From the NCBI GenBank assembly GCA_016201275.1, contig JACQDB010000086.1:1-64000 (forward strand): DNA of 64,000 nt. The letters are read 5' to 3'. This document shows, one piece after another, positions 1 to 64,000 of the stretch. Origin of the DNA: Acidobacteriota bacterium (GTDB taxonomy: Bacteria; Acidobacteriota; Blastocatellia; UBA7656). A program made the position numbers and the translations under genes. Position 1 is the first letter of the stretch. Each line of letters opens with the position of its first letter. The notes under the pieces were generated by a model. That model did not search any database. It was not told the origin of the DNA and saw only the letters and a program-made list of their open reading frames with translations.

Positions 1-72
1 CGCCTCCGGCGCAAAAACGAATTCCCGTGGCGCTCCTACAGGCTAATTTCCTCTGCGCCTCTGGCGCAAAAC

Positions 73-199
73 TAAGGGAGGGGGAAGAAAAGATAATTCC
101 ATAATTCCCGTTGAGCAGCGGTCTCTGACCGCTGGCTAAGGGAGTTGGAAGAAAATAGAATCCCATGTTTCCGGTTGAGCAGCGGTCAGAGACCGCTGG
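73..199. repeat. Tandem ~63-bp repeat with palindromic core
   Basis: Two direct copies (about 73-134 and 136-199) each run from CTAAGGGAG through an A-rich stretch to GTTGAGCAGCGGTC and end in GACCGCTGG. Each copy ends in a perfect hairpin with 8-bp arms CAGCGGTC/GACCGCTG; the 3-nt loop is TCT in one copy and AGA in the other. The same core reappears near 24.9 kb and inside the elements at 33.8 and 42.1 kb. No gene is visible in 1-270. Confidence 0.8.
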
Positions 200-270
200 C
201 TTGGCTCTTCGGTACGCCGACAGCGCAACAACGAAGCGACCGGCAATTTTCAAACCGGCGGGGTAAATAC

Positions 271-300
271 AAAAAAAGCCCAATAAAATCGGGCGATTTT
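271..300 (-). terminator. Rho-independent terminator of the vertex-protein unit
   Basis: Read on the minus strand, GCCCGAT-TTT-ATTGGGC forms a 7-bp stem (one G-U pair) followed by seven T. It lies about 80 bp beyond the stop of the leftmost EutN gene, so that transcription unit probably ends inside this window rather than continuing to the left. Almost the same stem-loop recurs at 57184-57212. Confidence 0.65.
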
Positions 301-379
301 CAATCTTCACACGGAGTGCTGCAATTTGATAAAAATATTTTAGCGGAAATTTTCGGCGGCAGAAAAACGCTGGGAAACT

Positions 380-655
380 TCAAGCGGTCTCTTCAATCAC
401 ATCCACCACGCCGATGATGGCGGTGTCAATGGCCGCGCCGGGTTTGCCGGTTGCTGCGGTCGAAGCCGACCAGCCTTCGCGCACCACAACCACGGTGTCG
501 CCGATGCCTGCATCAACCGAATCGAGCGCCAATAATTCGTCGCCAGCCGTTGAACCATCGGGATTGATGGGCTGCACAATCATAATGCGCCCACCTTCAT
601 AGCGTTCGTTCTTTTGCGTTGCCACAACATTGCCTATGACTTTTGCGAGCAGCAT
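380..655 (-). CDS. EutN/CcmL family microcompartment vertex protein
   Basis: A 91-residue protein of the bacterial microcompartment pentamer (BMC-P) family. Members form the pentameric vertices of protein shells such as carboxysomes and metabolosomes. The family pattern is visible: LAKVIGNVVATQKN at the N-terminus, MIVQPINPDG, ALDSVDAGIGDTVVVV in the middle, and AIIGVVDVIE at the C-terminus. Length is typical (80-100 residues). It lies 94 bp downstream of a second vertex gene on the same strand and is followed by a terminator. No Shine-Dalgarno sequence is seen before the ATG; the spacer carries a TAGTCCG word repeat. No shell hexamer or cargo enzyme is in the window, so the compartment type cannot be named. 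Confidence 0.88.
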   Translation of the reverse strand: MLLAKVIGNVVATQKNERYEGGRIMIVQPINPDGSTAGDELLALDSVDAGIGDTVVVVREGWSASTAATGKPGAAIDTAIIGVVDVIEETA

Positions 656-749
656 TTTATAGTCCGTAGTCCGTAGCTCTTCACCTGTAGTAAAATGCTT
701 TGCACCCTGAAACTGGCTCCTGTAGCCCTTTTCAAGGGAATGCTAAAAA

Positions 750-1019
750 CTACGGGCGAGTAAAAATCGTGTCCACGATGCCGACGATGGTGCAATCGGT
801 TGGCACTTCTTTGGGGTCAAAGGGAAAAGACGCCTCTTTGCCTCTGCACCAGAAGATGGTTTCGCCTACGCCTGCGCCGATGGCATCAATAGCGATCAGA
901 GTTTTGCCAAGGTCTCGCCGTCGCGTATCAATGGGCTGAATGACCAAAAGCTTGCGCCCTTCGAGCGCTTCGTTTTTTGCCGTTGCCACGACCGTGCCGA
1001 CTACGCGAGCTAAGTGCAT
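750..1019 (-). CDS. EutN/CcmL family microcompartment vertex protein
   Basis: An 89-residue second BMC-P vertex protein. It starts MHLARVVGTVVATAKN, has LLVIQPID and AIDAIGAGVGETIFW, and ends TIVGIVDTIF, matching the same family as its downstream neighbour while clearly diverged from it. The ATG at 1019 follows GAGGGGAT, a plausible ribosome-binding site. Paralogous vertex proteins in one locus are usual in planctomycete- and acidobacterial-type compartments, where they may occupy different vertices. The loop between residues 55 and 75 (FWCRGKEASFPFDPKEV) is longer than in the neighbour. It could instead act as a free pentamer; the sequence does not decide this. Confidence 0.87.
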   Translation of the reverse strand: MHLARVVGTVVATAKNEALEGRKLLVIQPIDTRRRDLGKTLIAIDAIGAGVGETIFWCRGKEASFPFDPKEVPTDCTIVGIVDTIFTRP

Positions 1020-1537
1020 TCATCCCCTCAAAGCTTTCGATTTCAGAGCCTAAAGCATCGCGTCTATAGACCACGCTTGTCAAGCAATAGACAAAACGCG
1101 GAGCCTCCTGCACGCCGGTGTTGCCTTCCGAAGGTCCGCCCTCGCTGGCCTCTTCATTTTATGAGCAGCGCTCTGGCTTGGCGGTCTCCAAGCTCGCCTT
1201 TACAGCAACCCTGGCGGTCTCGTATCTATCTTGTTTTTCAAACTGCCAACGGCTTGCGGCCTTGAATTCAGCGGTGTCAACGCTTAATATGACGCCCGGT
1301 ATTGCAAAGCAATAGATGAAGTAGAGCGCTTGGTCGAAACGCTGGCCTCGCGTGCAGAAGAAAAATTGCCGAGATTGATAACCTCGCCCAGCTACTACGC
1401 TGCGTCCGTCTTCCGGTATGGCGCACTTGATTGGGCGCGCCGCGAAACGCGGCGTCGCGTATCGAGCGTGAACCAAGAGAGAAGATTTTTCAGCACCGCG
1501 AAGCTGGGCAAACGATGAGCGGATCGCCGATATAAAA
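1020..1537. other. Intergenic stretch with a dispersed repeat
   Basis: No convincing gene is seen; open frames on both strands lack a ribosome-binding site and recognisable motifs. Positions 1240-1299 (minus orientation) match 15060-15119 (plus orientation), sharing GCGTCATATTAAGCGTTG and TGAATTCAAG, so this is a dispersed intergenic repeat of about 57 bp. Confidence 0.55.
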
Positions 1538-2668
1538 ATGAGTGATTACCAAACTAAACTTGCCAGAGAGAGTCGCAAATGGGGCAACCATCTGCGCGTT
1601 GAAGCGTCGGGAGAGTGGCACTCCTGGCTCGATCATCCGGTGATACGCGCCCATTATCAGGAGCGTGCGCTCATAGATGGAGCGACTTGGGAAGCGTGGA
1701 TCATCGCCCAACTTGACGGGCCTGCCGCTCGCAGTCTTGATCTGGGTTGCGGGGCGGGAGAGAAAAGCCTTACGGTGTTTCGGGCTAATGCGACGGCGCG
1801 CATAGAAGGAATGGACATCAGCGAAGAACGCATACAAGAAGGAGAAAAGCGCCGTCAGGAAGCCAACGCGGCGGGAGGCTTTCGCGTGGCCGATGTTAAT
1901 AGCGTAGCGTTGGAGCCGAATTCTTACGATCTGATTTTTTCCTGTCACAGCTTTCATCATTTTCTCAACCTCGAACACATCATGGCGCAGGTCAACAGCG
2001 CGTTGACTCCGCGCGGGTTTTTCGTACTGGAAGAGTTTGTCGGCCCTACACAATTTCAATGGACGGACGAGCAGATCGCAACGGTGCGCTCCACGCTGGG
2101 CTTTGCGCCCGAACACTTGAAGCGGTTGCGCTGGGACGCCATCAAGGAGTTTGAAGGCCGCCCGACCCCGGCAGAAGTGGAAGCGGTTTCGCCGTTTGAG
2201 GCAATTCGCTCGGCGGAAATTTTTCCGCTGTTCAGAAGGTACTTCGATGTCGAAGTGGTGCGCGGTTTGGGCGGGACGATTCAGCATTTGCTTTACAACG
2301 GCATCATTCACAACTTCGCGGATGAAGAGGGGGCGCAGTTTATCGAAACGGTCTGCAATCTTGAGGATACGCTGATTGATATGGAGATGCTGCCGAGTGA
2401 TTTCATGCTGTTGATCGGGCGCAAGAAAAACTTTGTGTCGGCGGCAGAAGAGCAAGAGGTCTCGGTGAAGCGAATGCTGGAAAGAGAGCGCGAGGTCAAG
2501 TTGCTGCGCCTGCAATTGAAAGAAAAACAGGTCGAGATAGACAACATCAAAAACTCTCCGGGCTGGCGCTTGTTGAGCCGCTACGGACGCTTGAAATATC
2601 GCTACCTGCTGCCGGTTTACAAAATGCTGGGGTTGCGCTCAGACCGCAAAAAGCCGCCAGACCGCTGA
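1538..2668 (+). CDS. Class I SAM-dependent methyltransferase
   Basis: A 376-residue protein with a Rossmann-type SAM-binding core. Motif I is LDLGCGAG at residues 67-74, the acidic motif II follows as GMDISEERI, and the motif IV region reads YDLIFSCHSFHHF. After about residue 300 there is a charged coiled coil and then SPGWRLLSRYGRLKYRYLLP. That tail is often seen at the C-terminus of proteins from glycan and surface-polysaccharide loci (known from families, not tested here). The substrate cannot be read; a sugar or lipid-linked acceptor is a guess. It stands alone, without a clear ribosome-binding site, between the vertex genes and a convergent alkylsulfatase gene. Confidence 0.85.
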   Translation: MSDYQTKLARESRKWGNHLRVEASGEWHSWLDHPVIRAHYQERALIDGATWEAWIIAQLDGPAARSLDLGCGAGEKSLTVFRANATARIEGMDISEERIQEGEKRRQEANAAGGFRVADVNSVALEPNSYDLIFSCHSFHHFLNLEHIMAQVNSALTPRGFFVLEEFVGPTQFQWTDEQIATVRSTLGFAPEHLKRLRWDAIKEFEGRPTPAEVEAVSPFEAIRSAEIFPLFRRYFDVEVVRGLGGTIQHLLYNGIIHNFADEEGAQFIETVCNLEDTLIDMEMLPSDFMLLIGRKKNFVSAAEEQEVSVKRMLEREREVKLLRLQLKEKQVEIDNIKNSPGWRLLSRYGRLKYRYLLPVYKMLGLRSDRKKPPDR

Positions 2669-2890
2669 GGCACAGGGCGTCGCTTGCCAGCGGTTTCCAT
2701 GGGCGTGTGACCGTTGACTTGATCGAAAAAAAACGCGGCGACAGCCAAGAAAATCTTAACGGATCGCCGCGCCACAATCATCAAAACACCCAATAAAACC
2801 CACGTTTTTTGTACTTCAACCAACCGGCTTGAGTCTCACCTTGTCGGTCGTCGCACCACGAATCGTGAAGTTTTATTTTTGCCTTTCCCC

Positions 2891-5164
2891 TTAGCGTATG
2901 GTCAGATGCGGATAGCCGACCGGCTTGGGTTCAAAGTAAGCGAAAAAGGCTTGCTCGAAATCCTTGAGCGAACCGTTCAAGACTTTAATCAACCCCTCTT
3001 GATAGGCTTTCTCCAAAGCCGTGTGAAATTCTTTCTCGCCTTTCATCTCTTCCCGCAGCAACACATCGAGCGCCACTTTGTTAATCGAGATGGACAGGTC
3101 GGCTGCCGCTACATCCTTTTCCGCAAGCTTCTGACCGGCAGGCGTCGCTTCGATAAACTCGGCGATGCCGCTGCGAATCTGTAAGACATAGCCGAGCGCG
3201 CCAAAGCCCTGATCGCCAGTTGCAGGGAACCAGAAGCCTATGGACTTTTCGACTTTCTGTTTGGCGGTAAGTTCAGCGCGCAACCGCATGGTCAAAGAAT
3301 TCACCCACGCTCCGGCAGGCAAAGCGGCAATCGTCACCGGCGATACCAAACCGGCTTTGATGGCTTGGGGCGGTAAGAGGCCTTGCAATTCACGCGCTGC
3401 GGAGATGTACCAATTGCGCCAGTTCGGATTCATCTCGGCTTCCGCCAGTTTGAAAAACGCCTGCGCCTTGATTTTTTTGGCGGCCTCAAACTGCTGCTGG
3501 TCAGCGGGGATTTTGCTATCCAGATAAGCGCGTATGACATTGGTGGTCAACTCGGCAGCCCATTCAAATTCGCCTTTAGCGAAAGCCTCCCGCGCCACTC
3601 GGTTGACGTTTGCGCCGCCCTGCATCAACTGCACATATTTTTTCGCCAACGCGGTTGGCGGCGTCGGGCGTAAATCCACCGGGTCGGCTTGAAACCAACC
3701 CACCGAACCCATGTACAATTCGCGCACGCTCTGCACCAGCGAACCATAAAACGGGCGCAGGTAATCTTTCGGGTCAACATCATTTTTAATCGGTATGACT
3801 TTGCTCAAATCGTTCATGATGCGGTCGTGTTCGCCGTCGTTCAAATAGATGCCTTCGACCAAAGGAGCCAGTTCATTCATGGTGTGGCCTTTGTTCATCC
3901 AGCGTATGGTTTGATCGTGTGTGAACTGTATGGCGTCGCGAAAATTTCGCAGCAGGGTTTGAATATTTTTGGCTTCGCAGATGGGCGGGCCGTGACTCGG
4001 AACCATGCACCACGAATCGTAGGAGCGCAATTTGTCCACGCTGCGAAACCATTGTGCAGGGTTGCGATAACTGGTGCCGCGCAAGCTGTAGAGATTCGGA
4101 AATGACGGCCCTTGTATCACCTCTGCCGACAGCAGCAAGCCTGTGCCGTTGTAGGCATCGCAATTGGTCGGGGCGCTGGCTTGCCCAACTTGATTCAATT
4201 GATCCGGCACAAAGCCCGACAATTCGTCTTCCGTTTCGCTCGGCACATAAATCAATTTCATCTGCACACCGGCGGCGGTGAGGCACATTTGATTATTGAA
4301 GGTGCGCGAAGGCATACGATAACCCGGCAGGTAAGGCGGATTGTTGGTCTCCTGCATTCCTATGCCGTCGTTGACATGATTGAGGGGAATGAAACTGCCG
4401 TACATATATCCCGACCGCGCATTGATGATCGTGCCGGTGACGGTCGCCGTGGTGCTGACGCCATCGTTGATTTTGTACTGCCCGATGACGGCTACGCAAT
4501 CGGGGTTTTGGGCGTCAATGTTGTAGTAATCGTCGGCTCCTGCGACTTCCGGGTTAGCCGGTTTACAGGGCGGATTGCTTGCCACTTCCAGATAACCCAG
4601 CACGCCTGCCGTGTGGTCTATGTGATTGTGGGTGTAGATAATCGCTTTGATGGGAAGGCGCGGAGGCGGCACGCCTTTCGACGGGTCGCCTTTGGGCAGT
4701 ATGCCGCGTTCGCGGAAGGCATCGAGCGCTTCTTTGACCGCGCCGGGATTGCCCAAGGTATCCACGATGATGATTTCGCGCTGCCCGGTTTTGGCATCCA
4801 CTTTTGGGCCTTTAATCAAAATGGTGTTGGCCAGATCATAACCGACAGCGCTGTAGATGTCGTAATTGAGTCTGGCGGGAAATTGCGCCAGCGGCTGATG
4901 GTCGGTCTTCAAGTCGTAAATCTTTTTCGGCGTAAACCATTTCGAATGACCTTGCAGCAAAGGGTTGACCGGGACGGTTGGTTCGGGGTTGTGTTCCGGC
5001 GCGTATTTGTCCTGCGCGGCGGCAGTGACGCACCACAGCAACAGGAGCAGCGCGCTGTTGATGACAAGCGACCAGGCGCTCCGAGTCGGCCACGACCGGC
5101 GCGATAATGCGCCCGACGAAGCCCCAACTAATGGCGCGGGTCGGGTGAGGATGTTGAAGAGCAT
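2891..5164 (-). CDS. Alkylsulfatase-type MBL-fold hydrolase (SdsA1/BDS1-like)
   Basis: A 757-residue exported enzyme. The N-terminus carries a hydrophobic segment (SALLLLLWCVTAAAQ, about residues 37-51). The metal-binding motif THNHIDHTAG is at 178-187, the alkylsulfatase form of HxHxDH. Architecture fits the type III linear alkylsulfatase family: MBL catalytic domain, helical dimerisation domain (about 400-610) and a C-terminal SCP2-like domain (about 620-757). Family members hydrolyse primary or secondary alkyl sulfates with two zinc ions. The start has an ideal AAAGGAG seven bases upstream. The leader before the gene resembles that of the VOC gene at 23.0 kb. Substrate is inferred from family only. 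Confidence 0.85.
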   Translation of the reverse strand: MLFNILTRPAPLVGASSGALSRRSWPTRSAWSLVINSALLLLLWCVTAAAQDKYAPEHNPEPTVPVNPLLQGHSKWFTPKKIYDLKTDHQPLAQFPARLNYDIYSAVGYDLANTILIKGPKVDAKTGQREIIIVDTLGNPGAVKEALDAFRERGILPKGDPSKGVPPPRLPIKAIIYTHNHIDHTAGVLGYLEVASNPPCKPANPEVAGADDYYNIDAQNPDCVAVIGQYKINDGVSTTATVTGTIINARSGYMYGSFIPLNHVNDGIGMQETNNPPYLPGYRMPSRTFNNQMCLTAAGVQMKLIYVPSETEDELSGFVPDQLNQVGQASAPTNCDAYNGTGLLLSAEVIQGPSFPNLYSLRGTSYRNPAQWFRSVDKLRSYDSWCMVPSHGPPICEAKNIQTLLRNFRDAIQFTHDQTIRWMNKGHTMNELAPLVEGIYLNDGEHDRIMNDLSKVIPIKNDVDPKDYLRPFYGSLVQSVRELYMGSVGWFQADPVDLRPTPPTALAKKYVQLMQGGANVNRVAREAFAKGEFEWAAELTTNVIRAYLDSKIPADQQQFEAAKKIKAQAFFKLAEAEMNPNWRNWYISAARELQGLLPPQAIKAGLVSPVTIAALPAGAWVNSLTMRLRAELTAKQKVEKSIGFWFPATGDQGFGALGYVLQIRSGIAEFIEATPAGQKLAEKDVAAADLSISINKVALDVLLREEMKGEKEFHTALEKAYQEGLIKVLNGSLKDFEQAFFAYFEPKPVGYPHLTIR

Positions 5165-5692
5165 AGCATTTCTCCTTTGGTCAAAATTCTGGTTATGAGT
5201 TGAGCAAGTTCAGGCGCAGTCTTTGCCCGACTTGTGCGATTGTCTGTGCGACCCAGGCTCCTTGATCGGCGACCCGCAAAAGGCAAAAGGCAAAAAGCGC
5301 AGTCGCTGATCTGCCGACTTTTTCCCCGCAGGCTTTTGCTCAGGCGCTGGTGCAATGCTGAATAGACCTCAGCAGCAGAGCCTCAGTTTACGCTGCAAGC
5401 GCGGGCGCTGTCTTGATGTTATTACGCGCTTTTGTGATGAAGTTGTGATGTGTCCGATGACGAAAAACCATAGGGATGAATTGGTGCGGTGAATTCCCAT
5501 TGGAGCAGGCGTATGCAGCAGATGGAGACCGCTGCTCCGTGCCTCTTTGCAGCACCAGACGCCTTTAGACTTTTCCGCCTGCCCAGACTTCCTAGACGTT
5601 GAAGACTGCGCGGTTGTAGAATGCGTTGCGTTGCAGCAGCAGCAGAGAGCAAGACCGCAACCATCTCTTCAATAACCCAAAGGAGGCTCTTT

Positions 5693-7951
5693 ATGTCCGC
5701 GTTTTCTCGCGTCAGAACTCACTTATCAATAGCCCTTCTCGTGGTGTTGGCGTTGTCGTTTGCGCCACTCACTGCGCCGACTTTTACGGCACAGGCCGCT
5801 ACCAGTTTCGCCAAAGCGGAACGGCTGGCGCGTTCCGTGACCATCTACCGCGACACCTACGGCGTGCCGCACGTCTTTGGAACAACCGACGCGAGTTGCG
5901 TGTTCGGCTATCTGTACGCTCAGGCCGAAGATAATTTCTGGCAGGTCGAAGATAACTACATCTGCTCTTTGGGACGCGCCGCTGAAGTTTATGGGGAAAG
6001 CAAATTGGCGCAGGACTTGATCAATCACGCGCTGGAAATTCCCAAACTTGCCAAAGCCGAATATATGCACTCGACGCCGAAAGTCAAAGAGCTTTGCGTT
6101 GCGGCTGCCGACGGACTGAACTATTTTCTATTGAAGAATCCGCACATCAAACCGCGCCTCATCACCCAATTTGAACCGTGGATGATATTCGCTTTCAATC
6201 GCTATGCGTTGTATCAAAGCTTCATCTTCGGTAAATCGGGCTTGCGCGCCGACGAAATTAAAACCGCTGTGCGCGATGCCGAAGCCAACACCCCTGCCGC
6301 CACTTCAACGGCTTCGCTGAACGACTTGCACGAAAAATCTTTAACCGATGAAAGCGACCCGGAAAATTTGCTTGGCTCGAATATGTGGGCGGTGACGTCC
6401 GCCAAAAGCAGCACCGGTCATGCGCTGCTGTTCATCAATCCGCATCAACCGTTCTTCGGCGTCGGCCAATGGTACGAAGGCCATCTGCACAGCAACGAAG
6501 GGTGGAATTTATCCGGCGCGTCGTTTTACGGTTCCCCTTTTCCGACCATCGGTCACAATGCGACGCTGGGTTGGAGTCACACGGTCAACGACCCGGACAT
6601 CACCGATGTGTGGGCGGAAAAATTCGACGACCCGAAAAACCCTATGGCTTATCGTTACGGCGATTCATATAAAACCGCTGCCGAGTGGAGCGATACGCTC
6701 AAAATAAAAACGGCGAACGGCGTGGACACCAAAACTTATAAATTCCGCAAGACGCATCACGGCCCGATTCTGTCGGTGCGAAAGGGCGTCGCCTTGGCCT
6801 TGAAAATGGCGCGCCTAGAAGAAGGCGGCATGATTGACGAGTGGTACGCTATGGGCAAAGCGCGGGACGTTGCCGAATTCAAAAAAGTCATGTCACGCGA
6901 TGCCATTCCGATGTTCAACGCGGCGGCAGCAGACAGCAAAGGCAATATCTTTTATGTCTATAACGGCGCGGTGCCGCGTCGTTCGACGAAGTTCGATTGG
7001 ACGAAGCCTGTGGATGGTAGCAATCCCGAAACCGAATGGCAGGGCTATCATGCGTTTGAAGAGTTGCCGCAGTTGACGAATCCACCCACCAACTATGTGC
7101 AGAACTGCAATCAAACGCCGTTCACCACGACCACCGACGGCAACCCCGAAGTCGCCCAGTTCCCTGAATACATGACCCGCGAACACGACAACGCCCGCGC
7201 CAAAATGTCGCGCCGAATTTTATCGAACCCCGCGAAGTTCTCTTTTGATGATTGGGCGAAAGCCGGTTGGGACACGCACCTATTGGAATCGGAAACCGCG
7301 ATCCCTGAACTGGTCGCCGAGTGGGAAAAGTTGAAAGCCGTGGACAGCGCACGCGCCGATAAATTGAGCGCCGTGATTGCCGAATTGAAAGCCTTCAATC
7401 ACCTCTCGACTACCGACTCGAAGGCGATGACGGTGTTTGCCTTGTGGTTCTACGGCATGATGCAGAATCGCAGCAAAGACGAATGGCAGCGCATCAAAGT
7501 TCTGGAGAACACCATTAAAGATTTAGAGCGCGATTGGGGCACCTGGCAAGTGGCCTGGGGCGAATTCAATCGCCTGCAAAAGATTCAATCGGGCGGCGAG
7601 TTGGAAGCCTTCAGCGACGCCAGAAAAAGCTTACCGATAGCGGGCGCGCCGGGTTGGTTGGGCATCATCAACAATTTTTATGCGCGCCCGGAGAAAGGCC
7701 AGAAGCGACGTTATGGAGTGGTCGGGACTTCGTTTGTCAGCGTCGTCGAATTCGGCCCACAAGTGCAGGCGCGTTCGACTCTGGTGATGAGTGAAAACGC
7801 CGATCCGAATTCGCCGAATTATTATGACCAGTGCGAACTGTACGCCAAACGCGAATTCAAACCGGCGTGGTTTACGCTGGCAGACATCAAGGCCAACAGC
7901 AAGCGCGTTTATCATCCCGGCGAAGCAGCGGTAATGAAGAAAGGCGCTTGA
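5693..7951 (+). CDS. Penicillin-acylase family (S45) Ntn hydrolase
   Basis: A 752-residue precursor of the N-terminal-nucleophile amidohydrolases that cleave N-acyl bonds (beta-lactams, acyl-homoserine lactones and similar). A signal peptide covers about residues 1-36 and ends near AQA. The alpha-chain motif TIYRDTYGVPHVFG follows, then a spacer, and then GSNMWAV with Ser229, the expected self-cleavage site and nucleophile of the beta chain. SHTVNDPDITDVW fits the conserved beta-chain core. The start was placed at the ATG at 5693 because AAAGGAGG lies seven bases upstream; an in-frame extension from 5621 lacks this. Periplasmic location is inferred. The acyl specificity is not readable. Confidence 0.88.
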   Translation: MSAFSRVRTHLSIALLVVLALSFAPLTAPTFTAQAATSFAKAERLARSVTIYRDTYGVPHVFGTTDASCVFGYLYAQAEDNFWQVEDNYICSLGRAAEVYGESKLAQDLINHALEIPKLAKAEYMHSTPKVKELCVAAADGLNYFLLKNPHIKPRLITQFEPWMIFAFNRYALYQSFIFGKSGLRADEIKTAVRDAEANTPAATSTASLNDLHEKSLTDESDPENLLGSNMWAVTSAKSSTGHALLFINPHQPFFGVGQWYEGHLHSNEGWNLSGASFYGSPFPTIGHNATLGWSHTVNDPDITDVWAEKFDDPKNPMAYRYGDSYKTAAEWSDTLKIKTANGVDTKTYKFRKTHHGPILSVRKGVALALKMARLEEGGMIDEWYAMGKARDVAEFKKVMSRDAIPMFNAAAADSKGNIFYVYNGAVPRRSTKFDWTKPVDGSNPETEWQGYHAFEELPQLTNPPTNYVQNCNQTPFTTTTDGNPEVAQFPEYMTREHDNARAKMSRRILSNPAKFSFDDWAKAGWDTHLLESETAIPELVAEWEKLKAVDSARADKLSAVIAELKAFNHLSTTDSKAMTVFALWFYGMMQNRSKDEWQRIKVLENTIKDLERDWGTWQVAWGEFNRLQKIQSGGELEAFSDARKSLPIAGAPGWLGIINNFYARPEKGQKRRYGVVGTSFVSVVEFGPQVQARSTLVMSENADPNSPNYYDQCELYAKREFKPAWFTLADIKANSKRVYHPGEAAVMKKGA

Positions 7952-7992
7952 TTTCGCGGTGGTGTGTTTGCGGCGGTGCTGCTTTGATGTGC

Positions 7993-8110
7993 GGCGCGGG
8001 CTTGCCCCGCCGAAAACGGTGCCTCACTTACTCGCGGGGCTACGCCCCAGTTGGCGGCGTAGCCGCCAAAAGCGAGCGCCAATCTACGCGGAAAGGCTCG
8101 GCCTTTCCGC
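7993..8110. repeat. Cluster of four REP-like hairpins
   Basis: Four short palindromes follow the acylase gene: 7993-8011 (GGCGCGGGC arm), 8034-8048 (GGGGCTACGCCCC), 8053-8067 (GGCGGCGTAGCCGCC) and 8088-8110 (GCGGAAAGGC arm). The GGC-T/A-CGCC type cores suggest a REP-like array. The last ends 77 bp before the next gene. No T-run follows, so a simple terminator is unlikely. Confidence 0.6.
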
Positions 8111-8186
8111 ACCTCAAAGCGGCACCGCCGCCAGAAGAAGGTGCGTAGAAACGAATGACCGACTACGCTTCCAGTTGGCTTGATTT

Positions 8187-8618
8187 ATGAATCCTGAACG
8201 CGAAACTCGAACCCTGCTTCCCTGCCCTGACTGCGAACGTCGGTGTTCGCCTGCGGCGCGAGCCTGTCCCAATTGCGGCAGGCCGCTTGCCGAAGCGTCG
8301 CTTGATGACGCGCCGTTGCATGACAAAATGATTGACCAGATTATGCTGCATTCTTCGCTGAAGACGGGAATGTGTTTGACCTTACTGGGATTGATAAAAG
8401 TCGTCGAAGGCGTCAAACGCACCAGCGTCTTTTCCGATGAAGCGCTGGCGGTGACGGCCTTCGGTTTTCTGCTGGCCAGCATCGTTTCGTACCTGGCTTT
8501 GAAAGACCGCAATATAGAACGTCGGCGCAGGAAAGTGAAAATCAGCGACCTGCTTTTTTCCATCGCGCTTGGTTTATTGGCCGTGGTTTGCGGCGTCGTC
8601 GCCATCGAAATGTTTTGA
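8187..8618 (+). CDS. Small zinc-ribbon membrane protein, function unknown
   Basis: A 143-residue protein. The N-terminus has a double-CxxC zinc ribbon: CPDC at about residues 13-16 and CPNCG at about 27-31, with an extra Cys between. Hydrophobic segments at about 57-70, 86-106 and 121-141 suggest two or three membrane helices, with the charged KDRNIERRRRKVK loop facing the cytoplasm. The protein is not recognised beyond this. Zinc ribbon plus membrane helices is common among small acidobacterial membrane proteins of unknown role. It lies in the same direction as the downstream cytochrome but 249 bp away, so co-transcription is uncertain. Confidence 0.68.
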   Translation: MNPERETRTLLPCPDCERRCSPAARACPNCGRPLAEASLDDAPLHDKMIDQIMLHSSLKTGMCLTLLGLIKVVEGVKRTSVFSDEALAVTAFGFLLASIVSYLALKDRNIERRRRKVKISDLLFSIALGLLAVVCGVVAIEMF

Positions 8619-8867
8619 ACGCGCTTGCCTTTCCCCCTGGTCGAAAAGCGCAAAGCGCCGTACCTTCACATTGTTCGCGTCACAGATTCACCATGATTTG
8701 ACTCATTCACACCGAGTCAGTCGCTAGGTTCACAAACTATTTTCGCAGCACCCCGGTTCCGTTTTCATAACAGCGGTTCGGTTTTTCGTAGCCCCCCGTC
8801 GCGACTTCCGAATCATTCGCGTTTCACCATTGCCCTCACCGTCGCGCCTTTCAAAGGAGGATTCGCC

Positions 8868-11750
8868 ATGCACAAATCATTGAAACTCGCTGCCGTTTTT
8901 GGCTTTCTGATTCTCTTACTCGCCTTTCAATTCATCCGCAGTCGCACAGTCTCGGCCACCATTGAGCCGCTGGAAAAACTGCTGGTCGAAATGCCGCAAC
9001 CGACGGCGGACGTGCTGGCGCAATCGCCTTGCCCCGAGGCCAAGCCTTCGCCCTTGCCGCTGCCTAGTTCCTTGCCGCCCAATCAACAGGGCGCGGTCTT
9101 TGAACAACAGGTCTTTCAATATCTCGATAGCGGCGGCTATCTCAGTTGGTGCAAAGACAAATGGGTGCGCGACACCGGCCCCTACCTCAACAACACCTAT
9201 TACGGCACGCATCCGGCGGTGCGAATTTATTATTCGCCGGAAATCATCGCCTGGCTAACTGGCGATCAATCAAAGCCCATACCGGACGGTGCGATGATTA
9301 TCAAAGAACAATACACGCCGCCCGCTGCGCGTTATCAGGAGATGACCGAAGCCGAGTTAGCCAAAGCATTCGCCAAGTCGAAAGACTGGACGATTATGAT
9401 TAAAGACGCCAAAGGCGCAAAAGACGGCTGGTATTGGGGCGAGTTTTACACCGGCATGACCTATGACAACAACGCCTATCCGTTCAATTATCCAACCGCA
9501 GGCTTTGGCGAATATTGTTTGCGCTGTCACGCTTCGGCGGATAAAGAATTGACCTTTGCGGCGCTCAATAATATTCAAGGCTTTCCCGGTCAACCGCTCA
9601 CCTTTCGCGTGGACAATTCGTGGCGCAACTTGCCGCCCGGATTAAAACCGATTGACTACACGCATCGCCGCCCACCTCAAAAACCAACGCCGAAACCACC
9701 AGTTGACGCCAATGCCGAATTTCTTTCGATCTTCAAAACCATTTCGCGAGTGCCGTATCGAGAGGTGTTGAAGATGCCTGCCGAAACTTTAGACCGCGTG
9801 GTTGCCGGTCAAAAAGGCGCGGAACAATTCATCAGCTCCGACCAATGCCAGACCTGCCACAGCGCCGCCACCGGACCCTTTGGGCCGACGATGTTCATAC
9901 AAACCGGCGTGCCTTTCGGCAATATTCCTGCGGGCATCAACGTGTCACCGTATGGCGAATGGCGCTGGTCGCCTATGGGATTGGCCGGACGCGATCCGAT
10001 TTTTTACGCGCAACTCGACAGCGAAATCGCTATCCTGAAAAATGAATTTAAAGACCCTGAGCCAATCATTCGCGCTACCATCAACACCTGTATGAGTTGT
10101 CACGGCGGCATGGGCAAACGCCAATTCGACATAGACCACAACGACCCGTTCGCGGATTTCAAACTCGACTTCGTTTATCTGACCGACCCGAATGACAAGA
10201 ATTTCAAATACGGCGCGCTGGCACGCGACGGCATCAGTTGCACCATGTGTCATCACATCAAAGAAGACGACTATCCGCCCAACCAAGCGCCCATCGCGTA
10301 TTTTCTGGAGAACTCGACGACCGGGCAATTTCAAATGGGCAAGCCCGATGAACTCTACGGCCCCTTTGAAGACAAGACGATTACCACATTGCCTATGGAA
10401 AATTCTCTGGGCATCAAACCGAAGCACAGCGCCTATATCAAGTCTTCGCGATTGTGCGGCAGTTGTCATTCGATCAATCTGCCGAATGTGGACGACCCGC
10501 TCAAACCCGGCGACAAGCCTACGGTGCTGGACACTTCAGAAAAAAACCCTGTGTTCAAACCGTTCAAGCATTCCATCGAACAGGCGACCTATCTGGAATG
10601 GTTGAACAGCCAGTTTCAAACCGAATTTGCGCCCAACAAAACGACGGCGCAATCATGTCAGGATTGTCATATGCCGGGCGGGTACGAGAACAAAGCGAAA
10701 AACCTCAACATCCCGCAGATTCGCCAACCCATCGCCACCATTGAAGACACTACGTATCCGGCGGCAGACCATCGCGCTCCGCTTGATAAAATTTTCGTGC
10801 GTTTTCGTGAGACCGGTTTCGTGCGTCACGAATTGTTGGGATTGAATGTGCCGCTGTTGGAAATGTTTAATCAGTTCAATGATATTTTAGGGGTTCGCAA
10901 AAGCGATTACATGAGCGGTTCGGTGACCGATTTGCCCGACACGATTGCGAATTTCGTGCAACAGGCGCAGGAAAAAAGCGCGACCATCGCTATTCCTTCC
11001 GTAAGCATCAGCAACGATAAATTGACCGCCTCGGTCAAGGTCGCAAATCTCACCGGCCATCGTCTGCCAAGCGGCGTGGGATTTCGTCGCGCCTTCATAG
11101 AATTTCTGGTCATCGTCAATCAGGACGGGCGCGAACAAGTGGTGTGGTCTTCGGGGCGCACCAACAAAGAAGGCGTCATCATCAACGGCAACGGCGAAAT
11201 ATTGCCATCGGAATTTTTCGCGGAATACCGAGACGGCAAGCAAATCAAGCAATACTTTCAGCCGCATTATGAAACCATCACGTCGCAAAATCAGGTGCAG
11301 ATTTACGAAGAGTTGTTGCAGGACGCCAAAGGCAAATTCACTACCAGTTTCATTCACCGCGACATCGAGGTAAAAGATAATCGCCTATTGCCGCAAGGCT
11401 GGACGAAGAAAGGCCCCAGCGATGCCATTCCGCACGCTTACATCGAAGCGACCCATCCGAAAGGCAATGCGGCGCAAGACCCGAATTATCAGGATGGCAG
11501 CGGCACGGATGTGGTGACGTATGAAGTTGCCTTGCCCAAAGGCATAGATGCGAAAACGGTGACGGTGCAGGCGACGCTCTATTATCAATCCATTCCGCCG
11601 TACTTTTTGAATATGCGTTTTCAGACCGCGCCACAAAGCGCCGCGACGAAACGCTTGTATTTTCTGACCTCGAATTTAATGGTAGGCGACACGCCGATCA
11701 AGGATTGGAAATTGAAACTGGTTTCGACGAGCGCCCAGGTGAAGCAATAA
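8868..11750 (+). CDS. Exported six-haem c-type cytochrome
   Basis: A 960-residue protein with a signal anchor at residues 5-23 and six CxxCH haem-attachment motifs, at Cys217, 327, 408, 458, 530 and 597. The fourth reads CTMCHH. The haem part is followed by about 290 residues (670-960) without haem motifs that look beta-rich. Such proteins act in periplasmic electron transfer or small-molecule redox reactions. The spacing does not let me assign it to NrfA, HAO or c554, so no reaction is given. A proline-rich linker (KPTPKPPVD) lies near residue 270. AAAGGAGG sits nine bases before the ATG, indicating strong translation. No maturation or partner genes are adjacent. Confidence 0.85.
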   Translation: MHKSLKLAAVFGFLILLLAFQFIRSRTVSATIEPLEKLLVEMPQPTADVLAQSPCPEAKPSPLPLPSSLPPNQQGAVFEQQVFQYLDSGGYLSWCKDKWVRDTGPYLNNTYYGTHPAVRIYYSPEIIAWLTGDQSKPIPDGAMIIKEQYTPPAARYQEMTEAELAKAFAKSKDWTIMIKDAKGAKDGWYWGEFYTGMTYDNNAYPFNYPTAGFGEYCLRCHASADKELTFAALNNIQGFPGQPLTFRVDNSWRNLPPGLKPIDYTHRRPPQKPTPKPPVDANAEFLSIFKTISRVPYREVLKMPAETLDRVVAGQKGAEQFISSDQCQTCHSAATGPFGPTMFIQTGVPFGNIPAGINVSPYGEWRWSPMGLAGRDPIFYAQLDSEIAILKNEFKDPEPIIRATINTCMSCHGGMGKRQFDIDHNDPFADFKLDFVYLTDPNDKNFKYGALARDGISCTMCHHIKEDDYPPNQAPIAYFLENSTTGQFQMGKPDELYGPFEDKTITTLPMENSLGIKPKHSAYIKSSRLCGSCHSINLPNVDDPLKPGDKPTVLDTSEKNPVFKPFKHSIEQATYLEWLNSQFQTEFAPNKTTAQSCQDCHMPGGYENKAKNLNIPQIRQPIATIEDTTYPAADHRAPLDKIFVRFRETGFVRHELLGLNVPLLEMFNQFNDILGVRKSDYMSGSVTDLPDTIANFVQQAQEKSATIAIPSVSISNDKLTASVKVANLTGHRLPSGVGFRRAFIEFLVIVNQDGREQVVWSSGRTNKEGVIINGNGEILPSEFFAEYRDGKQIKQYFQPHYETITSQNQVQIYEELLQDAKGKFTTSFIHRDIEVKDNRLLPQGWTKKGPSDAIPHAYIEATHPKGNAAQDPNYQDGSGTDVVTYEVALPKGIDAKTVTVQATLYYQSIPPYFLNMRFQTAPQSAATKRLYFLTSNLMVGDTPIKDWKLKLVSTSAQVKQ

Positions 11751-11755
11751 GATTG

Positions 11756-11820
11756 AAGGGAAGCTGAAAGCTGTGTATAAGTTTTTAAGCAAAGCGTACT
11801 CACAGCTTTCAGCTTCCCTT
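11756..11820. repeat. Perfect 20-bp inverted repeat, word type
   Basis: Arms 11756-11775 and 11801-11820 are exact complements built from the repeated words AGCTGAAAGCTG; the loop is 25 bp. It begins six bases after the cytochrome stop codon. No T-run follows, so it is not a typical terminator. It belongs to a group of long word-built intergenic hairpins seen across the window. Confidence 0.75.
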
Positions 11821-11942
11821 ATCAAAGTCATTCTTCTTTTGAGAGCCAAAATTCTTTGATCCGCTCAAAACGATTTATTCGTTGCCCTATCTTCGCAATT
11901 TCCTTTGGGTAAAATTCAAGACTTGAGAGATTTTCCAATGCC

Positions 11943-11990
11943 TTGTACGGGCGACCACCGCAGGGTCGCTCGTACAGAGTTGCACTTTAC
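11943..11990. repeat. Palindromic repeat TGTACGGGCGACC, copy 1
   Basis: A short palindrome (TTGTACGGGCGACC...GGGTCGCTCGTAC) followed by TTGCACTTTA. The reverse complement matches 59818-59856 closely, and shortened forms occur at 59885-59915 and inside the element at 28594-28666. It is a dispersed intergenic repeat. Confidence 0.65.
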
Positions 11991-12011
11991 TGCATCCACA
12001 ACCCTAACGAA

Positions 12012-12983
12012 TCACTCGGTCGTTTTTGATTTACTCTTCTTGCCTTTGTTTTGTTCGGCGAGCGTGTTGCGCTCCCAGAACACGCCATCGTGGTAGCCTT
12101 GAATGCTGTTCTCGTGGTCGGCCATTGCCAAGCGTTTTTCGGCAAAGCAACAATACTTCGCGTCTAGCTCTATGCCGACGAAGTGGCGCTTTAATTTTTT
12201 GGCGACCACTGACGTTGTGCCGGAACCTAAGAAAGGGTCTAACACCAGGTCGCCTGCGTTGCTGCTGGCGAGCAGAATTTTTGCTAACAACTTTTCGGGC
12301 TTCTGCGTAGGGTGATCGGTATTTTCCGGCATAGACCAAAACGGCACGGTCAAGTCATGCCAAAAATTTGACGGATACGTTAAGCGATGTCTGCCGTTTT
12401 CGCCTTCGTCCCAATCCTTCGGCGCGCCGCTGTCATCAGTGTAAGGAGCCAAGACCTGGCGCTTGAGTTTTACCGCTTCGACATTGAAGGTGTAGTCATC
12501 GGAGAGCGTAAAAAACCAAATATCTTCGGAGCAATTTTTCCAATTCGATTTTGCCCCGCGCCCTTTCTCGCGCTCCCAGGTGATGCGGTTTTGCACCTTA
12601 AAATACTTTGCGCCGACGCGATGAATCGCCGCCGAAGAGCGCCAATCGCCGCACAAATAAATTGACGCCGAAGGTTTCAGCAGGCGAATCGTCAACGCCA
12701 ACCAAGAGTCCAGCCACGCTTCATATTCACCGAGTGAGGTGCGCTGAAATTTCTGCTCGTTGAAAGTTTTGGAAAGATTGTAAGGCGGGTCGGCAAACAA
12801 TAAGTCCAGGGATTGATCGGGCAAATAGGGCAAAGCCTCGAAGCTGTCCATGCAGATGGTTTTATCCAGCACGTCGTTTATCGTTGCGGGACGGGAAAGC
12901 TTGAGCAGGCGTTGTTGATAAAACTCGCGCTCGTCATCGCTCAACAACATAGTCCGGTTACGCGGCGCGGGTACTTTTTCCAT
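12012..12983 (-). CDS. Orphan adenine-specific DNA methyltransferase, beta class
   Basis: About 323 residues. The catalytic motif IV DPPYNL (about 65-70) comes before the SAM-binding motif DPFLGSGTTSVVAKK (about 245-260), the motif order of the beta class. The DPPY form points to N6-adenine methylation. ENTDHPTQKPEKL just before motif I is typical of the family. A charged Lys-rich tail (NKGKKSKSKTTE) ends the protein. No restriction endonuclease or second subunit is adjacent, so it is an orphan enzyme that may serve regulation or repair rather than restriction. The recognition site cannot be read. The start at 12983 (ATG) is preferred over an in-frame TTG at 13001 on spacing grounds. Confidence 0.85.
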   Translation of the reverse strand: MEKVPAPRNRTMLLSDDEREFYQQRLLKLSRPATINDVLDKTICMDSFEALPYLPDQSLDLLFADPPYNLSKTFNEQKFQRTSLGEYEAWLDSWLALTIRLLKPSASIYLCGDWRSSAAIHRVGAKYFKVQNRITWEREKGRGAKSNWKNCSEDIWFFTLSDDYTFNVEAVKLKRQVLAPYTDDSGAPKDWDEGENGRHRLTYPSNFWHDLTVPFWSMPENTDHPTQKPEKLLAKILLASSNAGDLVLDPFLGSGTTSVVAKKLKRHFVGIELDAKYCCFAEKRLAMADHENSIQGYHDGVFWERNTLAEQNKGKKSKSKTTE

Positions 12984-13089
12984 CGTCGTTAGATTTCCCA
13001 ATCCTCAAGCACAGCCAACTGCGCCCGGCAAAATAGTAGTCAGGTTCAACCGCCAAAACAAGCCTGGAGTTTTCGCTCACAGCATCGCT

Positions 13090-13806
13090 TCATCTGTAGG
13101 TGCGATTGGCATCGTTTAAATGTGGCGTCGAGTTGAAACTGAAGAGGCGCAAGTCATCACCGGTCTTTCGCATCACGGTTACGCTGGTGTTGGCGATGAC
13201 GCCTAAAATGCTCAACAATTTTTCGTCTTTCAATTCCAGAGCGTGGCTGGTGCTGATGGCTATCGGCGTCGCTGAAGTGAAGACCGCGACGAGGCGTTCA
13301 TTGCCGCCGTCTTCCATCGCGGCGCAACGGTTGACGATGCGACCTTTGAAATTCAACCACGATTCGCCGCCGAATTCCGGATAGCGATTCTGCATCCAGG
13401 CGATGATGACCGCCGCATCGCAACGCCCCGTTGCGCCGCGTACAGCGTGCGGGTCTTGCTGCAAAACCTCCTGCATCTCCTGATAATCGCGGGCGAATTC
13501 TGCGCTTTCGGCAATCAGTCGCGGAATATACGATTGATAGACGCTCAACAACGAAAACTCGTTCCAGCGTTCATCCACCTGCACAGCGGGCGTCGCTATA
13601 CCGGCGTTGCTCAAACCCTGCAACACCAGTTCGGCGGTGTGCCGCTGTCGTTGCATAGCGCCCGCGACGACGGCGGAAAAGCGTATGCCGTGCGCGGCAA
13701 AATAGTCGCCCAGCAGTTGCGCCTGTTGCTGGCCAAGTGCCGAAAGCCGGTCGTAGTTGTCGCGGGTTCCCGCTTGCGCGTGACGTATGAAGTAAATGAT
13801 GGACAT
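13090..13806 (-). CDS. Histidine phosphatase superfamily protein lacking the second His
   Basis: A 238-residue branch-1 histidine phosphatase. The nucleophile motif is IRHAQAG with His9, followed by LSALGQQQA. The C-terminal motif, which is normally SHGG with the second catalytic His, reads VFTSATPI here, so that His is replaced by Ser. A subgroup with TSGG in this position is known to me, so the change may be ancestral, but activity could be altered. The gene lies 98 bp downstream of an aminoglycoside-phosphotransferase-like gene on the same strand; the same pairing occurs in lipid-catabolism loci of other bacteria (from memory). No clear ribosome-binding site is seen; an intergenic inverted repeat fills the spacer. 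Confidence 0.82.
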   Translation of the reverse strand: MSIIYFIRHAQAGTRDNYDRLSALGQQQAQLLGDYFAAHGIRFSAVVAGAMQRQRHTAELVLQGLSNAGIATPAVQVDERWNEFSLLSVYQSYIPRLIAESAEFARDYQEMQEVLQQDPHAVRGATGRCDAAVIIAWMQNRYPEFGGESWLNFKGRIVNRCAAMEDGGNERLVAVFTSATPIAISTSHALELKDEKLLSILGVIANTSVTVMRKTGDDLRLFSFNSTPHLNDANRTYR

Positions 13807-13840
13807 AAAAATAAACGATGAAGTGTGAACAATGACTGAG

Positions 13841-13894
13841 GAAGTATGAACGATGAACGGTTTTGCTACTCTCCTTATTCATCGCTCATACTTC
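13841..13894. repeat. 17-bp inverted repeat, word type
   Basis: Arms 13841-13857 (GAAGTATGAACGATGAA) and 13878-13894 match except for one base. Extra partial words (GATGAAGTGTGAAC, ATACTTCATACTT) flank them. It sits between the phosphotransferase-like and the histidine phosphatase genes. Confidence 0.6.
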
Positions 13895-13904
13895 ATACTT
13901 TCCC

Positions 13905-15017
13905 TTAAAGTTTCGATTGCCTGGCCAGTTCGAGCGCCGCTCTTGCCAAGCCTTCTATGCGTGGGCCGAAGGCGGCAAAGCGTTCGTCGTGCGTCTGGCC
14001 GCGCACATAGCGAAAATAGATTTGCTGGACAACGACGGCGATTTTAAAGATGGCAAAAATTTCATAGAAATCAATTCTCGAAACATCACGCCCGGTGCGT
14101 TCGGCATAACACGCGGTGATCTCTTGGCGCGTCATCCAACCGCTTTGTACAGTGACCGGGCTGATGGCTTCGCGGCGGTCTTCGGGGTCGTCTTTCTCCG
14201 CCCAATAACAAAGCAAAATCCCTAAATCAACCAGCGGGTCGCCCACCGTACACATCTCCCAATCCAGCACCGCTACGACCTCGGCGGGCTGCTGCGGATT
14301 GAGCATCACGTTGTCGAGTTTGAAATCGTTATGCACCAGAGTCGCGGGACGACCGGCTGCGGGGTCGGGTTCGGGCGGCAGTTTGTCCAACAACCATTGC
14401 GCCACGGCATCAATTTCCGGAATCTCTTTGGTCTTGGCGCGATGCCAGCGCTCTGTCCAGCCTTTGACCTGGCGCGTCACAAAGCCTATGGGTTTGCCCA
14501 GGTTCGTCAAGCCCGTCGCATAAATATCCACGGCGTGCAGCGCTGCCAAGGTCTCGATCATCGCCGTGCTGATGGCTCGCAAAGTCTGCGGCTGGTTCAA
14601 GGCTTCCGGCAACTGCCGACGAATCACCAGACCGCGCCGCCGTTCCATCAAATAAAACGGCACGCCGATGACCGACACATCTTCGCAGAGCAAATACGGT
14701 TTCGGCGCGAAACCAAAAGCCGGATGAATGGCCGCCAACAAACGATATTCGCGTGGCATATCGTGAGCGGTCGGCGCGACCGGGCCAAACGGCGGACGAC
14801 GCAACACGAATTCGCGCCCGAACAGGCTGACCAGGTAAGTTAAATTGGAATGGCCGCCGGGAAATTGTTGCACCCGTAACGGCGCATTCAGATCGCAGAA
14901 TTCGCCCTGCAACCGTGGCGGCAGATGGTCGCGCAAGTAGGCTTCGAGCGCGGCATTATTCAATTCCTCGCCTTCCCGTATAGGCGAAGTGTCGTTGTCG
15001 GCAAAGTGGTCGCTCAA
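13905..15017 (-). CDS. APH-family phosphotransferase (ACAD10/11 kinase-like)
   Basis: A 370-residue kinase-fold protein. The catalytic loop [10 protein letters not shown] and the metal-binding segment [16 protein letters not shown] are those of the aminoglycoside-phosphotransferase superfamily. The N-terminal [11 protein letters not shown] and FVLRRPP segments fit the subgroup related to the kinase domain of acyl-CoA dehydrogenases 10/11, which acts on hydroxyacyl-CoA-type substrates; antibiotic resistance is less likely. The start is a TTG at 15017, supported by CAGGAG with a six-base spacer. The downstream histidine phosphatase is probably its operon partner. The substrate is inferred from family only. 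Confidence 0.83.
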
Positions 15018-15059
15018 ATTTTTCTCCTGCGGCGAATCATAAACTTGCTGGAAACATCG

Positions 15060-15119
15060 TGCGTCATATTAAGCGTTGCTACCCATGAATTCAAGACCGG
15101 AAGGTGGGCAGAAAGTTGC
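15060..15119 (+). repeat. Dispersed intergenic repeat, second copy
   Basis: It matches the reverse complement of 1240-1299 at roughly 80 percent, including the exact GCGTCATATTAAGCGTTG and TGAATTCAAG blocks. It lies in the divergent spacer between the phosphotransferase-like and the receiver-HATPase genes. Confidence 0.6.
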
Positions 15120-15208
15120 AACTACGCGCATCGGCATGGTATTTTGCGAACAATAATATCTTTTCGTTTCGCGTAACCTGTGTGAAGATAAGCGGTGGTG
15201 AAATCACT

Positions 15209-16063
15209 ATGGCAAACACGCTGCTGATAGCAGAAGACGACGCAACCAGTCGAAAAAAGTACAGCACCTTTCTCGCTGCCGAAGGCTATAAGGTTATAGA
15301 AGCGGTCAACGGCAACGCCGCCTTGGAGGTCATCGAACGCGAGCCGGTTGATCTGTTGTTGACCGATGTGGTGATGCAGGGCATGGACGGCATGGAACTG
15401 TTAGCCTGCGCGCGCGCCGCGCAGCCCAATATGCGCGCCATCGTGATGACCAGCCAGCGCACCCCTTCGGCAATCATCGGCGCGTTACGCAATCAGGTCT
15501 GCGATTTTTTGTCCAAGCCTTTCGAGTTGGACGCTCTGCGCGATTCCGTGCAGACGGTTCTCGAACGCACGACCATGTGCAAAATCGAAATCATCTCCGC
15601 CAAAGCTGACTGGATTGAACTGCGCGTCCCTTGTGATTTGAACGCCGTCGAGCCAATTCAAAAAGTGCTGTCGGAGATGCACGGCTATTTGCCCAAAGAG
15701 ACCCGCGAAGCCATCGGCTCGGTGTTTCGCGAGATGCTCAACAACGCCATCGAACACGGCGGCAAACTCGACCCCGCGAAACAGGTCGAAGTCAAATACA
15801 TCAAAATGAAACGGGCGATTTTGTATTCCATCAAAGACCCCGGCGAAGGCTTTCAACTCGCTGAACTCCAACACGCGGCCATAGCCAATCCCGACGACGA
15901 CCCGTTTCATCACATGGAAGTCCGCCAGGAAAAAGGTATGCGTCCGGGCGGCTTCGGCATCATGCTCGCCGCGCAAGTCATAGACGAACTCATCTACAAC
16001 GAAAAACACAACGAATTGATCTTCGTGAAATACATAGACCAATGCCCGGAAACCGCCGACTGA
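15209..16063 (+). CDS. Receiver domain fused to anti-sigma-type HATPase
   Basis: A 284-residue signalling protein. Residues 1-120 are a CheY-like receiver: acidic pair E9-D11, phosphoacceptor Asp53 in LLLTDVVMQG, and the conserved Lys in FLSKPFEL. Residues about 130-284 are a GHKL ATPase of the RsbW/SpoIIAB type: N-box FREMLNNAIEHGG, then SIKDPGEGF and a glycine-rich GMRPGGFGI. There is no HisKA dimerisation domain, so it is not a standard histidine kinase. Receiver-controlled anti-sigma or anti-anti-sigma phosphorylation is the likely role, but no partner gene is adjacent. The ATG at 15209 begins the receiver directly; an in-frame upstream extension has no domain. Confidence 0.85.
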   Translation: MANTLLIAEDDATSRKKYSTFLAAEGYKVIEAVNGNAALEVIEREPVDLLLTDVVMQGMDGMELLACARAAQPNMRAIVMTSQRTPSAIIGALRNQVCDFLSKPFELDALRDSVQTVLERTTMCKIEIISAKADWIELRVPCDLNAVEPIQKVLSEMHGYLPKETREAIGSVFREMLNNAIEHGGKLDPAKQVEVKYIKMKRAILYSIKDPGEGFQLAELQHAAIANPDDDPFHHMEVRQEKGMRPGGFGIMLAAQVIDELIYNEKHNELIFVKYIDQCPETAD

Positions 16064-16275
16064 AGAGGGTCGTTGATTTCGAGCAAGCTGAAACACTCAA
16101 TGACCGCTATCCGCGTTGCCGTGGCTGCAACACCATTGCTGTTGCGCTGATTTTTCTTCGCCCCCGGTAAGCGCAGTTCCCCTTGGATTGCTTAATTTTT
16201 CTATTTCGATAAACTATCTCTGCCGATTGAAATTCACAGCGTACTGCATACCAAAACCCTGGGAGAAAATACCTC

Positions 16276-17190
16276 ATGAAACCAAGTCATTACCGGCGTC
16301 GCTTCACGCGCCCTGCGCCTCGTGCCGGAGCAATCGTTCTGGCGCTGGCACTCGTTTTTTTATTTATCCTTTCCAGCCGTCTCGGCAATTCACAGGTTGC
16401 GGCGCGAACCCGCAAAACGCCGCTCACGGCCAGCGTGCGCCCTTCGTTGGCGGCGCAAGCCAAAGCCAAAGCCGCGACCATCGCCGACAAAGGCGATTTC
16501 AAAGTCGTTTACACCAAGGTCAAGAATAAGGACTTTGCCAAATTCCAAACTGAACTACAGCGGGAGAAAGTCCTAGAAGGCATCGCTGCCGATCTCAATG
16601 ATACTTTTGCGCTGCCCACCGATGTCTATCTCACCTTCACCGAATGCGGCGAAGCCAATGCTTTTTACGATCCTGAAACTCGCAAGCTTTCCATGTGCTA
16701 TGAGTTGATTGAAGATTTTTATGAAGTCTTCGCCAAACATGAAAAATCGCCGGAGGCTTTGGATGATGCGGTAATCGGTGCCACCATTCACACCTTTTTT
16801 CACGAACTGGGTCACGCCTTCATCCACATTTATGATCTGCCGATCACCGGCAAAGAAGAAGACGCCGTGGATCAACTCTCCACTTATCTGCTCGCCGATG
16901 GCACCGACGAAGGCGAGAAAGCGGCGCTGGATGGCGCACGAGCCTTTTATCTGGAGGCGCAACGCCGTGATAGCAACATAGAGGAACTGGCTTATTGGGA
17001 CGAGCATTCGCTGGGGATGCAGCGCTTCTATAACATCATCTGTCTGGTTTATGGGCAGAACGAAAAGAAGTTCGATTATCTGGTCAAGAAAGAGATTCTG
17101 CCGGAAGACCGCGCCGCACGTTGCGCCGATGAATACGCGCAGGTAGAAAAAGCCTGGACCAAGTTGCTTGCACCTTACATCAAAAAATAG
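16276..17190 (+). CDS. DUF4344-family zinc metallopeptidase, exported
   Basis: A 304-residue protein with a signal or anchor segment at about residues 18-35 (AIVLALALVFLFIL) and the metal-binding motif HELGH at 176-180. Acidic residues in KEEDAVDQ at about 193-200 are candidates for the third metal ligand. FTECGEANAFYDPETRKLSMCYELI is characteristic of the DUF4344 metallopeptidase family, whose substrates are not known to me. The start has GGGAGAA 10 bases upstream. A small conserved gene follows on the same strand. Confidence 0.83.
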   Translation: MKPSHYRRRFTRPAPRAGAIVLALALVFLFILSSRLGNSQVAARTRKTPLTASVRPSLAAQAKAKAATIADKGDFKVVYTKVKNKDFAKFQTELQREKVLEGIAADLNDTFALPTDVYLTFTECGEANAFYDPETRKLSMCYELIEDFYEVFAKHEKSPEALDDAVIGATIHTFFHELGHAFIHIYDLPITGKEEDAVDQLSTYLLADGTDEGEKAALDGARAFYLEAQRRDSNIEELAYWDEHSLGMQRFYNIICLVYGQNEKKFDYLVKKEILPEDRAARCADEYAQVEKAWTKLLAPYIKK

Positions 17191-17314
17191 TGCGCCGACG
17201 AATGAACCATTCGCACGGCAAAATTTTCAACTGGCAGCGCATCACCGCAGCGCTGTGCGGATGCGCTCTTTGCGCGGCGGCGCTGGCAGGCACAGAGCGC
17301 CGCCGAGAGGCCGT

Positions 17315-17623
17315 ATGGCAGACGCCAAGTCGGGAAAATATCAGGTCTTCGTTGACGATAATTTTCATTACCTGGATGACAGCGAACGCTATCGGCTTGG
17401 CACTTTCGACGATTGCCAATCGGCAATCGAGAAGTGCAAAGAGATCGTTGACCGCACTCTTTTGGACAGTTATCGCAAGGGAATATCTGCGGAAAAATTG
17501 TTCAGCAGCTACACCGCTTTCGGTGAAGACCCGTGGATTTCCAGCGCCGACAGCGACTGCACATTTTCTGCATGGAGTTATGCCAAACAGCGCTGCAAAG
17601 AAATCTGCGGCGATCATTCATAA
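17315..17623 (+). CDS. Conserved hypothetical protein, about 102 residues
   Basis: The product starts MADAKSGKYQVFVDDNFHY and includes ERYRLGTFDDCQSAIEKCKEIVD and FGEDPWIS. I recognise the pattern as a small conserved bacterial protein of unknown function, without signal peptide or membrane segment. Six Cys residues occur in 102 residues, mostly in the C-terminal half. The ATG at 17315 is preceded by GAGAGG. An open frame extends upstream to 17168 in this phase but overlaps the metallopeptidase and shows no conserved features. Function is not assigned. Confidence 0.62.
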   Translation: MADAKSGKYQVFVDDNFHYLDDSERYRLGTFDDCQSAIEKCKEIVDRTLLDSYRKGISAEKLFSSYTAFGEDPWISSADSDCTFSAWSYAKQRCKEICGDHS

Positions 17624-17659
17624 ACGCTCTGGCTCTACGCTGCCGCTTCACCCCTTGCA

Positions 17660-17935
17660 TTGCGTCGAAATTTTCTCTGCGTTTATAATGCCGCAAGCCT
17701 GCGCGACGATGCGTATGTGAAAACTCTCGCTGATCTGTTCGCCTCGATCAAACAACAGGTCGAAGCGGCGGTTGCCCGTGGCGAACCCCTTGAACAAACG
17801 CGAAAGAGCGTCAGTCTGGTTGAATTTCGCAATCAACTTGCGGGCGAGTCCCGCGTCCGAAAAGCGCTGTTTGCCAACTATGTTGCGTATCCGGCCATCG
17901 CCGCCGCCTATGGCGAAGCGACCGCCAAACGATAA
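17660..17935 (+). pseudogene. Fragment resembling the C-terminus of an MBL-fold hydrolase
   Basis: A 91-codon open frame that starts only with TTG and has no ribosome-binding site. The text LADLFASIKQQVEAAVARGEPLEQTRKSVSLVEF followed by ANYVAYPAIAAAYGEA resembles the helical C-terminal tail of acidobacterial MBL-fold metallo-hydrolases. The catalytic HxHxDH domain is absent upstream, where the small conserved gene sits. A decayed or rearranged remnant is the simplest reading. It could be a small independent helical protein instead. Confidence 0.45.
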
Positions 17936-17957
17936 TCATGAATTAGCTGAATGCACG

Positions 17958-18791
17958 TCAAACACAGCGCGGCGCTAGCCAATCGGTGACGCGCTCGTAA
18001 ATCTCATGCTTTTCGGGTTCGTTGAACAATTCGTGATAATAGCCTTCGTACAGCTTCAAGCTTTTGTCCGATGACGCAAGATTTTCGAATAAGCTTTTCG
18101 TCGCTTCGACATTCGCCAGTTTATCCTGCGTGCCGTGCATGACCAATAACGGCGAGGTGATTTGCGAAGCCTGCCGCTGCAATTCCGCCATCGCCTTGAG
18201 CGCTTCGGCAAACCAGCGCGTGCTGACCATATTGCCGACTAAAGGGTCTTTGGCATAAGCGCGTCCGACTGCCGCATCGCGGCTCAACACCGCAGGATTA
18301 ATTTCATTCTTCATTCTGAGGCGTGGCAAAAGCGCCGCGCTTACTTTGCCAACCAACAATTTATGCGCCGGAACTTTCGCCCGAATGGCTACCAGCGGCG
18401 CAGAAATCGCCGCGCCGCGTATGCCGGCGCGGGGTTTGGTCAGATAACGCAAAGTAACCAATCCGCCCATGCTGTGGCCAATGAGAAAAAGATTTTTCGC
18501 CGCCGCGTAACCACGAACTTTCGCGACGATACCATCGAGGTCGTCTTCGTATTGATGAAAACGCTCTATGTGTCCATACAACCCGCCGGATTTGCCGTGT
18601 CCGCGATGGTCATAAGCGGTCACCGCGTAACCTTTGTCGAGCAGGTGTTGGATGAGCGCGTCATATCTGCCAGAGTGTTCGCCGAAACCATGCACGAGGA
18701 CGATTTCGCCTCGAGCATCGGCCTTAGCATAACGCCGGGTGTACAGCGTAGTGCCATCGGCGGTCGTCACCATCTCTTCGTGTTCGTTCAT
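17958..18791 (-). CDS. Alpha/beta hydrolase, monoacylglycerol-lipase-like
   Basis: About 277 residues of the Hydrolase_4 (lysophospholipase/monoglyceride lipase) group. VLVHGFGEHSGRYD carries the oxyanion-hole HGFGEH motif, DHRGHGKSGG follows, and the nucleophile elbow is GHSMGG with Ser107. The acid lies in HGTQDKLAN and the catalytic His in GYYHELFNE near the C-terminus. No signal peptide is seen, so a cytoplasmic esterase acting on monoacylglycerols or lysophospholipids is likely. The start at 18791 gives the usual short N-terminus; an alternative ATG at 18824 adds 11 residues. Confidence 0.86.
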   Translation of the reverse strand: MNEHEEMVTTADGTTLYTRRYAKADARGEIVLVHGFGEHSGRYDALIQHLLDKGYAVTAYDHRGHGKSGGLYGHIERFHQYEDDLDGIVAKVRGYAAAKNLFLIGHSMGGLVTLRYLTKPRAGIRGAAISAPLVAIRAKVPAHKLLVGKVSAALLPRLRMKNEINPAVLSRDAAVGRAYAKDPLVGNMVSTRWFAEALKAMAELQRQASQITSPLLVMHGTQDKLANVEATKSLFENLASSDKSLKLYEGYYHELFNEPEKHEIYERVTDWLAPRCV

Positions 18792-18986
18792 CTGCGTTTC
18801 ACTTTCCCTTTGATGTTGCCGCACAGGTTAGTGCGCTACAGGCTTTTTTGCAACCGTTAGACGCAGCAAATCCGGGCTTTTTTTATCAATCCCTTTTCGC
18901 CCTTTGTCCGTACTTATGGCTTTCAGCAGGGCTTCATCAGAGGCATTCGATTCACCAAACCATTCCATACACAAAGGAGAAAAGCT

Positions 18987-19748
18987 ATGAAGGGATTTCT
19001 AGGGACAGGCGCGACTTTTTACGCCGACATAAATTTGGTCGTGCAAATCGCTATGGGCATAGCGCTGTTGGTTGGCCGACAGTTGGCGAAGAAAAAGAAT
19101 TTCCAGGCGCATAAAATTTGTCAGTCATCGGTGATGCTGTTGAATCTGCTGATGATTTTTTTGATTATGGTGCCGTCGTTTTATAAACAGGTACAACCGC
19201 AGATTCCCGCCGGTCTCAAAGACGCTTATTATCTTTCGGCCTTTTTACACGCGGCGCTCGGCACGCTTGCCGAAGTGCTGGGACTTTACATCGTGCTGGT
19301 CGCCGCTACGAATCTACTGCCTGCGAAACTGAAATTCGACCGCTACCGCCCGTGGATGCTGACCGAACTGACGCTCTGGTGGCTGGTGATTCTCTTTGGC
19401 CTTGGCACCTATTATTTCTGGTACATCCGCACAGCGCCGGTGAAACAGCCAGTAATCATCGCACCAAATTACAAACCTGCAGATGCAAAAGTAACGGTCA
19501 AGATTTCCAACTTCCAATTCGAGCCGAAAGAATTGACCATCAAAGTCGGCACCACGGTTGAATGGACGGACGAAAGCGGTCGCCACACGGTTGAAGCCGA
19601 CGACAATTCGTTCAAGTCGGAAGTGCTACAGGCAGGCGGCAAATTCGAGCAAAAATTCGACACTCCCGGAAGCGTGCCGTATTTTTGCGGACTGCACGGC
19701 GACAAAGGCGGCAAGATGATGTCCGGCGTGATTAAAGTAGAACCCTGA
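18987..19748 (+). CDS. Membrane-anchored cupredoxin (DUF420-like helices plus plastocyanin-type domain)
   Basis: A 253-residue protein. The first 150 residues hold about four membrane helices (near 15-33, 48-65, 85-107 and 125-145), reminiscent of DUF420 proteins. Residues about 165-253 form a type-1 copper domain: copper ligands are the His in GRHTVEADD and the Cys, His and Met in YFCGLHGDKGGKMM. Such domains pass single electrons on the outer face of the membrane. The fusion suggests a membrane-tethered electron carrier, perhaps linked to a terminal oxidase that is not in this window. AAAGGAGAA precedes the ATG. Confidence 0.85.
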   Translation: MKGFLGTGATFYADINLVVQIAMGIALLVGRQLAKKKNFQAHKICQSSVMLLNLLMIFLIMVPSFYKQVQPQIPAGLKDAYYLSAFLHAALGTLAEVLGLYIVLVAATNLLPAKLKFDRYRPWMLTELTLWWLVILFGLGTYYFWYIRTAPVKQPVIIAPNYKPADAKVTVKISNFQFEPKELTIKVGTTVEWTDESGRHTVEADDNSFKSEVLQAGGKFEQKFDTPGSVPYFCGLHGDKGGKMMSGVIKVEP

Positions 19749-19858
19749 GCCATAGAAAGGCAAAAGGCAAAAGTGAAACAGCACGCCTGATGCGCCGCAA
19801 TAGATGCTGTAACCTTGCAAAACTTTTGCTTGACGATTGAAACCATCAGCGGCTTTCT

Positions 19859-19930
19859 GCCTCGCCTCAACGACCAGCAAAGCATCCTAGAGCAACGGAG
19901 GCGCGGGTTGTTGAGGCGAGGCTTTTTATT
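19859..19930 (+). terminator. Long-stem terminator after the cupredoxin gene
   Basis: A 17-bp stem (GCCTCGCCTCAACGACC with GGTTGTTGAGGCGAGGC, G-U pair included) closes a loop of about 28 bases and is followed by TTTTTATT. It lies about 110 bp after the cupredoxin stop. Confidence 0.7.
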
Positions 19931-20140
19931 GGCCTAAACGAATTATCGAACGCTTCATCGCTTGAGCATTCTGGCATCTTGTTCGCCGCTGCAAAAATCG
20001 GCGGAGTAACACTGATCCCATTCCAGCGTTCGTCGGCTATGGGCAACGTGAACCTCTCGCCTATCTTCTGCGTTCCCTCTGTGTCCTCTGCGGTTCAAAA
20101 AAGCAAAAGCCAGCGAACCGTGTGAAAGTCACCGGCCCAT

Positions 20141-20178
20141 AAAAAAATGCCTGTCAGCGACTTCAACGCTAACAGGCA
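20141..20178 (-). terminator. Rho-independent terminator of the haemoglobin gene
   Basis: Read on the minus strand, TGCCTGTTAGCG and CGCTGACAGGCA pair around a short loop and are followed by seven T. It begins 24 bp after the stop codon of the truncated haemoglobin gene. Confidence 0.85.
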
Positions 20179-20201
20179 GAAACCAAATGATTACAGCTGG
20201 T

Positions 20202-20693
20202 TTATTTTTCTACGATGTCGCCCTTCATCGGTCCCAGCACGCCGAGTAATTCGTTCTTCTCGGTCTCGCCGACCTTGAATTTATCCAGCGCTTTCACCAG
20301 GTCTTCGACCAGGGCGTTGAAATCTGCGCCGCTGATTCCCATACCTTTGTGCGCCGTCTTCATATCTTTGCCTTTGTAGTGGCAAGGGCCGCCGCTGGCT
20401 TGGCAAATCTGATCCACCAGCAGTCCTTTGAATTTTTTCAGCCGTTTCGGATCGGCTGCGGTTTTGGCAAAGAAGCTGTTGATGCGGGTGTCACCGGCGA
20501 CATTGTTGACGAACTCATCCACCACGGCTTTGATGGCTTTTTTGCCACCGAGCCGATGATACAGCGACCTCGTCTTCATATGCTTCTTGCTCATGCTCTT
20601 ATCGCTCATGGTGTCTTGTGCCAACACATTCATGGAGCCAAGCATCAACGCTCCGACGATTAGTACAGCAGTAAATAGTTTTTTCATTTTCAA
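20202..20693 (-). CDS. Secreted group 1 truncated haemoglobin
   Basis: A 163-residue protein with a signal peptide at residues 1-26 (cleavage after VLA or nearby) and a short Met/Lys/Ser-rich spacer, then a TrHbN-type globin. The globin begins [20 protein letters not shown], has INSFFAKT, and the proximal haem ligand is His115 in [10 protein letters not shown]. Two Cys (97 and 104) flank a GGP turn and might form a disulfide outside the cytoplasm. Group 1 globins bind O2 or NO and are mostly cytoplasmic, so export is notable. AAGGA lies 10 bases before the ATG, and a strong terminator follows; the gene is monocistronic. Confidence 0.88.
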
Positions 20694-21432
20694 GAATTCC
20701 TTTCTTGGAGTTGGATTTTCGGTTTACGCAAAAGAATCATAGATTTTTCCAGAGTCGTTGCGTTTTTGACTCACCGTGCATTACGGCGAGGGTTTCAGGG
20801 TTGGATTCACCGACAACAAAATCTTATGTTTAATTCTTGCCTTCAGCAAAATCGCACGTTTGCTAAAGCCGGACTAGCGCTGTCCGTATTGATTCTGAAA
20901 GATTGCTCCTGAAATGTATTTCCCGACCAACGAAATGTCAACCCTACAGTTGCAGTTCACCAATCCTGCGGTCTTGGCTCAGGCCATCATCCGCTCAGTA
21001 TCCACGCAAAGCAAACTCATTCTGCGCTTTGCCCTTTCGTTTGGCTCTTCAAATTGTTGTTCCAAGGTTGCCGTCAGTGAGGCTCTGTTGCGGTTCATTC
21101 AAGCAGTCAATCGCGATCAATCGGCAAGTAAAGAAAATCGTTTACAGCAATCGGCGATAGCAGTTTGAACAAAATCAGCAATGAATTTGAGGGTAGTAAA
21201 TCAGTCGGGTAGCAGTTCCAACAAATTTTTATTGCGCTTCTTGATTGCCATGACTACGCACATCAATTGCCATCGGTATCCGTTGCAACGGGGGTCGAAG
21301 GCAAGAGCAAGCAGCCATCTGCTTACTTCTCACTTCTTCAACGCGCTTGCCTATTCCAAGCGCCCAGGCAATTTGGCGACGCCTGCTTCAGCCATCCTGT
21401 GGAGATCGCACGAAGCGCTTCAATAGCGACTG
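20694..21432. other. Gene-poor stretch
   Basis: No gene is supported in these 739 bases. Open frames at 20914-21168 and 21181-21426 lack ribosome-binding sites and known motifs. The promoter region of the haemoglobin gene should lie at its left end. Confidence 0.5.
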
Positions 21433-22254
21433 TCAGGCTTTGAATATGGCGGTGATTTCCTTGTAGCTTACCGCTTCATCAGCAAAGGTGAAAGTGCCTT
21501 GCGTTTGCATCTCGCGTGCAGCGCGAAGAAAAGCGCCGAGCGCGGCACGCGAGAGCGCGCTACCCACGCTGATGCGTTTGACGCCCATCTCGGATAGCTC
21601 GCTAAGATTTAATGGCACGCCTTGCAGTCCCATAACCACATTCACAGGGCGATCCAGAGAACTGACCAACGAGATAATATCTTGTTTATTCGTCAGACCG
21701 GGCGCATAGAGAACATCGGCTCCGGCTTCCTGAAAAGCTTGCAGCCGTTTGATGGTGTCTTTGAGATCGGGGCGACCAACCAGATAATTTTCCGCACGCC
21801 CGGTTAAAGTGAAAGAGAATGGTAAAGCGCGCACCGCCTCAGCCGCTGCACGGACACGCTCGACCGCCAACTCAAATTCATAAATCGGCGGCTCCGGACG
21901 CTTGGTAGAATCTTCGATGGAGCCACCAACTAGCCCTGTAGCGGCAGCCAGTCGAAGAGTTTCCGCAACCGTTTCCGGGCTATCGCCAAAGCCGTGTTCC
22001 AGGTCTGCGCTCACCGGCAACTCGGTAGCTGACACAATAGCCGCTATATGCCGCATCATCTCGTCGCGTTCAATCGCGTTATCCGGCTGACCGACAGAAA
22101 AAGCGTACCCGGCGCTGGTCGTTGCCAGCGCTTCAAACCCAAGAAAAGCCAGTATTCGCGCCGTTCCCACATCCCAAGGGTTCGGAATGATAAAGCTGCC
22201 GGGTCGCTCATGAAGAGCGCGAAAGATTTTCCCCTTCTCAGCCTGACTCAACAT
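21433..22254 (-). CDS. Isocitrate lyase/PEP mutase family protein
   Basis: A 273-residue TIM-barrel enzyme of the PEP-mutase/ICL superfamily, close in length to the small bacterial members. Visible blocks are IIPNPWDVGTARIL, TTSAGYAFSVG, SADLEHGFGDSPE (metal-binding acidic residues), GGSIEDSTKRP and LTGRAENYLVG. It lacks the KKCGH signature of true isocitrate lyase. Family members cleave or decarboxylate 2-oxo or 2-hydroxy acids (oxaloacetate, methylisocitrate, phosphonopyruvate); which one applies is not readable. The start has GAGGTGA five bases upstream. No co-directional partner is close. Confidence 0.86.
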   Translation of the reverse strand: MLSQAEKGKIFRALHERPGSFIIPNPWDVGTARILAFLGFEALATTSAGYAFSVGQPDNAIERDEMMRHIAAIVSATELPVSADLEHGFGDSPETVAETLRLAAATGLVGGSIEDSTKRPEPPIYEFELAVERVRAAAEAVRALPFSFTLTGRAENYLVGRPDLKDTIKRLQAFQEAGADVLYAPGLTNKQDIISLVSSLDRPVNVVMGLQGVPLNLSELSEMGVKRISVGSALSRAALGAFLRAAREMQTQGTFTFADEAVSYKEITAIFKA

Positions 22255-22525
22255 TGGTCACCTCGTCTCTGTATGTTTGATTTGGAGTTCATCGCCGGAT
22301 TGTTAGAAGGCTTGTGGCATTGTGAGGCAAGGCTTGAACACCGCTTCAAGCTTACCATCAGCAGGCGCATTTCATAAATGGGCGGGAAGCGTTCAGTGAT
22401 AAGAGGAGGAGAGTTCAGCGCTTCGCTTTCGCTCTGCGATAACTCGACTACAGCCGATAGGTTGAAGGCTCTGGCTCTCATCCTCTCATCACAACGGCAT
22501 TATGCCGGACTGAGGTTTCGTTTGC

Positions 22526-23014
22526 TTACGAATTCTGTGCGGCGGCCACCTTGGCGAATTCGGCTTCGGCGCGACGCGACAACTCATCGGGCGAGACATC
22601 TTCTATGTGGGAGCCAAGCGACCATTCATATCCGAAAGGATCGCTGACCGTTCCCATGCGGTCGCCGTAAAATTGATTTTGCAAGGGGCGCACTTCTGTC
22701 GCTCCGGCACTGAGGGCGCATTGAAAGGTGCTGTCCACGTCTTCCAGATAAATCACCAAGCCGACGGGAGAGCCGCCCAATGCCTGCGGCGAACGATGCC
22801 CCATTTCAGGATTTTCATCGGCAAGCATGATAATGGAATCGCCGATTTGAATTTCCGCGTGGCCGATCTTGCCATCGGCTCCAGCCATGCGGAAAAGCTC
22901 AATAGCGCCGAATGCCTGTTGGTAAAATTCGATGGCGTCGGCAGCACCACGAATGCTCAAGTACGGGGTGATGGAATGAAATCCCTCTGGAATTGCTTTT
23001 ACGGTATTACTCAT
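22526..23014 (-). CDS. VOC-superfamily protein (PhnB/glyoxalase-like)
   Basis: A 162-residue vicinal-oxygen-chelate fold protein. SITPYLSIRGAADAIEFYQQAFGA is the typical opening of PhnB-like proteins. GKIGHAEIQIGDSIIMLAD carries a metal-site His and Glu region, and GDRMGTVSDPFGYEWSL closes the second module. Function varies across the family (lyase, dioxygenase, resistance), so none is assigned. AAAGGAG stands seven bases before the ATG. The leader shares TTTGAC-AAAGGAG and an ACCAGAAT block with the leader of the alkylsulfatase gene at 5.17 kb. Confidence 0.86.
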   Translation of the reverse strand: MSNTVKAIPEGFHSITPYLSIRGAADAIEFYQQAFGAIELFRMAGADGKIGHAEIQIGDSIIMLADENPEMGHRSPQALGGSPVGLVIYLEDVDSTFQCALSAGATEVRPLQNQFYGDRMGTVSDPFGYEWSLGSHIEDVSPDELSRRAEAEFAKVAAAQNS

Positions 23015-23204
23015 AAGGTTGCTCCTTTGTCAAAGATTCTGGTTGTGATTGGCCTCGCCGTGCGAGGAGGAAGAAGAGCTAGGTAAAAATGAGTAGAAGC
23101 AAAGCATCTGAAGTTAGGGGCCTAACGAAAAACCTGCCGATACTTTGCCTCTACCTGCGGGGACTCTGTGCGACACCCGTGTGGGTGTTGGCTCAGGGGA
23201 CTAC

Positions 23205-23702
23205 TTAAAACGGTATATCGTCTTCGTCAAACGCGACCTTTGAAGAAGGCGACGCCGGACGAGCGCTAGGCGTTGGCGTGCGATTGCCGCCAGTGGTCGA
23301 AGTCGGACGGGCTTCGCGCATCTCGCTGACGCCAGCTTTGGCGACCGCCGCTTGCGGCTGTTCGTGATCCGCAGCCGGTGTTAAGAATTGAATGTCCGAG
23401 CCGCGTACTTCCAAACTGGTACGCGCAGCACCGTCTTTATCTGTCCACTCGCGTTGCGACAAAGAACCTTCGACATAGACCTGACGGCCTTTGCTTAAAT
23501 ATTGATGTGCGATTTCGGCTTGTCGGCCAAAGAGACTGACGCGAAACCAAGTGGTCACTTCCTGCATCTCGCCGGTCTTGTCTTTGCGGCGTTCGGTGGT
23601 GGCTACAGAAAAATCACAAACGGCGGTGCCTTGTGAAGTGTAACGAATTTCCGGGTCGCGCCCCAAATACCCAACGATAGTGATTTTATTGAAACTTGCC
23701 AT
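23205..23702 (-). CDS. ssb: Single-stranded DNA-binding protein
   Basis: A 165-residue SSB. The OB fold covers about 1-105 (MASFNKITIVGYLGRDPEIRYT, then VCDFSVAT and WFRVSLFGRQAEI). A disordered linker follows, rich in Pro, Thr, Ser and Ala, and the acidic tip is DEDDIPF, which recruits replication and repair partners. The start at 23702 is chosen because AGGAGG lies about 11 bases upstream and residue 1 matches the family; an upstream in-frame extension is not conserved. The gene stands apart from rpsF/rpsR, so it may be a second, stand-alone ssb copy. The upstream region shares a 38-bp block with that of the winged-helix gene at 26.2 kb. Confidence 0.93.
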   Translation of the reverse strand: MASFNKITIVGYLGRDPEIRYTSQGTAVCDFSVATTERRKDKTGEMQEVTTWFRVSLFGRQAEIAHQYLSKGRQVYVEGSLSQREWTDKDGAARTSLEVRGSDIQFLTPAADHEQPQAAVAKAGVSEMREARPTSTTGGNRTPTPSARPASPSSKVAFDEDDIPF

Positions 23703-23837
23703 GATGGTGTGTTCCTCCTTCTGTTGTTCTATCGGTGCGGGAAGGAATGTATCACGGATGAAACGTCGTTGCAAGACATTTTTTCATACTTGCAACATTT
23801 TTTCGAGAAGTTTTTTTGCGGCGCGGCGAAAGCTTTT

Positions 23838-23875
23838 TCGTCCGTCCGCAAAGATTCGCGCAAAAATTCTCAGTT
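23838..23875. repeat. 38-bp block shared with 26172-26211
   Basis: The core CAAAGATTCGC-CAAAAATTCTCA (one base differs) occurs here, upstream of ssb, and again at 26172-26211, just before the winged-helix gene. About 33 of 38 positions agree. It may be a dispersed repeat or a shared control site. Confidence 0.55.
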
Positions 23876-23913
23876 CGACTTGGTACATTTTTCAGCGGCG
23901 AACTAGACTTGCT

Positions 23914-24115
23914 AATCCCGCCGATGGAAATCGGGGGATGGTTAAAGTCCAGCCTACAAAACGCCGCCAAAGCTCAACGAATCCCCCCGATGGAAATCGG
24001 GGGATGGTTAAAGTCCAACCTTGCCCGAGGCTCAAGGTTGGACTTTAACCATCCCCCAACTGCCGTTGGGGAGATTGCAAAAAAACTTTGCTTGCTTAGT
24101 GTAGGTTGGACTTTA
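23914..24115. repeat. Cluster of hairpin-plus-tail repeats
   Basis: Two direct copies (about 23914-23950 and 23982-24021) consist of a small hairpin (CCCCCGAT/ATCGGGGG) and a tail GGATGGTTAAAGTCC. An inverted copy at 24034-24075 carries another hairpin (CCCCAAC/GTTGGGG), and a partial copy is at 24102-24115. Copies 2 and 3 form a 24-bp perfect inverted repeat around a 9-base loop. Open frames through it are produced by the repeat and are not genes. Confidence 0.8.
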
Positions 24116-24271
24116 AGCTCATTGGCTTTTTCAACCCCCTGAAATGATTGCACCTCAGCTTTTGAAGTGATGTTCAATAATTCAACTGGCGAACCGCAAC
24201 GTCAGCTTTTAACGGGTGTTGTCCAATCTGAAATTGTACAAAGTCGAGAGCAGAAGCTGGCGGCAAAAAAG

Positions 24272-24718
24272 TTACGGATTTTCAATTTTGCTGACGTTCA
24301 CTTCGCAGCCGTATTTTTCATCGCTTTTGGTTTCGCCGGTAATTTTTACGATTTGACCTGCGCCGATTGCTTTGCCGTCGTTGGTATAAACCAGCAAATC
24401 ATTCCACGTATAGCCTTTCGACAAGGGTTTAATTTTGTTCGGCTCGCCTTTATCGCTGACCCAAAAAGTAGCCCTCACACGCTCGCCCGTCGCATTAGCT
24501 TTGGTCATCAGAAAAAGCTGTAAGCCGACGGCTTCGACGCGCCCTTTTCTGGTTAGTTGGATGGTTTCGATCTGTTGCGGCAGCGATATGAAACCTTGAA
24601 TAATCACCTTGGTGCCTTGGGGCTGCGAGCAGACATCTTTGATTTCAACCGCTACAGGTTTGCGGCAACCGAACATCAACAGAGCAATTGTGATAAGAGT
24701 GGTTTTTAGAATCTTCAT
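24272..24718 (-). CDS. Putative lipoprotein with OB-fold-like domain
   Basis: A 148-residue protein. The signal peptide ends in a lipobox, LLMFGC, with the lipidated Cys at about residue 18. The mature part starts with a short conserved-looking segment (VEIKDVCSQPQGTKVIIQGFISLP) that suggests an OB-fold strand arrangement, and ends IVKITGETKSDEKYGCEVNVSKIE. Two further Cys residues may form a disulfide. I do not recognise a named family. GTGAGGT precedes the ATG, which decides the start at 24718 over a longer upstream frame. No neighbour suggests a role. Confidence 0.65.
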   Translation of the reverse strand: MKILKTTLITIALLMFGCRKPVAVEIKDVCSQPQGTKVIIQGFISLPQQIETIQLTRKGRVEAVGLQLFLMTKANATGERVRATFWVSDKGEPNKIKPLSKGYTWNDLLVYTNDGKAIGAGQIVKITGETKSDEKYGCEVNVSKIENP

Positions 24719-24854
24719 AATCTTTACCTCACCATATTTGACAGCGCGAAAGCCGAGCGCCTTTTGTGAATGCTGCGCCTTGACAGTAACCGACAACGAC
24801 GAGGGAGAGCCGTGACACATATAGCAAATCTCATTTGCTTGCGACCCACGACAC

Positions 24855-24912
24855 CTTGTTGAGAGGCGGTCGGAGACCGCCGTGCGGCGGTCGGAGACCG
24901 CCTCTCAACAAG
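24855..24912. repeat. 58-bp perfect-armed palindrome with GCGGTC core
   Basis: Outer arms CTTGTTGAGAGGCGGTC and GACCGCCTCTCAACAAG are exact complements. Inside lie two further GCGGTC/GACCGC pairs, so several nested folds are possible. It shares the TTGAG-GCGGTC core with the repeats at 73-199 and the elements at 33.8 and 42.1 kb, but here without the terminal inverted repeats. Confidence 0.78.
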
Positions 24913-25027
24913 TCGCACATATTTGCAAGCCGCTATAAAACAATTTCGCAATAGATTTTTTCAGGCGCTCTCCTTTCCTCTAAGCGATTACTGATTTCTG
25001 CGACCCGTTTTTGTCCGATGAGTTTCG

Positions 25028-25483
25028 TCATGTTCCACTTCGATACCCTGATTGTTTTTCATTTTTATTTCGCTTCGACGTTTTTTGAGCGCCAGCCGGG
25101 GCGGCTACATTTTTTTCGGTTTCGCCGATATAGCCGCTGGTTTTCGGCGATTTTACAGTCGGCTTATGGATCATCTTCGGCTCGACTTTTGCAGATTTAC
25201 CATGTCGGTTCGACGGTTTCGATAAACGGTTTCGCGCCTGTTTCGGTTTCATACGGAGATTATCTTTCAACGCATCGTATTCGGGGCCTTCCCACCTCCC
25301 CCGACGTTTGCTTTTTGACTGCGACGAATTTGGCTTCGCCTTAAAAGGTATTCCTGTCTCCGTGAGTATTCCTGAAGGCTGTTTCCCTTTTACCTTGCGA
25401 GGTTTTTCCAGTCCGAACACCTGGCTTGTAAAAATCATTACCAAACTGGCGATGACGATAGTGATTACATTTCTTCTCAACAT
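25028..25483 (-). CDS. Small basic secreted protein, paralogue A
   Basis: A 151-residue protein with a signal peptide (MLRRNVITIVIASLVMIFTSQVFG, residues 1-24). The mature part is strongly basic and low in complexity: KPRKVKGKQPSG, KSKRRGRWEGPEYDALKDNLRMKPKQARNRL and many further Lys/Arg/Ser/Pro residues. The signal peptide and the first KP-K-KGKQP-G segment match the next gene upstream (25606-26076), and both have the same AAGGAGAAAAGAAA-type leader before the ATG. The rest has diverged. No family is recognised. A cell-surface or nucleic-acid-binding role is speculation from charge alone. Confidence 0.62.
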   Translation of the reverse strand: MLRRNVITIVIASLVMIFTSQVFGLEKPRKVKGKQPSGILTETGIPFKAKPNSSQSKSKRRGRWEGPEYDALKDNLRMKPKQARNRLSKPSNRHGKSAKVEPKMIHKPTVKSPKTSGYIGETEKNVAAPAGAQKTSKRNKNEKQSGYRSGT

Positions 25484-25605
25484 TTCTTTTCTCCTTGTTT
25501 GTTTTGTTTGGGCGTAAGAAGATTTGCGGTCAACTTACGCTCGCAAATTTCAGCAACGCGACTCGCGTTGTGAAGGGTTATTGAACGGCGTCACGACACC
25601 CCCAA

Positions 25606-26076
25606 TTAAGGTTCATGCTGTCTTCTTCCAGGCTTTCGGTGACGCGGTTGTTTTTGCTTGATGGATTGTCCGTCCTCACCGCCGCCGACAAAAGGTTTGG
25701 CGGTTTTTGTTTGTTGGGCTGGCAACGGCGGTGTTGCAGGGGAATCACTTTGCACGGCGTTTGGCTGCTTGTTTTGACGCTTACGCGGCTGCTTGCGTTT
25801 GATTGATTGTCCGTCCTCAGAGCCACCTATGTAGGGCTTCGCAGTAGTTGTGCTTGGCGGCTTGGCTACCATTGGCGAGTGTTGCCGTCTGCCGCTGCTA
25901 CGGGTTGTTGGCTGCTCTGCGATTGTGGTCGAGGATGGAGCGATGCCACCGGAAACCGTAGCTCCCGCAGGCTGTTTCCCTGTTGCCTTGGGTTTATCGG
26001 TTCGTCCGAAGGTCTGGCTCGAAGCGATCAAGAGCAAACTGGCGATGACGATTATAACTAAATTTCTTTTCAACAT
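25606..26076 (-). CDS. Small basic secreted protein with internal repeat, paralogue B
   Basis: A 156-residue protein with signal peptide MLKRNLVIIVIASLLLIASSQTFG and a basic low-complexity mature part. It contains an internal direct repeat of about 20 residues: TAKPYIGGSEDGQSIKRKQPRKR (about residues 77-99) and TAKPFVGGGEDGQSIKQKQPRHR near the C-terminus. The spacing segments are rich in Pro, Gln, Ser and Thr. AGGAGAAAAGAAAA precedes the ATG. Signal peptide and early mature region match the gene immediately downstream on the same strand, showing a tandem duplication. No known family is recognised. Confidence 0.65.
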   Translation of the reverse strand: MLKRNLVIIVIASLLLIASSQTFGRTDKPKATGKQPAGATVSGGIAPSSTTIAEQPTTRSSGRRQHSPMVAKPPSTTTAKPYIGGSEDGQSIKRKQPRKRQNKQPNAVQSDSPATPPLPAQQTKTAKPFVGGGEDGQSIKQKQPRHRKPGRRQHEP

Positions 26077-26171
26077 TTTTCTTTTCTCCTCTTAAATTTT
26101 GTTGCTAATATCAAGACTCCATCGGGTTCGTCTTGGTATCGGTAATCTGACGACGAGGATGGCGCAAAGGT

Positions 26172-26226
26172 CTTTCGTAAGTCCTCAAAGATTCGCTCAA
26201 AAATTCTCAAAAGAATTCTCAAAAGA
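26172..26226 (+). repeat. Shared 38-bp block plus TTCTCAAAAG repeats
   Basis: The block at 26172-26211 matches 23838-23875. It runs into a direct repeat of TTCTCAAAAG (two copies, 26205-26226) that ends four bases before the ATG of the winged-helix gene. Confidence 0.55.
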
Positions 26227-26229
26227 TTT

Positions 26230-28467
26230 ATGGCTGGTGAAATCAACAACTTATATCAGTTTGGCGAGTTTCGTTTTGACGGCGGCAAGCAGAAACTTTA
26301 TCGCCAGGACGAGTTGATTTTGCTGTCGCCAAAGGCGGCGGAGCTTTTGCACTTGCTGCTTGAGCGGCAGGGCGAGTTTGTTTCCAAGGAAGAAATTTTT
26401 GCCAGGGTGTGGGCCGATACCTTTGTCGAAGACGGCGTGCTGACGCAAAACATTTACACTTTGCGAAAAATTTTAGGGAGCGATTCGGACAAGCAACCGT
26501 TAATCGAAAATCGCACGCGGCGCGGCTATCGCATAACCGTTCCCGTGCGCCTTGTGGAGAAAGACACAAACCAAATTGCCAAAGCCAAAACCAATGGCAG
26601 CCAAGAACCCCTCGAAGATATTATTGCTGAAGTTCATCCATCCACTCTGGCAGCAAATCAACCAGCAAATCTAGCAGCAACTCAACCACGAAATGGGAAA
26701 AGACTCAGCCTCGTTCTGCTAGGCAGCGCGATCTTGCTGATGACCACAGGCTTTTTCGGCTATCGGTTTTTTCGTCCGCAAATCCTTTCTTTTTTCCGCA
26801 AGCCGATTGAAATCGTCAAATTCCAATCGCTCACCAACACCGGCGACATCTGGCATCTGACGCTTTCGCCGGATGGCAATTTTGCGGCGTTTGTCAGAGG
26901 AAAAGCGATTTATTTAAAAGACATCACCACCAGTCAAGAGATCAAACTCGAAATTCCCAATGCTTCGTCGTTTGGCGCGTTACAGTTTTCACCGGACGGC
27001 AAGTTTATTTTTTTTCGCTCTACCTTTGTCCTCCGCAAGGAGGCAAGCATCTTGCAGATTTCGCGTTTCGGCGGCGAAACCAAATTGCTTGCAGAGAAAA
27101 CTTGGGGCAGTTTTGGCGTCTCACGCGACGGCAAGCAAATCGCTTTTGTCCGCAATGTCGCCGAGCAAGCCAAACAGATTTTGACGATTAAGAATTTGGC
27201 AAGCGGCGAAGAGCGAGAACTTCTTGCGGTGAATTTTCCCGAAATGTTTTTATTCAATTGCGCGCCCTCCTGGTCGCCTGACCATCAGAAACTCGCCTTC
27301 GTCGTCGAGAGTTTTACGTCGCGCAGAACCTCGCTTTTTGTTGTTGACCAAGCGAGCGGACAGAAAGAGGAAATCAAAACTTCCCTGCGCCAATTTGAGC
27401 AAGTCGCCTGGCTTCCCGACAACGACTCCTTGATTGCTTCGGCAAGCGACGGGGGGAAATTTTTTCATCTATGGAAAATTTTTTATCCTGATGGCGAGGC
27501 GCAAAGAATCACCAACGGCTTGAACAGCTATGGGAAAATTTCGCTTTCTGCCGATGGCAAGAAAATTCTTGCGTTGCAAATCGCCGAGAGTTCCAACCTT
27601 TTCATTGCCCCTCAAGAGAATCTCTATGAGCAAAAACAGATCACTTTCGGCAACGCCAACAACGTCGGACAGACAGACCTCGATTGGGCGGACGAAAACC
27701 GACTGGTCTATGTTTCCTACACCGAAGAAAATCCGGTGGCGAATTTGTGGTCAATGAATTTACCTGACCTGTCACGCCGCCAGTTGACCGCGAACACAGA
27801 TTTTCACGCGCTTGCTCCCGCCATTTCAGCCGACGGAAAAGCGATTTACTTCACCACCAGCCAGAGTCCTCTGGTAAATATTTGGCGGATGGATGCCAAC
27901 GGCGGCAACCTGACGCAAATCACCGACGGCAAAGAGAGTTGGAGAATGTTTCCGCAAGTTTCGCAGGACGGTAAATTTCTTTATTACATCTTTCGCAACC
28001 CTGAAGGCGGCGGCATTAAGCGTTTGAATCTGGCGGAAAATATAGAGGAAACGCTTTTGGAAAGAGGCGCGGCAAATCCGGTTTCTCATTTGTCTTTGTC
28101 GCTGGACGGCAAGCGTCTGATGTTTGTCAATTGGGCGAACAAGGTTGGCGGCGACGATGACGAAAGCAACTTTCAACTCGGCATCGTAGCGACTGAAAAT
28201 CCGTGCGAGATAAAATTTTTCGATGTCAAGCTTGCGAATTTCGCAATGGAAATAGCCGCCGATGGAAAAGCCTTCGATTATCTGAGTTGGGAGAAAGGCA
28301 AGACGAGGATTCTCCGGCAAAGCCTTGAGGGCGGCGAAGCGAAAGAGATTTTCAGTTTACCACAAGAGCGCCGAATTTTTAATTTTGCCTGGTCAAAAAG
28401 CGGCAAACAGTTGGCCATATCTCACGGTCATTTATACAGAGAAGCGGTTTTGCTCAGTAATTTTTAA
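26230..28467 (+). CDS. CadC-type winged-helix protein with TolB-like propeller
   Basis: A 745-residue membrane-bound regulator. Residues about 8-105 are an OmpR/CadC-type winged helix (YQFGEFRFD, LLSPKAAELLHLLLERQGEFVSKEEIFARVW, VLTQNIYTLRKILG, ENRTRRGYRITVPV). A membrane helix at about 157-178 (LVLLGSAILLMTTGFFGYRFF) leads to an extracytoplasmic part with repeated SPDG/SADG-K blades, a TolB/WD40-like beta-propeller of about 540 residues. This one-component layout is much expanded in Acidobacteriota. DNA targets are unknown. The start ATG is not preceded by a clear Shine-Dalgarno sequence. Confidence 0.88.
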   Translation: MAGEINNLYQFGEFRFDGGKQKLYRQDELILLSPKAAELLHLLLERQGEFVSKEEIFARVWADTFVEDGVLTQNIYTLRKILGSDSDKQPLIENRTRRGYRITVPVRLVEKDTNQIAKAKTNGSQEPLEDIIAEVHPSTLAANQPANLAATQPRNGKRLSLVLLGSAILLMTTGFFGYRFFRPQILSFFRKPIEIVKFQSLTNTGDIWHLTLSPDGNFAAFVRGKAIYLKDITTSQEIKLEIPNASSFGALQFSPDGKFIFFRSTFVLRKEASILQISRFGGETKLLAEKTWGSFGVSRDGKQIAFVRNVAEQAKQILTIKNLASGEERELLAVNFPEMFLFNCAPSWSPDHQKLAFVVESFTSRRTSLFVVDQASGQKEEIKTSLRQFEQVAWLPDNDSLIASASDGGKFFHLWKIFYPDGEAQRITNGLNSYGKISLSADGKKILALQIAESSNLFIAPQENLYEQKQITFGNANNVGQTDLDWADENRLVYVSYTEENPVANLWSMNLPDLSRRQLTANTDFHALAPAISADGKAIYFTTSQSPLVNIWRMDANGGNLTQITDGKESWRMFPQVSQDGKFLYYIFRNPEGGGIKRLNLAENIEETLLERGAANPVSHLSLSLDGKRLMFVNWANKVGGDDDESNFQLGIVATENPCEIKFFDVKLANFAMEIAADGKAFDYLSWEKGKTRILRQSLEGGEAKEIFSLPQERRIFNFAWSKSGKQLAISHGHLYREAVLLSNF

Positions 28468-28552
28468 CTCGTAAATCCCTGTTGAAATCCGCGCCGCCGG
28501 ACAACCCTTAAAAGCTCTAGATAGCCCTGCGTTCCGCCCTCCACACCCACTT

Positions 28553-28577
28553 GAAACCGGCTACAGTAGCCGGTTTC
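28553..28577. repeat. Perfect 12-bp-arm hairpin between convergent genes
   Basis: GAAACCGGCTAC and its exact complement surround only AG. There is no T-run on either side, so it may be an RNA-processing or rho-linked structure rather than an intrinsic terminator. It lies about 85 bp beyond the winged-helix gene and 130 bp beyond the convergent kinase gene. Confidence 0.6.
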
Positions 28578-28593
28578 GTGTCGTCTAGGTTAT

Positions 28594-28666
28594 TAGAGCG
28601 CTTTGCGGATAAAGGTACGGGCGAGCCGGTGGTGGTCGCTTGTACGAGCAATTGAATACGGCTCTA
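28594..28666. mobile_element. Small TA-flanked inverted-repeat element, chimeric
   Basis: The ends are TAGAGCG and CGGCTCTA, as in the 127-bp elements, with TA at each end. The interior instead carries the TACGGGCGA...GTCGCTTGTACGAG palindrome seen at 11943-11990 and 59818-59915. A degenerate miniature element is the likely reading, but the termini match over only a few bases. Confidence 0.4.
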
Positions 28667-28709
28667 AATTGCCAGACCCTTTGAGAAACACGATGTTGAG
28701 AAGCAAGGC

Positions 28710-29261
28710 TTACGCGGGGGGCAGATTTGGCACAATGAGGTCGGCGATCTGCGCCGCCGTCAACGCTCCGCGCACATAGGACGGTTTGGTTTGGGCGCTA
28801 TAGGCGCTCTCGAAAAGTTCATCGCACAGCACATCTATGTGGCGTTGGAAATCGCTGTTGGTCGAGCGAAACCCGTCCGAAGTTAAGGCTCGCGTCACCG
28901 GAAAGCGCACCAGCAGATCATAACTCTCCATCCAGGCGCTACAGTAGGTATAGAGAGCGGCGGATTGCGCTTCGCTCTTGCCGAAACGGCGGACAAAGTA
29001 AGCGAAATTATCCAGCACGGCGCGGTCGCAGACCAGTATTTCAGCGCGTGGCGATTTCTCGATCTCCAGTTGAATCTGGCGCGCTATAACCCATTGATAG
29101 GCTTCGCGTGTGCCTTGCTCGTTGAGCGGCAGAGGGCATTCTCTGGCGATTTCGGTCAATAATTCTACCGTCCTGCCGCGCCGTTTCAAGACCCCTGCGA
29201 GTTCATAAGCGATGGTGGTTTTGTTGATGCCGTGGGTTCCAACTAAAGCGACTTTGAACAT
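28710..29261 (-). CDS. NadR-like P-loop kinase/ATPase (AAA_28)
   Basis: A 183-residue P-loop protein. It starts MFKVALVGTHGINKTTIAYELAGVL; the Walker A segment reads GTHGINKTT, with Asn where a Gly usually stands before the Lys. ILVCDRAVLDNFAYF is a DRx lid/Walker-B-like block as in NadR and deoxynucleoside-kinase-like proteins. The family includes nicotinamide riboside kinases and many unassigned ATPases, so no substrate is given. GGAGG lies two to six bases before the ATG at 29261; an upstream in-frame ATG at 29282 is less well placed. Confidence 0.78.
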   Translation of the reverse strand: MFKVALVGTHGINKTTIAYELAGVLKRRGRTVELLTEIARECPLPLNEQGTREAYQWVIARQIQLEIEKSPRAEILVCDRAVLDNFAYFVRRFGKSEAQSAALYTYCSAWMESYDLLVRFPVTRALTSDGFRSTNSDFQRHIDVLCDELFESAYSAQTKPSYVRGALTAAQIADLIVPNLPPA

Positions 29262-29407
29262 AGTCCTCCGCGAAAGGTTCACATTGTAGCAGCGTCGTAT
29301 CAGATTGCAACTTGTCGCTTGTCCATAGAGTAATTTTCCATCCTCAGTTGTCAGTGGGCGGATGGTTGTATCAAACTGTTTCTTTCATTTTTTCAACGGG
29401 CAGATCC

Positions 29408-30286
29408 ATGACCAACCCTCGAACGCAACTGACCACTGCCAACGGACAGCGGACGGCAGACCAAAAAACCGCGATTGTTTTATCGGCGGGATATTTCGGC
29501 TTTTTCGCGCACGCCGGATTTATGCGGGCGGTGGAAGAAGCGGGCATCGAATATTGCGCTATCGCCGGTTCCAGCGCCGGAGCGATTGTGGCAGCACTGC
29601 ACGCTTCGGGGGTGGCGGCAGCAGAAATTATCGAAACCCTGTTGACGATTCGCAAAAAAGATTTCTGGGACAATCACACCATCACGGCACTGCTGGGCGC
29701 GCTGTTCAGGAAAGGGCGTGGCTTTGGTGGCTTGCTCAAAGGCCAGCGGTTCGAGCGTTTGATTGCGCGTCAACTGCGCGTGAAAACTTTTGCGGAATGC
29801 GAGCGACGGCTTTATCTGACCGCCTTTAATTTGACTCGCGGCGTGGACGAGACTTTCACCACGGGAACTATTGCCGACAAGGTGCGGGCATCTTGCAGCT
29901 ATCCGTTTTTGATGACGCCGCGAACCATTGACGGTTGCGATTATTGGGACGGCGGCTTTCTGGCCAAAACGCCTTGCGAAACTCTGGTCGAGAGAGAACA
30001 GCCCGACCGCTTGATCATTCATTATCTGCCCACGCGAGCCGACGAGCGCAGCTTGCACGAGCGCAACTGGACGGCTTTTGCCATGCTCGAAAAAGCCTTG
30101 ACGGCGGCGCGCCTGGAGATTGATCAACATCGCCTGCGAGCCTTAGGCGAGATGCAGGAAAAAATCGTGTGGATTGAACCTCAAGTGCCGCCGCTTAGTC
30201 CCGATAAACTGTCGCAGGGCGGCGCGGCCATTGAAGCGGCATATCAATTTGGTCGCCAACAACTGGCCAAAATCAACGCGGAGTGA
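29408..30286 (+). CDS. Patatin-like phospholipase
   Basis: A 292-residue patatin-fold acyl hydrolase. The oxyanion segment is LSAGYFGFFAHAG (a departure from the common GGGxxG), the nucleophile motif GSSAG has Ser56, and the catalytic Asp is in YWDGG near residue 181. There is no signal peptide. Members hydrolyse phospholipid or acyl-ester bonds with a Ser-Asp dyad. The stop codon is four bases before the cupin gene, so the two are co-transcribed. The start is uncertain: ATG at 29408 has only a weak GGGCAG site, and the frame extends upstream to 29312. Confidence 0.84.
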   Translation: MTNPRTQLTTANGQRTADQKTAIVLSAGYFGFFAHAGFMRAVEEAGIEYCAIAGSSAGAIVAALHASGVAAAEIIETLLTIRKKDFWDNHTITALLGALFRKGRGFGGLLKGQRFERLIARQLRVKTFAECERRLYLTAFNLTRGVDETFTTGTIADKVRASCSYPFLMTPRTIDGCDYWDGGFLAKTPCETLVEREQPDRLIIHYLPTRADERSLHERNWTAFAMLEKALTAARLEIDQHRLRALGEMQEKIVWIEPQVPPLSPDKLSQGGAAIEAAYQFGRQQLAKINAE

Positions 30287-30290
30287 AGCC

Positions 30291-30650
30291 ATGAACAAAG
30301 TGAATATCGCAGAAAAATTGTCGCGCTTTGGCGACTACTGGCAACCGAAGATCGTCGGCGAGTTGAATGGCCAGCACGTCAAGCTGGTGAAGTTTCAAGG
30401 CGATTTCGTGTGGCATCATCACGACCACGAAGACGAGATGTTTCTGGTCATCAAGGGGCGCTTTCGCATGGACTTTTCCGACCGCAGCGAGTGGTTGGAA
30501 GAAGGCGAATTCATCATCGTACCGAAAGGCGTAGAGCATCGCCCGTGCGCCGCACAAGAGGTCTGCGTCATGTTGTTTGAACCGGCTTCGACGCGCAACA
30601 CCGGCAATGTTACGGAGGCCAAAACCGTCGCCGAATTGGAACGAATCTGA
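30291..30650 (+). CDS. Small cupin-domain protein
   Basis: A 119-residue single-domain cupin. Motif 1 reads WHHHDHEDEMFLVIKGRF, with His ligands and Glu. Motif 2 is FIIVPKGVEHRPCA, with a further His. This gives a likely 3-His/1-Glu metal site. The substrate is unknown; such proteins may be isomerases, dioxygenases or binding proteins. It is the second gene of a two-gene unit with the patatin gene, and GGAG from the end of that gene serves as its ribosome-binding site. Confidence 0.87.
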   Translation: MNKVNIAEKLSRFGDYWQPKIVGELNGQHVKLVKFQGDFVWHHHDHEDEMFLVIKGRFRMDFSDRSEWLEEGEFIIVPKGVEHRPCAAQEVCVMLFEPASTRNTGNVTEAKTVAELERI

Positions 30651-30763
30651 GCGCAAAAATTAATTCTCGCTGCCGAATCTGCGCCGCGAAATCGCGGCGC
30701 GGAAAGGTACGATTGCCGCCCCAAAACCTTCGGCATAACTTTTCGCAGGGCGAACGGATTTGG

Positions 30764-30793
30764 TTGTGCAAGCTGCACAGGGATGGGTATAAT
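30764..30793 (+). promoter_or_regulatory. Putative promoter with operator-like palindrome
   Basis: TTGTGC (30764-30769) and TATAAT (30788-30793) are 18 bp apart. A perfect palindrome TGTGCA-AGC-TGCACA overlaps the -35 box and spacer (30766-30780). It would give a 5' leader of about 230 bases for the IPT/NHL gene. Confidence 0.45.
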
Positions 30794-31030
30794 TCTCGGT
30801 CGCTGCCAGACCAAATGAGTGTGCTAAGGAACGGAGGGGTCGTCCTACCTATCGGCGTGTGAAGATTTCTTTATGCAAGATGATACGTAAGAAAACTTCT
30901 AAGTCATGACGAAATGTTCAGCAAACAAGCTTATGTTCAAAGTTCAACGCCCAGCTTCATACAAGCGATTATCAAAAATTTATATGCTTCACCAAGCGTT
31001 CGCGCGAAGGTAGTCAAGGAGAGATTTTTC

Positions 31031-33271
31031 ATGAGGAAGGTTATTGCATATCTTTTAACCAGCGGTCTATTGTTATCCAGCCTGGTCTTGCCGGGCTTCC
31101 AGCAAGCGCCAAATGCTTACGGGCAGGCCGCCGCGCCGGTCTTGAAAGGCGTCCACCCGGACATCATTACCGTCGGCAGCGATTCGTTTACGCTGCGCGT
31201 CGATGGCAGTTCTTTTGCTGATGGCGCGAAGATTCTATTCGATGGCCAAGAATTGAGTTCGCCAAGAATCTTTCGCAAACATCGCACCATCCTGGCAGAG
31301 TTGGAGGCTTCGGCCATCGCCAGCACCGGAACCCACACCGTGCAAATACTTAATCCCGATGGTCAGCGCAGCGCCAGCGGAACCTTGACCGTGGTCAATA
31401 GGGAACCGTCTCTGCGTATGCACCTGGGCGGCAACGCCACGCAGGAAGAGGCTGGCACCGATTTATTGTTTCAAGTGACCGGCGAGGGCTTTGATGAAAA
31501 TTCTACGGCAGTGATTTGGGGGTTTCCCGCCGAAGCCACCACCTTTATCAACAGTCAGCGATTGACAGTGCAGATTTCCGGTGACTTTTTGCAAGACCCT
31601 GCTACCATACCGATTTACATCCTCAATAAAGGCGGCAAAATTTCCAACACCGAAAACTTTTTTGTGGTGCCGCGTCCCGCGAAAATCGGCTCTATAGACC
31701 CGGAAAAACTGGATGAAGGCAACGAGGATTTTCTGCTCACAGTGCGCGGCGATTTCAAAGCGACCGCCTTCATCGTCGTCAACGGCACGCGCATCACCAC
31801 CACGCAACGCAAAGAAGGGCGACTGGAGGCCATGATTCCGGCGTCATTCCGTTCGCAGCCTGGTCAATTAATCATTCGCGTTGAACAGGACGGCGTGCAA
31901 TCGCGCGATACGCTGTTGCCGGTAGCACCTGCCAAAGGGCCGTTTATTTTTAATCTCGCGCCTTCACGCATACGCATAGGCGAAAACAAACCGACGGTGG
32001 ATGTTTACGGCACCAATTTCAACGACGCCGTTACTGCCACGATTGACGGGCAGGCCGCCAACATCCGTTCTTCAACCAAAACCGTCGTGACCATAGTAGT
32101 GCCGGAAGCTTTGCGTAGCGTGTCCGGCACGCACACCATTCAGATCAAAGACAAGGACGGCAATCTTTCGCAAACCGCATCTTTTGAAATCGTGCCGGAT
32201 TATCAAGTTGCTACGGCGGCAGGCGATGGCCGCGAAGGCTTCGCGCTTTCCGGTTGTTTGGCCAGCGAAGCGGCTCGCTTTCGTCGCCCCAGACGTATCG
32301 CCGCTGGCCCCGATAATCTGCTCTACATCACAGACCAGCAGAACCATGCCATACGCACGCTGAATCCGACGACCGGCGAAGTCTGCACCGTCGCTGGCAC
32401 TGGCGACTTCGGCTATCACGATACCGGCAACAGCGCCAATAAACCGGAAACCTTCTCGTTCCCGAACGGCGTCGCTGTGACCGCCGATGGCACGATCTAT
32501 GTAACGGAAAACGGTAACGACGTGGTGCGCCGCATCGTCCGCACGGCAAGCGGCGTCCGCGTGGATACCGTGGCCGGAACCACCGAAGCGATCACCCAAC
32601 CGGCCAGACAAGCGAAGTTGAATGCCACCAAGGAAGGCATAGATGGATTCCGTGAAGGCGCTGCCAATAACGCGGCGTTCCGCAAACCGGATGAAATCGT
32701 CGCCGCTCCCGATGGGTCGTTATACTTCACCGACACCGGCAATCACGCGATACGCCGACTGGTGCAGAACGGCGCGCAATTCGTCGTTGAAACCATCGCC
32801 GGTAACGGCGTCCCCGGCTTCATAGATGGCGATGCCGCCGTGGCGCGATTCAATATTCCTACAGGGCTGGCGCTGTCACCGGATGGCAGCCTCCTCTATG
32901 TCACAGACACGGCTAATAATCGCATACGACGCATCAACCTGTTGACGCATAGAGTGGACACTTTGGCTGGCAGCGGCGATTTCGGCAGCCTTGACGGCCC
33001 CGGCAGCCTCGCCAGTTTCGGTCAGCCGATAGGTGTGGCAGTAGATGCCAGCGGTACGCTATGGGTCAGCGAATTCGGCACTTTCAAAATTCGCCGCGTG
33101 GATACGGTCGGCAACGTCAGCACGGTGGCCGGAACCGGAGCCGCTAAATTCCGCGATGGCGCAGGACTGCGCGCCACCTTTAACGCGCCCAGAGGACTGG
33201 CGATTGTCGGCGGCTTCCTGTTCATAGCCGATTATGAAAATATGAAGATCAGGAAAATCGCGCTGCAATAA
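31031..33271 (+). CDS. Secreted IPT/TIG and NHL-repeat protein
   Basis: A 746-residue exported protein. The signal peptide spans about residues 1-35 (ending near ANAYGQA). Then come about four IPT/TIG-like immunoglobulin units (to about residue 395), each with GT/GS-F and V-I-NPDG-type strands. About six NHL beta-propeller repeats follow, for example LYITDQQNHAIRTLN, LYFTDTGNHAIRRL, LYVTDTANNRIRRI and LWVSEFGTFKIRRVD. The NHL disc usually binds protein or polysaccharide; the ligand is unknown. AAGGAGAG precedes the ATG at 31031. A bidirectional terminator follows about 40 bp after the stop. Confidence 0.87.
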   Translation: MRKVIAYLLTSGLLLSSLVLPGFQQAPNAYGQAAAPVLKGVHPDIITVGSDSFTLRVDGSSFADGAKILFDGQELSSPRIFRKHRTILAELEASAIASTGTHTVQILNPDGQRSASGTLTVVNREPSLRMHLGGNATQEEAGTDLLFQVTGEGFDENSTAVIWGFPAEATTFINSQRLTVQISGDFLQDPATIPIYILNKGGKISNTENFFVVPRPAKIGSIDPEKLDEGNEDFLLTVRGDFKATAFIVVNGTRITTTQRKEGRLEAMIPASFRSQPGQLIIRVEQDGVQSRDTLLPVAPAKGPFIFNLAPSRIRIGENKPTVDVYGTNFNDAVTATIDGQAANIRSSTKTVVTIVVPEALRSVSGTHTIQIKDKDGNLSQTASFEIVPDYQVATAAGDGREGFALSGCLASEAARFRRPRRIAAGPDNLLYITDQQNHAIRTLNPTTGEVCTVAGTGDFGYHDTGNSANKPETFSFPNGVAVTADGTIYVTENGNDVVRRIVRTASGVRVDTVAGTTEAITQPARQAKLNATKEGIDGFREGAANNAAFRKPDEIVAAPDGSLYFTDTGNHAIRRLVQNGAQFVVETIAGNGVPGFIDGDAAVARFNIPTGLALSPDGSLLYVTDTANNRIRRINLLTHRVDTLAGSGDFGSLDGPGSLASFGQPIGVAVDASGTLWVSEFGTFKIRRVDTVGNVSTVAGTGAAKFRDGAGLRATFNAPRGLAIVGGFLFIADYENMKIRKIALQ

Positions 33272-33311
33272 CACGCCGCGCAAGCGGCTACAATTGACAC
33301 AAAAAAGGTTC

Positions 33312-33343
33312 AGGGCTGGCTTCGTTGTCAGCCCTATTTTTTT
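33312..33343. terminator. Bidirectional intrinsic terminator
   Basis: AGGGCTG and CAGCCCT pair around a 10-base loop. On the plus strand ATTTTTTT follows, ending the IPT/NHL gene. On the minus strand, after a short gap, CCTTTTTT follows, ending the convergent infA gene. Confidence 0.82.
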
Positions 33344-33381
33344 CAGGTCTGGATGAGCAAGCCTGCGGCGACGGGCTTTCG

Positions 33382-33603
33382 TTAGCTGCGATGTCTGTAG
33401 GTGATGCGACCTTTGGTCAGGTCATAAGGAGAAAGTTCAACCGTGACTTTATCGCCTGGCAAGACCTTGATGAAATTTTTCCGCATCTTGCCGGACAGGT
33501 GCGCGAGGATTTCGTGTCCCTCGCCAACCTGGACTTTGAACGTAGCATTGGGCAAAGAGTCTTTCACCGTGCCCTCGACAGCAATCATATCATCTTTCGG
33601 AAT
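33382..33603 (-). CDS. infA: Translation initiation factor IF-1, apparent ATT start
   Basis: A 73-residue IF-1 (E. coli: 72). The S1/OB-fold text is clear: [40 protein letters not shown] and [20 protein letters not shown]. Family proteins begin M-[AP]K-(E/D)D; here [10 protein letters not shown] is preceded by ATT at 33603-33601. AGGAGG (33616-33611) stands seven bases before that ATT, the ideal distance. The next ATG would remove the first five residues and lie 22 bases from the AGGAGG. So ATT is the best-supported start. The gene is monocistronic and away from a ribosomal-protein operon. Confidence 0.93.
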
Positions 33604-33778
33604 AACTATACCTCCTGGTGATTTTGGTGTTGTGGTTGATAGCCAACGACAAGTGTAAGAATACCTGAACTCGGCTGTAGCGTCTATCCGCCACAACTTT
33701 TTTCTCAGCACAAAGAAAGCCGCGCCTTGTCGCCTTCAAAAAAAGGCCGTGCGAAAAAACTCATGCGGATGAATTCGC

Positions 33779-33905
33779 TAGAGCGGTTTGCATAGGTGTG
33801 TACGGAACCCCCTATTGTTGAGCAGCGGTCTTCGACCGCGCGAAGGTCTTCGACCGCCGCTTAACGGCTTTGAGGTTTCCGTAATCTCAAACAAAAACCG
33901 CTCTA
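33779..33905. mobile_element. 127-bp TA-flanked inverted-repeat element (MITE-like), copy 1
   Basis: The termini TAGAGCGGTTTG and AAAACCGCTCTA are inverted repeats flanked by TA, as expected for insertion at TA (IS630/Tc1-mariner type). The centre holds the TTGAGCAGCGGTCTTCGACCGC palindrome. The reverse complement matches 42036-42162 over the full 127 bp with few differences. It has no coding capacity. No matching transposase is in the window. Confidence 0.8.
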
Positions 33906-34075
33906 AGCTATAGAATTTCGCCCTTTCAGGGCGGCGAGCTGGAGCCTGCTTTTTGCTGGCGTCTCACTTTTACTTGCACCCCTTCGGGCTTTTCGGAGCG
34001 TCGCGTTTGACACCCTCAGAAACATTTTCACGGATATGGACTTCGTACCTACTTCTCGGAGAGAATGACAAAGCA

Positions 34076-35143
34076 ATGGCGGTGAAATTCAAAGACTATT
34101 ATGAAGTGCTGGGCGTGGCGCGCAACGCTTCGGAAGAAGAGATTCGCGCTGCTTATCGCAAACTGGCGCGCCAACATCACCCAGATGTCAATCAAGGCAA
34201 TGCCGCCGCCGAAGAGAAGTTCAAAGAATTGAACGAAGCCAATGAAGTGTTGTCCGACCCCGAAAAACGCCGCAAGTATGACCAGTTGGGCGCGAACTGG
34301 AAAAACGGCGCGGACTTCACACCGCCGCCCGGCTGGCAACACACCAACATACGCTACCCCACAGATTTCCGCGAGGCCTTTCACAGCGACACGACCAAAA
34401 GCGACGAAGGCTTTGGCTTCGGCGGCTTCAGCGATTTCTTTGAAGCGATTTTCGGCGGACGGACAAACACGCAAAGCGGTCAGCGCTCACAGAGCCAATC
34501 ACGCAGCCAAACCACGCAGAGCCACCGCCCACGTTCGGCTCACGATTCCGAAATCGAAATCGCTATCTCGCTCGAAGAAGCGCATCGCGGCGGTCGCCAG
34601 AAAATCGCTCTCAGCCAAAAAGCTCGCACCTGCCCGGCCTGTCGCGGCGAAAAAAGATTGGGCAGCAACCTCTGCCCCGCCTGCAAAGGCGCAGGCCAAG
34701 TCGTCACCCAAAAGACCGTGGATGTAAATATCCCCGTGGGCGCACGCGATGGCGCGGTCATCAAAGCCGCCGGTCAAGGTCATCGCATTAACAATACCAA
34801 TCAACGCGGCGACCTCTACATCAAAATCAAAATCAAACCGCATACGGTCTTTACGGTCAGCGGCGATGATCTCAACGCAGAGCTTCCCATCACTCCTTGG
34901 GAAGCCGTGTTCGGTGCCAACATAGAAGTGCCAACCATCGAAGGCAAAGCCGAAATGAAGATTCAAGCGGGAGCGCAGGGCGGCCAACGTCTGCGCTTGC
35001 GCGGCTATGGTTTGAACAAACGCGGCGGCGGTCGCGGCGATTATTACATCAAACTCAAAATCGTCGTGCCACCCAACCCTACGGAAAAAGAACAACAACT
35101 TTTCCGCGAACTCGCTGACCTCAGCACTTTTAAGCCCAGATAA
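34076..35143 (+). CDS. DnaJ-family co-chaperone with a single zinc centre
   Basis: A 355-residue protein. The J domain (residues 5-70) carries HPD at 35-37, the DnaK-activating motif. A Gly/Phe/Gln/Ser-rich region follows to about residue 160. Only two CxxC units are present (CPACRGEKRL and CPACKGAG), so one zinc site, against four units (two sites) in classical DnaJ and none in CbpA. The C-terminal beta domains (VDVNIPVGARDGAVIKAAGQGH, RGDLYIKIKIKPH, GGQRLRLRGYGLNKRGGGRGDYYI) bind unfolded clients. It opens a same-strand block with clpB, hsp20 and lon. GGAGAG precedes the ATG at 34076. Confidence 0.9.
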   Translation: MAVKFKDYYEVLGVARNASEEEIRAAYRKLARQHHPDVNQGNAAAEEKFKELNEANEVLSDPEKRRKYDQLGANWKNGADFTPPPGWQHTNIRYPTDFREAFHSDTTKSDEGFGFGGFSDFFEAIFGGRTNTQSGQRSQSQSRSQTTQSHRPRSAHDSEIEIAISLEEAHRGGRQKIALSQKARTCPACRGEKRLGSNLCPACKGAGQVVTQKTVDVNIPVGARDGAVIKAAGQGHRINNTNQRGDLYIKIKIKPHTVFTVSGDDLNAELPITPWEAVFGANIEVPTIEGKAEMKIQAGAQGGQRLRLRGYGLNKRGGGRGDYYIKLKIVVPPNPTEKEQQLFRELADLSTFKPR

Positions 35144-35186
35144 AAAACGACTTATAAATCTGAGCGAGTCACTATCAAATTTTTTG

Positions 35187-35216
35187 TTGCACTAACACTC
35201 ATACCATTTATATAAT
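35187..35216 (+). promoter_or_regulatory. Sigma-70-like promoter of clpB
   Basis: TTGCAC (35187-35192) and a consensus TATAAT (35211-35216) are separated by 18 bp in an AT-rich spacer. Transcription would start about 35223, 43 bases before the clpB ATG. No CIRCE inverted repeat is seen. Confidence 0.6.
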
Positions 35217-35265
35217 CGGTTCTGGCATTCAAATTGAATATTACGAACGGAAATAGAGGTACTGA

Positions 35266-37896
35266 ATGGATATCAATCGGTTTACGGAAAAAGCGCAGGA
35301 AGCAGTACGGGCGGCGCAAACCTTAGCCACTCGTTACAGCAATCAACAGATTGAAGTCGAACATTTATTGATGGCCTTACTCGAACAGGAAGGCGGTTTG
35401 GTGACTTCGGTGATTGTCAAAGCCGGAGTCAATCTCGATTCCTTACGACCAGCCCTGGAAGCCGAAATCGCCAAATTCCCGAAAGTCTCTAGCCCTTCGG
35501 GGCCGGTGGATCAGGTCTATATCACTGCACGTTTGAACAAAGTCTTTGTCGCCGCCGAAGACGAAGCCAAAAAGCTTAAAGACGATTACATCAGCGTAGA
35601 GCATCTGTTGCTGGCTATCCTTGATGAAGGCGGCGCGGCCTCGCGTCTGCTCAACACTCTGGGAGCCAATCGCAAACGCCTCGAAGAGGTTTTGAAACAG
35701 GTGCGCGGCAATCAACGTGTGACAACGCAAAATCCCGAAGCGACTTATGAATCGCTGGAAAAATATGGCCGCGATCTGACCAAAGCCGCATCGCAAGGCA
35801 AGCTCGACCCGGTCATAGGGCGCGATGATGAAATCCGTCGCGTCATACAGGTGCTCTCGCGGCGCACCAAAAATAATCCTGTTTTGATAGGCGAACCCGG
35901 CGTCGGCAAAACCGCTATCGTCGAAGGCTTGGCGCAACGCATCATTCGCGGCGATGTGCCAGAGAGTTTGAAAAATAAGCGCATCGTCACTTTGGACATG
36001 GGCGCACTGGTTGCAGGCGCGAAGTATCGCGGCGAATTTGAAGAGCGTTTGAAAGCCGTCCTCAAAGAAGTGCAGGAATCGAACGGCGAAATTATTTTAT
36101 TCATAGACGAGATGCACACCATAGTCGGGGCGGGCGCAGCCGAAGGCTCTATGGATGCGTCGAATCTGTTAAAGCCTATGCTGGCGCGTGGCGAGTTGCA
36201 TTGCATAGGCGCGACGACTTTGGATGAATATCGCAAGCGCATCGAAAAAGACGCGGCTCTGGAAAGGCGTTTTCAACCGGTCACGGTTGACCAACCGACC
36301 GTCGAGGACACCATTTCGATTCTGCGCGGTTTGAACGAACGCTATGAAGTGCATCACGGTGTACGCATCAAGGATGCGGCGCTGGTATCGGCGGCGGTGT
36401 TGTCGCATCGTTATATCTCGGATCGTTTCTTGCCCGATAAAGCCATAGACTTGGTGGATGAAGCGGCGGCGAAATTGCGAACCGAAATTGACTCGATGCC
36501 TGCGGAGTTGGATGAAACTTTGCGGCGCGTGATGCAGTTGGAAATCGAACGCGAGGCGTTGAAGAAAGAGACCGACACGGCATCGAAAGGGCGTTTGGAA
36601 AAATTGGAAAGAGAGGTTGCCAATTTGAAAGCCAACGCCGACGCCCTCAAGGCGCAATGGACAGCGGAAAAGGAGTCCGTGCAAAAGGTTCGCGCCATCC
36701 GCGAAGAGATCGAGCAAACCAAAGTTGCCATCGAACAGGCCGAACGCGAATACGATTTGAACAAAGCCGCTGAACTTCGTTATGGCAAGCTCAATCAACT
36801 AGACAAACAGTTGCAGGAATATGAAGACGGTTTGGACAAACCCAAAAGCGGCACACGATTGCTGAAAGAAGAGGTTGACGAAGAGGACATCGCCGAAGTG
36901 GTCAGTCGTTGGACGGGCATACCGGTATCGAAACTGCTGGAAGGCGAGTTGCAGAAACTCTTGGCGCTGGAAGAGCATCTGCACAAGCGCGTCATCGGTC
37001 AGGATGAAGCCGTCAACAAAGTTTCCGATGCGGTGTTGCGCGCTCGTTCGGGACTCAAAGACCCCAATCGCCCGATTGGTTCGTTCATCTTTTTAGGTCC
37101 CACAGGCGTCGGCAAAACTGAACTGGCACGGGCGCTGGCCGGATTTTTATTCGATGACGAACACGCCATGATTCGCATAGATATGTCCGAGTATCAAGAG
37201 AAGCACACGGTGGCGCGATTGGTGGGCGCGCCTCCCGGTTACGTGGGTTACGAAGAAGGCGGACAGTTGACCGAAGCGGTGCGCCGCAGACCTTACTCGG
37301 TAGTTTTGTTTGATGAAGTAGAGAAAGCCCACAGCGATGTGTTCAATGTGTTGCTGCAAATCCTGGATGACGGGCGGCTCACCGATGGGCAAGGTCGGGT
37401 GGTGAATTTCAAGAACACGATTATCATCATGACCTCGAACATAGGCAGTCATTTGATTCTCGAATACAACGGCAAAGCTGAAGGCGAACAGTACGCCAGC
37501 ATGAAAAACAGCGTGTTGAATGAAATGCGCCGTCACTTCCGACCGGAGTTCTTAAATCGCGTTGATGAAATTATCGTCTTCCACGCGTTGACCATTGAAG
37601 ACTTGAAGCACATTGTTGATATACAGCTTGAGCGTTTGAGAAAGCGTTTGGATGAGCGCAGAATCAATCTGGAGTTGAGTGATGCAGCGCGTTCGCATTT
37701 GGCGCAAGTGGGCTTTGATCCGGTTTACGGAGCGCGTCCTTTGAAACGGACGATTCAACGCGAGATTGAAACGCCGCTTTCCCGGCTGATTTTGAAAGGC
37801 GAAGTGAAAGACAACTCGACCGTGCAAGTCGGCGTAAGCGCAGGGCAAATCACTTTCAACTCGCAACCGCAAGCGGCAGCCGAAGCCGGACGATAA
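35266..37896 (+). CDS. clpB: ATP-dependent disaggregase ClpB
   Basis: An 876-residue Hsp100 chaperone of normal length. The N-terminal Clp repeat domain covers 1-150. AAA-1 has Walker A GEPGVGKT at 209-216 and Walker [11 protein letters not shown]. The coiled-coil M domain lies at about 400-530. AAA-2 has GPTGVGKT at 611-618 and [12 protein letters not shown]. ClpB hexamers thread aggregated proteins together with DnaK/DnaJ. A dnaJ-like gene lies directly upstream and hsp20 and lon downstream, which fits a protein-quality-control block. AGAGG precedes the start. Confidence 0.97.
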
Positions 37897-37906
37897 TAAA
37901 ATAAGG

Positions 37907-38857
37907 ATGAATCAATTGCAAAAACCTCGGAACTTCAAATTCATGATTCTGGTTGTAGCGTGTCTGGTGGGTTTGGCTACGCCATCAATTGGCGCATTAC
38001 AGCAGCCTCAAAATGTGCAGAGCAAACGCACTGTCCATCTCAACGTCTTGGTAACTGATTTGCAGAATCGTCCGTTGACAGAGGTGAAGCAGGAGGAGTT
38101 CAGCGTCTTTGAAGATGACGTGCCGCAAACCATTACTTATTTTTCAAAGAGCGAGCGCCCTCTCGTTTATTGCCTTTTGATGGACACCTCTGGTTCGCTC
38201 AAACCGGTAATCAACCCTTTGATAGACAGCGCAAAAATTATCGTCAACAGCAGCAAGCCTGCTGATGCTGCCGCGTTGATTGCCTTTAACGAGATGGCTG
38301 ACTTGCTGGCGGAATTCTCCTCCGAAACGGGCGCTCTGCTGCGTTCTCTCGATGACTTACGGACGCAAGCCAGAGGTTCTACCGCTGTGCTGGATGCACT
38401 GTTTCTGGCAACAGAGTATGTAACAAAATATCAGCCTGCGGATACTCTCAGCCGTCGGGCAATTATTTTACTGACCGATGGGCAGGATCGTGAAAATTAT
38501 TACAAGACAGATGAAATAAAAAAAATTCTGCGAAAAGAGAATGTGCAAATTTTTGCTGTGGGCATTCGCTTTAAAGAGGATTCAAGCAACCAAAAGCAAC
38601 GCGCCAGTAAGCTCTTGCAAGAGCTTACACAAGAAACCGGGGGGCAAGTATTTTTCGCCACCTCAAGCAAGGAGTTGCAAAGCGTTGCAGGCGATTTACT
38701 CAATAGGCTGCGCTCTCAATACATCATAGGCTATAAGCCTGTCGCCGATTCTCCAAAAAATTCTTATCACAAAGTAAAAGTGGCAATAGCGGATGCAGCA
38801 AGTCATGATAAGCGTATCGTCATCACCCGCACAGGATATACGCTTACAGGCAAATAG
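37907..38857 (+). CDS. Secreted VWFA-related protein (TIGR03436 type)
   Basis: A 316-residue protein with a signal peptide at about 1-30. A short N-terminal beta region follows (VHLNVLVTDLQNRPLTEVKQEEFSVFEDDVPQTITYF), typical of acidobacterial VWFA-related proteins. The von Willebrand A domain has an intact MIDAS motif DTSGS, with later T and D positions in GSTAVLDAL and LLTDGQD. The C-terminus (LRSQYIIGYKP) is also family-typical. It starts 11 bases after clpB and is followed by hsp20, so it is embedded in a chaperone unit although it is exported. Role unknown; metal-dependent protein binding outside the cytoplasm is likely. Confidence 0.88.
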   Translation: MNQLQKPRNFKFMILVVACLVGLATPSIGALQQPQNVQSKRTVHLNVLVTDLQNRPLTEVKQEEFSVFEDDVPQTITYFSKSERPLVYCLLMDTSGSLKPVINPLIDSAKIIVNSSKPADAAALIAFNEMADLLAEFSSETGALLRSLDDLRTQARGSTAVLDALFLATEYVTKYQPADTLSRRAIILLTDGQDRENYYKTDEIKKILRKENVQIFAVGIRFKEDSSNQKQRASKLLQELTQETGGQVFFATSSKELQSVAGDLLNRLRSQYIIGYKPVADSPKNSYHKVKVAIADAASHDKRIVITRTGYTLTGK

Positions 38858-38882
38858 CCTCAGAACCAATGGAGAGAATATT

Positions 38883-39269
38883 ATGTCCAGAAGCAAAAAA
38901 GTATATATTGCGCGGCTCACATCTGATATGCCGTTTCAACGCACCAGCGGCCCGTTGTGGCAACCGGCGGCGGATATTTATCGTTGTCCACACGGCTATA
39001 AAATCAAGTTCGATCTGGCTGGCGTCAAACCCGAAGACATCGAAGTATTGGTGGCGGAAAATCGCATCATCATCCGAGGCGTGCGCCGCGATTCGGTCAT
39101 CACGCAAGGTTGGAGTTATCAACAACTCGAAATCACCTACAGCCGTTTCGAGCGCGTCTTGCAAATTCCCTGCGACTTATCGCAAGCCGACATTCGCGTG
39201 GAATCCGTAGATGGCTGGCTGCTGGTGCATATAGATCATGCCGAGCAACCGTCCGGTGAAGGAAAATAG
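38883..39269 (+). CDS. Small heat-shock protein Hsp20
   Basis: A 128-residue holdase. The alpha-crystallin domain runs from about WQPAADIYRCPHGYKIKFDLAGVKPEDIEV to LLVHIDHAE, with the A-x-x-x-n-G-v-L-like stretch altered to ADIRVESVDGWLLVHI. No IxI motif is evident in the short C-terminal tail. Family members hold unfolding proteins until ClpB/DnaK act. GGAGAG lies seven bases before the ATG at 38883. The start is 25 bases after the VWFA stop codon, so it is co-transcribed. Confidence 0.9.
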   Translation: MSRSKKVYIARLTSDMPFQRTSGPLWQPAADIYRCPHGYKIKFDLAGVKPEDIEVLVAENRIIIRGVRRDSVITQGWSYQQLEITYSRFERVLQIPCDLSQADIRVESVDGWLLVHIDHAEQPSGEGK

Positions 39270-39372
39270 AGGCTTCAACATGGATTTAGAATCGTGCGTA
39301 GATTCATCACCACAAAAACCGTTGACGCAACTTATCGGTTGCGGAATCTGACCGCCGATTGTTCAGGAGAAT

Positions 39373-41856
39373 ATGATGGAAGACATGAACCAAGAACTGA
39401 ATCAAGACCAACAACCACAAGGGAAAATTCTCGAACTACCGATCTTACCGTTACGCAACACGGTGATTTTCCCGTCCGGCATTTCGCCGCTTACCGTGGG
39501 ACGCGCCATGTCGCTGGCGGCAGCCGAAGCCGCGCTTTCTACGGAAGAAAAATTATTAGGCGTCATCGCTCAACGCGAAGACAACGACACTGAACCAACC
39601 AGAGACAACCTTTACGCCACTGGTACGGTCGTCGTCATCAATCGCATGATGCGCGCCCCCGGCAATGAAGAGGTGCTGCATTTGATCGTACAAGGGCAAG
39701 AGCGTTTTCGCGTCCTCGGTTTTACCGAACAGGAGCCGATGTTAAAGGCTCGCGTAGAAATTTTGCCGGAACCGCTGCGTGAAAAATCCCTGGAAGTCGA
39801 AGCCTTGCGAAGAAATATCACGGCGCTGGTGCAAAAGGCGCTGAACCTGTTGCCGAATATTCCCGCCGAGATTCGCAGCATCGTCACCTCCAATGATGAC
39901 TATGTGCGGCTCGCTTATTTTTTAGGTTCGGTGCTGGAACTGGAGGTTGAAAAAGAGCAGGCATTGCTGGAAGCCGGTACGGAAGGCGAGTTGCTCGGTT
40001 TGATGCACACCTATCTTTCGCACGAAGTGGATGTGCTGGAAATTCGCAACAAAATTTCCAATCAAGCACAGGAAGAGTTGGGCAAGGCGCAGCGCGATTA
40101 TATTTTGCGCGAGCAGATGAAGCAGATTCAAAAAGAGCTGGGCGAAAGCGAACCCGAACAGGCCGAAGCCTTGATGCTGCGCGAGCGCGTCGAAAAAGCC
40201 GACCTGCCGGAAGAGATACGCAAAGAGGCCGAGCGCGAATTGCGCCGCCTCGAACGCTTGCCTTCCGCCGCGCCCGATTACAATGTCATACGCACTTACC
40301 TGGAATGGATTTTGGATTTGCCGTGGAATAAAAGCACCGAGGACGCGCTCGATTTGAACAATGCGCGCACCGTACTTGATGAAGACCATTATGATCTGGT
40401 GGACATCAAAGATCGCATACTTGAACACCTGGCGGTCATCAAACTCAACCCGACCAGCAAAGCGCCTATACTTTGTTTCGTCGGTCCTCCGGGTGTCGGC
40501 AAAACCAGTTTGGGGCAATCCATCGCCCGCGCTATGGGGCGCAAGTTCGAGCGTATGTCTCTGGGCGGGGTGCGCGATGAAGCCGAATTGCGCGGCCATC
40601 GGCGCACCTACATAGGTTCTATGCCGGGGCGCATTATTCAAGCCTTGCGCCGCGCAGGGGTCAACAACCCTGTGATGATGCTCGATGAGGTGGATAAACT
40701 GGGCATGGATTTTCGCGGCGATCCGGCGTCGGCCTTGCTGGAAATTCTCGACCCGGCGCAGAACTTTTCGTTCCGCGATCATTATCTGGATTTGCCTTTC
40801 GATCTATCGAAAGTCTTTTTCATAGCGACGGCCAACTCGCTCGCGCCGATTCCGCCGGCCTTGCGCGACCGCATGGAAATTATTCAACTGGCAGGCTACA
40901 GCGAAGAAGAAAAGTTGCACATCGCCAGACAGTATCTGGTGAAACGTCAAATCAAGGAAGCCGGTTTGCGAGAAGATCAACTGCAAATCCCGGACGAAAC
41001 GATTCAAGCAGTTATCTCGCGCTACACACGCGAAGCGGGAGTGCGCCAACTGGAACGCACGATAGGCAAACTCGGTCGCAAGGTGGCGTTGAAAGTAGCG
41101 CAAGGCAATGGCGAAGCGTTCATCATCAAGCCCGAAGAACTGGAAGACTATCTGGGACATGAAAGATTTTTTCAGGAGTCGGCAAGAGACATTTTACCGA
41201 CCGGCGTCGCCACCGGCCTGGCGGTCACCGATATGGGCGGCGAAGTGCTGTTTATCGAAGCGATGAAATTGCCTGGCTCGAAAGGCTTGACGCTCACCGG
41301 TCAGTTGGGAGAAGTGATGCAGGAGTCGGCGAAAGCGGCGCACAGTTATCTGTGGGGGCATTCGGTTGATCTGGGCATCAATTGTCTGGACTTCGAGAAG
41401 AACGGCATACACGTACACGTACCGGCGGGCGCGATTCCCAAAGATGGCCCTTCGGCAGGCGTAGCGATTGTGTCGGCCTTCGCGTCTCTGTGTTCGGGCA
41501 GACCAGTGCGTAGCGATACGGCGATGACCGGCGAAATCACTTTGAGCGGTCTGGTCTTCCCTGTCGGCGGTATCAAGGGCAAAGTGCTGGCAGCGCGCCG
41601 CGCAGGCATCAAGCGCGTCGTTTTGCCAAAGCGCAACGAGCCGGATGTGAAAGACATTCCCGAAGAATCGTTGCAGGGTTTGGAGATTGTCTTTGTGCAA
41701 ACGATTGATGAAGCGTTGCGCCAGACGCTGACGCCTGAAGTCTCTGGACAGATTAAAGACACCGACGAGTTGGGTGCGCCGCTGCCGCTCAAAGAGCCGG
41801 TACGTGACAGCAATGAAGCGCGTGCTTCGTTCGGCGGTCAACGGCAAAGCGAGTAG
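39373..41856 (+). CDS. lon: ATP-dependent protease Lon
   Basis: An 827-residue LonA-type protease. The N-terminal substrate domain (ILELPILPLRNTVIFPSGISPL onward) reaches about residue 225. The AAA module has Walker A GPPGVGKT at 371-378. The C-terminal serine protease has its catalytic dyad at Ser694 (KDGPSAG) and Lys737 (GGIKGK), 43 residues apart as in E. coli. The enzyme degrades misfolded and short-lived regulatory proteins. It is the last gene of the chaperone/protease block and is followed by a strong hairpin. CAGGAG precedes the ATG. Confidence 0.97.
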   Translation: MMEDMNQELNQDQQPQGKILELPILPLRNTVIFPSGISPLTVGRAMSLAAAEAALSTEEKLLGVIAQREDNDTEPTRDNLYATGTVVVINRMMRAPGNEEVLHLIVQGQERFRVLGFTEQEPMLKARVEILPEPLREKSLEVEALRRNITALVQKALNLLPNIPAEIRSIVTSNDDYVRLAYFLGSVLELEVEKEQALLEAGTEGELLGLMHTYLSHEVDVLEIRNKISNQAQEELGKAQRDYILREQMKQIQKELGESEPEQAEALMLRERVEKADLPEEIRKEAERELRRLERLPSAAPDYNVIRTYLEWILDLPWNKSTEDALDLNNARTVLDEDHYDLVDIKDRILEHLAVIKLNPTSKAPILCFVGPPGVGKTSLGQSIARAMGRKFERMSLGGVRDEAELRGHRRTYIGSMPGRIIQALRRAGVNNPVMMLDEVDKLGMDFRGDPASALLEILDPAQNFSFRDHYLDLPFDLSKVFFIATANSLAPIPPALRDRMEIIQLAGYSEEEKLHIARQYLVKRQIKEAGLREDQLQIPDETIQAVISRYTREAGVRQLERTIGKLGRKVALKVAQGNGEAFIIKPEELEDYLGHERFFQESARDILPTGVATGLAVTDMGGEVLFIEAMKLPGSKGLTLTGQLGEVMQESAKAAHSYLWGHSVDLGINCLDFEKNGIHVHVPAGAIPKDGPSAGVAIVSAFASLCSGRPVRSDTAMTGEITLSGLVFPVGGIKGKVLAARRAGIKRVVLPKRNEPDVKDIPEESLQGLEIVFVQTIDEALRQTLTPEVSGQIKDTDELGAPLPLKEPVRDSNEARASFGGQRQSE

Positions 41857-41898
41857 TCGGCGTTGAAGGACGAAGAGCAACATTGTTATTGATCCCAG

Positions 41899-41940
41899 CG
41901 GGCGATCATTTGAAGTGAGGTTCAAATGGTCGCCCGTTTC
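41899..41940 (+). terminator. Strong hairpin after lon
   Basis: CGGGCGA-T-CATTTGAA pairs with TTCAAATG-G-TCGCCCG around a short loop, then TTTC follows. The long stem and its place 43 bp after lon suggest termination, though the T-run is short. Confidence 0.6.
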
Positions 41941-42035
41941 ACGTCAACCGGCCTTGCCGCCGTCTGGTTTGCGACGCGCTCAGAGTCATTCCGTTCTCGT
42001 TGACGAGAGAGGAAATGGAACTACAGATAAACCCC

Positions 42036-42162
42036 TAGAGCGGTTTTGGTTTGAGATTACTGAAATATCAAACCCGTTGAGCGGCGGTCGAAGACCTTCG
42101 CGCGGTCGAAGACCGCGGCTCAACGATAGGGGGTTCCGTACACCCATATGCAAACCGCTCTA
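42036..42162. mobile_element. 127-bp TA-flanked inverted-repeat element (MITE-like), copy 2
   Basis: Same element as 33779-33905, in inverted orientation and of identical length. Ends are TAGAGCGGTTTTGG and CAAACCGCTCTA, with TA on both sides. The palindromic core is TTGAGCGGCGGTCGAAGACC with small differences from copy 1. The two copies flank the dnaJ-clpB-vwfa-hsp20-lon block. Confidence 0.8.
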
Positions 42163-42308
42163 TGAACCCCGCTACCCGAACAAGAGATCAGCTTCCAACT
42201 TTTCCTATAGGTGTTTATCTGTGTGCCTCTGTGGTTTCTTCTCAGTCATCGAGAATGGAATAACCCTGGCGGCGCGCTGGCGCGATTTCACCAGCCCCAA
42301 ATTAATCC

Positions 42309-42340
42309 TTGACTCTGGACTTGGCTTCAGGGTGTACACT
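42309..42340 (+). promoter_or_regulatory. MerR-type promoter/operator with 20-bp spacer
   Basis: TTGACT (42309-42314) and TACACT (42335-42340) are 20 bp apart. The spacer holds an imperfect dyad CTGGA...TTCAG, as in ZntR/HmrR/MerR operators, where the long spacer is bridged by DNA distortion. The ATG lies only seven bases after the -10 box, so the transcript would have almost no leader. Confidence 0.7.
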
Positions 42341-42347
42341 CTCTTTT

Positions 42348-42779
42348 ATGCCAGACAAGCCGCTGCAAATTGGTGAAGTTGCCGCGCTCGCTGGCGTCAG
42401 TGTTGATGCCGTTCGGTATTACGAGAGGCGGCGACTCTTGAATCGTGCGCCGCGTTCGACCGGCAACTTTCGCCTGTTCACGACCGCAGCCGTCGAGCGC
42501 ATAAACTTCATCAAGCAAGCTCAGGAGATGGGGCTGTCGCTTGATGAAATAGAGGAATTGCTCGCTAGCGATGGCAGCGTTTCTCAATGTCAAAAGGTGC
42601 GCGACCTGTTGACAGAAAAGATTACGGAAGTGGAGCGGCGCATGAAGAAGTTGGGCGAGTTCAAGCGCACGCTGTCGCGCCATCTTGCCGCTTGCGAAAA
42701 AGAGTTGCAACAACACGAGGCACCGGCCTCCTGTCCGGTGATAGTGCAGATGAAACACTCGCGAAAGGGGAAGAGGTGA
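42348..42779 (+). CDS. MerR-family metal-responsive regulator
   Basis: A 143-residue regulator. The winged-helix part is LQIGEVAALAGVSVDAVRYYERRRLL-R-PRSTGNFRLF, then a long dimerisation helix. Three Cys lie where MerR binds metal: Cys in SQCQKV, Cys 35 residues on in LAACEKEL (same distance as C82-C117 of Tn501-type MerR), and Cys in ASCPVI. The last loop is 13 residues rather than 9, so the ligand may be Hg(II), Zn, Pb or another soft metal. It is probably autoregulated through the overlapping long-spacer promoter, and a secreted thioredoxin-like gene follows four bases after its stop. Confidence 0.86.
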   Translation: MPDKPLQIGEVAALAGVSVDAVRYYERRRLLNRAPRSTGNFRLFTTAAVERINFIKQAQEMGLSLDEIEELLASDGSVSQCQKVRDLLTEKITEVERRMKKLGEFKRTLSRHLAACEKELQQHEAPASCPVIVQMKHSRKGKR

Positions 42780-42783
42780 AGCT

Positions 42784-43188
42784 ATGAAAACTCTGTTGTG
42801 TAGTCTCCTCATCGTCAGTTGCCTGGCCTGGGGCAGTGCTGCCGCGCCGCAGAAGAGGCTGGCAGGCAAAGGAAAAGTAAACGTGAAAATTGAATTTTTA
42901 TATTTCGATAGTTGTCCATCTTACCAGCAGGCGCTGGCCAATCTGAAAGCGGCTTTGAAAGAAAAACATCTGACGGCGGACTTGGTCTTGATCAAAGTTG
43001 AGTCGGAAGACCAAGCTCAAAAGGTGGGCTTTCAAGGCTCGCCTTCCATCCGAATTAACGGCAAAGATTTAGAAGGCCGGGACGAAGGCTTCAGTTTCAG
43101 TTGCAGGCTTTACGAAGTGAACGGAAAGCCGTCAACCACGCCTAGCCAAGAGGCCATCCTCGCCAAGCTGGAGCACCTGGCGCAGTGA
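42784..43188 (+). CDS. Secreted thioredoxin-fold protein, MerR-linked
   Basis: A 134-residue protein. The signal peptide covers about 1-20 (LLCSLLIVSCLAWGSAAA). The mature domain reads VKIEFLYFDSCPSYQQALANLKAAL, then LIKVESEDQAQKVGFQGSPSIRINGKDL. It is a thioredoxin-like fold with only one Cys in the usual active-site place (CPSY) and a cis-Pro-like GSPS. A second Cys sits in FSCRLYEVNG, so the two may pair or bind metal. It forms an operon with the MerR regulator, which suggests a periplasmic metal-handling role. This is inferred from context; the family has no firm function that I know. Confidence 0.8.
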   Translation: MKTLLCSLLIVSCLAWGSAAAPQKRLAGKGKVNVKIEFLYFDSCPSYQQALANLKAALKEKHLTADLVLIKVESEDQAQKVGFQGSPSIRINGKDLEGRDEGFSFSCRLYEVNGKPSTTPSQEAILAKLEHLAQ

Positions 43189-43317
43189 CCGCGAGGCAAT
43201 GCGGGTACTGCTTCAATGAAGTGAAAAAGGAAAGGGTCGCGTAGTGTCGCACTAGGAGCGCGAACATCCTTGTCCGCGCTCCCACTCTGAATTTCCAAAC
43301 GCGCTGGCCTTCTCCAC

Positions 43318-44016
43318 TCAATCGCTATCCGGGTCTTGACCTAATTCGCGCAATCGCGCCGCCAGTTTGTCGGCTCGTTGCACAGCGACTTCTTTTTCCG
43401 TGCGTTCTGTCTCGGCGCGCTCTTTACCGGTGGGAATCAAGTTGCCTTGCTCGTCCGCCCAGCGCAGCCAAGTGGCATGAAAATTTTCATACTCGCCTTC
43501 CCACAATCTCAATCCCAATTTGACTTCAGGAAAATAAGTCAAATCTTCGCGGCTATAGGAGAAGCGCTCCCAACGATACACGCGCAACAACTCGTCGCTG
43601 ATCTGTAGTTCAGGATCGAAGATGACATAATACCCAATGCACATACGCGCATACTTCTTCAACTTCTCGCTGTCTTCTTGACCAACCTGGTTCGACACGA
43701 CTTCAATCACCACATCAGGTGGTTTGCCGTACTCCCACAAAAAATAGGAGCGATGCTCTTTGCCCCACAACTCGTCGGGCAACTCGACATCCAGACTCAA
43801 CAGCGCGTCCGGCACGATGGCAGGATTTTTCGCCATGTAGAAAACCCCGACGTTGGCCATCGCCACAAAGGTTCGGCCATCACCTGGACCCGCCCATGAG
43901 GTGTAGAGCGGTTCGGTCAGCAGGCGTTGCTGCTTTTCGGAAAAGATATTATCCACAGGCTCATCGTCCTCCGTGATTAACGGCTCAAGGTCCGGCGTGA
44001 TTGATGATTGGGACAT
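43318..44016 (-). CDS. Uma2-family (DUF820) putative nuclease
   Basis: A 232-residue protein of the Uma2 family, which has a PD-(D/E)XK nuclease-like fold. GKPPDVVIEVVSNQVGQEDSEKLKKYARMCIGYYVIFDP carries the putative active-site Asp, Glu and Lys. A charged helical tail (GKERAETERTEKEVAVQRADKLAARLRELG) ends the protein as in many members. Uma2 genes are common in multiple copies in cyanobacteria and Acidobacteriota, and activity has rarely been shown. GGGAG 10 bases upstream supports the start at 44016. No antitoxin-like partner adjoins. Confidence 0.85.
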   Translation of the reverse strand: MSQSSITPDLEPLITEDDEPVDNIFSEKQQRLLTEPLYTSWAGPGDGRTFVAMANVGVFYMAKNPAIVPDALLSLDVELPDELWGKEHRSYFLWEYGKPPDVVIEVVSNQVGQEDSEKLKKYARMCIGYYVIFDPELQISDELLRVYRWERFSYSREDLTYFPEVKLGLRLWEGEYENFHATWLRWADEQGNLIPTGKERAETERTEKEVAVQRADKLAARLRELGQDPDSD

Positions 44017-44292
44017 AGTTGCGATTCTCCCTTCGTTGATGCCTTTAGCCAAGCGACTGACCTCGCCTTCGGCCTGCTCAGGGGCTGACGGGCGATTCTT
44101 TTGACACGCTTGCTTTGGTCGTAGGCTTGGGCTATGATGAAACTCATCGTATTAAAGAAAGGAATCGCAATTACGATTAAGCCGAAACACATCGTGGGCA
44201 ATTTCTCACGAATCATCGCCGCCAACGCTACGGCTGGGTGATTCCTCTCAAGGCATCTCCTGCCGTCAAATGGCGCGCTAAGGAGATGTGCT

Positions 44293-44547
44293 ATGACCAA
44301 CCGACAACTACTCCAACACAAAGCAGAAACTCTTACGGAATCGGAAGTCTCCGATTTACTCGACTATCTGAACACCTTGGAATCTGCGCGTGAGCATTCC
44401 CTGAAGCCCAGTTTATTTGATGATGAAATCGTCAGCTTACTTTCCGACAGTATCGAAAACCGTCGCGCCCGCGTCGTCGTTGAATGGGACAAAATTCGAC
44501 GCAAAGCCGATTATCGCGCTGCCAATTTTTCAGCGGCGCACAAATAG
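44293..44547 (+). CDS. Small hypothetical protein, 84 residues
   Basis: MTNRQLLQHKAETLTESEVSDLLDYLNTLES opens the protein, which is mostly alpha-helical and charged. The first helix pair resembles small antitoxin-like proteins of the DUF2281 kind, but no toxin is adjacent, so that is only a suggestion. AAGGAGAT precedes the ATG by six bases, a strong sign that it is translated. It stands alone between Uma2 and the unknown gene pair. Confidence 0.55.
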   Translation: MTNRQLLQHKAETLTESEVSDLLDYLNTLESAREHSLKPSLFDDEIVSLLSDSIENRRARVVVEWDKIRRKADYRAANFSAAHK

Positions 44548-44674
44548 CATCACGCCCAGCTTGAGGCTCAAGGGGAACCCTGACCGGGCAATTTTTTCAA
44601 GCCGCCGTTCGGCTATTGCGCTACCTGTCAGGTTGCTCCACGCCTATCTTTAATTCCAGCGAAGAGGTATCACG

Positions 44675-45916
44675 ATGTCAAATCAGCCCTTGTCTTTTGC
44701 AACCTTGAAACACGCCGATAACCGCAAACGCCAGTTGATCGAATTCGCCACCGTAGGCCCCCTCAAAGAAGATTTTGAACACCAGCGCCAACTGTTTTAC
44801 GAGTTGGCCGAACCCGGCGGCGAACACGAAGAGCAGAGTTTGCTGGAATGGTTTCTCTACGATTGGGTTGATGATTACGGCGAGGGCGTCATAGATCACT
44901 TCGTAGATTCGCACGACGATTTAAGCGAAGCCGACGAGACCATGTTGCTGGAATGGATGGCTTCGGTAAACAGCGTCTTTGAAATCAAAGCGGTCAAGAA
45001 GGGGCAGATTTCGTTACACGACTTGGACAGCGAAGAAGTTTTTTCCGTCGCCCTGCTTTCCGAGATTACAGATTTGCCGTTCAAAAAAGGGCAATTTATC
45101 GCGGCGCGGTTGTTGCCGCTCGGCGACACCTTCATCTTCGCCGGTGCCCAATACCTGATGCCCGACCGCAAAGCGGCGCTGGAAGTTTTAGCCATGCGGC
45201 AATCACTCGAAGATTGGGAGTCGTCCGAAGAACTGCTACAGGTGCAGCAGGAACAGCGCCAAGCCTTCATCGAATTGTTCGGCAGCGATGAAGTGTCTAT
45301 GGATGCCAAACAGATTCCTTCAATGATTGGCCGCTTCCAACGCTACATACTGCTGGAACGCAAGGATGCCGAAACCGGTAAGACCGCTGCTGAATTGTAC
45401 CAGGAAGAGTGCGGAGACGAGATGAGTTTGCCGGAAATTCCGCCGCTTCCCCAAGAGCTTGCCGAAGCCGGTGAAGTGACGATTCTGTGCGATGAATTCG
45501 ATGGCATCGTTATTCTTCCCGACTATCAAAAATTCAAACAGGTCTTTGCAAGCCTAGATGTAGATGCGGAGATTCCCGATTGGCAGGATTTGTTGTGGGA
45601 TTATATCGAAGACCCCAGCATTCCTATCGTCGCCTTCGAGCGCGTCGCCGAAACTCACCCTGAACAGGTCGAAAAAATGATGCGCCTGTTGCTTGAAGAC
45701 GAGACCTTTTCCATAGAGCATCTGTACGCCGCTCTGCTGCATTACAAACAACCGGTTGACGGCATCGAGGACATGGAAGACGAAGAATTGTTATGGGATT
45801 TATTTGATAGCGGCGAGGCCACCAAAGCCGACACCATCGAACCCAACACCAATGGCAAGCCGCTCTCGAATGTCATAGATTTTTCCAGCAAATCTAGCTC
45901 CGCCAAGAAACCATGA
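44675..45916 (+). CDS. Unknown acidic protein, first of a coupled pair
   Basis: A 413-residue, strongly acidic soluble protein without signal peptide or membrane segment. Readable segments are LLEWFLYDWVDDYGEGVIDHFV, LPFKKGQFIAARLLPLGDTFIFAGAQYLMP and DGIVILPDYQKFKQVF. It gives the impression of several helical units with an SH3- or OB-like strand region near residues 105-170. I do not recognise a family. The stop overlaps the next ATG by four bases (ATGA at 45913-45916), so the two are translationally coupled and likely work together. AGAGGT precedes the start. Confidence 0.78.
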   Translation: MSNQPLSFATLKHADNRKRQLIEFATVGPLKEDFEHQRQLFYELAEPGGEHEEQSLLEWFLYDWVDDYGEGVIDHFVDSHDDLSEADETMLLEWMASVNSVFEIKAVKKGQISLHDLDSEEVFSVALLSEITDLPFKKGQFIAARLLPLGDTFIFAGAQYLMPDRKAALEVLAMRQSLEDWESSEELLQVQQEQRQAFIELFGSDEVSMDAKQIPSMIGRFQRYILLERKDAETGKTAAELYQEECGDEMSLPEIPPLPQELAEAGEVTILCDEFDGIVILPDYQKFKQVFASLDVDAEIPDWQDLLWDYIEDPSIPIVAFERVAETHPEQVEKMMRLLLEDETFSIEHLYAALLHYKQPVDGIEDMEDEELLWDLFDSGEATKADTIEPNTNGKPLSNVIDFSSKSSSAKKP

Positions 45917-46710
45917 AACTCCTTGAGGCGACAGCAGCATTCCTTGAGCAGGAGCGGTCACGACACAGCAACGCGGTGCTCATGCACGAGCAAAACCCTG
46001 TCGCGGTTGCTTCAAGTCCGGCGGCTTCATCGGTCAACCAAAGCGATAGCCGCGCCCTGGCGGATTCCTTAGCCTTGTTGGCCATGCCGCTTGCAGAGTT
46101 CTCTATTGACGAAATCACTCCCGCAAAATGGCGCGACTTTCTCTCGCGCTGGTATCTGGAAGAAGTCATCACGCGCTCGACGGTTGAGCAACCGGCAAAG
46201 GCTTTGCCCGAGGCGCGAACTTTGATTGCCGCGCTTAGAAAATTTTTTCGCTGGCTCGACACATCCTCGGCGGCATCGCCTGGGCTGGAAAACGCGGCGC
46301 TGGCAAAACAACGAATCGTTGTTTTACAAAGCCTGGAACAAACGCTGCCCGGCGCTATTGCAATCACTCAGATGCTGGGTCAGGCCCTAGCCAGTCAGCG
46401 CGGCGCTTTTACGTTTGCCGAATTTCTTACCTCCTTTGAAGAAGGCGGTCACAGCGCCTACGACATTGGCAATCAAGCTGGCGCGGTCAATGCGCTCGAA
46501 GGCTATTTCAAAGTGCTGCGCGTTGATGGCGCACAAGTCGAGGCCGAAGAACTGATCAGCGAAGAGCGCGTGTGGCCGATCATCTTTCCTGAAGCCGTCG
46601 CGCCATTGCTCGATGCCCCGTACATCATCAACCTCGAATTGCTCCGCCAACAAGACCGTTGGCACATCATCAACTGCGGCTTTGCGTATCCGCCCGATAC
46701 GGAAATGTAG
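45913..46710 (+). CDS. Unknown protein, second of a coupled pair
   Basis: A 265-residue soluble protein. The N-terminal 130 residues include ITPAKWRDFLSRWYLEEVITRSTVEQ and ARTLIAALRKFFRWLD, which recall the core-binding helical domain of tyrosine recombinases; no catalytic domain follows, so this is not an integrase. The C-terminal half has LEGYFKVLRVDGAQVEAEELISEERVWPIIFPEAVAPLL. No family is recognised. It overlaps the upstream acidic protein gene by four bases, and a role with that protein is the best inference. Confidence 0.76.
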   Translation: MKLLEATAAFLEQERSRHSNAVLMHEQNPVAVASSPAASSVNQSDSRALADSLALLAMPLAEFSIDEITPAKWRDFLSRWYLEEVITRSTVEQPAKALPEARTLIAALRKFFRWLDTSSAASPGLENAALAKQRIVVLQSLEQTLPGAIAITQMLGQALASQRGAFTFAEFLTSFEEGGHSAYDIGNQAGAVNALEGYFKVLRVDGAQVEAEELISEERVWPIIFPEAVAPLLDAPYIINLELLRQQDRWHIINCGFAYPPDTEM

Positions 46711-46894
46711 TAGCGTGATTCACCGTTTATGCGGGATGAAAAAAAGTTGCGCCCAGTCTGCAACCCCAATGGCGCTGCCTACGATTTGAATGGCGACCAA
46801 ATTTCGTGAGCGCGAAAAACGCTTCGCGGCCTGCATTCCGCAACGCTGTGAGGTCTGGCAAACCACTGTACTAAATTTTCACGTAGAGGGAACC

Positions 46895-47299
46895 ATGCTA
46901 AAAAACTTTTATCTCTACCTGCTGACCATACCGATCTTTCTGGCCTGTGACGTTCTCTGGTTGGGTTTCGTAGCCAGAGATTTTTATCGCCAGCAACTTG
47001 GCTATCTGATGCGCCCGGAGGCCAACTGGACAGCGGCATTGATCTTCTATCTGGTCTTCATTGCCGGACTGTTGACCTTTGGCATTCTTCCGGCGCTGGA
47101 AAAAGATTCATTCGCTTATGCGGTGATTTACGGCGGCTTGTTCGGCTTTTTCTGTTATGCGACGTTTGATTTGACCGGCCTTGCGGTCCTTCGGGATTTC
47201 CCTTTGAAGATGGCGCTGGCGGATATGCTCTGGGGCATAGTGCTTTCCGGTGTGGTCTCGGCGGCGAGTTTTTTCATCGGCAGGAAATTGATTTTCTAA
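46895..47299 (+). CDS. DUF2177-family membrane protein
   Basis: A 134-residue protein with about four membrane helices (near 5-24, 43-64, 71-92 and 107-130). The text IPIFLACDVLWLGFVARDFYRQQLGYLM at the N-terminus and YGGLFGFFCYATFDLTGLAVLRDFPL in the middle match DUF2177. The family has no known function. The start at 46895 has AGAGGGA six bases upstream. The gene converges on the nitrilase gene with only 39 bases between. Confidence 0.88.
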   Translation: MLKNFYLYLLTIPIFLACDVLWLGFVARDFYRQQLGYLMRPEANWTAALIFYLVFIAGLLTFGILPALEKDSFAYAVIYGGLFGFFCYATFDLTGLAVLRDFPLKMALADMLWGIVLSGVVSAASFFIGRKLIF

Positions 47300-47338
47300 A
47301 ACGAAGACGTTGTTTACGCAGCCCGCTTCACCACTTCA

Positions 47339-48259
47339 CTACGCCTTAATCTTCACGTCGAAAATATCGGGGCGCGAATAATGCCCGGTCACATCAAGTG
47401 CCAGGCGCTCTTCGGCTAGGCGCGACAAATCTAAATCGGCAGTCAATATGGTTTCTTCGTTGAACACGGGACCAGCAAGCACAGTCCCGTCGGGCGCGAT
47501 AATCGCGCTGCCGCCATTCAAAATCAACGTCTCAGGATTTTCTTTGAGTGCGGCAATCGGCTCCAAGCTTTCCGGCAATTCTTTGGCTTTCATAATCGCG
47601 CCGCTGGCGATGACATAACAACGCCCTTCAAAAGCATAGTGACGACTCGCCACTAAATTCATCTCTTTGACCTGCGGCCAAGCGGCGATGTGTATGTCTT
47701 CGCCCGAAGTGTGCAGGGCGTGGCGAGCAAGTGGCATCCAATGTTCCCAACAAATCAAACCGCCTATGCGCCCGGCTGTGGTGTCCACAGCTTTCAAACT
47801 TGCGCCATCACCTGTGCCCCAAACCATGCGCTCCGTGTAAGTCGGCATGATTTTTCGATGCGCCTTCACCAACGTGCCATCGGCAACAAACGTCAGCATG
47901 GTGTTGTAGAGCGTGCCGCGCCCAGCGCCTTCTGTGACGCGCTCGTTGATGCTCATGTTCAAAACGACTTGATGCTCTCTGGCCATCTCGCTCAACGCCT
48001 CAACCGTGGGACTCGGAATCGCTACGCTGTTTTCCATCAAGCGCGCATAGACTTTTTTAACCGGCGCATAATCCCACAGCGCTACGTCTCGACAACAATC
48101 GAGCCACGCCGGATAACCCGGCAACCAGGTTTCGGGAAAGACTATGAGATGCGCGCCCAGCGTTGCCGCTTCGTGGATCAGCTTGCGGGCTTTTTCGAGC
48201 GATGCCGGTAAATTCAGATAGACCGGCGCGGCTTGTACGGCGGCAACTTTTACGATCAT
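47339..48259 (-). CDS. Nitrilase/carbon-nitrogen hydrolase
   Basis: A 306-residue enzyme of the nitrilase superfamily with the full triad: Glu43 (FPETWLPGYPAW), Lys136 (AHRKIMPTYTER) and Cys170 (GGLICWEHWMP). CWEHW is the form found in true nitrilases and cyanide-degrading enzymes rather than amidases, so hydrolysis of an organic nitrile to the carboxylic acid is likely. The start at 48259 fits the family (MIVKVAAVQAAPVYLN) and has GAGGA nine bases before. It is monocistronic. Confidence 0.9.
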   Translation of the reverse strand: MIVKVAAVQAAPVYLNLPASLEKARKLIHEAATLGAHLIVFPETWLPGYPAWLDCCRDVALWDYAPVKKVYARLMENSVAIPSPTVEALSEMAREHQVVLNMSINERVTEGAGRGTLYNTMLTFVADGTLVKAHRKIMPTYTERMVWGTGDGASLKAVDTTAGRIGGLICWEHWMPLARHALHTSGEDIHIAAWPQVKEMNLVASRHYAFEGRCYVIASGAIMKAKELPESLEPIAALKENPETLILNGGSAIIAPDGTVLAGPVFNEETILTADLDLSRLAEERLALDVTGHYSRPDIFDVKIKA

Positions 48260-48503
48260 CGAAGAAAATCCTCGCAATGAAATTTCTGGCTCTCCGGTAT
48301 TGTGCGTGAAGATTCGCTAACGTCAACAACGATTTCACCTCACCACGAAGACCACGAAACACCGAAGTCTTATAGCGAATTTCCTTTTCCTACGACCATC
48401 TCTTAATCAATCGCACGCAGCTACAACCCGCTATAAAACCTCTACCGCACCTTCGTAAACTTCCGGTGCTTCGTGGTTGAGAAACTGATTTTGTTTTTAA
48501 ACC

Positions 48504-48659
48504 TTAGATATTGTATGTCAAGGCGGTGTACACCTCAATATGTTGAGTGTCTTCACGGAAGTTGCCAGCGAACTGAATTTCTGCAAATCCCCAAATCGTA
48601 GCCGCATCGAAGCCATGTAGAAGCGTCGTCAAATAGTCTGCACCATTGGCTATGGGCAT
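48504..48659 (-). pseudogene. Possible gene remnant, 51 codons
   Basis: An open frame from ATG at 48659 to TAA at 48504 encodes PIANGADYLTTLLHGFDAAT and then WGFAEIQFAGNFREDTQHIE. The amino-acid composition and codon use look like a real protein C-terminus, while the upstream side ends at an in-frame stop after 11 codons and there is no ribosome-binding site. It is probably a decayed fragment in the 549-bp gap between the nitrilase and the transglutaminase-like gene. No parent family is recognised. The rest of the gap shows nothing. Confidence 0.3.
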
Positions 48660-48808
48660 CTGCAAGAATCCTACCGCTTGCAATTTTCGTTAGTGGGGCA
48701 AGGCGGAACGCCAAACTCCTTCTCTCCTGATTGCTCCACTACTCTATTTCTAAGCGGGCGGCGTTCTTACTTTTGCTTTTTGTCTTTTGCCTTTCTGGTG
48801 AGCGCCGG

Positions 48809-50818
48809 TTATTCAAAAACAACCTCTTTCAAATCGTCAAAGGCGGAGACCGCTTCACTGCTTGAAGGTTTTTGCACATATTGCATGGCGCTGAAGATAC
48901 CGGCATTCTCGACGATGGTTTCGCCGATGCGAAAACCGGCGAGGGTGGATTCGGCGATCATCCAGGTCTGGCCATCGCGGGTGAACGACAGGCCATTGAG
49001 ATTTTCGAAACGGCCTTGTCGCACCGCTACAGTGATATGCTCGTTGTAATAAACCAACCGATAATCTTCGCCTATCTGTTCCAGCAGCGAGGCCAGCAAA
49101 ATGGATTTGCTGCTGCAATCGCCGCGCCGGGTCAGCAGGGTTTCATCCGGTCTTTTCAAAATTTCGCCTTTGAATTTGGCCTCCGCTTCATCGTAAGCGA
49201 TCTCCTGCGAAACGAAATCCACCAACTTCTGAATGCGGCTTTCGCGCAGTCCACCCATATCAGTGGCGCTGGCGCTGGCGGTGAGCGCGGCAGCCAGACG
49301 AGTCAAAGATGGTTCGTTGGCACGCGCCACAAAGGCTCCGTGATTGCCAAAGACATTCAGTTGATTGTGAGTCTTATCCTTCGAGAAGATTCGCATATGT
49401 CCGCCATACACGCTCTGATCGGTCATGAAGTTCGAGAGTTCCTGTATGGAGAGGCGATAGGTAGCTCTGGCATACTTCATTTCTATATAGCTATATGGGT
49501 TGATGCGTATATTTTCAGCGGGAATCATCAGCGGCGATTTGTTCGCCCAATTGACGGTTGTCAAGCGGTAATAAGCCGACTCTCTTTTTCTGGCGGCCTC
49601 GCCATAAGTTGTACGCGTCGGGTCATAAGCATAATCGGAAACTGCTCGTTGCAGATTATTCGCACCGGCATCGGCAGTATTCGCTAATAAAAACAGCACT
49701 TCGCCTTTGTCCTGGTCGTAAGCGATTTCATCAACCCCGACAAAAAGTTGTTTCCGCATCTCGTCATAGCCGAATCTGGGGTCGCGGTCTTTGCCCAGAT
49801 ACACCAAGAGATTTTCGCGCATCCCGGCGACAGAATTGGGGTCTCGATTCGGCACCTTCAGATACTTGACCTTGAGCGCTTGTTCGCCGATGGTCTCCAA
49901 TCGCTGTTTGTTGAGCAGCCCACGAATGGCAAAGAGAAAAATGCCAGCGCCAATCACCAAGACCGCCAGCACAATTTTCAGCTTGGCACCGAGCGACGAT
50001 GACGCGGTAGAAAATTTTGGCGGCGGCACAAAGGGCGCATAAGGCATACCGACGCGCCCCTGCGGAGCGTAAGGGTAGTGGCCTGGATAAGCCGTTGGAT
50101 ATGACCCCGGATAAACCGGCGGCGCATACGGATTGAACGCTTGCCCGTTGGCATAGGCTCCCGGCGCAGGAGGTTGGCCTTGATACGCTTGAGGACCGCT
50201 GAAGCCCTGTGGATTCGCATACCGCCGTGGTTGTGAGTCGGCTTGCGGATTCGCATACGGCGCGGCATTTGGCGGCGGCGGTTGCTGACGGTACGGCAAA
50301 TGATAATGCGCCGCTTGCGGATTTGCATACGGCACGCCAGTCGGCGGCGCTTGATGATAAGGCGAACCATTCATCGGCACGGATGGATTCGTATTTGCCG
50401 AACCATTCATCGGCGCAGGTTGATTAGCGTTCGGGTAGCCATTCATTGGCGCGGATGGATTTTGATATGGCGGTTGTGATGATTGAGCATTCGGCGCTAA
50501 CGGATAAACGCGAGGGTCTGGCGGTGGCGCAGGCCAATGATTTTGCGGCGCGGCTGGCTGCGAATACGGCGCGTGATTGGGCGATGCCAATGGCTGCGAA
50601 TACGACGCGTGATTTTGCGGCGGCGCAACTGCAAGCGGTGATGAATGATTCATCTGCGCTTGTGGCGGCAAACTCGGCGACAAGCGCTCCGGCAAACTTG
50701 GTGAATTGACAGGCGGTCGAGGCGCTTGCAGGGGCGTCTTGACCGGCGCGCTACATCTCCGGCACACACAAGCGGTGTCCCAATTTACTAACCCGCAAGA
50801 GCCACACTTAATGCTCAT
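48809..50818 (-). CDS. Zinc-ribbon, disordered, TM, transglutaminase-like protein
   Basis: A 669-residue multidomain protein. Residues 5-22 form a RanBP2/DZR-like zinc ribbon (CGSCGLVNWDTACVCRRC). Residues about 30-270 are a Pro/Gln/Asn/Tyr/Ala-rich low-complexity region with repeated PYANPQA, APMNG and NHAPYSQP units. One membrane helix lies at about 283-302 (KIVLAVLVIGAGIFLFAI). The outer part ends in a transglutaminase-like core: Cys568 in RRGDCSSKSILLASLL, His594 in NEHITVAV and Glu623 in WMIAEST, where an Asp is usual. Peptidase, amidase or cross-linking activity are possible. GGAG precedes the ATG. Confidence 0.85.
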   Translation of the reverse strand: MSIKCGSCGLVNWDTACVCRRCSAPVKTPLQAPRPPVNSPSLPERLSPSLPPQAQMNHSSPLAVAPPQNHASYSQPLASPNHAPYSQPAAPQNHWPAPPPDPRVYPLAPNAQSSQPPYQNPSAPMNGYPNANQPAPMNGSANTNPSVPMNGSPYHQAPPTGVPYANPQAAHYHLPYRQQPPPPNAAPYANPQADSQPRRYANPQGFSGPQAYQGQPPAPGAYANGQAFNPYAPPVYPGSYPTAYPGHYPYAPQGRVGMPYAPFVPPPKFSTASSSLGAKLKIVLAVLVIGAGIFLFAIRGLLNKQRLETIGEQALKVKYLKVPNRDPNSVAGMRENLLVYLGKDRDPRFGYDEMRKQLFVGVDEIAYDQDKGEVLFLLANTADAGANNLQRAVSDYAYDPTRTTYGEAARKRESAYYRLTTVNWANKSPLMIPAENIRINPYSYIEMKYARATYRLSIQELSNFMTDQSVYGGHMRIFSKDKTHNQLNVFGNHGAFVARANEPSLTRLAAALTASASATDMGGLRESRIQKLVDFVSQEIAYDEAEAKFKGEILKRPDETLLTRRGDCSSKSILLASLLEQIGEDYRLVYYNEHITVAVRQGRFENLNGLSFTRDGQTWMIAESTLAGFRIGETIVENAGIFSAMQYVQKPSSSEAVSAFDDLKEVVFE

Positions 50819-51136
50819 CGAAATCTCCGCATAAACGAATTTTCACTACTTGATTTTGATAGCGCAGAAAGACTTTTTCATTGTAAGTCGCCGAGGCCGT
50901 ATGTAAACAGTAATCTTTGGTTGCCGCGCTCGATCCATGCCCGATAAAAATGCCGCCAACGCAACGCCCCGCAAGGGAACAAACGACGAGAGAATTCGGG
51001 CATCATGGATCGCGGAAAAAATTATCCAGAGGAAACGGTTGCGCCGCCGCCTGGCCCACTTTTGGATTTCCAGCTTTGGTTGTACACTAACGGCAAAACC
51101 AATTTTCAAGCAACGCTACAAGGAGGCCGCATCACC
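50819..51136. other. Divergent spacer without recognised sites
   Basis: A 318-bp gap between two divergent genes. Both promoters should lie here, but no convincing -35/-10 pair stands out. No repeat is seen. Confidence 0.4.
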
Positions 51137-51901
51137 ATGCACGAATGGCTAGAAGAACGAAGTCGCGCCTTGCGGGAATTTTTCCAAGTCGCTGAAGACA
51201 CCCAATGGCTGTCGCCGGAGGCCGTGATTCCTGAAATCACCGACAAAATTGCCGAGCATTTGCAGCACCACAATATTGAATGGCACATCATTCCTACAGA
51301 CCAAGCGGTGCCTTTCGATGCTCGATATATTGCCCGAATGTATCCCATGTGCGGACGTGATTTTGCCCGCGCAGTCGGTCATAAAAACAGTTGTCAACAA
51401 GCCTTGAACATTGGTCATCATCGCCATCAAGGCTTGATTGTCGGCGTCGAAACCACGCCCAAGCCGCATTACCTGCCACAGAATCGGCAATACTACGGCT
51501 CGCCTTACGGCCTAGATTCGACGCTTGATCCGTTCGTTGATTATTTCGGACGCGCTGGTTTTACCAACAGTACGCGCTTTGCTCACGACTACAAATCGTT
51601 GCGCGACTTGTTGGCCTTAATCAACGAAGACTGGCGCAACCGTTCGATGATGCCGCAGGGTTTTCGTTTGACGATTTGTCCGCCCGCCATCTTCAACCTG
51701 ATTGGCAACGTCTTTCATCGAGAGTGGAGCGCAACCGAAAGTCAGGAATTGGGCGCTTATCGTGACGAGCAGGGCAACGCCAAATGTTACGCCATCGGTT
51801 GCAACGCGCTCAACGATTTTTCCTATGTGCGCCACATCGAAACCAATTCCGACTGGACGTACCTGGGCTTTCGCATAGTGCTGGTGCCGGACTTTGTGTA
51901 A
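51137..51901 (+). CDS. Unknown soluble protein, 254 residues
   Basis: MHEWLEERSRALREFFQVAED opens the product. Later segments are MYPMCGRDFARAVGHKNSC, GHHRHQGLIVGVETTPKPHYLP, FRLTICPPAIFNLIGNVF and FRIVLVPDFV. It is rich in His (about 15) and Tyr and has five Cys, without a signal peptide. A possible metal site involves CGRDFARAVGHKNSC and the GHHRHQG cluster. No family is recognised. AAGGAGG 10 bases before the ATG at 51137 fixes the start. The upstream gene is divergent, and a short-word repeat region follows. Confidence 0.72.
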   Translation: MHEWLEERSRALREFFQVAEDTQWLSPEAVIPEITDKIAEHLQHHNIEWHIIPTDQAVPFDARYIARMYPMCGRDFARAVGHKNSCQQALNIGHHRHQGLIVGVETTPKPHYLPQNRQYYGSPYGLDSTLDPFVDYFGRAGFTNSTRFAHDYKSLRDLLALINEDWRNRSMMPQGFRLTICPPAIFNLIGNVFHREWSATESQELGAYRDEQGNAKCYAIGCNALNDFSYVRHIETNSDWTYLGFRIVLVPDFV

Positions 51902-51904
51902 CGA

Positions 51905-52097
51905 ATGCGGCTGATGAATTGCGGATGGCAGAATGCGGATGGCGGATTGTTGGCAACGCGAATCCATCATCGGCTTTCCGCAATTCATCATTCGCAATTC
52001 GCCATCTGCAATTCATTAGCCGCAATTCGCCATCTGCAACTCGCATTTTGCCATCCATAATCCGCCATCTGCAATCCGCAATCCGCAATCCGCAATC
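51905..52097. repeat. Degenerate word-repeat region (GCGGAT/ATCCGC)
   Basis: About 190 bp consist almost wholly of the words TGCGGATGGC on the left and their complements CCATCTGCAAT and CCGCAATC on the right, including a tandem CCGCAAT run at 52076-52097. The two halves can pair into a long imperfect hairpin. It overlaps the last bases of the FAD oxidoreductase gene. Confidence 0.75.
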
Positions 52098-53256
52098 ACA
52101 GCACCGCTGTCTCTTGCAATAATTTTCCTTCGGCAAAGCGCGTGAGGCTCAAAGGCGAAGCATCAAGAAAGCGCTCTTTGCCCAGCACAAACTCGGCAGC
52201 CAAACGTCCCGCAGCGGGCGAGTGCATGACGCCGTGACCGCTGAAGCCATTGACCAGAACCAAGCCTTCGACTCCGGGAACCACGCCGATGATGGCGTGA
52301 TGATCCGGCGACACTTCATAAAGCCCCGCCCAACACCGTCGCGGATTGACCTCTGCATCTACCAAACACGGCACGCGCTTGACCGCTCTGATGAGAATTT
52401 CCTCAATAAAATCGGGGTCAAAACGGGTGGTGAATTGGGGTTGGTCATCCGGGTCAGGCCACGCCATCAGTATGCCCGAACCGTCGCGGCGAAAATGAAA
52501 TCCGTTCGACATATCAATCACCATCGGCAGCGGGTTGGGTAATACATCGAACGGTTGGGTGTTGACGATTTGCCGCCGCCAAGGCGTGACCGGAATCTCT
52601 ACGCCGACCATGCGGCCTATGGCCTGCGCCCACGCTCCGGCGGCGTTCACCACTTGGCGCGTCGCAATCGTGCCGCGTGAAGTCTGCACCGTTTTGATGC
52701 GACCGCTTTCGACCTCTATGCCGGTGACTTGGGTATTGAGCCAGGTCTTGACGCCGAGTTCACGCGCTCGCGCCGCAAAGCCGCTCATCACGCTGTTCGG
52801 ATCAACGAAGCCATCCGTGGGGCAGAAGTTGCCGCCCAAAATATCTTCGCCATAAAGTTGCGGCACCATTTCCAAAATCGTTTCGCGGCTGATGGCTTCG
52901 ACATTGTTCACGCCGTATTGATTTTGTATGCGGCGATTGGCGCGCAGGGAATCCAGATGGCGCGGCGTGGTGGCGATGAATAGATAACCGTGCGCACGAT
53001 AATCCGCCGTGTGGCCGCCCGTGAGTTCGGCAAACTGCGCGAAGACCTTGAGCGAATAGAGCGACATTTGAATATTGATGGGCGTAGCGAATTGCGCGCG
53101 CACGCCGCCAGCGCTCTTGCCGGTTGACCCCATGCCCTGCTGCTCTTCGCGTTCGACAATCAGCACATCGGTGCAGCCCGCTTCCGCCAGATGATAAGCG
53201 ACACTGGAACCCACAATGCCGCCGCCGATGATGACCACTTCTGCTGTATCAGTCAT
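52096..53256 (-). CDS. FAD-dependent amine/amino-acid oxidoreductase (DAO family)
   Basis: A 386-residue flavoprotein. The dinucleotide-binding motif [21 protein letters not shown] is at residues 7-27, followed by the second motif [23 protein letters not shown]. The C-terminus has [49 protein letters not shown], as in sarcosine oxidase and glycine or dimethylglycine oxidase beta-type subunits. The substrate is a secondary or primary amine or amino acid by family; none is certain. The stop codon lies in a word repeat, and its Shine-Dalgarno AAGGA comes from another repeat (CCTTAGTCCTTAG type) at 53257-53285. Confidence 0.88.
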
Positions 53257-53388
53257 TAGTCATTCGTCCTTAGTCCTTAGTTTTGCCGTTCACGCTTCGT
53301 GAATGATTGAGCGTGCCAACGAAGATAAACGAGCAGCGGTGGATTAAGCAATTGGCAAACGCCCAAACGATGTGAGTTTTGTTTATGC

Positions 53389-53471
53389 AAAGATAAATGC
53401 CGATTGCTGGAATCCGCGCTACGAAGAGGAAAAGATAAACGCCGATTGCCGGAATTCGCGCTGCGAAGAGG
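53389..53471. repeat. Two 41-bp direct repeats
   Basis: Copies at 53389-53429 and 53431-53471 share AAAGATAAA-GCCGATTGC and CGAAGAGG with a few transitions. They lie in the gene-free stretch 53257-53841. A partial third copy begins near 53320. Confidence 0.75.
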
Positions 53472-53500
53472 CATTTTGCGCCGGAGGCGTATAGGAGGGT

Positions 53501-53660
53501 AGCCGGGGGTGCAGCCCCGGAACGCGAGGGAGTTGTTGCCGCGCCCTGAAGGGGCGCAGGACACTCTTTCTCCTGCGCCCCTTCAGGGCGCGGCAACTCG
53601 TAGATGGATGGATTCCGGGGGCTGCACCCCCGGCTAATATCCTGCGCCCCTTCGGGGCAG
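53501..53660. repeat. Nested GC-rich palindrome (REPIN-like)
   Basis: Outer arms AGCCGGGGGTGCAGCCCCGGA (53501-53521) and 53614-53635 pair with one bulge. Inner arms 53535-53561 and 53571-53597 are 27 bp of perfect complement around a 9-base loop. A third unit CCTGCGCCCCTTCGGGGCAG follows at 53641-53660. The GGGGGTGCAGCCCC and GCGCCCTGAAGGGGCGC cores look like REP/BIME units. Confidence 0.8.
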
Positions 53661-53714
53661 AGGCGTCAGGCTTTTTCAATCTATGTGCCGTAAAAAAATC
53701 TGCACGTCCGGCGT

Positions 53715-53821
53715 AGCTAGAGCGTGTCGCAAAAATGGATTTTCTATCCAGATATTGTGGGTGATGGAATAACCATCACAAGATATGGGCGATTTCTGGA
53801 ATTCTGCGACACCCTCTAGCT
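53715..53821. mobile_element. 107-bp fully palindromic TA-flanked element
   Basis: Termini AGCTAGAGCGTGTCGCA and TGCGACACCCTCTAGCT are inverted repeats, differing by one base, with TA three bases in from each end. The two halves continue to pair inward (GTGATGG/CCATCAC), so the whole element can fold into one long hairpin. The terminal TAGAG resembles the 127-bp elements. It encodes nothing. Its right end is 20 bp from the TPR gene stop. Confidence 0.7.
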
Positions 53822-53841
53822 ATGAGATTTCCCAATACGCT

Positions 53842-54795
53842 TCAAGGCTTTTTCAATTGCTCAATGATGGATTCGGCAGCCCCTGCGAATTCGCCTTCAG
53901 GGTCGAGTTGCAGGTACTTGCTATAGGCTTCGATGGCTTCTTTATTGCGCTCGGCGCGTTCGAGAATTTCGCCCAGTTGATAATACAACACCGGCTCGCT
54001 CTCCATGTCTTGCAGGATGCCGAGGCGATATTCTTTCACTGCTTCGTCGGTTTTGCCGCTTTCGTTCAAGGCGATGGCCAGCCCGATGTGCGCTTCAAAA
54101 GCGTTGCCTGCGGCGATACGTAGCGCTTTGCGATATTCGCCAATGGCTTCATCAAGCAAGCCTTGTTGACGACGCAGATTGCCGTACACGGTGTGCGCTT
54201 CGGCAAGCGGACGACCATAATTTTTTTCGGCCAGTTCCAATTGGCGTTCGCTCTCTTGAAAATCCTGCGTCGAAATCGCACTGCGCGCCAGCGCCAAACG
54301 CGCTTCGGTAAACGTCGGGCGCAAAGTCAAAGCCGCTTTGAACTCTTTTATGGCATCGGCGTGTTTCGCTTTGTCGCGCAGCGCTTCGCCTTGTTGAAAA
54401 TGCAACAAGGCATCGTCGGTCGTCGGCGTTGGCGCGATTTTCAAAACCGCTGTCGCCTGCGGCTTGATGACCACTTTGCCATGCCAATCGGCAAAACCGA
54501 CAGCACGCACACGCGCCGCAAACGCTCCAGCCCAGACGCGCTTGATTGCCACTGTGCCTTGTTCGTTGGTGACGCCGTGGCGAATATTGTTGATGAAAAC
54601 GACTGAACCGGCTTGCCCTGTGGTCACAATCAACGCGCCGTAAGCGCGCCCCGGCGTCAAGCCGCGTTTGCCGCCGGTTGGGTTTTTACGTTGCGCCGTC
54701 GCGTCCTTGGTCGCGCAAAACATCAAGCAAACGACTAGCAGAAGAGCTACGTGAAAAATTTTTCTTCCGGCAACCGATGACTGGCGGCGCATCAT
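53842..54795 (-). CDS. Secreted PEGA-like/TPR-repeat protein
   Basis: A 317-residue protein. A signal peptide ends near ATAQR (about residue 35). Residues about 50-110 form a PEGA-like or carboxypeptidase-regulatory-like beta domain (GALIVTTGQAGSVVFINNIRHGVTNEQGTVAIKRV). From about 125 to the end there are at least five TPR units, for example ALLHFQQGEALRDKAKHADAIKEFKAALTLRP and AHIGLAIALNESGKTDEAVKEYRLGI. It likely scaffolds proteins in the periplasm. The start at 54795 is chosen on a nearby GGGAA; ATG codons at 54795 and 54792 are tandem. It lies 35 bp downstream of the lytic transglycosylase gene and is probably co-transcribed. Confidence 0.84.
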   Translation of the reverse strand: MMRRQSSVAGRKIFHVALLLVVCLMFCATKDATAQRKNPTGGKRGLTPGRAYGALIVTTGQAGSVVFINNIRHGVTNEQGTVAIKRVWAGAFAARVRAVGFADWHGKVVIKPQATAVLKIAPTPTTDDALLHFQQGEALRDKAKHADAIKEFKAALTLRPTFTEARLALARSAISTQDFQESERQLELAEKNYGRPLAEAHTVYGNLRRQQGLLDEAIGEYRKALRIAAGNAFEAHIGLAIALNESGKTDEAVKEYRLGILQDMESEPVLYYQLGEILERAERNKEAIEAYSKYLQLDPEGEFAGAAESIIEQLKKP

Positions 54796-54829
54796 ACTTC
54801 CCTGCCCTCCCTGCACGATTCACGCTTCA

Positions 54830-57082
54830 CTACTCTTTGTAAAATCTTCGATAATTGGCGGCGAAACGCAAAACGCCCTGCACGTAACCGCGCGTCTCGG
54901 CAAACGGTATGGTCTCAATCCAGTCTTCCATATCGAGTGCGCCACGCGCCGCGACCCAAGCTTTGGCGCGTCCGGGGCCGGCGTTGTAACCGGCGGCGGC
55001 ATATTCAGGGCGACCAAGTTGACCAATCATCTGCGCCAGATATTGCATACCGAGTTTGATGTTCAATTGCGGGTTGAATAAATCATTCGCCGTAATGCTG
55101 CCACTGCCTTGCTGTTTGGCAATCAACTGTCCGGTCGCAGGCATCAATTGCATCAAGCCACGCGCTCCGACACGCGACACCGCCGTGGAATTAAAGACGC
55201 TTTCTTGACGAATCAAGGCCGCCGCAAAATACGGGTCTATGCCGTAACGTCGCGCTTCCTGTTTGATGGTGTCCCAATGATACAGCGGGAAAAAAATCTC
55301 CCACGCTTGACGCGGCACGTCGCTGTCTTTATAGGAATAAATATCCGGGTAGCCGCGCCGCAAAATCAACGACGCCTGAAAATATTCGCCCTTTTGAGCA
55401 TAGACCTGCGCCAAACGCAAATTGAGGCGCGGCGAGGTCGGCGCTTTCACCAATGCCTGATTCAGTTCCTTGATCGCCAAATCATCAATGAACAGTAGCG
55501 TGAATTCATCGGCCTTCGCCACGCGCACAGCGTCCGCGTCATCCGAAGTTTCTTTGACAACTTCTACAAAGGTCAAATTGCGGCGCATACGTTCAAGCTC
55601 GGAACCGGGCTTGGCGGCTTCAGCTTGCAAGCCTCTGTCGGCGTTGCGTAACGCCGCTGCGCGCCGCGATGCCATGAGGCCGTGATAGCCATATGGGTAA
55701 CGCTCGATGACCGCTGCATACAACGCCAGAGCGCGTGCGCGATTGCCAAGTTTCTCTTCGCACTTTGCGGCGATAAATCCGGCTTCGCCTAAAAACTTCG
55801 ATTCGGGGTAGCGATAATTCGCCAGATGTTGTTCGAGCGTGCGCGCCGCCTCGGCATAATTTTTCAATTGATAAGCATACGCGCCCAATTCATAAGAGGC
55901 TTCGGCGGCAAATTCGCTTTTGGGAAACAGCGCGATCAATTGGCGTTTGCGCGCCGCCGCTTCGCCCTGCCGACTGGCTTTGTCCAGATAGTTGGTAAAA
56001 TCATTCAAGGCTTCGGCGGTGCGGCGATGCTTGGGAAATTGACTGAGCAAACGATCAATCAAAACCGCTGCTTCGCTGGCGCGATTGGACGAGCGCAAGG
56101 CCTGCGCTTGATAAAACCAAGCTTCGGCCTGCATATCGGTGTTGCGGCTGCCGACTCTGGATAACGGCAAGACGGCCTGCGCCGGTTGTTTGGCATTCAC
56201 CAAACTGACGCCGCGCCGAAAATTGATGTCATCAAGGCGTTCGGCCTCCGGATACAGTTTCACGAGATTGTCATAAGCCTGCGCCGCTGCCCAAAACTGT
56301 TGCGCCTCAAAGAGGCGGTCGGCGCGCTGGCGTTCTTCATCAAAGGATGCCGGATGCTCTTTCACCGAGGCACCAAGCACGGTAAGGCGTTCTTCGGCCT
56401 TCACGCTTGCGGTCGTCGCTGGCGTTTCATAATAAATCCGGCGATACAGATTCATCGCTTTATCGCTTTGCCCCAGCGCTTCATAGGCCTGCGCGGTAAT
56501 GAAAATCGCGTCGGCGTCTTGCGTGTCAACGAGGCTCGCCAACTCGTTGATTGCGCCATCGGCATCGTTTAACCCAAGCCTCATTTCGGCGGCGCGCAAG
56601 CGCGCATCACGGGCTTTCAAAGCGTCGGGATATTTTGAAAAGACATTGTTGAAGTCGCGCAGCGCTTCGCGTCTGGAACCGAGCGCGGCTTCGCTTTCGG
56701 CGCGATAGAAGGCGGCGTAATCGCCCAAGGCAGTCGTTGCGCCTATCGCTTTGGCATCGAAAGCATCAACGGCGGTGGCATAGTCCTGGGCGGTGAAGGC
56801 CAGATAGCCGCGCAGAAATCTGGCCAGCGCGGCGGCGCGGGTTTTCGGAAAGCGCGACTCGATTTTTGCCAACTCGGTTGCCGGAGGTTTGCCTGCCGCA
56901 TTCTCAACCACGTCGCGCAATTCCTGCACCCCGCGTTGCGGATCAACGCTGCGTTGACAGGAGACCGTCAACGGCGTGATGGCCAACATCAGAGCGAGCA
57001 GCAAAGGCAAGGTCGTCGAAAGCGAACGCGCTGTTGCTAGACGATTGGTGGAGAGGCGTGGAGTGATGGTTTGATGAAACAT
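54830..57082 (-). CDS. Soluble-type lytic transglycosylase with TPR-like repeats
   Basis: A 750-residue Slt70-like enzyme. The N-terminal signal ends in a lipobox-like LTVSC (about residue 42), suggesting a lipoprotein. About 550 residues of TPR/superhelical repeats follow (for example YEALGQSDKAMNLYRRIYYETP and FLRGYLAFTAQDYATAVDAF). The C-terminal SLT domain has RQESVFNSTAVSRVGARGLMQLMPATG with the catalytic Glu in RQES, and AGYNAGPGRAKAW. It cleaves peptidoglycan to 1,6-anhydro-muropeptides in wall remodelling. GAGGGAT precedes the ATG. Confidence 0.93.
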   Translation of the reverse strand: MFHQTITPRLSTNRLATARSLSTTLPLLLALMLAITPLTVSCQRSVDPQRGVQELRDVVENAAGKPPATELAKIESRFPKTRAAALARFLRGYLAFTAQDYATAVDAFDAKAIGATTALGDYAAFYRAESEAALGSRREALRDFNNVFSKYPDALKARDARLRAAEMRLGLNDADGAINELASLVDTQDADAIFITAQAYEALGQSDKAMNLYRRIYYETPATTASVKAEERLTVLGASVKEHPASFDEERQRADRLFEAQQFWAAAQAYDNLVKLYPEAERLDDINFRRGVSLVNAKQPAQAVLPLSRVGSRNTDMQAEAWFYQAQALRSSNRASEAAVLIDRLLSQFPKHRRTAEALNDFTNYLDKASRQGEAAARKRQLIALFPKSEFAAEASYELGAYAYQLKNYAEAARTLEQHLANYRYPESKFLGEAGFIAAKCEEKLGNRARALALYAAVIERYPYGYHGLMASRRAAALRNADRGLQAEAAKPGSELERMRRNLTFVEVVKETSDDADAVRVAKADEFTLLFIDDLAIKELNQALVKAPTSPRLNLRLAQVYAQKGEYFQASLILRRGYPDIYSYKDSDVPRQAWEIFFPLYHWDTIKQEARRYGIDPYFAAALIRQESVFNSTAVSRVGARGLMQLMPATGQLIAKQQGSGSITANDLFNPQLNIKLGMQYLAQMIGQLGRPEYAAAGYNAGPGRAKAWVAARGALDMEDWIETIPFAETRGYVQGVLRFAANYRRFYKE

Positions 57083-57183
57083 AAAAAATCCCTCAGCCGA
57101 AAAAATGGCGCAGACGCTTCAAGGGGCTGATGCGAATTATCAGCGAATTGGTTTGCTACCGACAAGCAAAATTATCGCAAACG

Positions 57184-57212
57184 AAAATAGCCCAATAAAA
57201 TCGGGCTATTTT
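57184..57212. terminator. Terminator hairpin between minus-strand genes
   Basis: AAAATAGCCCAAT-AAA-ATCGGGCTATTTT forms a 13-bp stem with flanking A and T runs usable in both directions. It follows the coiled-coil/GAF-like gene by about 35 bp. The core is the same as at 271-300. Confidence 0.7.
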
Positions 57213-57245
57213 CAACTGTTGCGAAGGTCGAAAAGCGGTGAGGGA

Positions 57246-58823
57246 TTACACAGCGACCGAGGGTCCCGGATAGTCAGAGCCGAGTTTCGAGGCATCGCCT
57301 TCGGCCAGCGTGTTGACCATCTCATCGTAGAAATAATCGAACTTCGCCGCCACCGAAGGCGCGACTCGTTTCTCGTACATCTGACGACTGCGGTCTATGT
57401 CATCTTTCAAGCGGTCATAAAGGTCTTTGTGATTGCGGCCTTCGTTGACCTTCTGTTCGTTGTAGAGTTTGATTTCACTGACCAGCAAGCGTGCAAAGCG
57501 GCGCGCATCGTTGTGCAATTTCTCTTCATCTTCAGAGACCGTTGGGCGAGGCGGCATCGGCGTCACCACGGCAGCCGGTGGCGGCGTATTCACCACTGGC
57601 TCGAAAAATTGCGGCGTCTGTAGGGGCGGCGCTGGCGGTGGCGTGGTCACCACAAATTGCGGTTCATAAGATGGCGCGGCGTGGGCTTCAGGGGCGGACG
57701 GCGTTTCGACCACCACAGGAAAACTCGGCGCGGTTTGAAAAGCGGACGGCGCTTCTGGTGCAGGCGGCGTCAACTGAATCTCTACAGGAGGAACATGATT
57801 TTCAGCGGAGGCCGGTGGTGACGACCAGTAGCGCGAATCGGGTTGCGGTGGCGCAGGCTCGTGGTGCTGAAAAGCGGTGGGCGCAGGCGCTTCGGTCGGT
57901 TGCACGAAGAAGTTTGGTGGCGGCGGCGCTTGCACAGCGGGCGCGGGAGGCGGCGCAATGGGCGCAGGTGGTGGCGTGCTGACCGGGCTTGGCGCGTTAA
58001 ACGGAGCGGTTGGCGTGGGCAGAGGTGCGCTGACCGCAGGTGCGCTCGGTGGCGGCGCAGGTTTAGCGGCAGGCTGCGCGACTTCGCCCATGCGTGCGCG
58101 CAGCGACACCAGTTCCACCACCAGACCGGCAGTGTGTACCAGCAATTCAATGGCTTCGACGCTGATGGAATCTTCGCCGCGATCTGCGGAGTCCGCATAA
58201 AAAACTGCCGCCGCTTTGCCTCTGACTTTCAGCGGCACAACCAGCACACGCTGCGGTTGGGCGTTGCCAATACGCCCGAAAATCAAGGTGTTTTCAGCTT
58301 GTTGATCGGCAGCACCATAACAGGTTTGCGAGGCGCTGATGGCAGCGCGCAAGGCGGTATCGGGTTGCAGCGAGACCGACAGGCCGCGTATGGAATTGTT
58401 GCCCACGCCATCATCAAAACCTCTGGCAGCCCAGGCCAGAGCGTTACCGCCTTTGACGACGAACAGCACAACACGCGGGGCAAAGTTTGCCGCACGCGAT
58501 ACCAGGGCGTTAAGGACTTCGGCTTGATTGCGTTGCTCATCGAGTTCGGCAACCGAATCCCGGAGCAGAGCGATATCCGCGCCCAGCCGCACACTTGAAG
58601 TAGTGGCTTGATCAATTTCAGCAGTCACCTGCGCGACGATTTGCGCCGCCAGCGGATCGGCCTCCGGCAACAGCGACGCCGCGTCGGTGCGCTCCAACAG
58701 CCGAGTAAAAGATTCGTTGACCTCTCGTTGCAGATGACTGATGTCTTGTTCCAACACACTAACGCGAGAGCGCACAAGCTCCTCGATTTGTTGGCGCAGT
58801 TTCGTCTCACGCTCGTTTTCCAC
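57246..58823 (-). CDS. Coiled-coil/GAF-like/proline-rich protein
   Basis: A 525-residue cytoplasmic-looking protein. Residues 1-50 are a coiled coil (RQQIEELVRSRVSVLEQDISHLQREV). Residues about 95-240 resemble a GAF domain (VVLFVVKGGNALAWAARGF, VLVVPLKVRGKAAAVFYAD). Residues about 248-435 are strongly Pro/Ala-rich. The C-terminal 90 residues (HNDARRFARLLVSEIKLYNEQKVNEGRNHKDLYDRLKDDIDRSRQMYEKRV) form a charged helical module that looks conserved. There is no kinase or effector domain, so an adaptor role is inferred. The start is GTG at 58823, with AGGAGG seven bases upstream. Confidence 0.82.
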   Translation of the reverse strand: MENERETKLRQQIEELVRSRVSVLEQDISHLQREVNESFTRLLERTDAASLLPEADPLAAQIVAQVTAEIDQATTSSVRLGADIALLRDSVAELDEQRNQAEVLNALVSRAANFAPRVVLFVVKGGNALAWAARGFDDGVGNNSIRGLSVSLQPDTALRAAISASQTCYGAADQQAENTLIFGRIGNAQPQRVLVVPLKVRGKAAAVFYADSADRGEDSISVEAIELLVHTAGLVVELVSLRARMGEVAQPAAKPAPPPSAPAVSAPLPTPTAPFNAPSPVSTPPPAPIAPPPAPAVQAPPPPNFFVQPTEAPAPTAFQHHEPAPPQPDSRYWSSPPASAENHVPPVEIQLTPPAPEAPSAFQTAPSFPVVVETPSAPEAHAAPSYEPQFVVTTPPPAPPLQTPQFFEPVVNTPPPAAVVTPMPPRPTVSEDEEKLHNDARRFARLLVSEIKLYNEQKVNEGRNHKDLYDRLKDDIDRSRQMYEKRVAPSVAAKFDYFYDEMVNTLAEGDASKLGSDYPGPSVAV

Positions 58824-59017
58824 TTGAATGCCTCCTAAAGATTTTAATTGCGGGAACCTAGAGGGCTAGCCTGTCGCTGTGCCGATTATCCCGCAAGGCT
58901 CTTTGGTTGTCAATAATTAGCCCGTACTGGTTATAAAAGAGGATGATTTGATAAACGCACCTGCCAGGGCTTGACGGTTATCGGTTCCTTGTCTGTGTCA
59001 TAATCCTTGATGAAACA

Positions 59018-59090
59018 TGAGCCTGGTAGGACTTGAACCTACAACCTACGCTTTAGGAGAGCGTCGCTCTATCCCTTGAGCTACAGGCCC
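59018..59090 (-). tRNA. tRNA-Arg (CCT)
   Basis: A 73-base cloverleaf reads GGGCCTGTAGCTC at its 5' end; the acceptor stem GGGCCTG pairs with CAGGCTC (one G-U), and the discriminator is A. The anticodon loop CTCCTAA gives anticodon CCT, which reads AGG. The T arm has TTCAAGT. The 3' CCA is not encoded. It stands alone between the GAF-like gene and apt. Confidence 0.94.
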
Positions 59091-59147
59091 TCTGCCCCTG
59101 CGATTATCGCAAAGCCTACCGCATCCGGCAAGCAGCCGCTCGACGAC

Positions 59148-59252
59148 GAGAGAGAGAGAGAGACAGGGAGAAGAAGCGATGGAGAATTTTTCGACTGATA
59201 AAAAATCTCCCTTACGCCCCTACTCCCTTTCTCCCCGCCTCCCTGTCTCCCT
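59148..59252. repeat. GAGA-rich inverted repeat before apt terminus
   Basis: A run of GA dinucleotides ends in GAGACAGGGAG (59160-59170), whose exact complement CTCCCTGTCTC is at 59239-59249; more partial pairing surrounds both. An A/T hairpin (GGAGA-ATTTTT...AAAAAA-TCTCC) sits in the loop. It may serve as a terminator region for apt on the minus strand. Confidence 0.5.
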
Positions 59253-59257
59253 ACGGG

Positions 59258-59779
59258 TTATTCATCGTACCGGAGCAGCGACGAAACTTTATAGTCCTTG
59301 AGCTTTTCGCGTCCGTTCAAGAAATCGAGTTCGACAACGAAGGCCAATCCGGCGACCGTGCCGCCTAGGCGTTCGACCAGATCAACTACGGCTCTGGCCG
59401 TGCCGCCGGTGGCCAGCAAATCATCGGCGATGATGACGCGATGACCGTCGCCTATGGCATCTTTGTGAATCTCCAACGTATCCGTGCCGTATTCGAGATC
59501 GTAGGAGATGGTTTCGGTTGCGGCAGGCAGTTTGCGCGGTTTACGAACTGGCACAAAGCCTGCCTTGAGGCGATAGGCCAACGCCGGGGCAAAAATAAAA
59601 CCGCGCGCTTCGACGCCAATAACCGTGTCAACATTGGGATCATCTATACATTCAACCAAGCGGTCTATGGTGGTGCGAAGGCCGTAAGGATTTTTCAGCA
59701 GGGTGGTAATATCATAAAACTGAATGCCCGGCTTGGGGAAATCCGGCACTGTGCGAATCATCTCTTTTAGAACGTCCAT
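59258..59779 (-). CDS. apt: Adenine phosphoribosyltransferase
   Basis: A 173-residue type I phosphoribosyltransferase converting adenine and PRPP to AMP in purine salvage. The PRPP loop is [14 protein letters not shown] (about 119-132). [18 protein letters not shown] near the N-terminus and [17 protein letters not shown] (about 57-73) are the APT signatures. The length is normal. AAGGAG stands 10 bases before the ATG. It is monocistronic between two tRNA genes. Confidence 0.95.
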
Positions 59780-59817
59780 GAAAAAAGTCTCCTTGCAATT
59801 TAGGATTGCGGATTAAA

Positions 59818-59915
59818 TAAAGTGCAACCTTGTACGGGCGACCCTGCGGTGGTTGCCTCTCCTTGGAACGGATAAGCATTTCGCGTAGGAGCGACCCTGC
59901 GATGGTCGCCCCTAC
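59818..59915. repeat. TGTACGGGCGACC palindromic repeats, copies 2 and 3
   Basis: The copy at 59818-59856 matches the reverse complement of 11943-11990 (AAAGTGCAAC then TGTACGGGCGACCCTGCGGTGG). A shorter copy, GTAGGAGCGACCCTGCG...CGCCCCTAC, is at 59885-59915. They lie just upstream of apt. The rest of 59780-60069 shows a TAGTCCGTAATCC word repeat and no gene. Confidence 0.65.
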
Positions 59916-60069
59916 AGGGCCTGGGAACATCACTCACGTTTTGCAGGTTACTTCATTCGCCACCCGTAGTCCGTAATCCGTAGTTTGTGATGCGTGAACT
60001 TTCGCTGCTCTACGCTTCGATTTTCAAGATCAAACCGGAGCGAGCCGACGACTTGAGCGCAACTATAGA

Positions 60070-60342
60070 CTAATAGCTAATCTCAAAATCGGTATAGCGA
60101 TGGGTCGCCTGCATCTCCTGTTCTTCAACCGTCGTCACCCGCGAGAAGGCTGGCCCTTGGGCTAGTTCAAGGCGCAAGGCGGCAAGCTTATCAAGCGCGC
60201 CTTCGGCAATCACTTCCACCGCGCCAGTAGGCAGATTTCGCACCGTGCCAACCACGCCACAACGCCATGCTGCCTGCACCACAAAGTAGCGAAAGCCGAC
60301 GCCCTGCACCCGGCCTTTGACTAAAAATCGTCTGGCTGCCAT
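60070..60342 (-). CDS. acyP: Acylphosphatase
   Basis: A 90-residue enzyme that hydrolyses acyl phosphates such as acetyl phosphate. The signature GRVQGVGFRYFV holds the catalytic Arg18, and VRNLPTGAVEV holds Asn36. Length is normal. The start at 60342 matches the family; an upstream extension of 11 codons is not conserved and no strong ribosome-binding site is seen at either. The upstream spacer carries a GGCAAAAG word hairpin. Confidence 0.92.
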   Translation of the reverse strand: MAARRFLVKGRVQGVGFRYFVVQAAWRCGVVGTVRNLPTGAVEVIAEGALDKLAALRLELAQGPAFSRVTTVEEQEMQATHRYTDFEISY

Positions 60343-60351
60343 AACCGAGAT

Positions 60352-60428
60352 AGAAAAGCAAAAGGCAAAAATCAAAAGGCAAAAGTAGAAGATAAGATTA
60401 CCTGCTTTTGCCTTTTAACTTTTGCCTT
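60352..60428. repeat. GGCAAAAG word repeat with inverted half
   Basis: Tandem GCAAAAGGCAAAA units on the left (60353-60385) face CTTTTGCCTTTTAACTTTTG (60405-60424) on the right. The same word occurs near 5275-5300, 19757-19775 and 48765-48795, always between genes. Confidence 0.65.
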
Positions 60429-60448
60429 GCGTCTTTTTGAAAGAATAA

Positions 60449-60522
60449 TCGGGGCGATAGGATTTGAACCTACGACCTTTCGGTCCCGAACCGAACGCGC
60501 TACCAGGCTGCGCTACGCCCCG
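60449..60522 (-). tRNA. tRNA-Pro (CGG)
   Basis: A 74-base cloverleaf beginning CGGGGCGTAGCGCAGCCTGG, the usual bacterial tRNA-Pro opening. The acceptor stem CGGGGCG pairs with CGCCCCG, and the discriminator is A. The anticodon loop TTCGGGA gives CGG, reading CCG. The T arm is GTAGG-TTCAAAT-CCTAT. CCA is not encoded. The 307-bp stretch from 60523 to 60829 holds no other gene. Confidence 0.95.
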
Positions 60523-60829
60523 TCAAAACGAAGTGCAATGATAGCCGCTTCGCTTGGCGCTTGTCAAAGTAATTCGTCTGCCGCCACAGAGGCGGCGCTT
60601 CCGCGTCGGTTGCCCAACCCTCCGGCGGCACGTTTGTCAGTTCACCAAGCCGTGCGGAACAAGCCACCGAAGCCATCGCGCCTAGGCTGACGAATGATAC
60701 GACGAATGACACAGGGATGACGATACCGCTTGTCACTTGCGGAAACTCCAAACTATAATTTCCTTTGCCCTGTACATCGCAAGCAAATTTCCCGGCATCA
60801 GATTCACGTTCGGAGGTTCCTCTTACCCA

Positions 60830-61780
60830 ATGATGAAACGTCTATTCGCAATCCTATCGCTGGCTGTCGCCTTGACGACATTGACCACAACCGCAGCCTT
60901 TTCGCAGAAGCCACAAAATAAAAAGCCCACGACGCAGGATGACCAGGTGGGCAAAATTGGCACCACCATCGTGCGTTTGCCGATTACCGTAAAAAATAAA
61001 AATCAAATCCTCGGCGGTCTGCTGAAATCGGATTTTGAAGTTTATGAAGATGGCAAGAAACAACATATAGACGACTTCAAATCGCCAAGCCAGTTGCCTT
61101 TGAACGTCGGTTTGTTGATGGACACCAGCAACAGCGTCAAATTGAAACTGCCCTTTGAAAAAGATTCTGCCGAAGATTTTGTCGCCACGGTTACCACTTA
61201 TCGGCGCAAAGATCAGGTGCTGTTTGCAACCTTCGATTCCGACGTGGAATTGCATCAGGACTTTACCGATTCGCTGGAAACACTTTCCAAATCCATTCGC
61301 AAAGTAAAGGCCGGTGGCTACACCAAAATGTATGACGCAGTTTATCGCGTCATAGAAGAGAAGATGGCGACGACGCCGAATTCCGAGGCGCGACGCATCA
61401 TTGTGATTTTGTCGGACGGCGAAGACACGGCCAGCGAACATACCTTGAAAGATACTATCGAAATCGCCCAACGCTACGATGTCACGATCTTTGGCATCAG
61501 CACCAAGAATTTCACCGGAACCGGCGCGGGAACCGTCGAAAATTCCGATGATAAAGATTTGCGAAACCTTTGCGAAGAGACCGGCGGACAAGTTTTTCTG
61601 CCATCGCAGAAAGTTGAATTATTCCGCGCCTTTTCGCAAGTCGCGCAGGACTTGCGACAGGAGTACGTGATTTATTACACCCCCATTAATCAGGAGAAGA
61701 CCGGCAAACACCGCGACATTAAAGTGAAATTGATAAACAAAGAAGGCAAGCTCTATCACAAGCAGGGATACACGTATTAG
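60830..61780 (+). CDS. Secreted VWFA-related protein (TIGR03436 type), first of three
   Basis: A 316-residue protein with a signal peptide (MMKRLFAILSLAVALTTLTTTAAFSQ). The N-terminal beta part (VRLPITVKNKNQILGGLLKSDFEVYEDGKKQHIDDF) is family-typical. The VWA domain has the MIDAS motif DTSNS, a variant of DxSxS, then KMYDAVYRVI and VILSDGEDTAS. QVFLPSQKVELFRAFSQVAQDLRQEYVIYYTP ends the module. Function unknown; secretion and metal-dependent binding are inferred. GGAGG lies 14 bases before the ATG, which is slightly far. A word-type inverted repeat separates it from the next copy. Confidence 0.87.
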   Translation: MMKRLFAILSLAVALTTLTTTAAFSQKPQNKKPTTQDDQVGKIGTTIVRLPITVKNKNQILGGLLKSDFEVYEDGKKQHIDDFKSPSQLPLNVGLLMDTSNSVKLKLPFEKDSAEDFVATVTTYRRKDQVLFATFDSDVELHQDFTDSLETLSKSIRKVKAGGYTKMYDAVYRVIEEKMATTPNSEARRIIVILSDGEDTASEHTLKDTIEIAQRYDVTIFGISTKNFTGTGAGTVENSDDKDLRNLCEETGGQVFLPSQKVELFRAFSQVAQDLRQEYVIYYTPINQEKTGKHRDIKVKLINKEGKLYHKQGYTY

Positions 61781-61785
61781 TCTCC

Positions 61786-61869
61786 AGTCCGTCGTCCTTC
61801 GTCCTTAGTTTTTTGACACGCTACTTGCACCAGTCAAAACTAAGGACTAGGGACGACGGGCTACGGACT
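61786..61869. repeat. Long word-type inverted repeat between VWFA genes
   Basis: AGTCCGTCGTCCTTCGTCCTTAG (left, from 61786) faces GTCAAAACTAAGGACTAG and GACGACGGGCTACGGACT (right, 61833-61869). Arms of 30 bases or more pair with some mismatches around a 16-base loop. The CCTTAGT word is shared with 53257-53285. Confidence 0.7.
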
Positions 61870-61890
61870 AAATCAAAAGAGGTTTTCAGG

Positions 61891-62976
61891 ATGAAGAAGC
61901 TCATCGCAATCGTGACGCTGGCGGCGCTACTGGCGCTGGCGGCGTTGGCTCAGGGCAGCAAAACCCCGCCGAAATCACCGTCGAAACCCACTCCAACCGA
62001 GACGCAGAAAACCAAACCCGCGCCGCAAAAACCGCAGACCAAGCCTACCAATCCTGATGACGAAGTGCCGGTCAGCGATGAAACCGTAAGGCTGGGAACG
62101 GATCTGGTCAATCTCTTTTTCAGCGCCGTTGATCGCAACAATCGCATCATCAGCAACCTCCAACAAAAAGACATCACGGTACTTGAAAACGGTCAGCCGC
62201 AACAACTCTTCACCTTCAAACGCGAATCCACCTTGCCCATCAATATCGCCATACTCATGGATTTGTCGGGCAGTCAGGAATACACCTTTCCCAAAGAGAA
62301 GGCTGCGGCAGGCGAATTTCTGCGCTCGGTCATTCGTCCCAATAAAGACTCGGCGGCGATTCTGACTTTTCAAGACGATGTGGATTTGGTGCAGGGTCTC
62401 ACCTCGCGGTTGCCGACTCTGCAACGCGCCTTTGAGGATATTCAATACTCGCGGCGCTTCACGCAAGGCTCTTCGCGTCGGCAGGCAACCGCGCTTTACG
62501 ATGCCATCTATATCACTGCCGATGAAGTGTTGGCGCACGATGAAATTCGCAGCCGCAGCGCCGATGATAACATCACGCGCCGCGCTATGATTTTGTTGAC
62601 CGATGGCGTGGACAATGCCAGCAGCCGCAAAATCGAAGACGCCATTGACCGCGCCTGGCGCGCTGGCGTGGTCATCTATGCCATCGGCATCGGCGACCGT
62701 TTCCGCTTTGAAGGCATACGCGAAGATGTGTTGCGAAGATTGTCCGAAGAGACCGGCGGACGGGCTTACTTTCCGCAGGGCGAGGATGATTTACTGGAAG
62801 ATTTTCGCCAGATCGAAAACGAATTACGCAGTCAATACCTGGTGGCTTATTCGCCATCCAATGCCAACCGCGACGGCTCGTTCCGCCGCATAGAGGTGCG
62901 TATCGCAGGGCGTGACGATGTGCGTGTGGTGCATCGTCGCGGCTATTACGCGCCACTGGAAGAAGTGAAAAAATGA
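61891..62976 (+). CDS. Secreted VWFA-related protein (TIGR03436 type), second of three
   Basis: A 361-residue protein. The signal peptide covers about 1-21 (LIAIVTLAALLALAALAQG). A Lys/Pro/Thr-rich linker follows, then the N-terminal beta part (LGTDLVNLFFSAVDRNNRIISNLQQKDITVLENGQPQQLFTF) and the VWA domain with MIDAS motif DLSGS and LLTDGVDNAS. It ends NELRSQYLVAYSP...FRRIEVRI and GRDDVRVVHRRGYYAP. Its last four bases overlap the start of the third copy, so the pair is translationally coupled. The ATG at 61891 has AGAGG 11 bases upstream. Confidence 0.88.
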   Translation: MKKLIAIVTLAALLALAALAQGSKTPPKSPSKPTPTETQKTKPAPQKPQTKPTNPDDEVPVSDETVRLGTDLVNLFFSAVDRNNRIISNLQQKDITVLENGQPQQLFTFKRESTLPINIAILMDLSGSQEYTFPKEKAAAGEFLRSVIRPNKDSAAILTFQDDVDLVQGLTSRLPTLQRAFEDIQYSRRFTQGSSRRQATALYDAIYITADEVLAHDEIRSRSADDNITRRAMILLTDGVDNASSRKIEDAIDRAWRAGVVIYAIGIGDRFRFEGIREDVLRRLSEETGGRAYFPQGEDDLLEDFRQIENELRSQYLVAYSPSNANRDGSFRRIEVRIAGRDDVRVVHRRGYYAPLEEVKK

Positions 62977-64000
62977 AGTATCGAAATCTATATGTACTCA
63001 TCATCACCGTGCTGGTCGCTTTCGCGTTTTCGTCGCTGCCGAGCAGCCGCGCCTATCAGGCGCAGAAGCCGACCGACCCGAAAGCCAAAGACGATAAGAG
63101 CAAAAACAACAGCAATGCAGAGCCGCCACAAGATGATCAGGTGATTAAACTCGGCGCGCAACTGGTCACCGTGCCTTTCAATGTCACCGATAAACAGAAT
63201 CGCTTCATCAATGATTTGAGCAAAGAGGACATTGAACTTTTCGAGGACAACAAACCGCAAGAGATTTTTTCCTTCGAGCGCCAAACCGACATGGCCTTGA
63301 CCATCGCCATGCTCATAGACATCTCCGGCAGTCAGGAATACACCTTGCCCGAAGAGGTAATGGCAGGCAAACGCTTCTTTGAAAAAGTGCTTCGCAAAAA
63401 AGATTTGGGCGCGGTCATCACCTTTGAACACGACTCGGTGCTGGTGCAGGATTTGACCTCGAATATCGAACGCTTGAAACACGCCCTCGATGAAGTGCGC
63501 GTGCCGATCATGACCGCCGTTATTCCCGGTCGCACCGGAACCCCGCCGATCAACGGTGGCTCCAACGTCGGCTCTACGGCGATGTTCGATTCAATTTATT
63601 CGGCGTCCGCCGATTTGTTGAGCAAGGAAGCCGGTCGTCGAGTGATTATACTGGTCACGGATGGAGACGATAATTCCAGCCATATAAAAATGCGTGAAGC
63701 CATCGAACGCACCTGGCGCAATGAAATTATCATTTACTCCATTGGCATAGGCGGCCCCTATGGAATCAATCAAGGTGACTTGAAAAAGCTCGCCGCCGAA
63801 ACCGGCGGACGCGCTTTCTTCCCACACGGCAGCCAAGACCTCGAAAAAGCTTACAATCAAATTGAAGAGGATTTGCGCTCGCAAAACATACTGGCTTATC
63901 AATCCACCAACGAAGTTCACGACGGCTCGTTTCGCACCATACAGGTTCGCATTAAAAATCGCAAAGACCTGACGGTGCGCCATCGTCGCGGGTACTTCGC
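62973..64000 (+). CDS. Secreted VWFA-related protein (TIGR03436 type), third, cut by window end
   Basis: At least 342 residues; the frame is open to the right edge. It starts at the ATG in ATGA (62973-62976), overlapping the previous stop. The signal peptide is MKYRNLYVLIITVLVAFAFSS. After a charged linker comes LGAQLVTVPFNVTDKQNRFINDLSKEDIELFEDNKPQEIFSF, then MIDAS DISGS, a long insert rich in Gly/Pro/Thr (about residues 180-202), and ILVTDGDDNSS. The text near the edge, VRHRRGYF, matches the last residues of the family, so only a few residues are missing. Confidence 0.88.
   Translation, partial: MKYRNLYVLIITVLVAFAFSSLPSSRAYQAQKPTDPKAKDDKSKNNSNAEPPQDDQVIKLGAQLVTVPFNVTDKQNRFINDLSKEDIELFEDNKPQEIFSFERQTDMALTIAMLIDISGSQEYTLPEEVMAGKRFFEKVLRKKDLGAVITFEHDSVLVQDLTSNIERLKHALDEVRVPIMTAVIPGRTGTPPINGGSNVGSTAMFDSIYSASADLLSKEAGRRVIILVTDGDDNSSHIKMREAIERTWRNEIIIYSIGIGGPYGINQGDLKKLAAETGGRAFFPHGSQDLEKAYNQIEEDLRSQNILAYQSTNEVHDGSFRTIQVRIKNRKDLTVRHRRGYF

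Follow-up and report, generated by a model that had tools for sequence, protein, structure and literature searches.

Locus and domain organisation

The window, the 64,000-nucleotide stretch of an Acidobacteriota genome (class Blastocatellia) analysed here, carries on its minus strand a gene encoding a 669-residue protein (50818–48812 plus stop codon; 48809–50818 with the stop included). A GGAG stretch lies just upstream of the start ATG. A promoter-like element also lies upstream of the gene, from a consensus scan in which three such elements were found and 2.3 were expected by chance. The encoded protein is composed, in order, of an N-terminal C4 zinc finger, a Pro-rich linker of 242 residues, a single transmembrane (TM) helix and a transglutaminase-like domain (Table 1). 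The open reading frame, these domain parts and the residue positions assigned to them in a first-pass annotation of the locus were confirmed in the sequence.

Table 1. Features of the transglutaminase-like gene and its product, in window coordinates.
Feature	Residues	Position	Strand	Basis
Promoter-like TTTACA-16-TACAAT, upstream of gene		50880..50907	-	Consensus scan; weak
C4 zinc finger	1–22	50753..50818	-	Sequence; C-x2-C-x3-N-x6-C-x2-C
Disordered linker rich in Pro/Ala/Gln/Asn/Ser/Tyr	29–270	50009..50734	-	Composition; 36-bp periodicity
TM helix	about 280–298	49925..49981	-	Kyte–Doolittle hydropathy maximum 2.74
Putative extracytoplasmic domain	330–669	48812..49831	-	24-homologue alignment, AlphaFold2 model, structural matches
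Pfam Transglut_core match	527–592	49043..49240	-	24.6 bits; gathering cut-off 23
Predicted catalytic Cys	568	49115..49117	-	Invariant (C239 of alignment A3); N-terminus of model helix 239–252
Predicted catalytic His	594	49037..49039	-	Invariant (H265 of A3); start of model strand 265–271
Predicted third triad residue, Glu	623	48950..48952	-	Invariant (E294 of A3); adjoins model strand 288–293

The neighbours of the gene in the window encode a nitrilase-type hydrolase, a divergent open reading frame without assignment and an amino-acid-oxidase-type FAD enzyme, with a lytic transglycosylase farther away. Homologues from Pyrinomonadaceae (L054–L075) lie in a conserved housekeeping block made up of an AIR-synthase-related gene, the homologue itself, a formyl transferase gene, rnpA, yidC, jag and mnmE; these neighbours are absent around the window's gene. 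An assignment of function from gene neighbours was rejected, since the neighbours shared by the homologues are housekeeping genes and differ from those in the window. Neither set of neighbourhoods contained a pointer to a substrate or to a conserved functional partner. Elsewhere in the window, positions 57249–58823 (minus strand) encode a 525-residue protein with a long Pro/Ala-rich middle region and no Pfam hit.

Fold of the enzyme domain

Residues 330–669 comprise a transglutaminase-like core preceded by a part of its own (residues 330–490) that distinguishes this family from the rest of the transglutaminase-like superfamily (PF01841, Transglut_core; DUF553, PF04473). With that superfamily the domain shares the core fold, the Cys–His–acid order and a profile match above the cut-off. 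Transglut_core and DUF553 were the only families listed for the window's protein in a Pfam scan at E ≤ 1, and Transglut_core was matched by 23 of the 24 homologues. Together with the structural comparison, these matches uphold the transglutaminase core proposed in the first-pass annotation.

An AlphaFold2 model built from the 24-sequence alignment reached a pLDDT of 84.7 and a pTM of 0.87. It replaced an earlier model from eight sequences, which was too poor to use (pLDDT 68.7, best Foldseek E-value 0.27). The closest structural match to the newer model by VIA-align is LapG, a member of the bacterial transglutaminase-like cysteine protease (BTLCP) family (Z 11.5 over 141 residues, 15% identity), followed by human transglutaminase 3 (Z 10.0), a Cytophaga putative cysteine protease (Z 9.8) and both PNGase and streptococcal TglA (each Z 9.4). 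Foldseek gave weaker support, with a best E-value of 1.4e-3; a sequence-profile search against solved structures returned no significant match, and the BTLCP family profile did not match the window's protein in the Pfam scan. The first-pass annotation had named a predicted structure lacking a transglutaminase fold as grounds for refutation. The model instead aligns with transglutaminases and LapG at Z scores of 9–11.5, and on its evidence the enzyme domain has a transglutaminase/papain fold. Transglutaminase-like proteins of the axonemal nexin–dynein complex (8th8_H, 9y6s_8G and 9e5c_1m) are among the nearest matches by both sequence and fold, and their alignment spans nearly the whole model (48812–49831, minus strand).

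The catalytic triad

Residues Cys568, His594 and Glu623 are invariant across the 24-sequence alignment and occupy the positions given for them in the first-pass annotation. In the model, a helix begins at the Cys and a strand at the His, and the Glu follows just past a later strand. At the site where the window's protein has 'TWMIAEST', a paralogous core from this genome has 'YWFDPT'; Glu623 therefore stands in for the Asp that is usual in the W..D-P-T motif, and by this third residue the family differs from the superfamily at large. The first-pass annotation had treated this substitution as an oddity. However, according to a published survey of the papain-like enzymes, the canonical third residue can be Asn, Gln, Asp or Glu (PMC10318531). 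Because Glu623 is invariant in the family and Glu is among the residues so listed, the sequences indicate that it is a family trait and not an anomaly.

The same observations bear on the possibility that the fold has been retained without catalysis and serves to bind peptides or partners, as in menin or erythrocyte protein 4.2. Several of the structural matches are indeed non-catalytic (menin, protein 4.2 and the axonemal proteins), and the replacement of Asp by Glu could be read in the same way. Such a role is nevertheless unlikely, as the Cys, His and Glu residues have stayed invariant in 24 diverged homologues (33–38% identity to the query over the C-terminal part) and Glu is itself among the usual third residues of the superfamily (PMC10318531).

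Distribution of the enzyme family

Within the class, 24 of 162 genomes hold a homologue, that of the window included, and all matches in a 396-genome sample of the phylum fell inside the class. A scan of genome contigs with the single protein found no relative; relatives were recovered with a profile. Most of the named public records come from Acidobacteriota (Pyrinomonadaceae/Blastocatellia); of two others, one carries the title Chlorobiota and the second Candidatus Peribacteria (titles as deposited). The enzyme gene is absent from six further genomes belonging to the same family as the window's, and its distribution is consequently patchy. The proteins form an uncharacterised, membrane-anchored, transglutaminase-like family with an invariant Cys–His–Glu triad, centred on Blastocatellia and not named separately in Pfam or NCBIfam.

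Membrane anchor and topology

The membrane anchor proposed in the first-pass annotation was recovered as one hydrophobic helix at about residues 280–298, and an N-terminal hydrophobic segment was found in all compared homologues. The charges flanking the helix are +2 and +1. As these are almost balanced, the orientation does not follow from the positive-inside rule.

An indication of orientation comes from homologue L053 (5893–6999; record titled Chlorobiota bacterium, as deposited). In place of the TM anchor, this protein starts with MNFKRILFLSGISGIILNLGLAGC; the sequence is a lipoprotein signal peptide whose lipobox reads LAGC, and the enzyme domain of L053 is therefore exported. Since L053 carries this signal, an extracytoplasmic enzyme is the likely arrangement for the family, and the domain of the window's protein likewise probably faces the outside of the membrane, as the first-pass annotation had supposed. 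The reverse arrangement, with a cytoplasmic catalytic domain and the finger and linker outside, is left undecided by the charges beside the helix, but it is quite improbable given that a lipoprotein signal peptide directly precedes the same domain in L053 and that LapG, the closest fold match, is periplasmic. The zinc finger argues in the same direction, as fingers of the C4 type are normally found folded in the cytoplasm.

The zinc finger and the linker

The finger is formed by residues Cys5, Cys8, Cys19 and Cys22. Its spacing, written as the regular expression in Table 1, matches the window's finger and five related fingers, and residues Lys4, Cys5, Cys8, Gly9, Asn12, Cys19 and Cys22 are common to all six when aligned. 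The spacing of the Cys and Asn residues is that of the RanBP2-type zinc finger (PF00641), although the Trp that precedes the first Cys is missing from the window's finger. In the Pfam scan this finger had no match at all, and the related fingers fall below the gathering cut-off of Zn_ribbon_RanBP (best 25.8 versus 27 bits).

The linker is a low-complexity, nearly uncharged segment composed of 26% Pro, 14% Ala, 9.5% Gln and 8.3% each of Asn, Ser and Tyr. It contains a tandem array of a 36-bp (12-residue) unit at 50538–50622. Its self-identity at a lag of 36 bp is 0.404, whereas 500 codon shuffles averaged 0.308 and never exceeded 0.364, as expected if the linker had grown through duplication of the 36-bp unit. 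No relatives of the linker were detectable elsewhere in the genome.

The first-pass annotation had described this region as prion-like. The classic criterion for a prion domain is at least 30 Gln/Asn residues per 80-residue window. When Gln and Asn were counted in this manner, the linker contained at most 19 in any 80 residues, falling short of the classic value; with Pro at 26%, the region is better described as Pro-rich, and the prion-like label is unsupported. It is very unlikely that the tail truly forms condensates or prions and so clusters the enzyme in the membrane, for although the region is rich in Tyr and almost free of charge, its Pro content is high, its Gln/Asn count low and the long linker missing from other members of the family.

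A recurrent finger–linker–TM module

The first-pass annotation had also regarded the domain order as unusual and had proposed a search for it across genomes. The N-terminal arrangement was found to be recurrent. The same finger forms the N-terminus of at least three other proteins in the window's genome, and matches to the finger profile are present in 26 of 29 related genomes. By hydropathy, 25 of the 31 finger proteins inspected in the genome and class, the window's protein included, have a TM segment. Finger–linker–TM proteins of Blastocatellia such as L077, L078, L079 and L108 resemble the window's protein in having a C4 finger, a Pro/Gln/Asn/Tyr/Gly-rich linker and then a TM segment, but their C-termini are other membrane domains and not transglutaminase-like. 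The linkers of L077, L078 and L079 are 199, 155 and 146 residues long, respectively, and consist of 71–82% Pro, Gln, Asn, Tyr, Gly, Ser and Ala.

Among the enzyme homologues, the finger also occurs in L049 and L050, where a short linker separates it from the TM helix, whereas the remaining 21 have a short N-terminal tail and no finger. The family tree would imply two changes for the finger, but the window's branch is very long. As the finger–linker–TM arrangement recurs and these two homologues join it to the same enzyme domain, the domain order is not unusual. Literature searches on the finger–linker–TM–transglutaminase order found no report of it.

Finger–linker–TM is a swappable N-terminal module on membrane proteins of the window's genome and class; what sets the window's gene apart is solely the long linker joined to this enzyme domain. 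The protein is a new variant built from ordinary parts rather than a new type of system. Should the module prove to dock onto a common partner, a single experiment on it would inform on many unannotated proteins. As separate observations, L015 belongs with L077, L078, L079 and L108 to a set of unrelated membrane proteins with an N-terminal C4 finger and a linker rich in Pro, Gln, Asn, Tyr and Gly, and its own linker contains long repeats (GGQPGYGG).

Proposed function

Taken as a whole, the protein is probably a single-pass membrane thiol enzyme with its catalytic domain outside, a docking and spacing module of finger and linker in the cytoplasm, and a linker grown by duplication of a 36-bp unit. 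The C-terminal transglutaminase/papain-fold domain would be located outside the cytoplasmic membrane, where an acyl-enzyme would form on Cys568, with His594 oriented by Glu623; this chemistry is established for the superfamily and predicted here. The putative enzyme would have as its targets the amide bonds in envelope proteins or peptides. The zinc finger and disordered linker would stay in the cytoplasm and serve generically for docking and spacing, a role suggested by recurrence of the module on unrelated membrane proteins; many such proteins of this bacterial class carry the same module. Duplication of the 36-bp unit would then have lengthened the linker in the window's gene.

A more speculative extension, to which only a small probability is attached, is that the finger and the long Tyr/Pro/Asn-rich linker act as a cytoplasmic clustering or docking device that gathers many membrane proteins of the class, the outward-facing thiol enzyme included, into common assemblies.

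For the membrane thiol enzyme itself, a protease or amidase appears only slightly likelier than a crosslinking transglutaminase, a choice that the sequence leaves undecided; the slight balance towards proteolysis arises because the nearest fold is that of the protease LapG. LapG resembles the predicted enzyme in being an extracytoplasmic thiol enzyme, but it is soluble and periplasmic, whereas the window's protein is anchored in the membrane.
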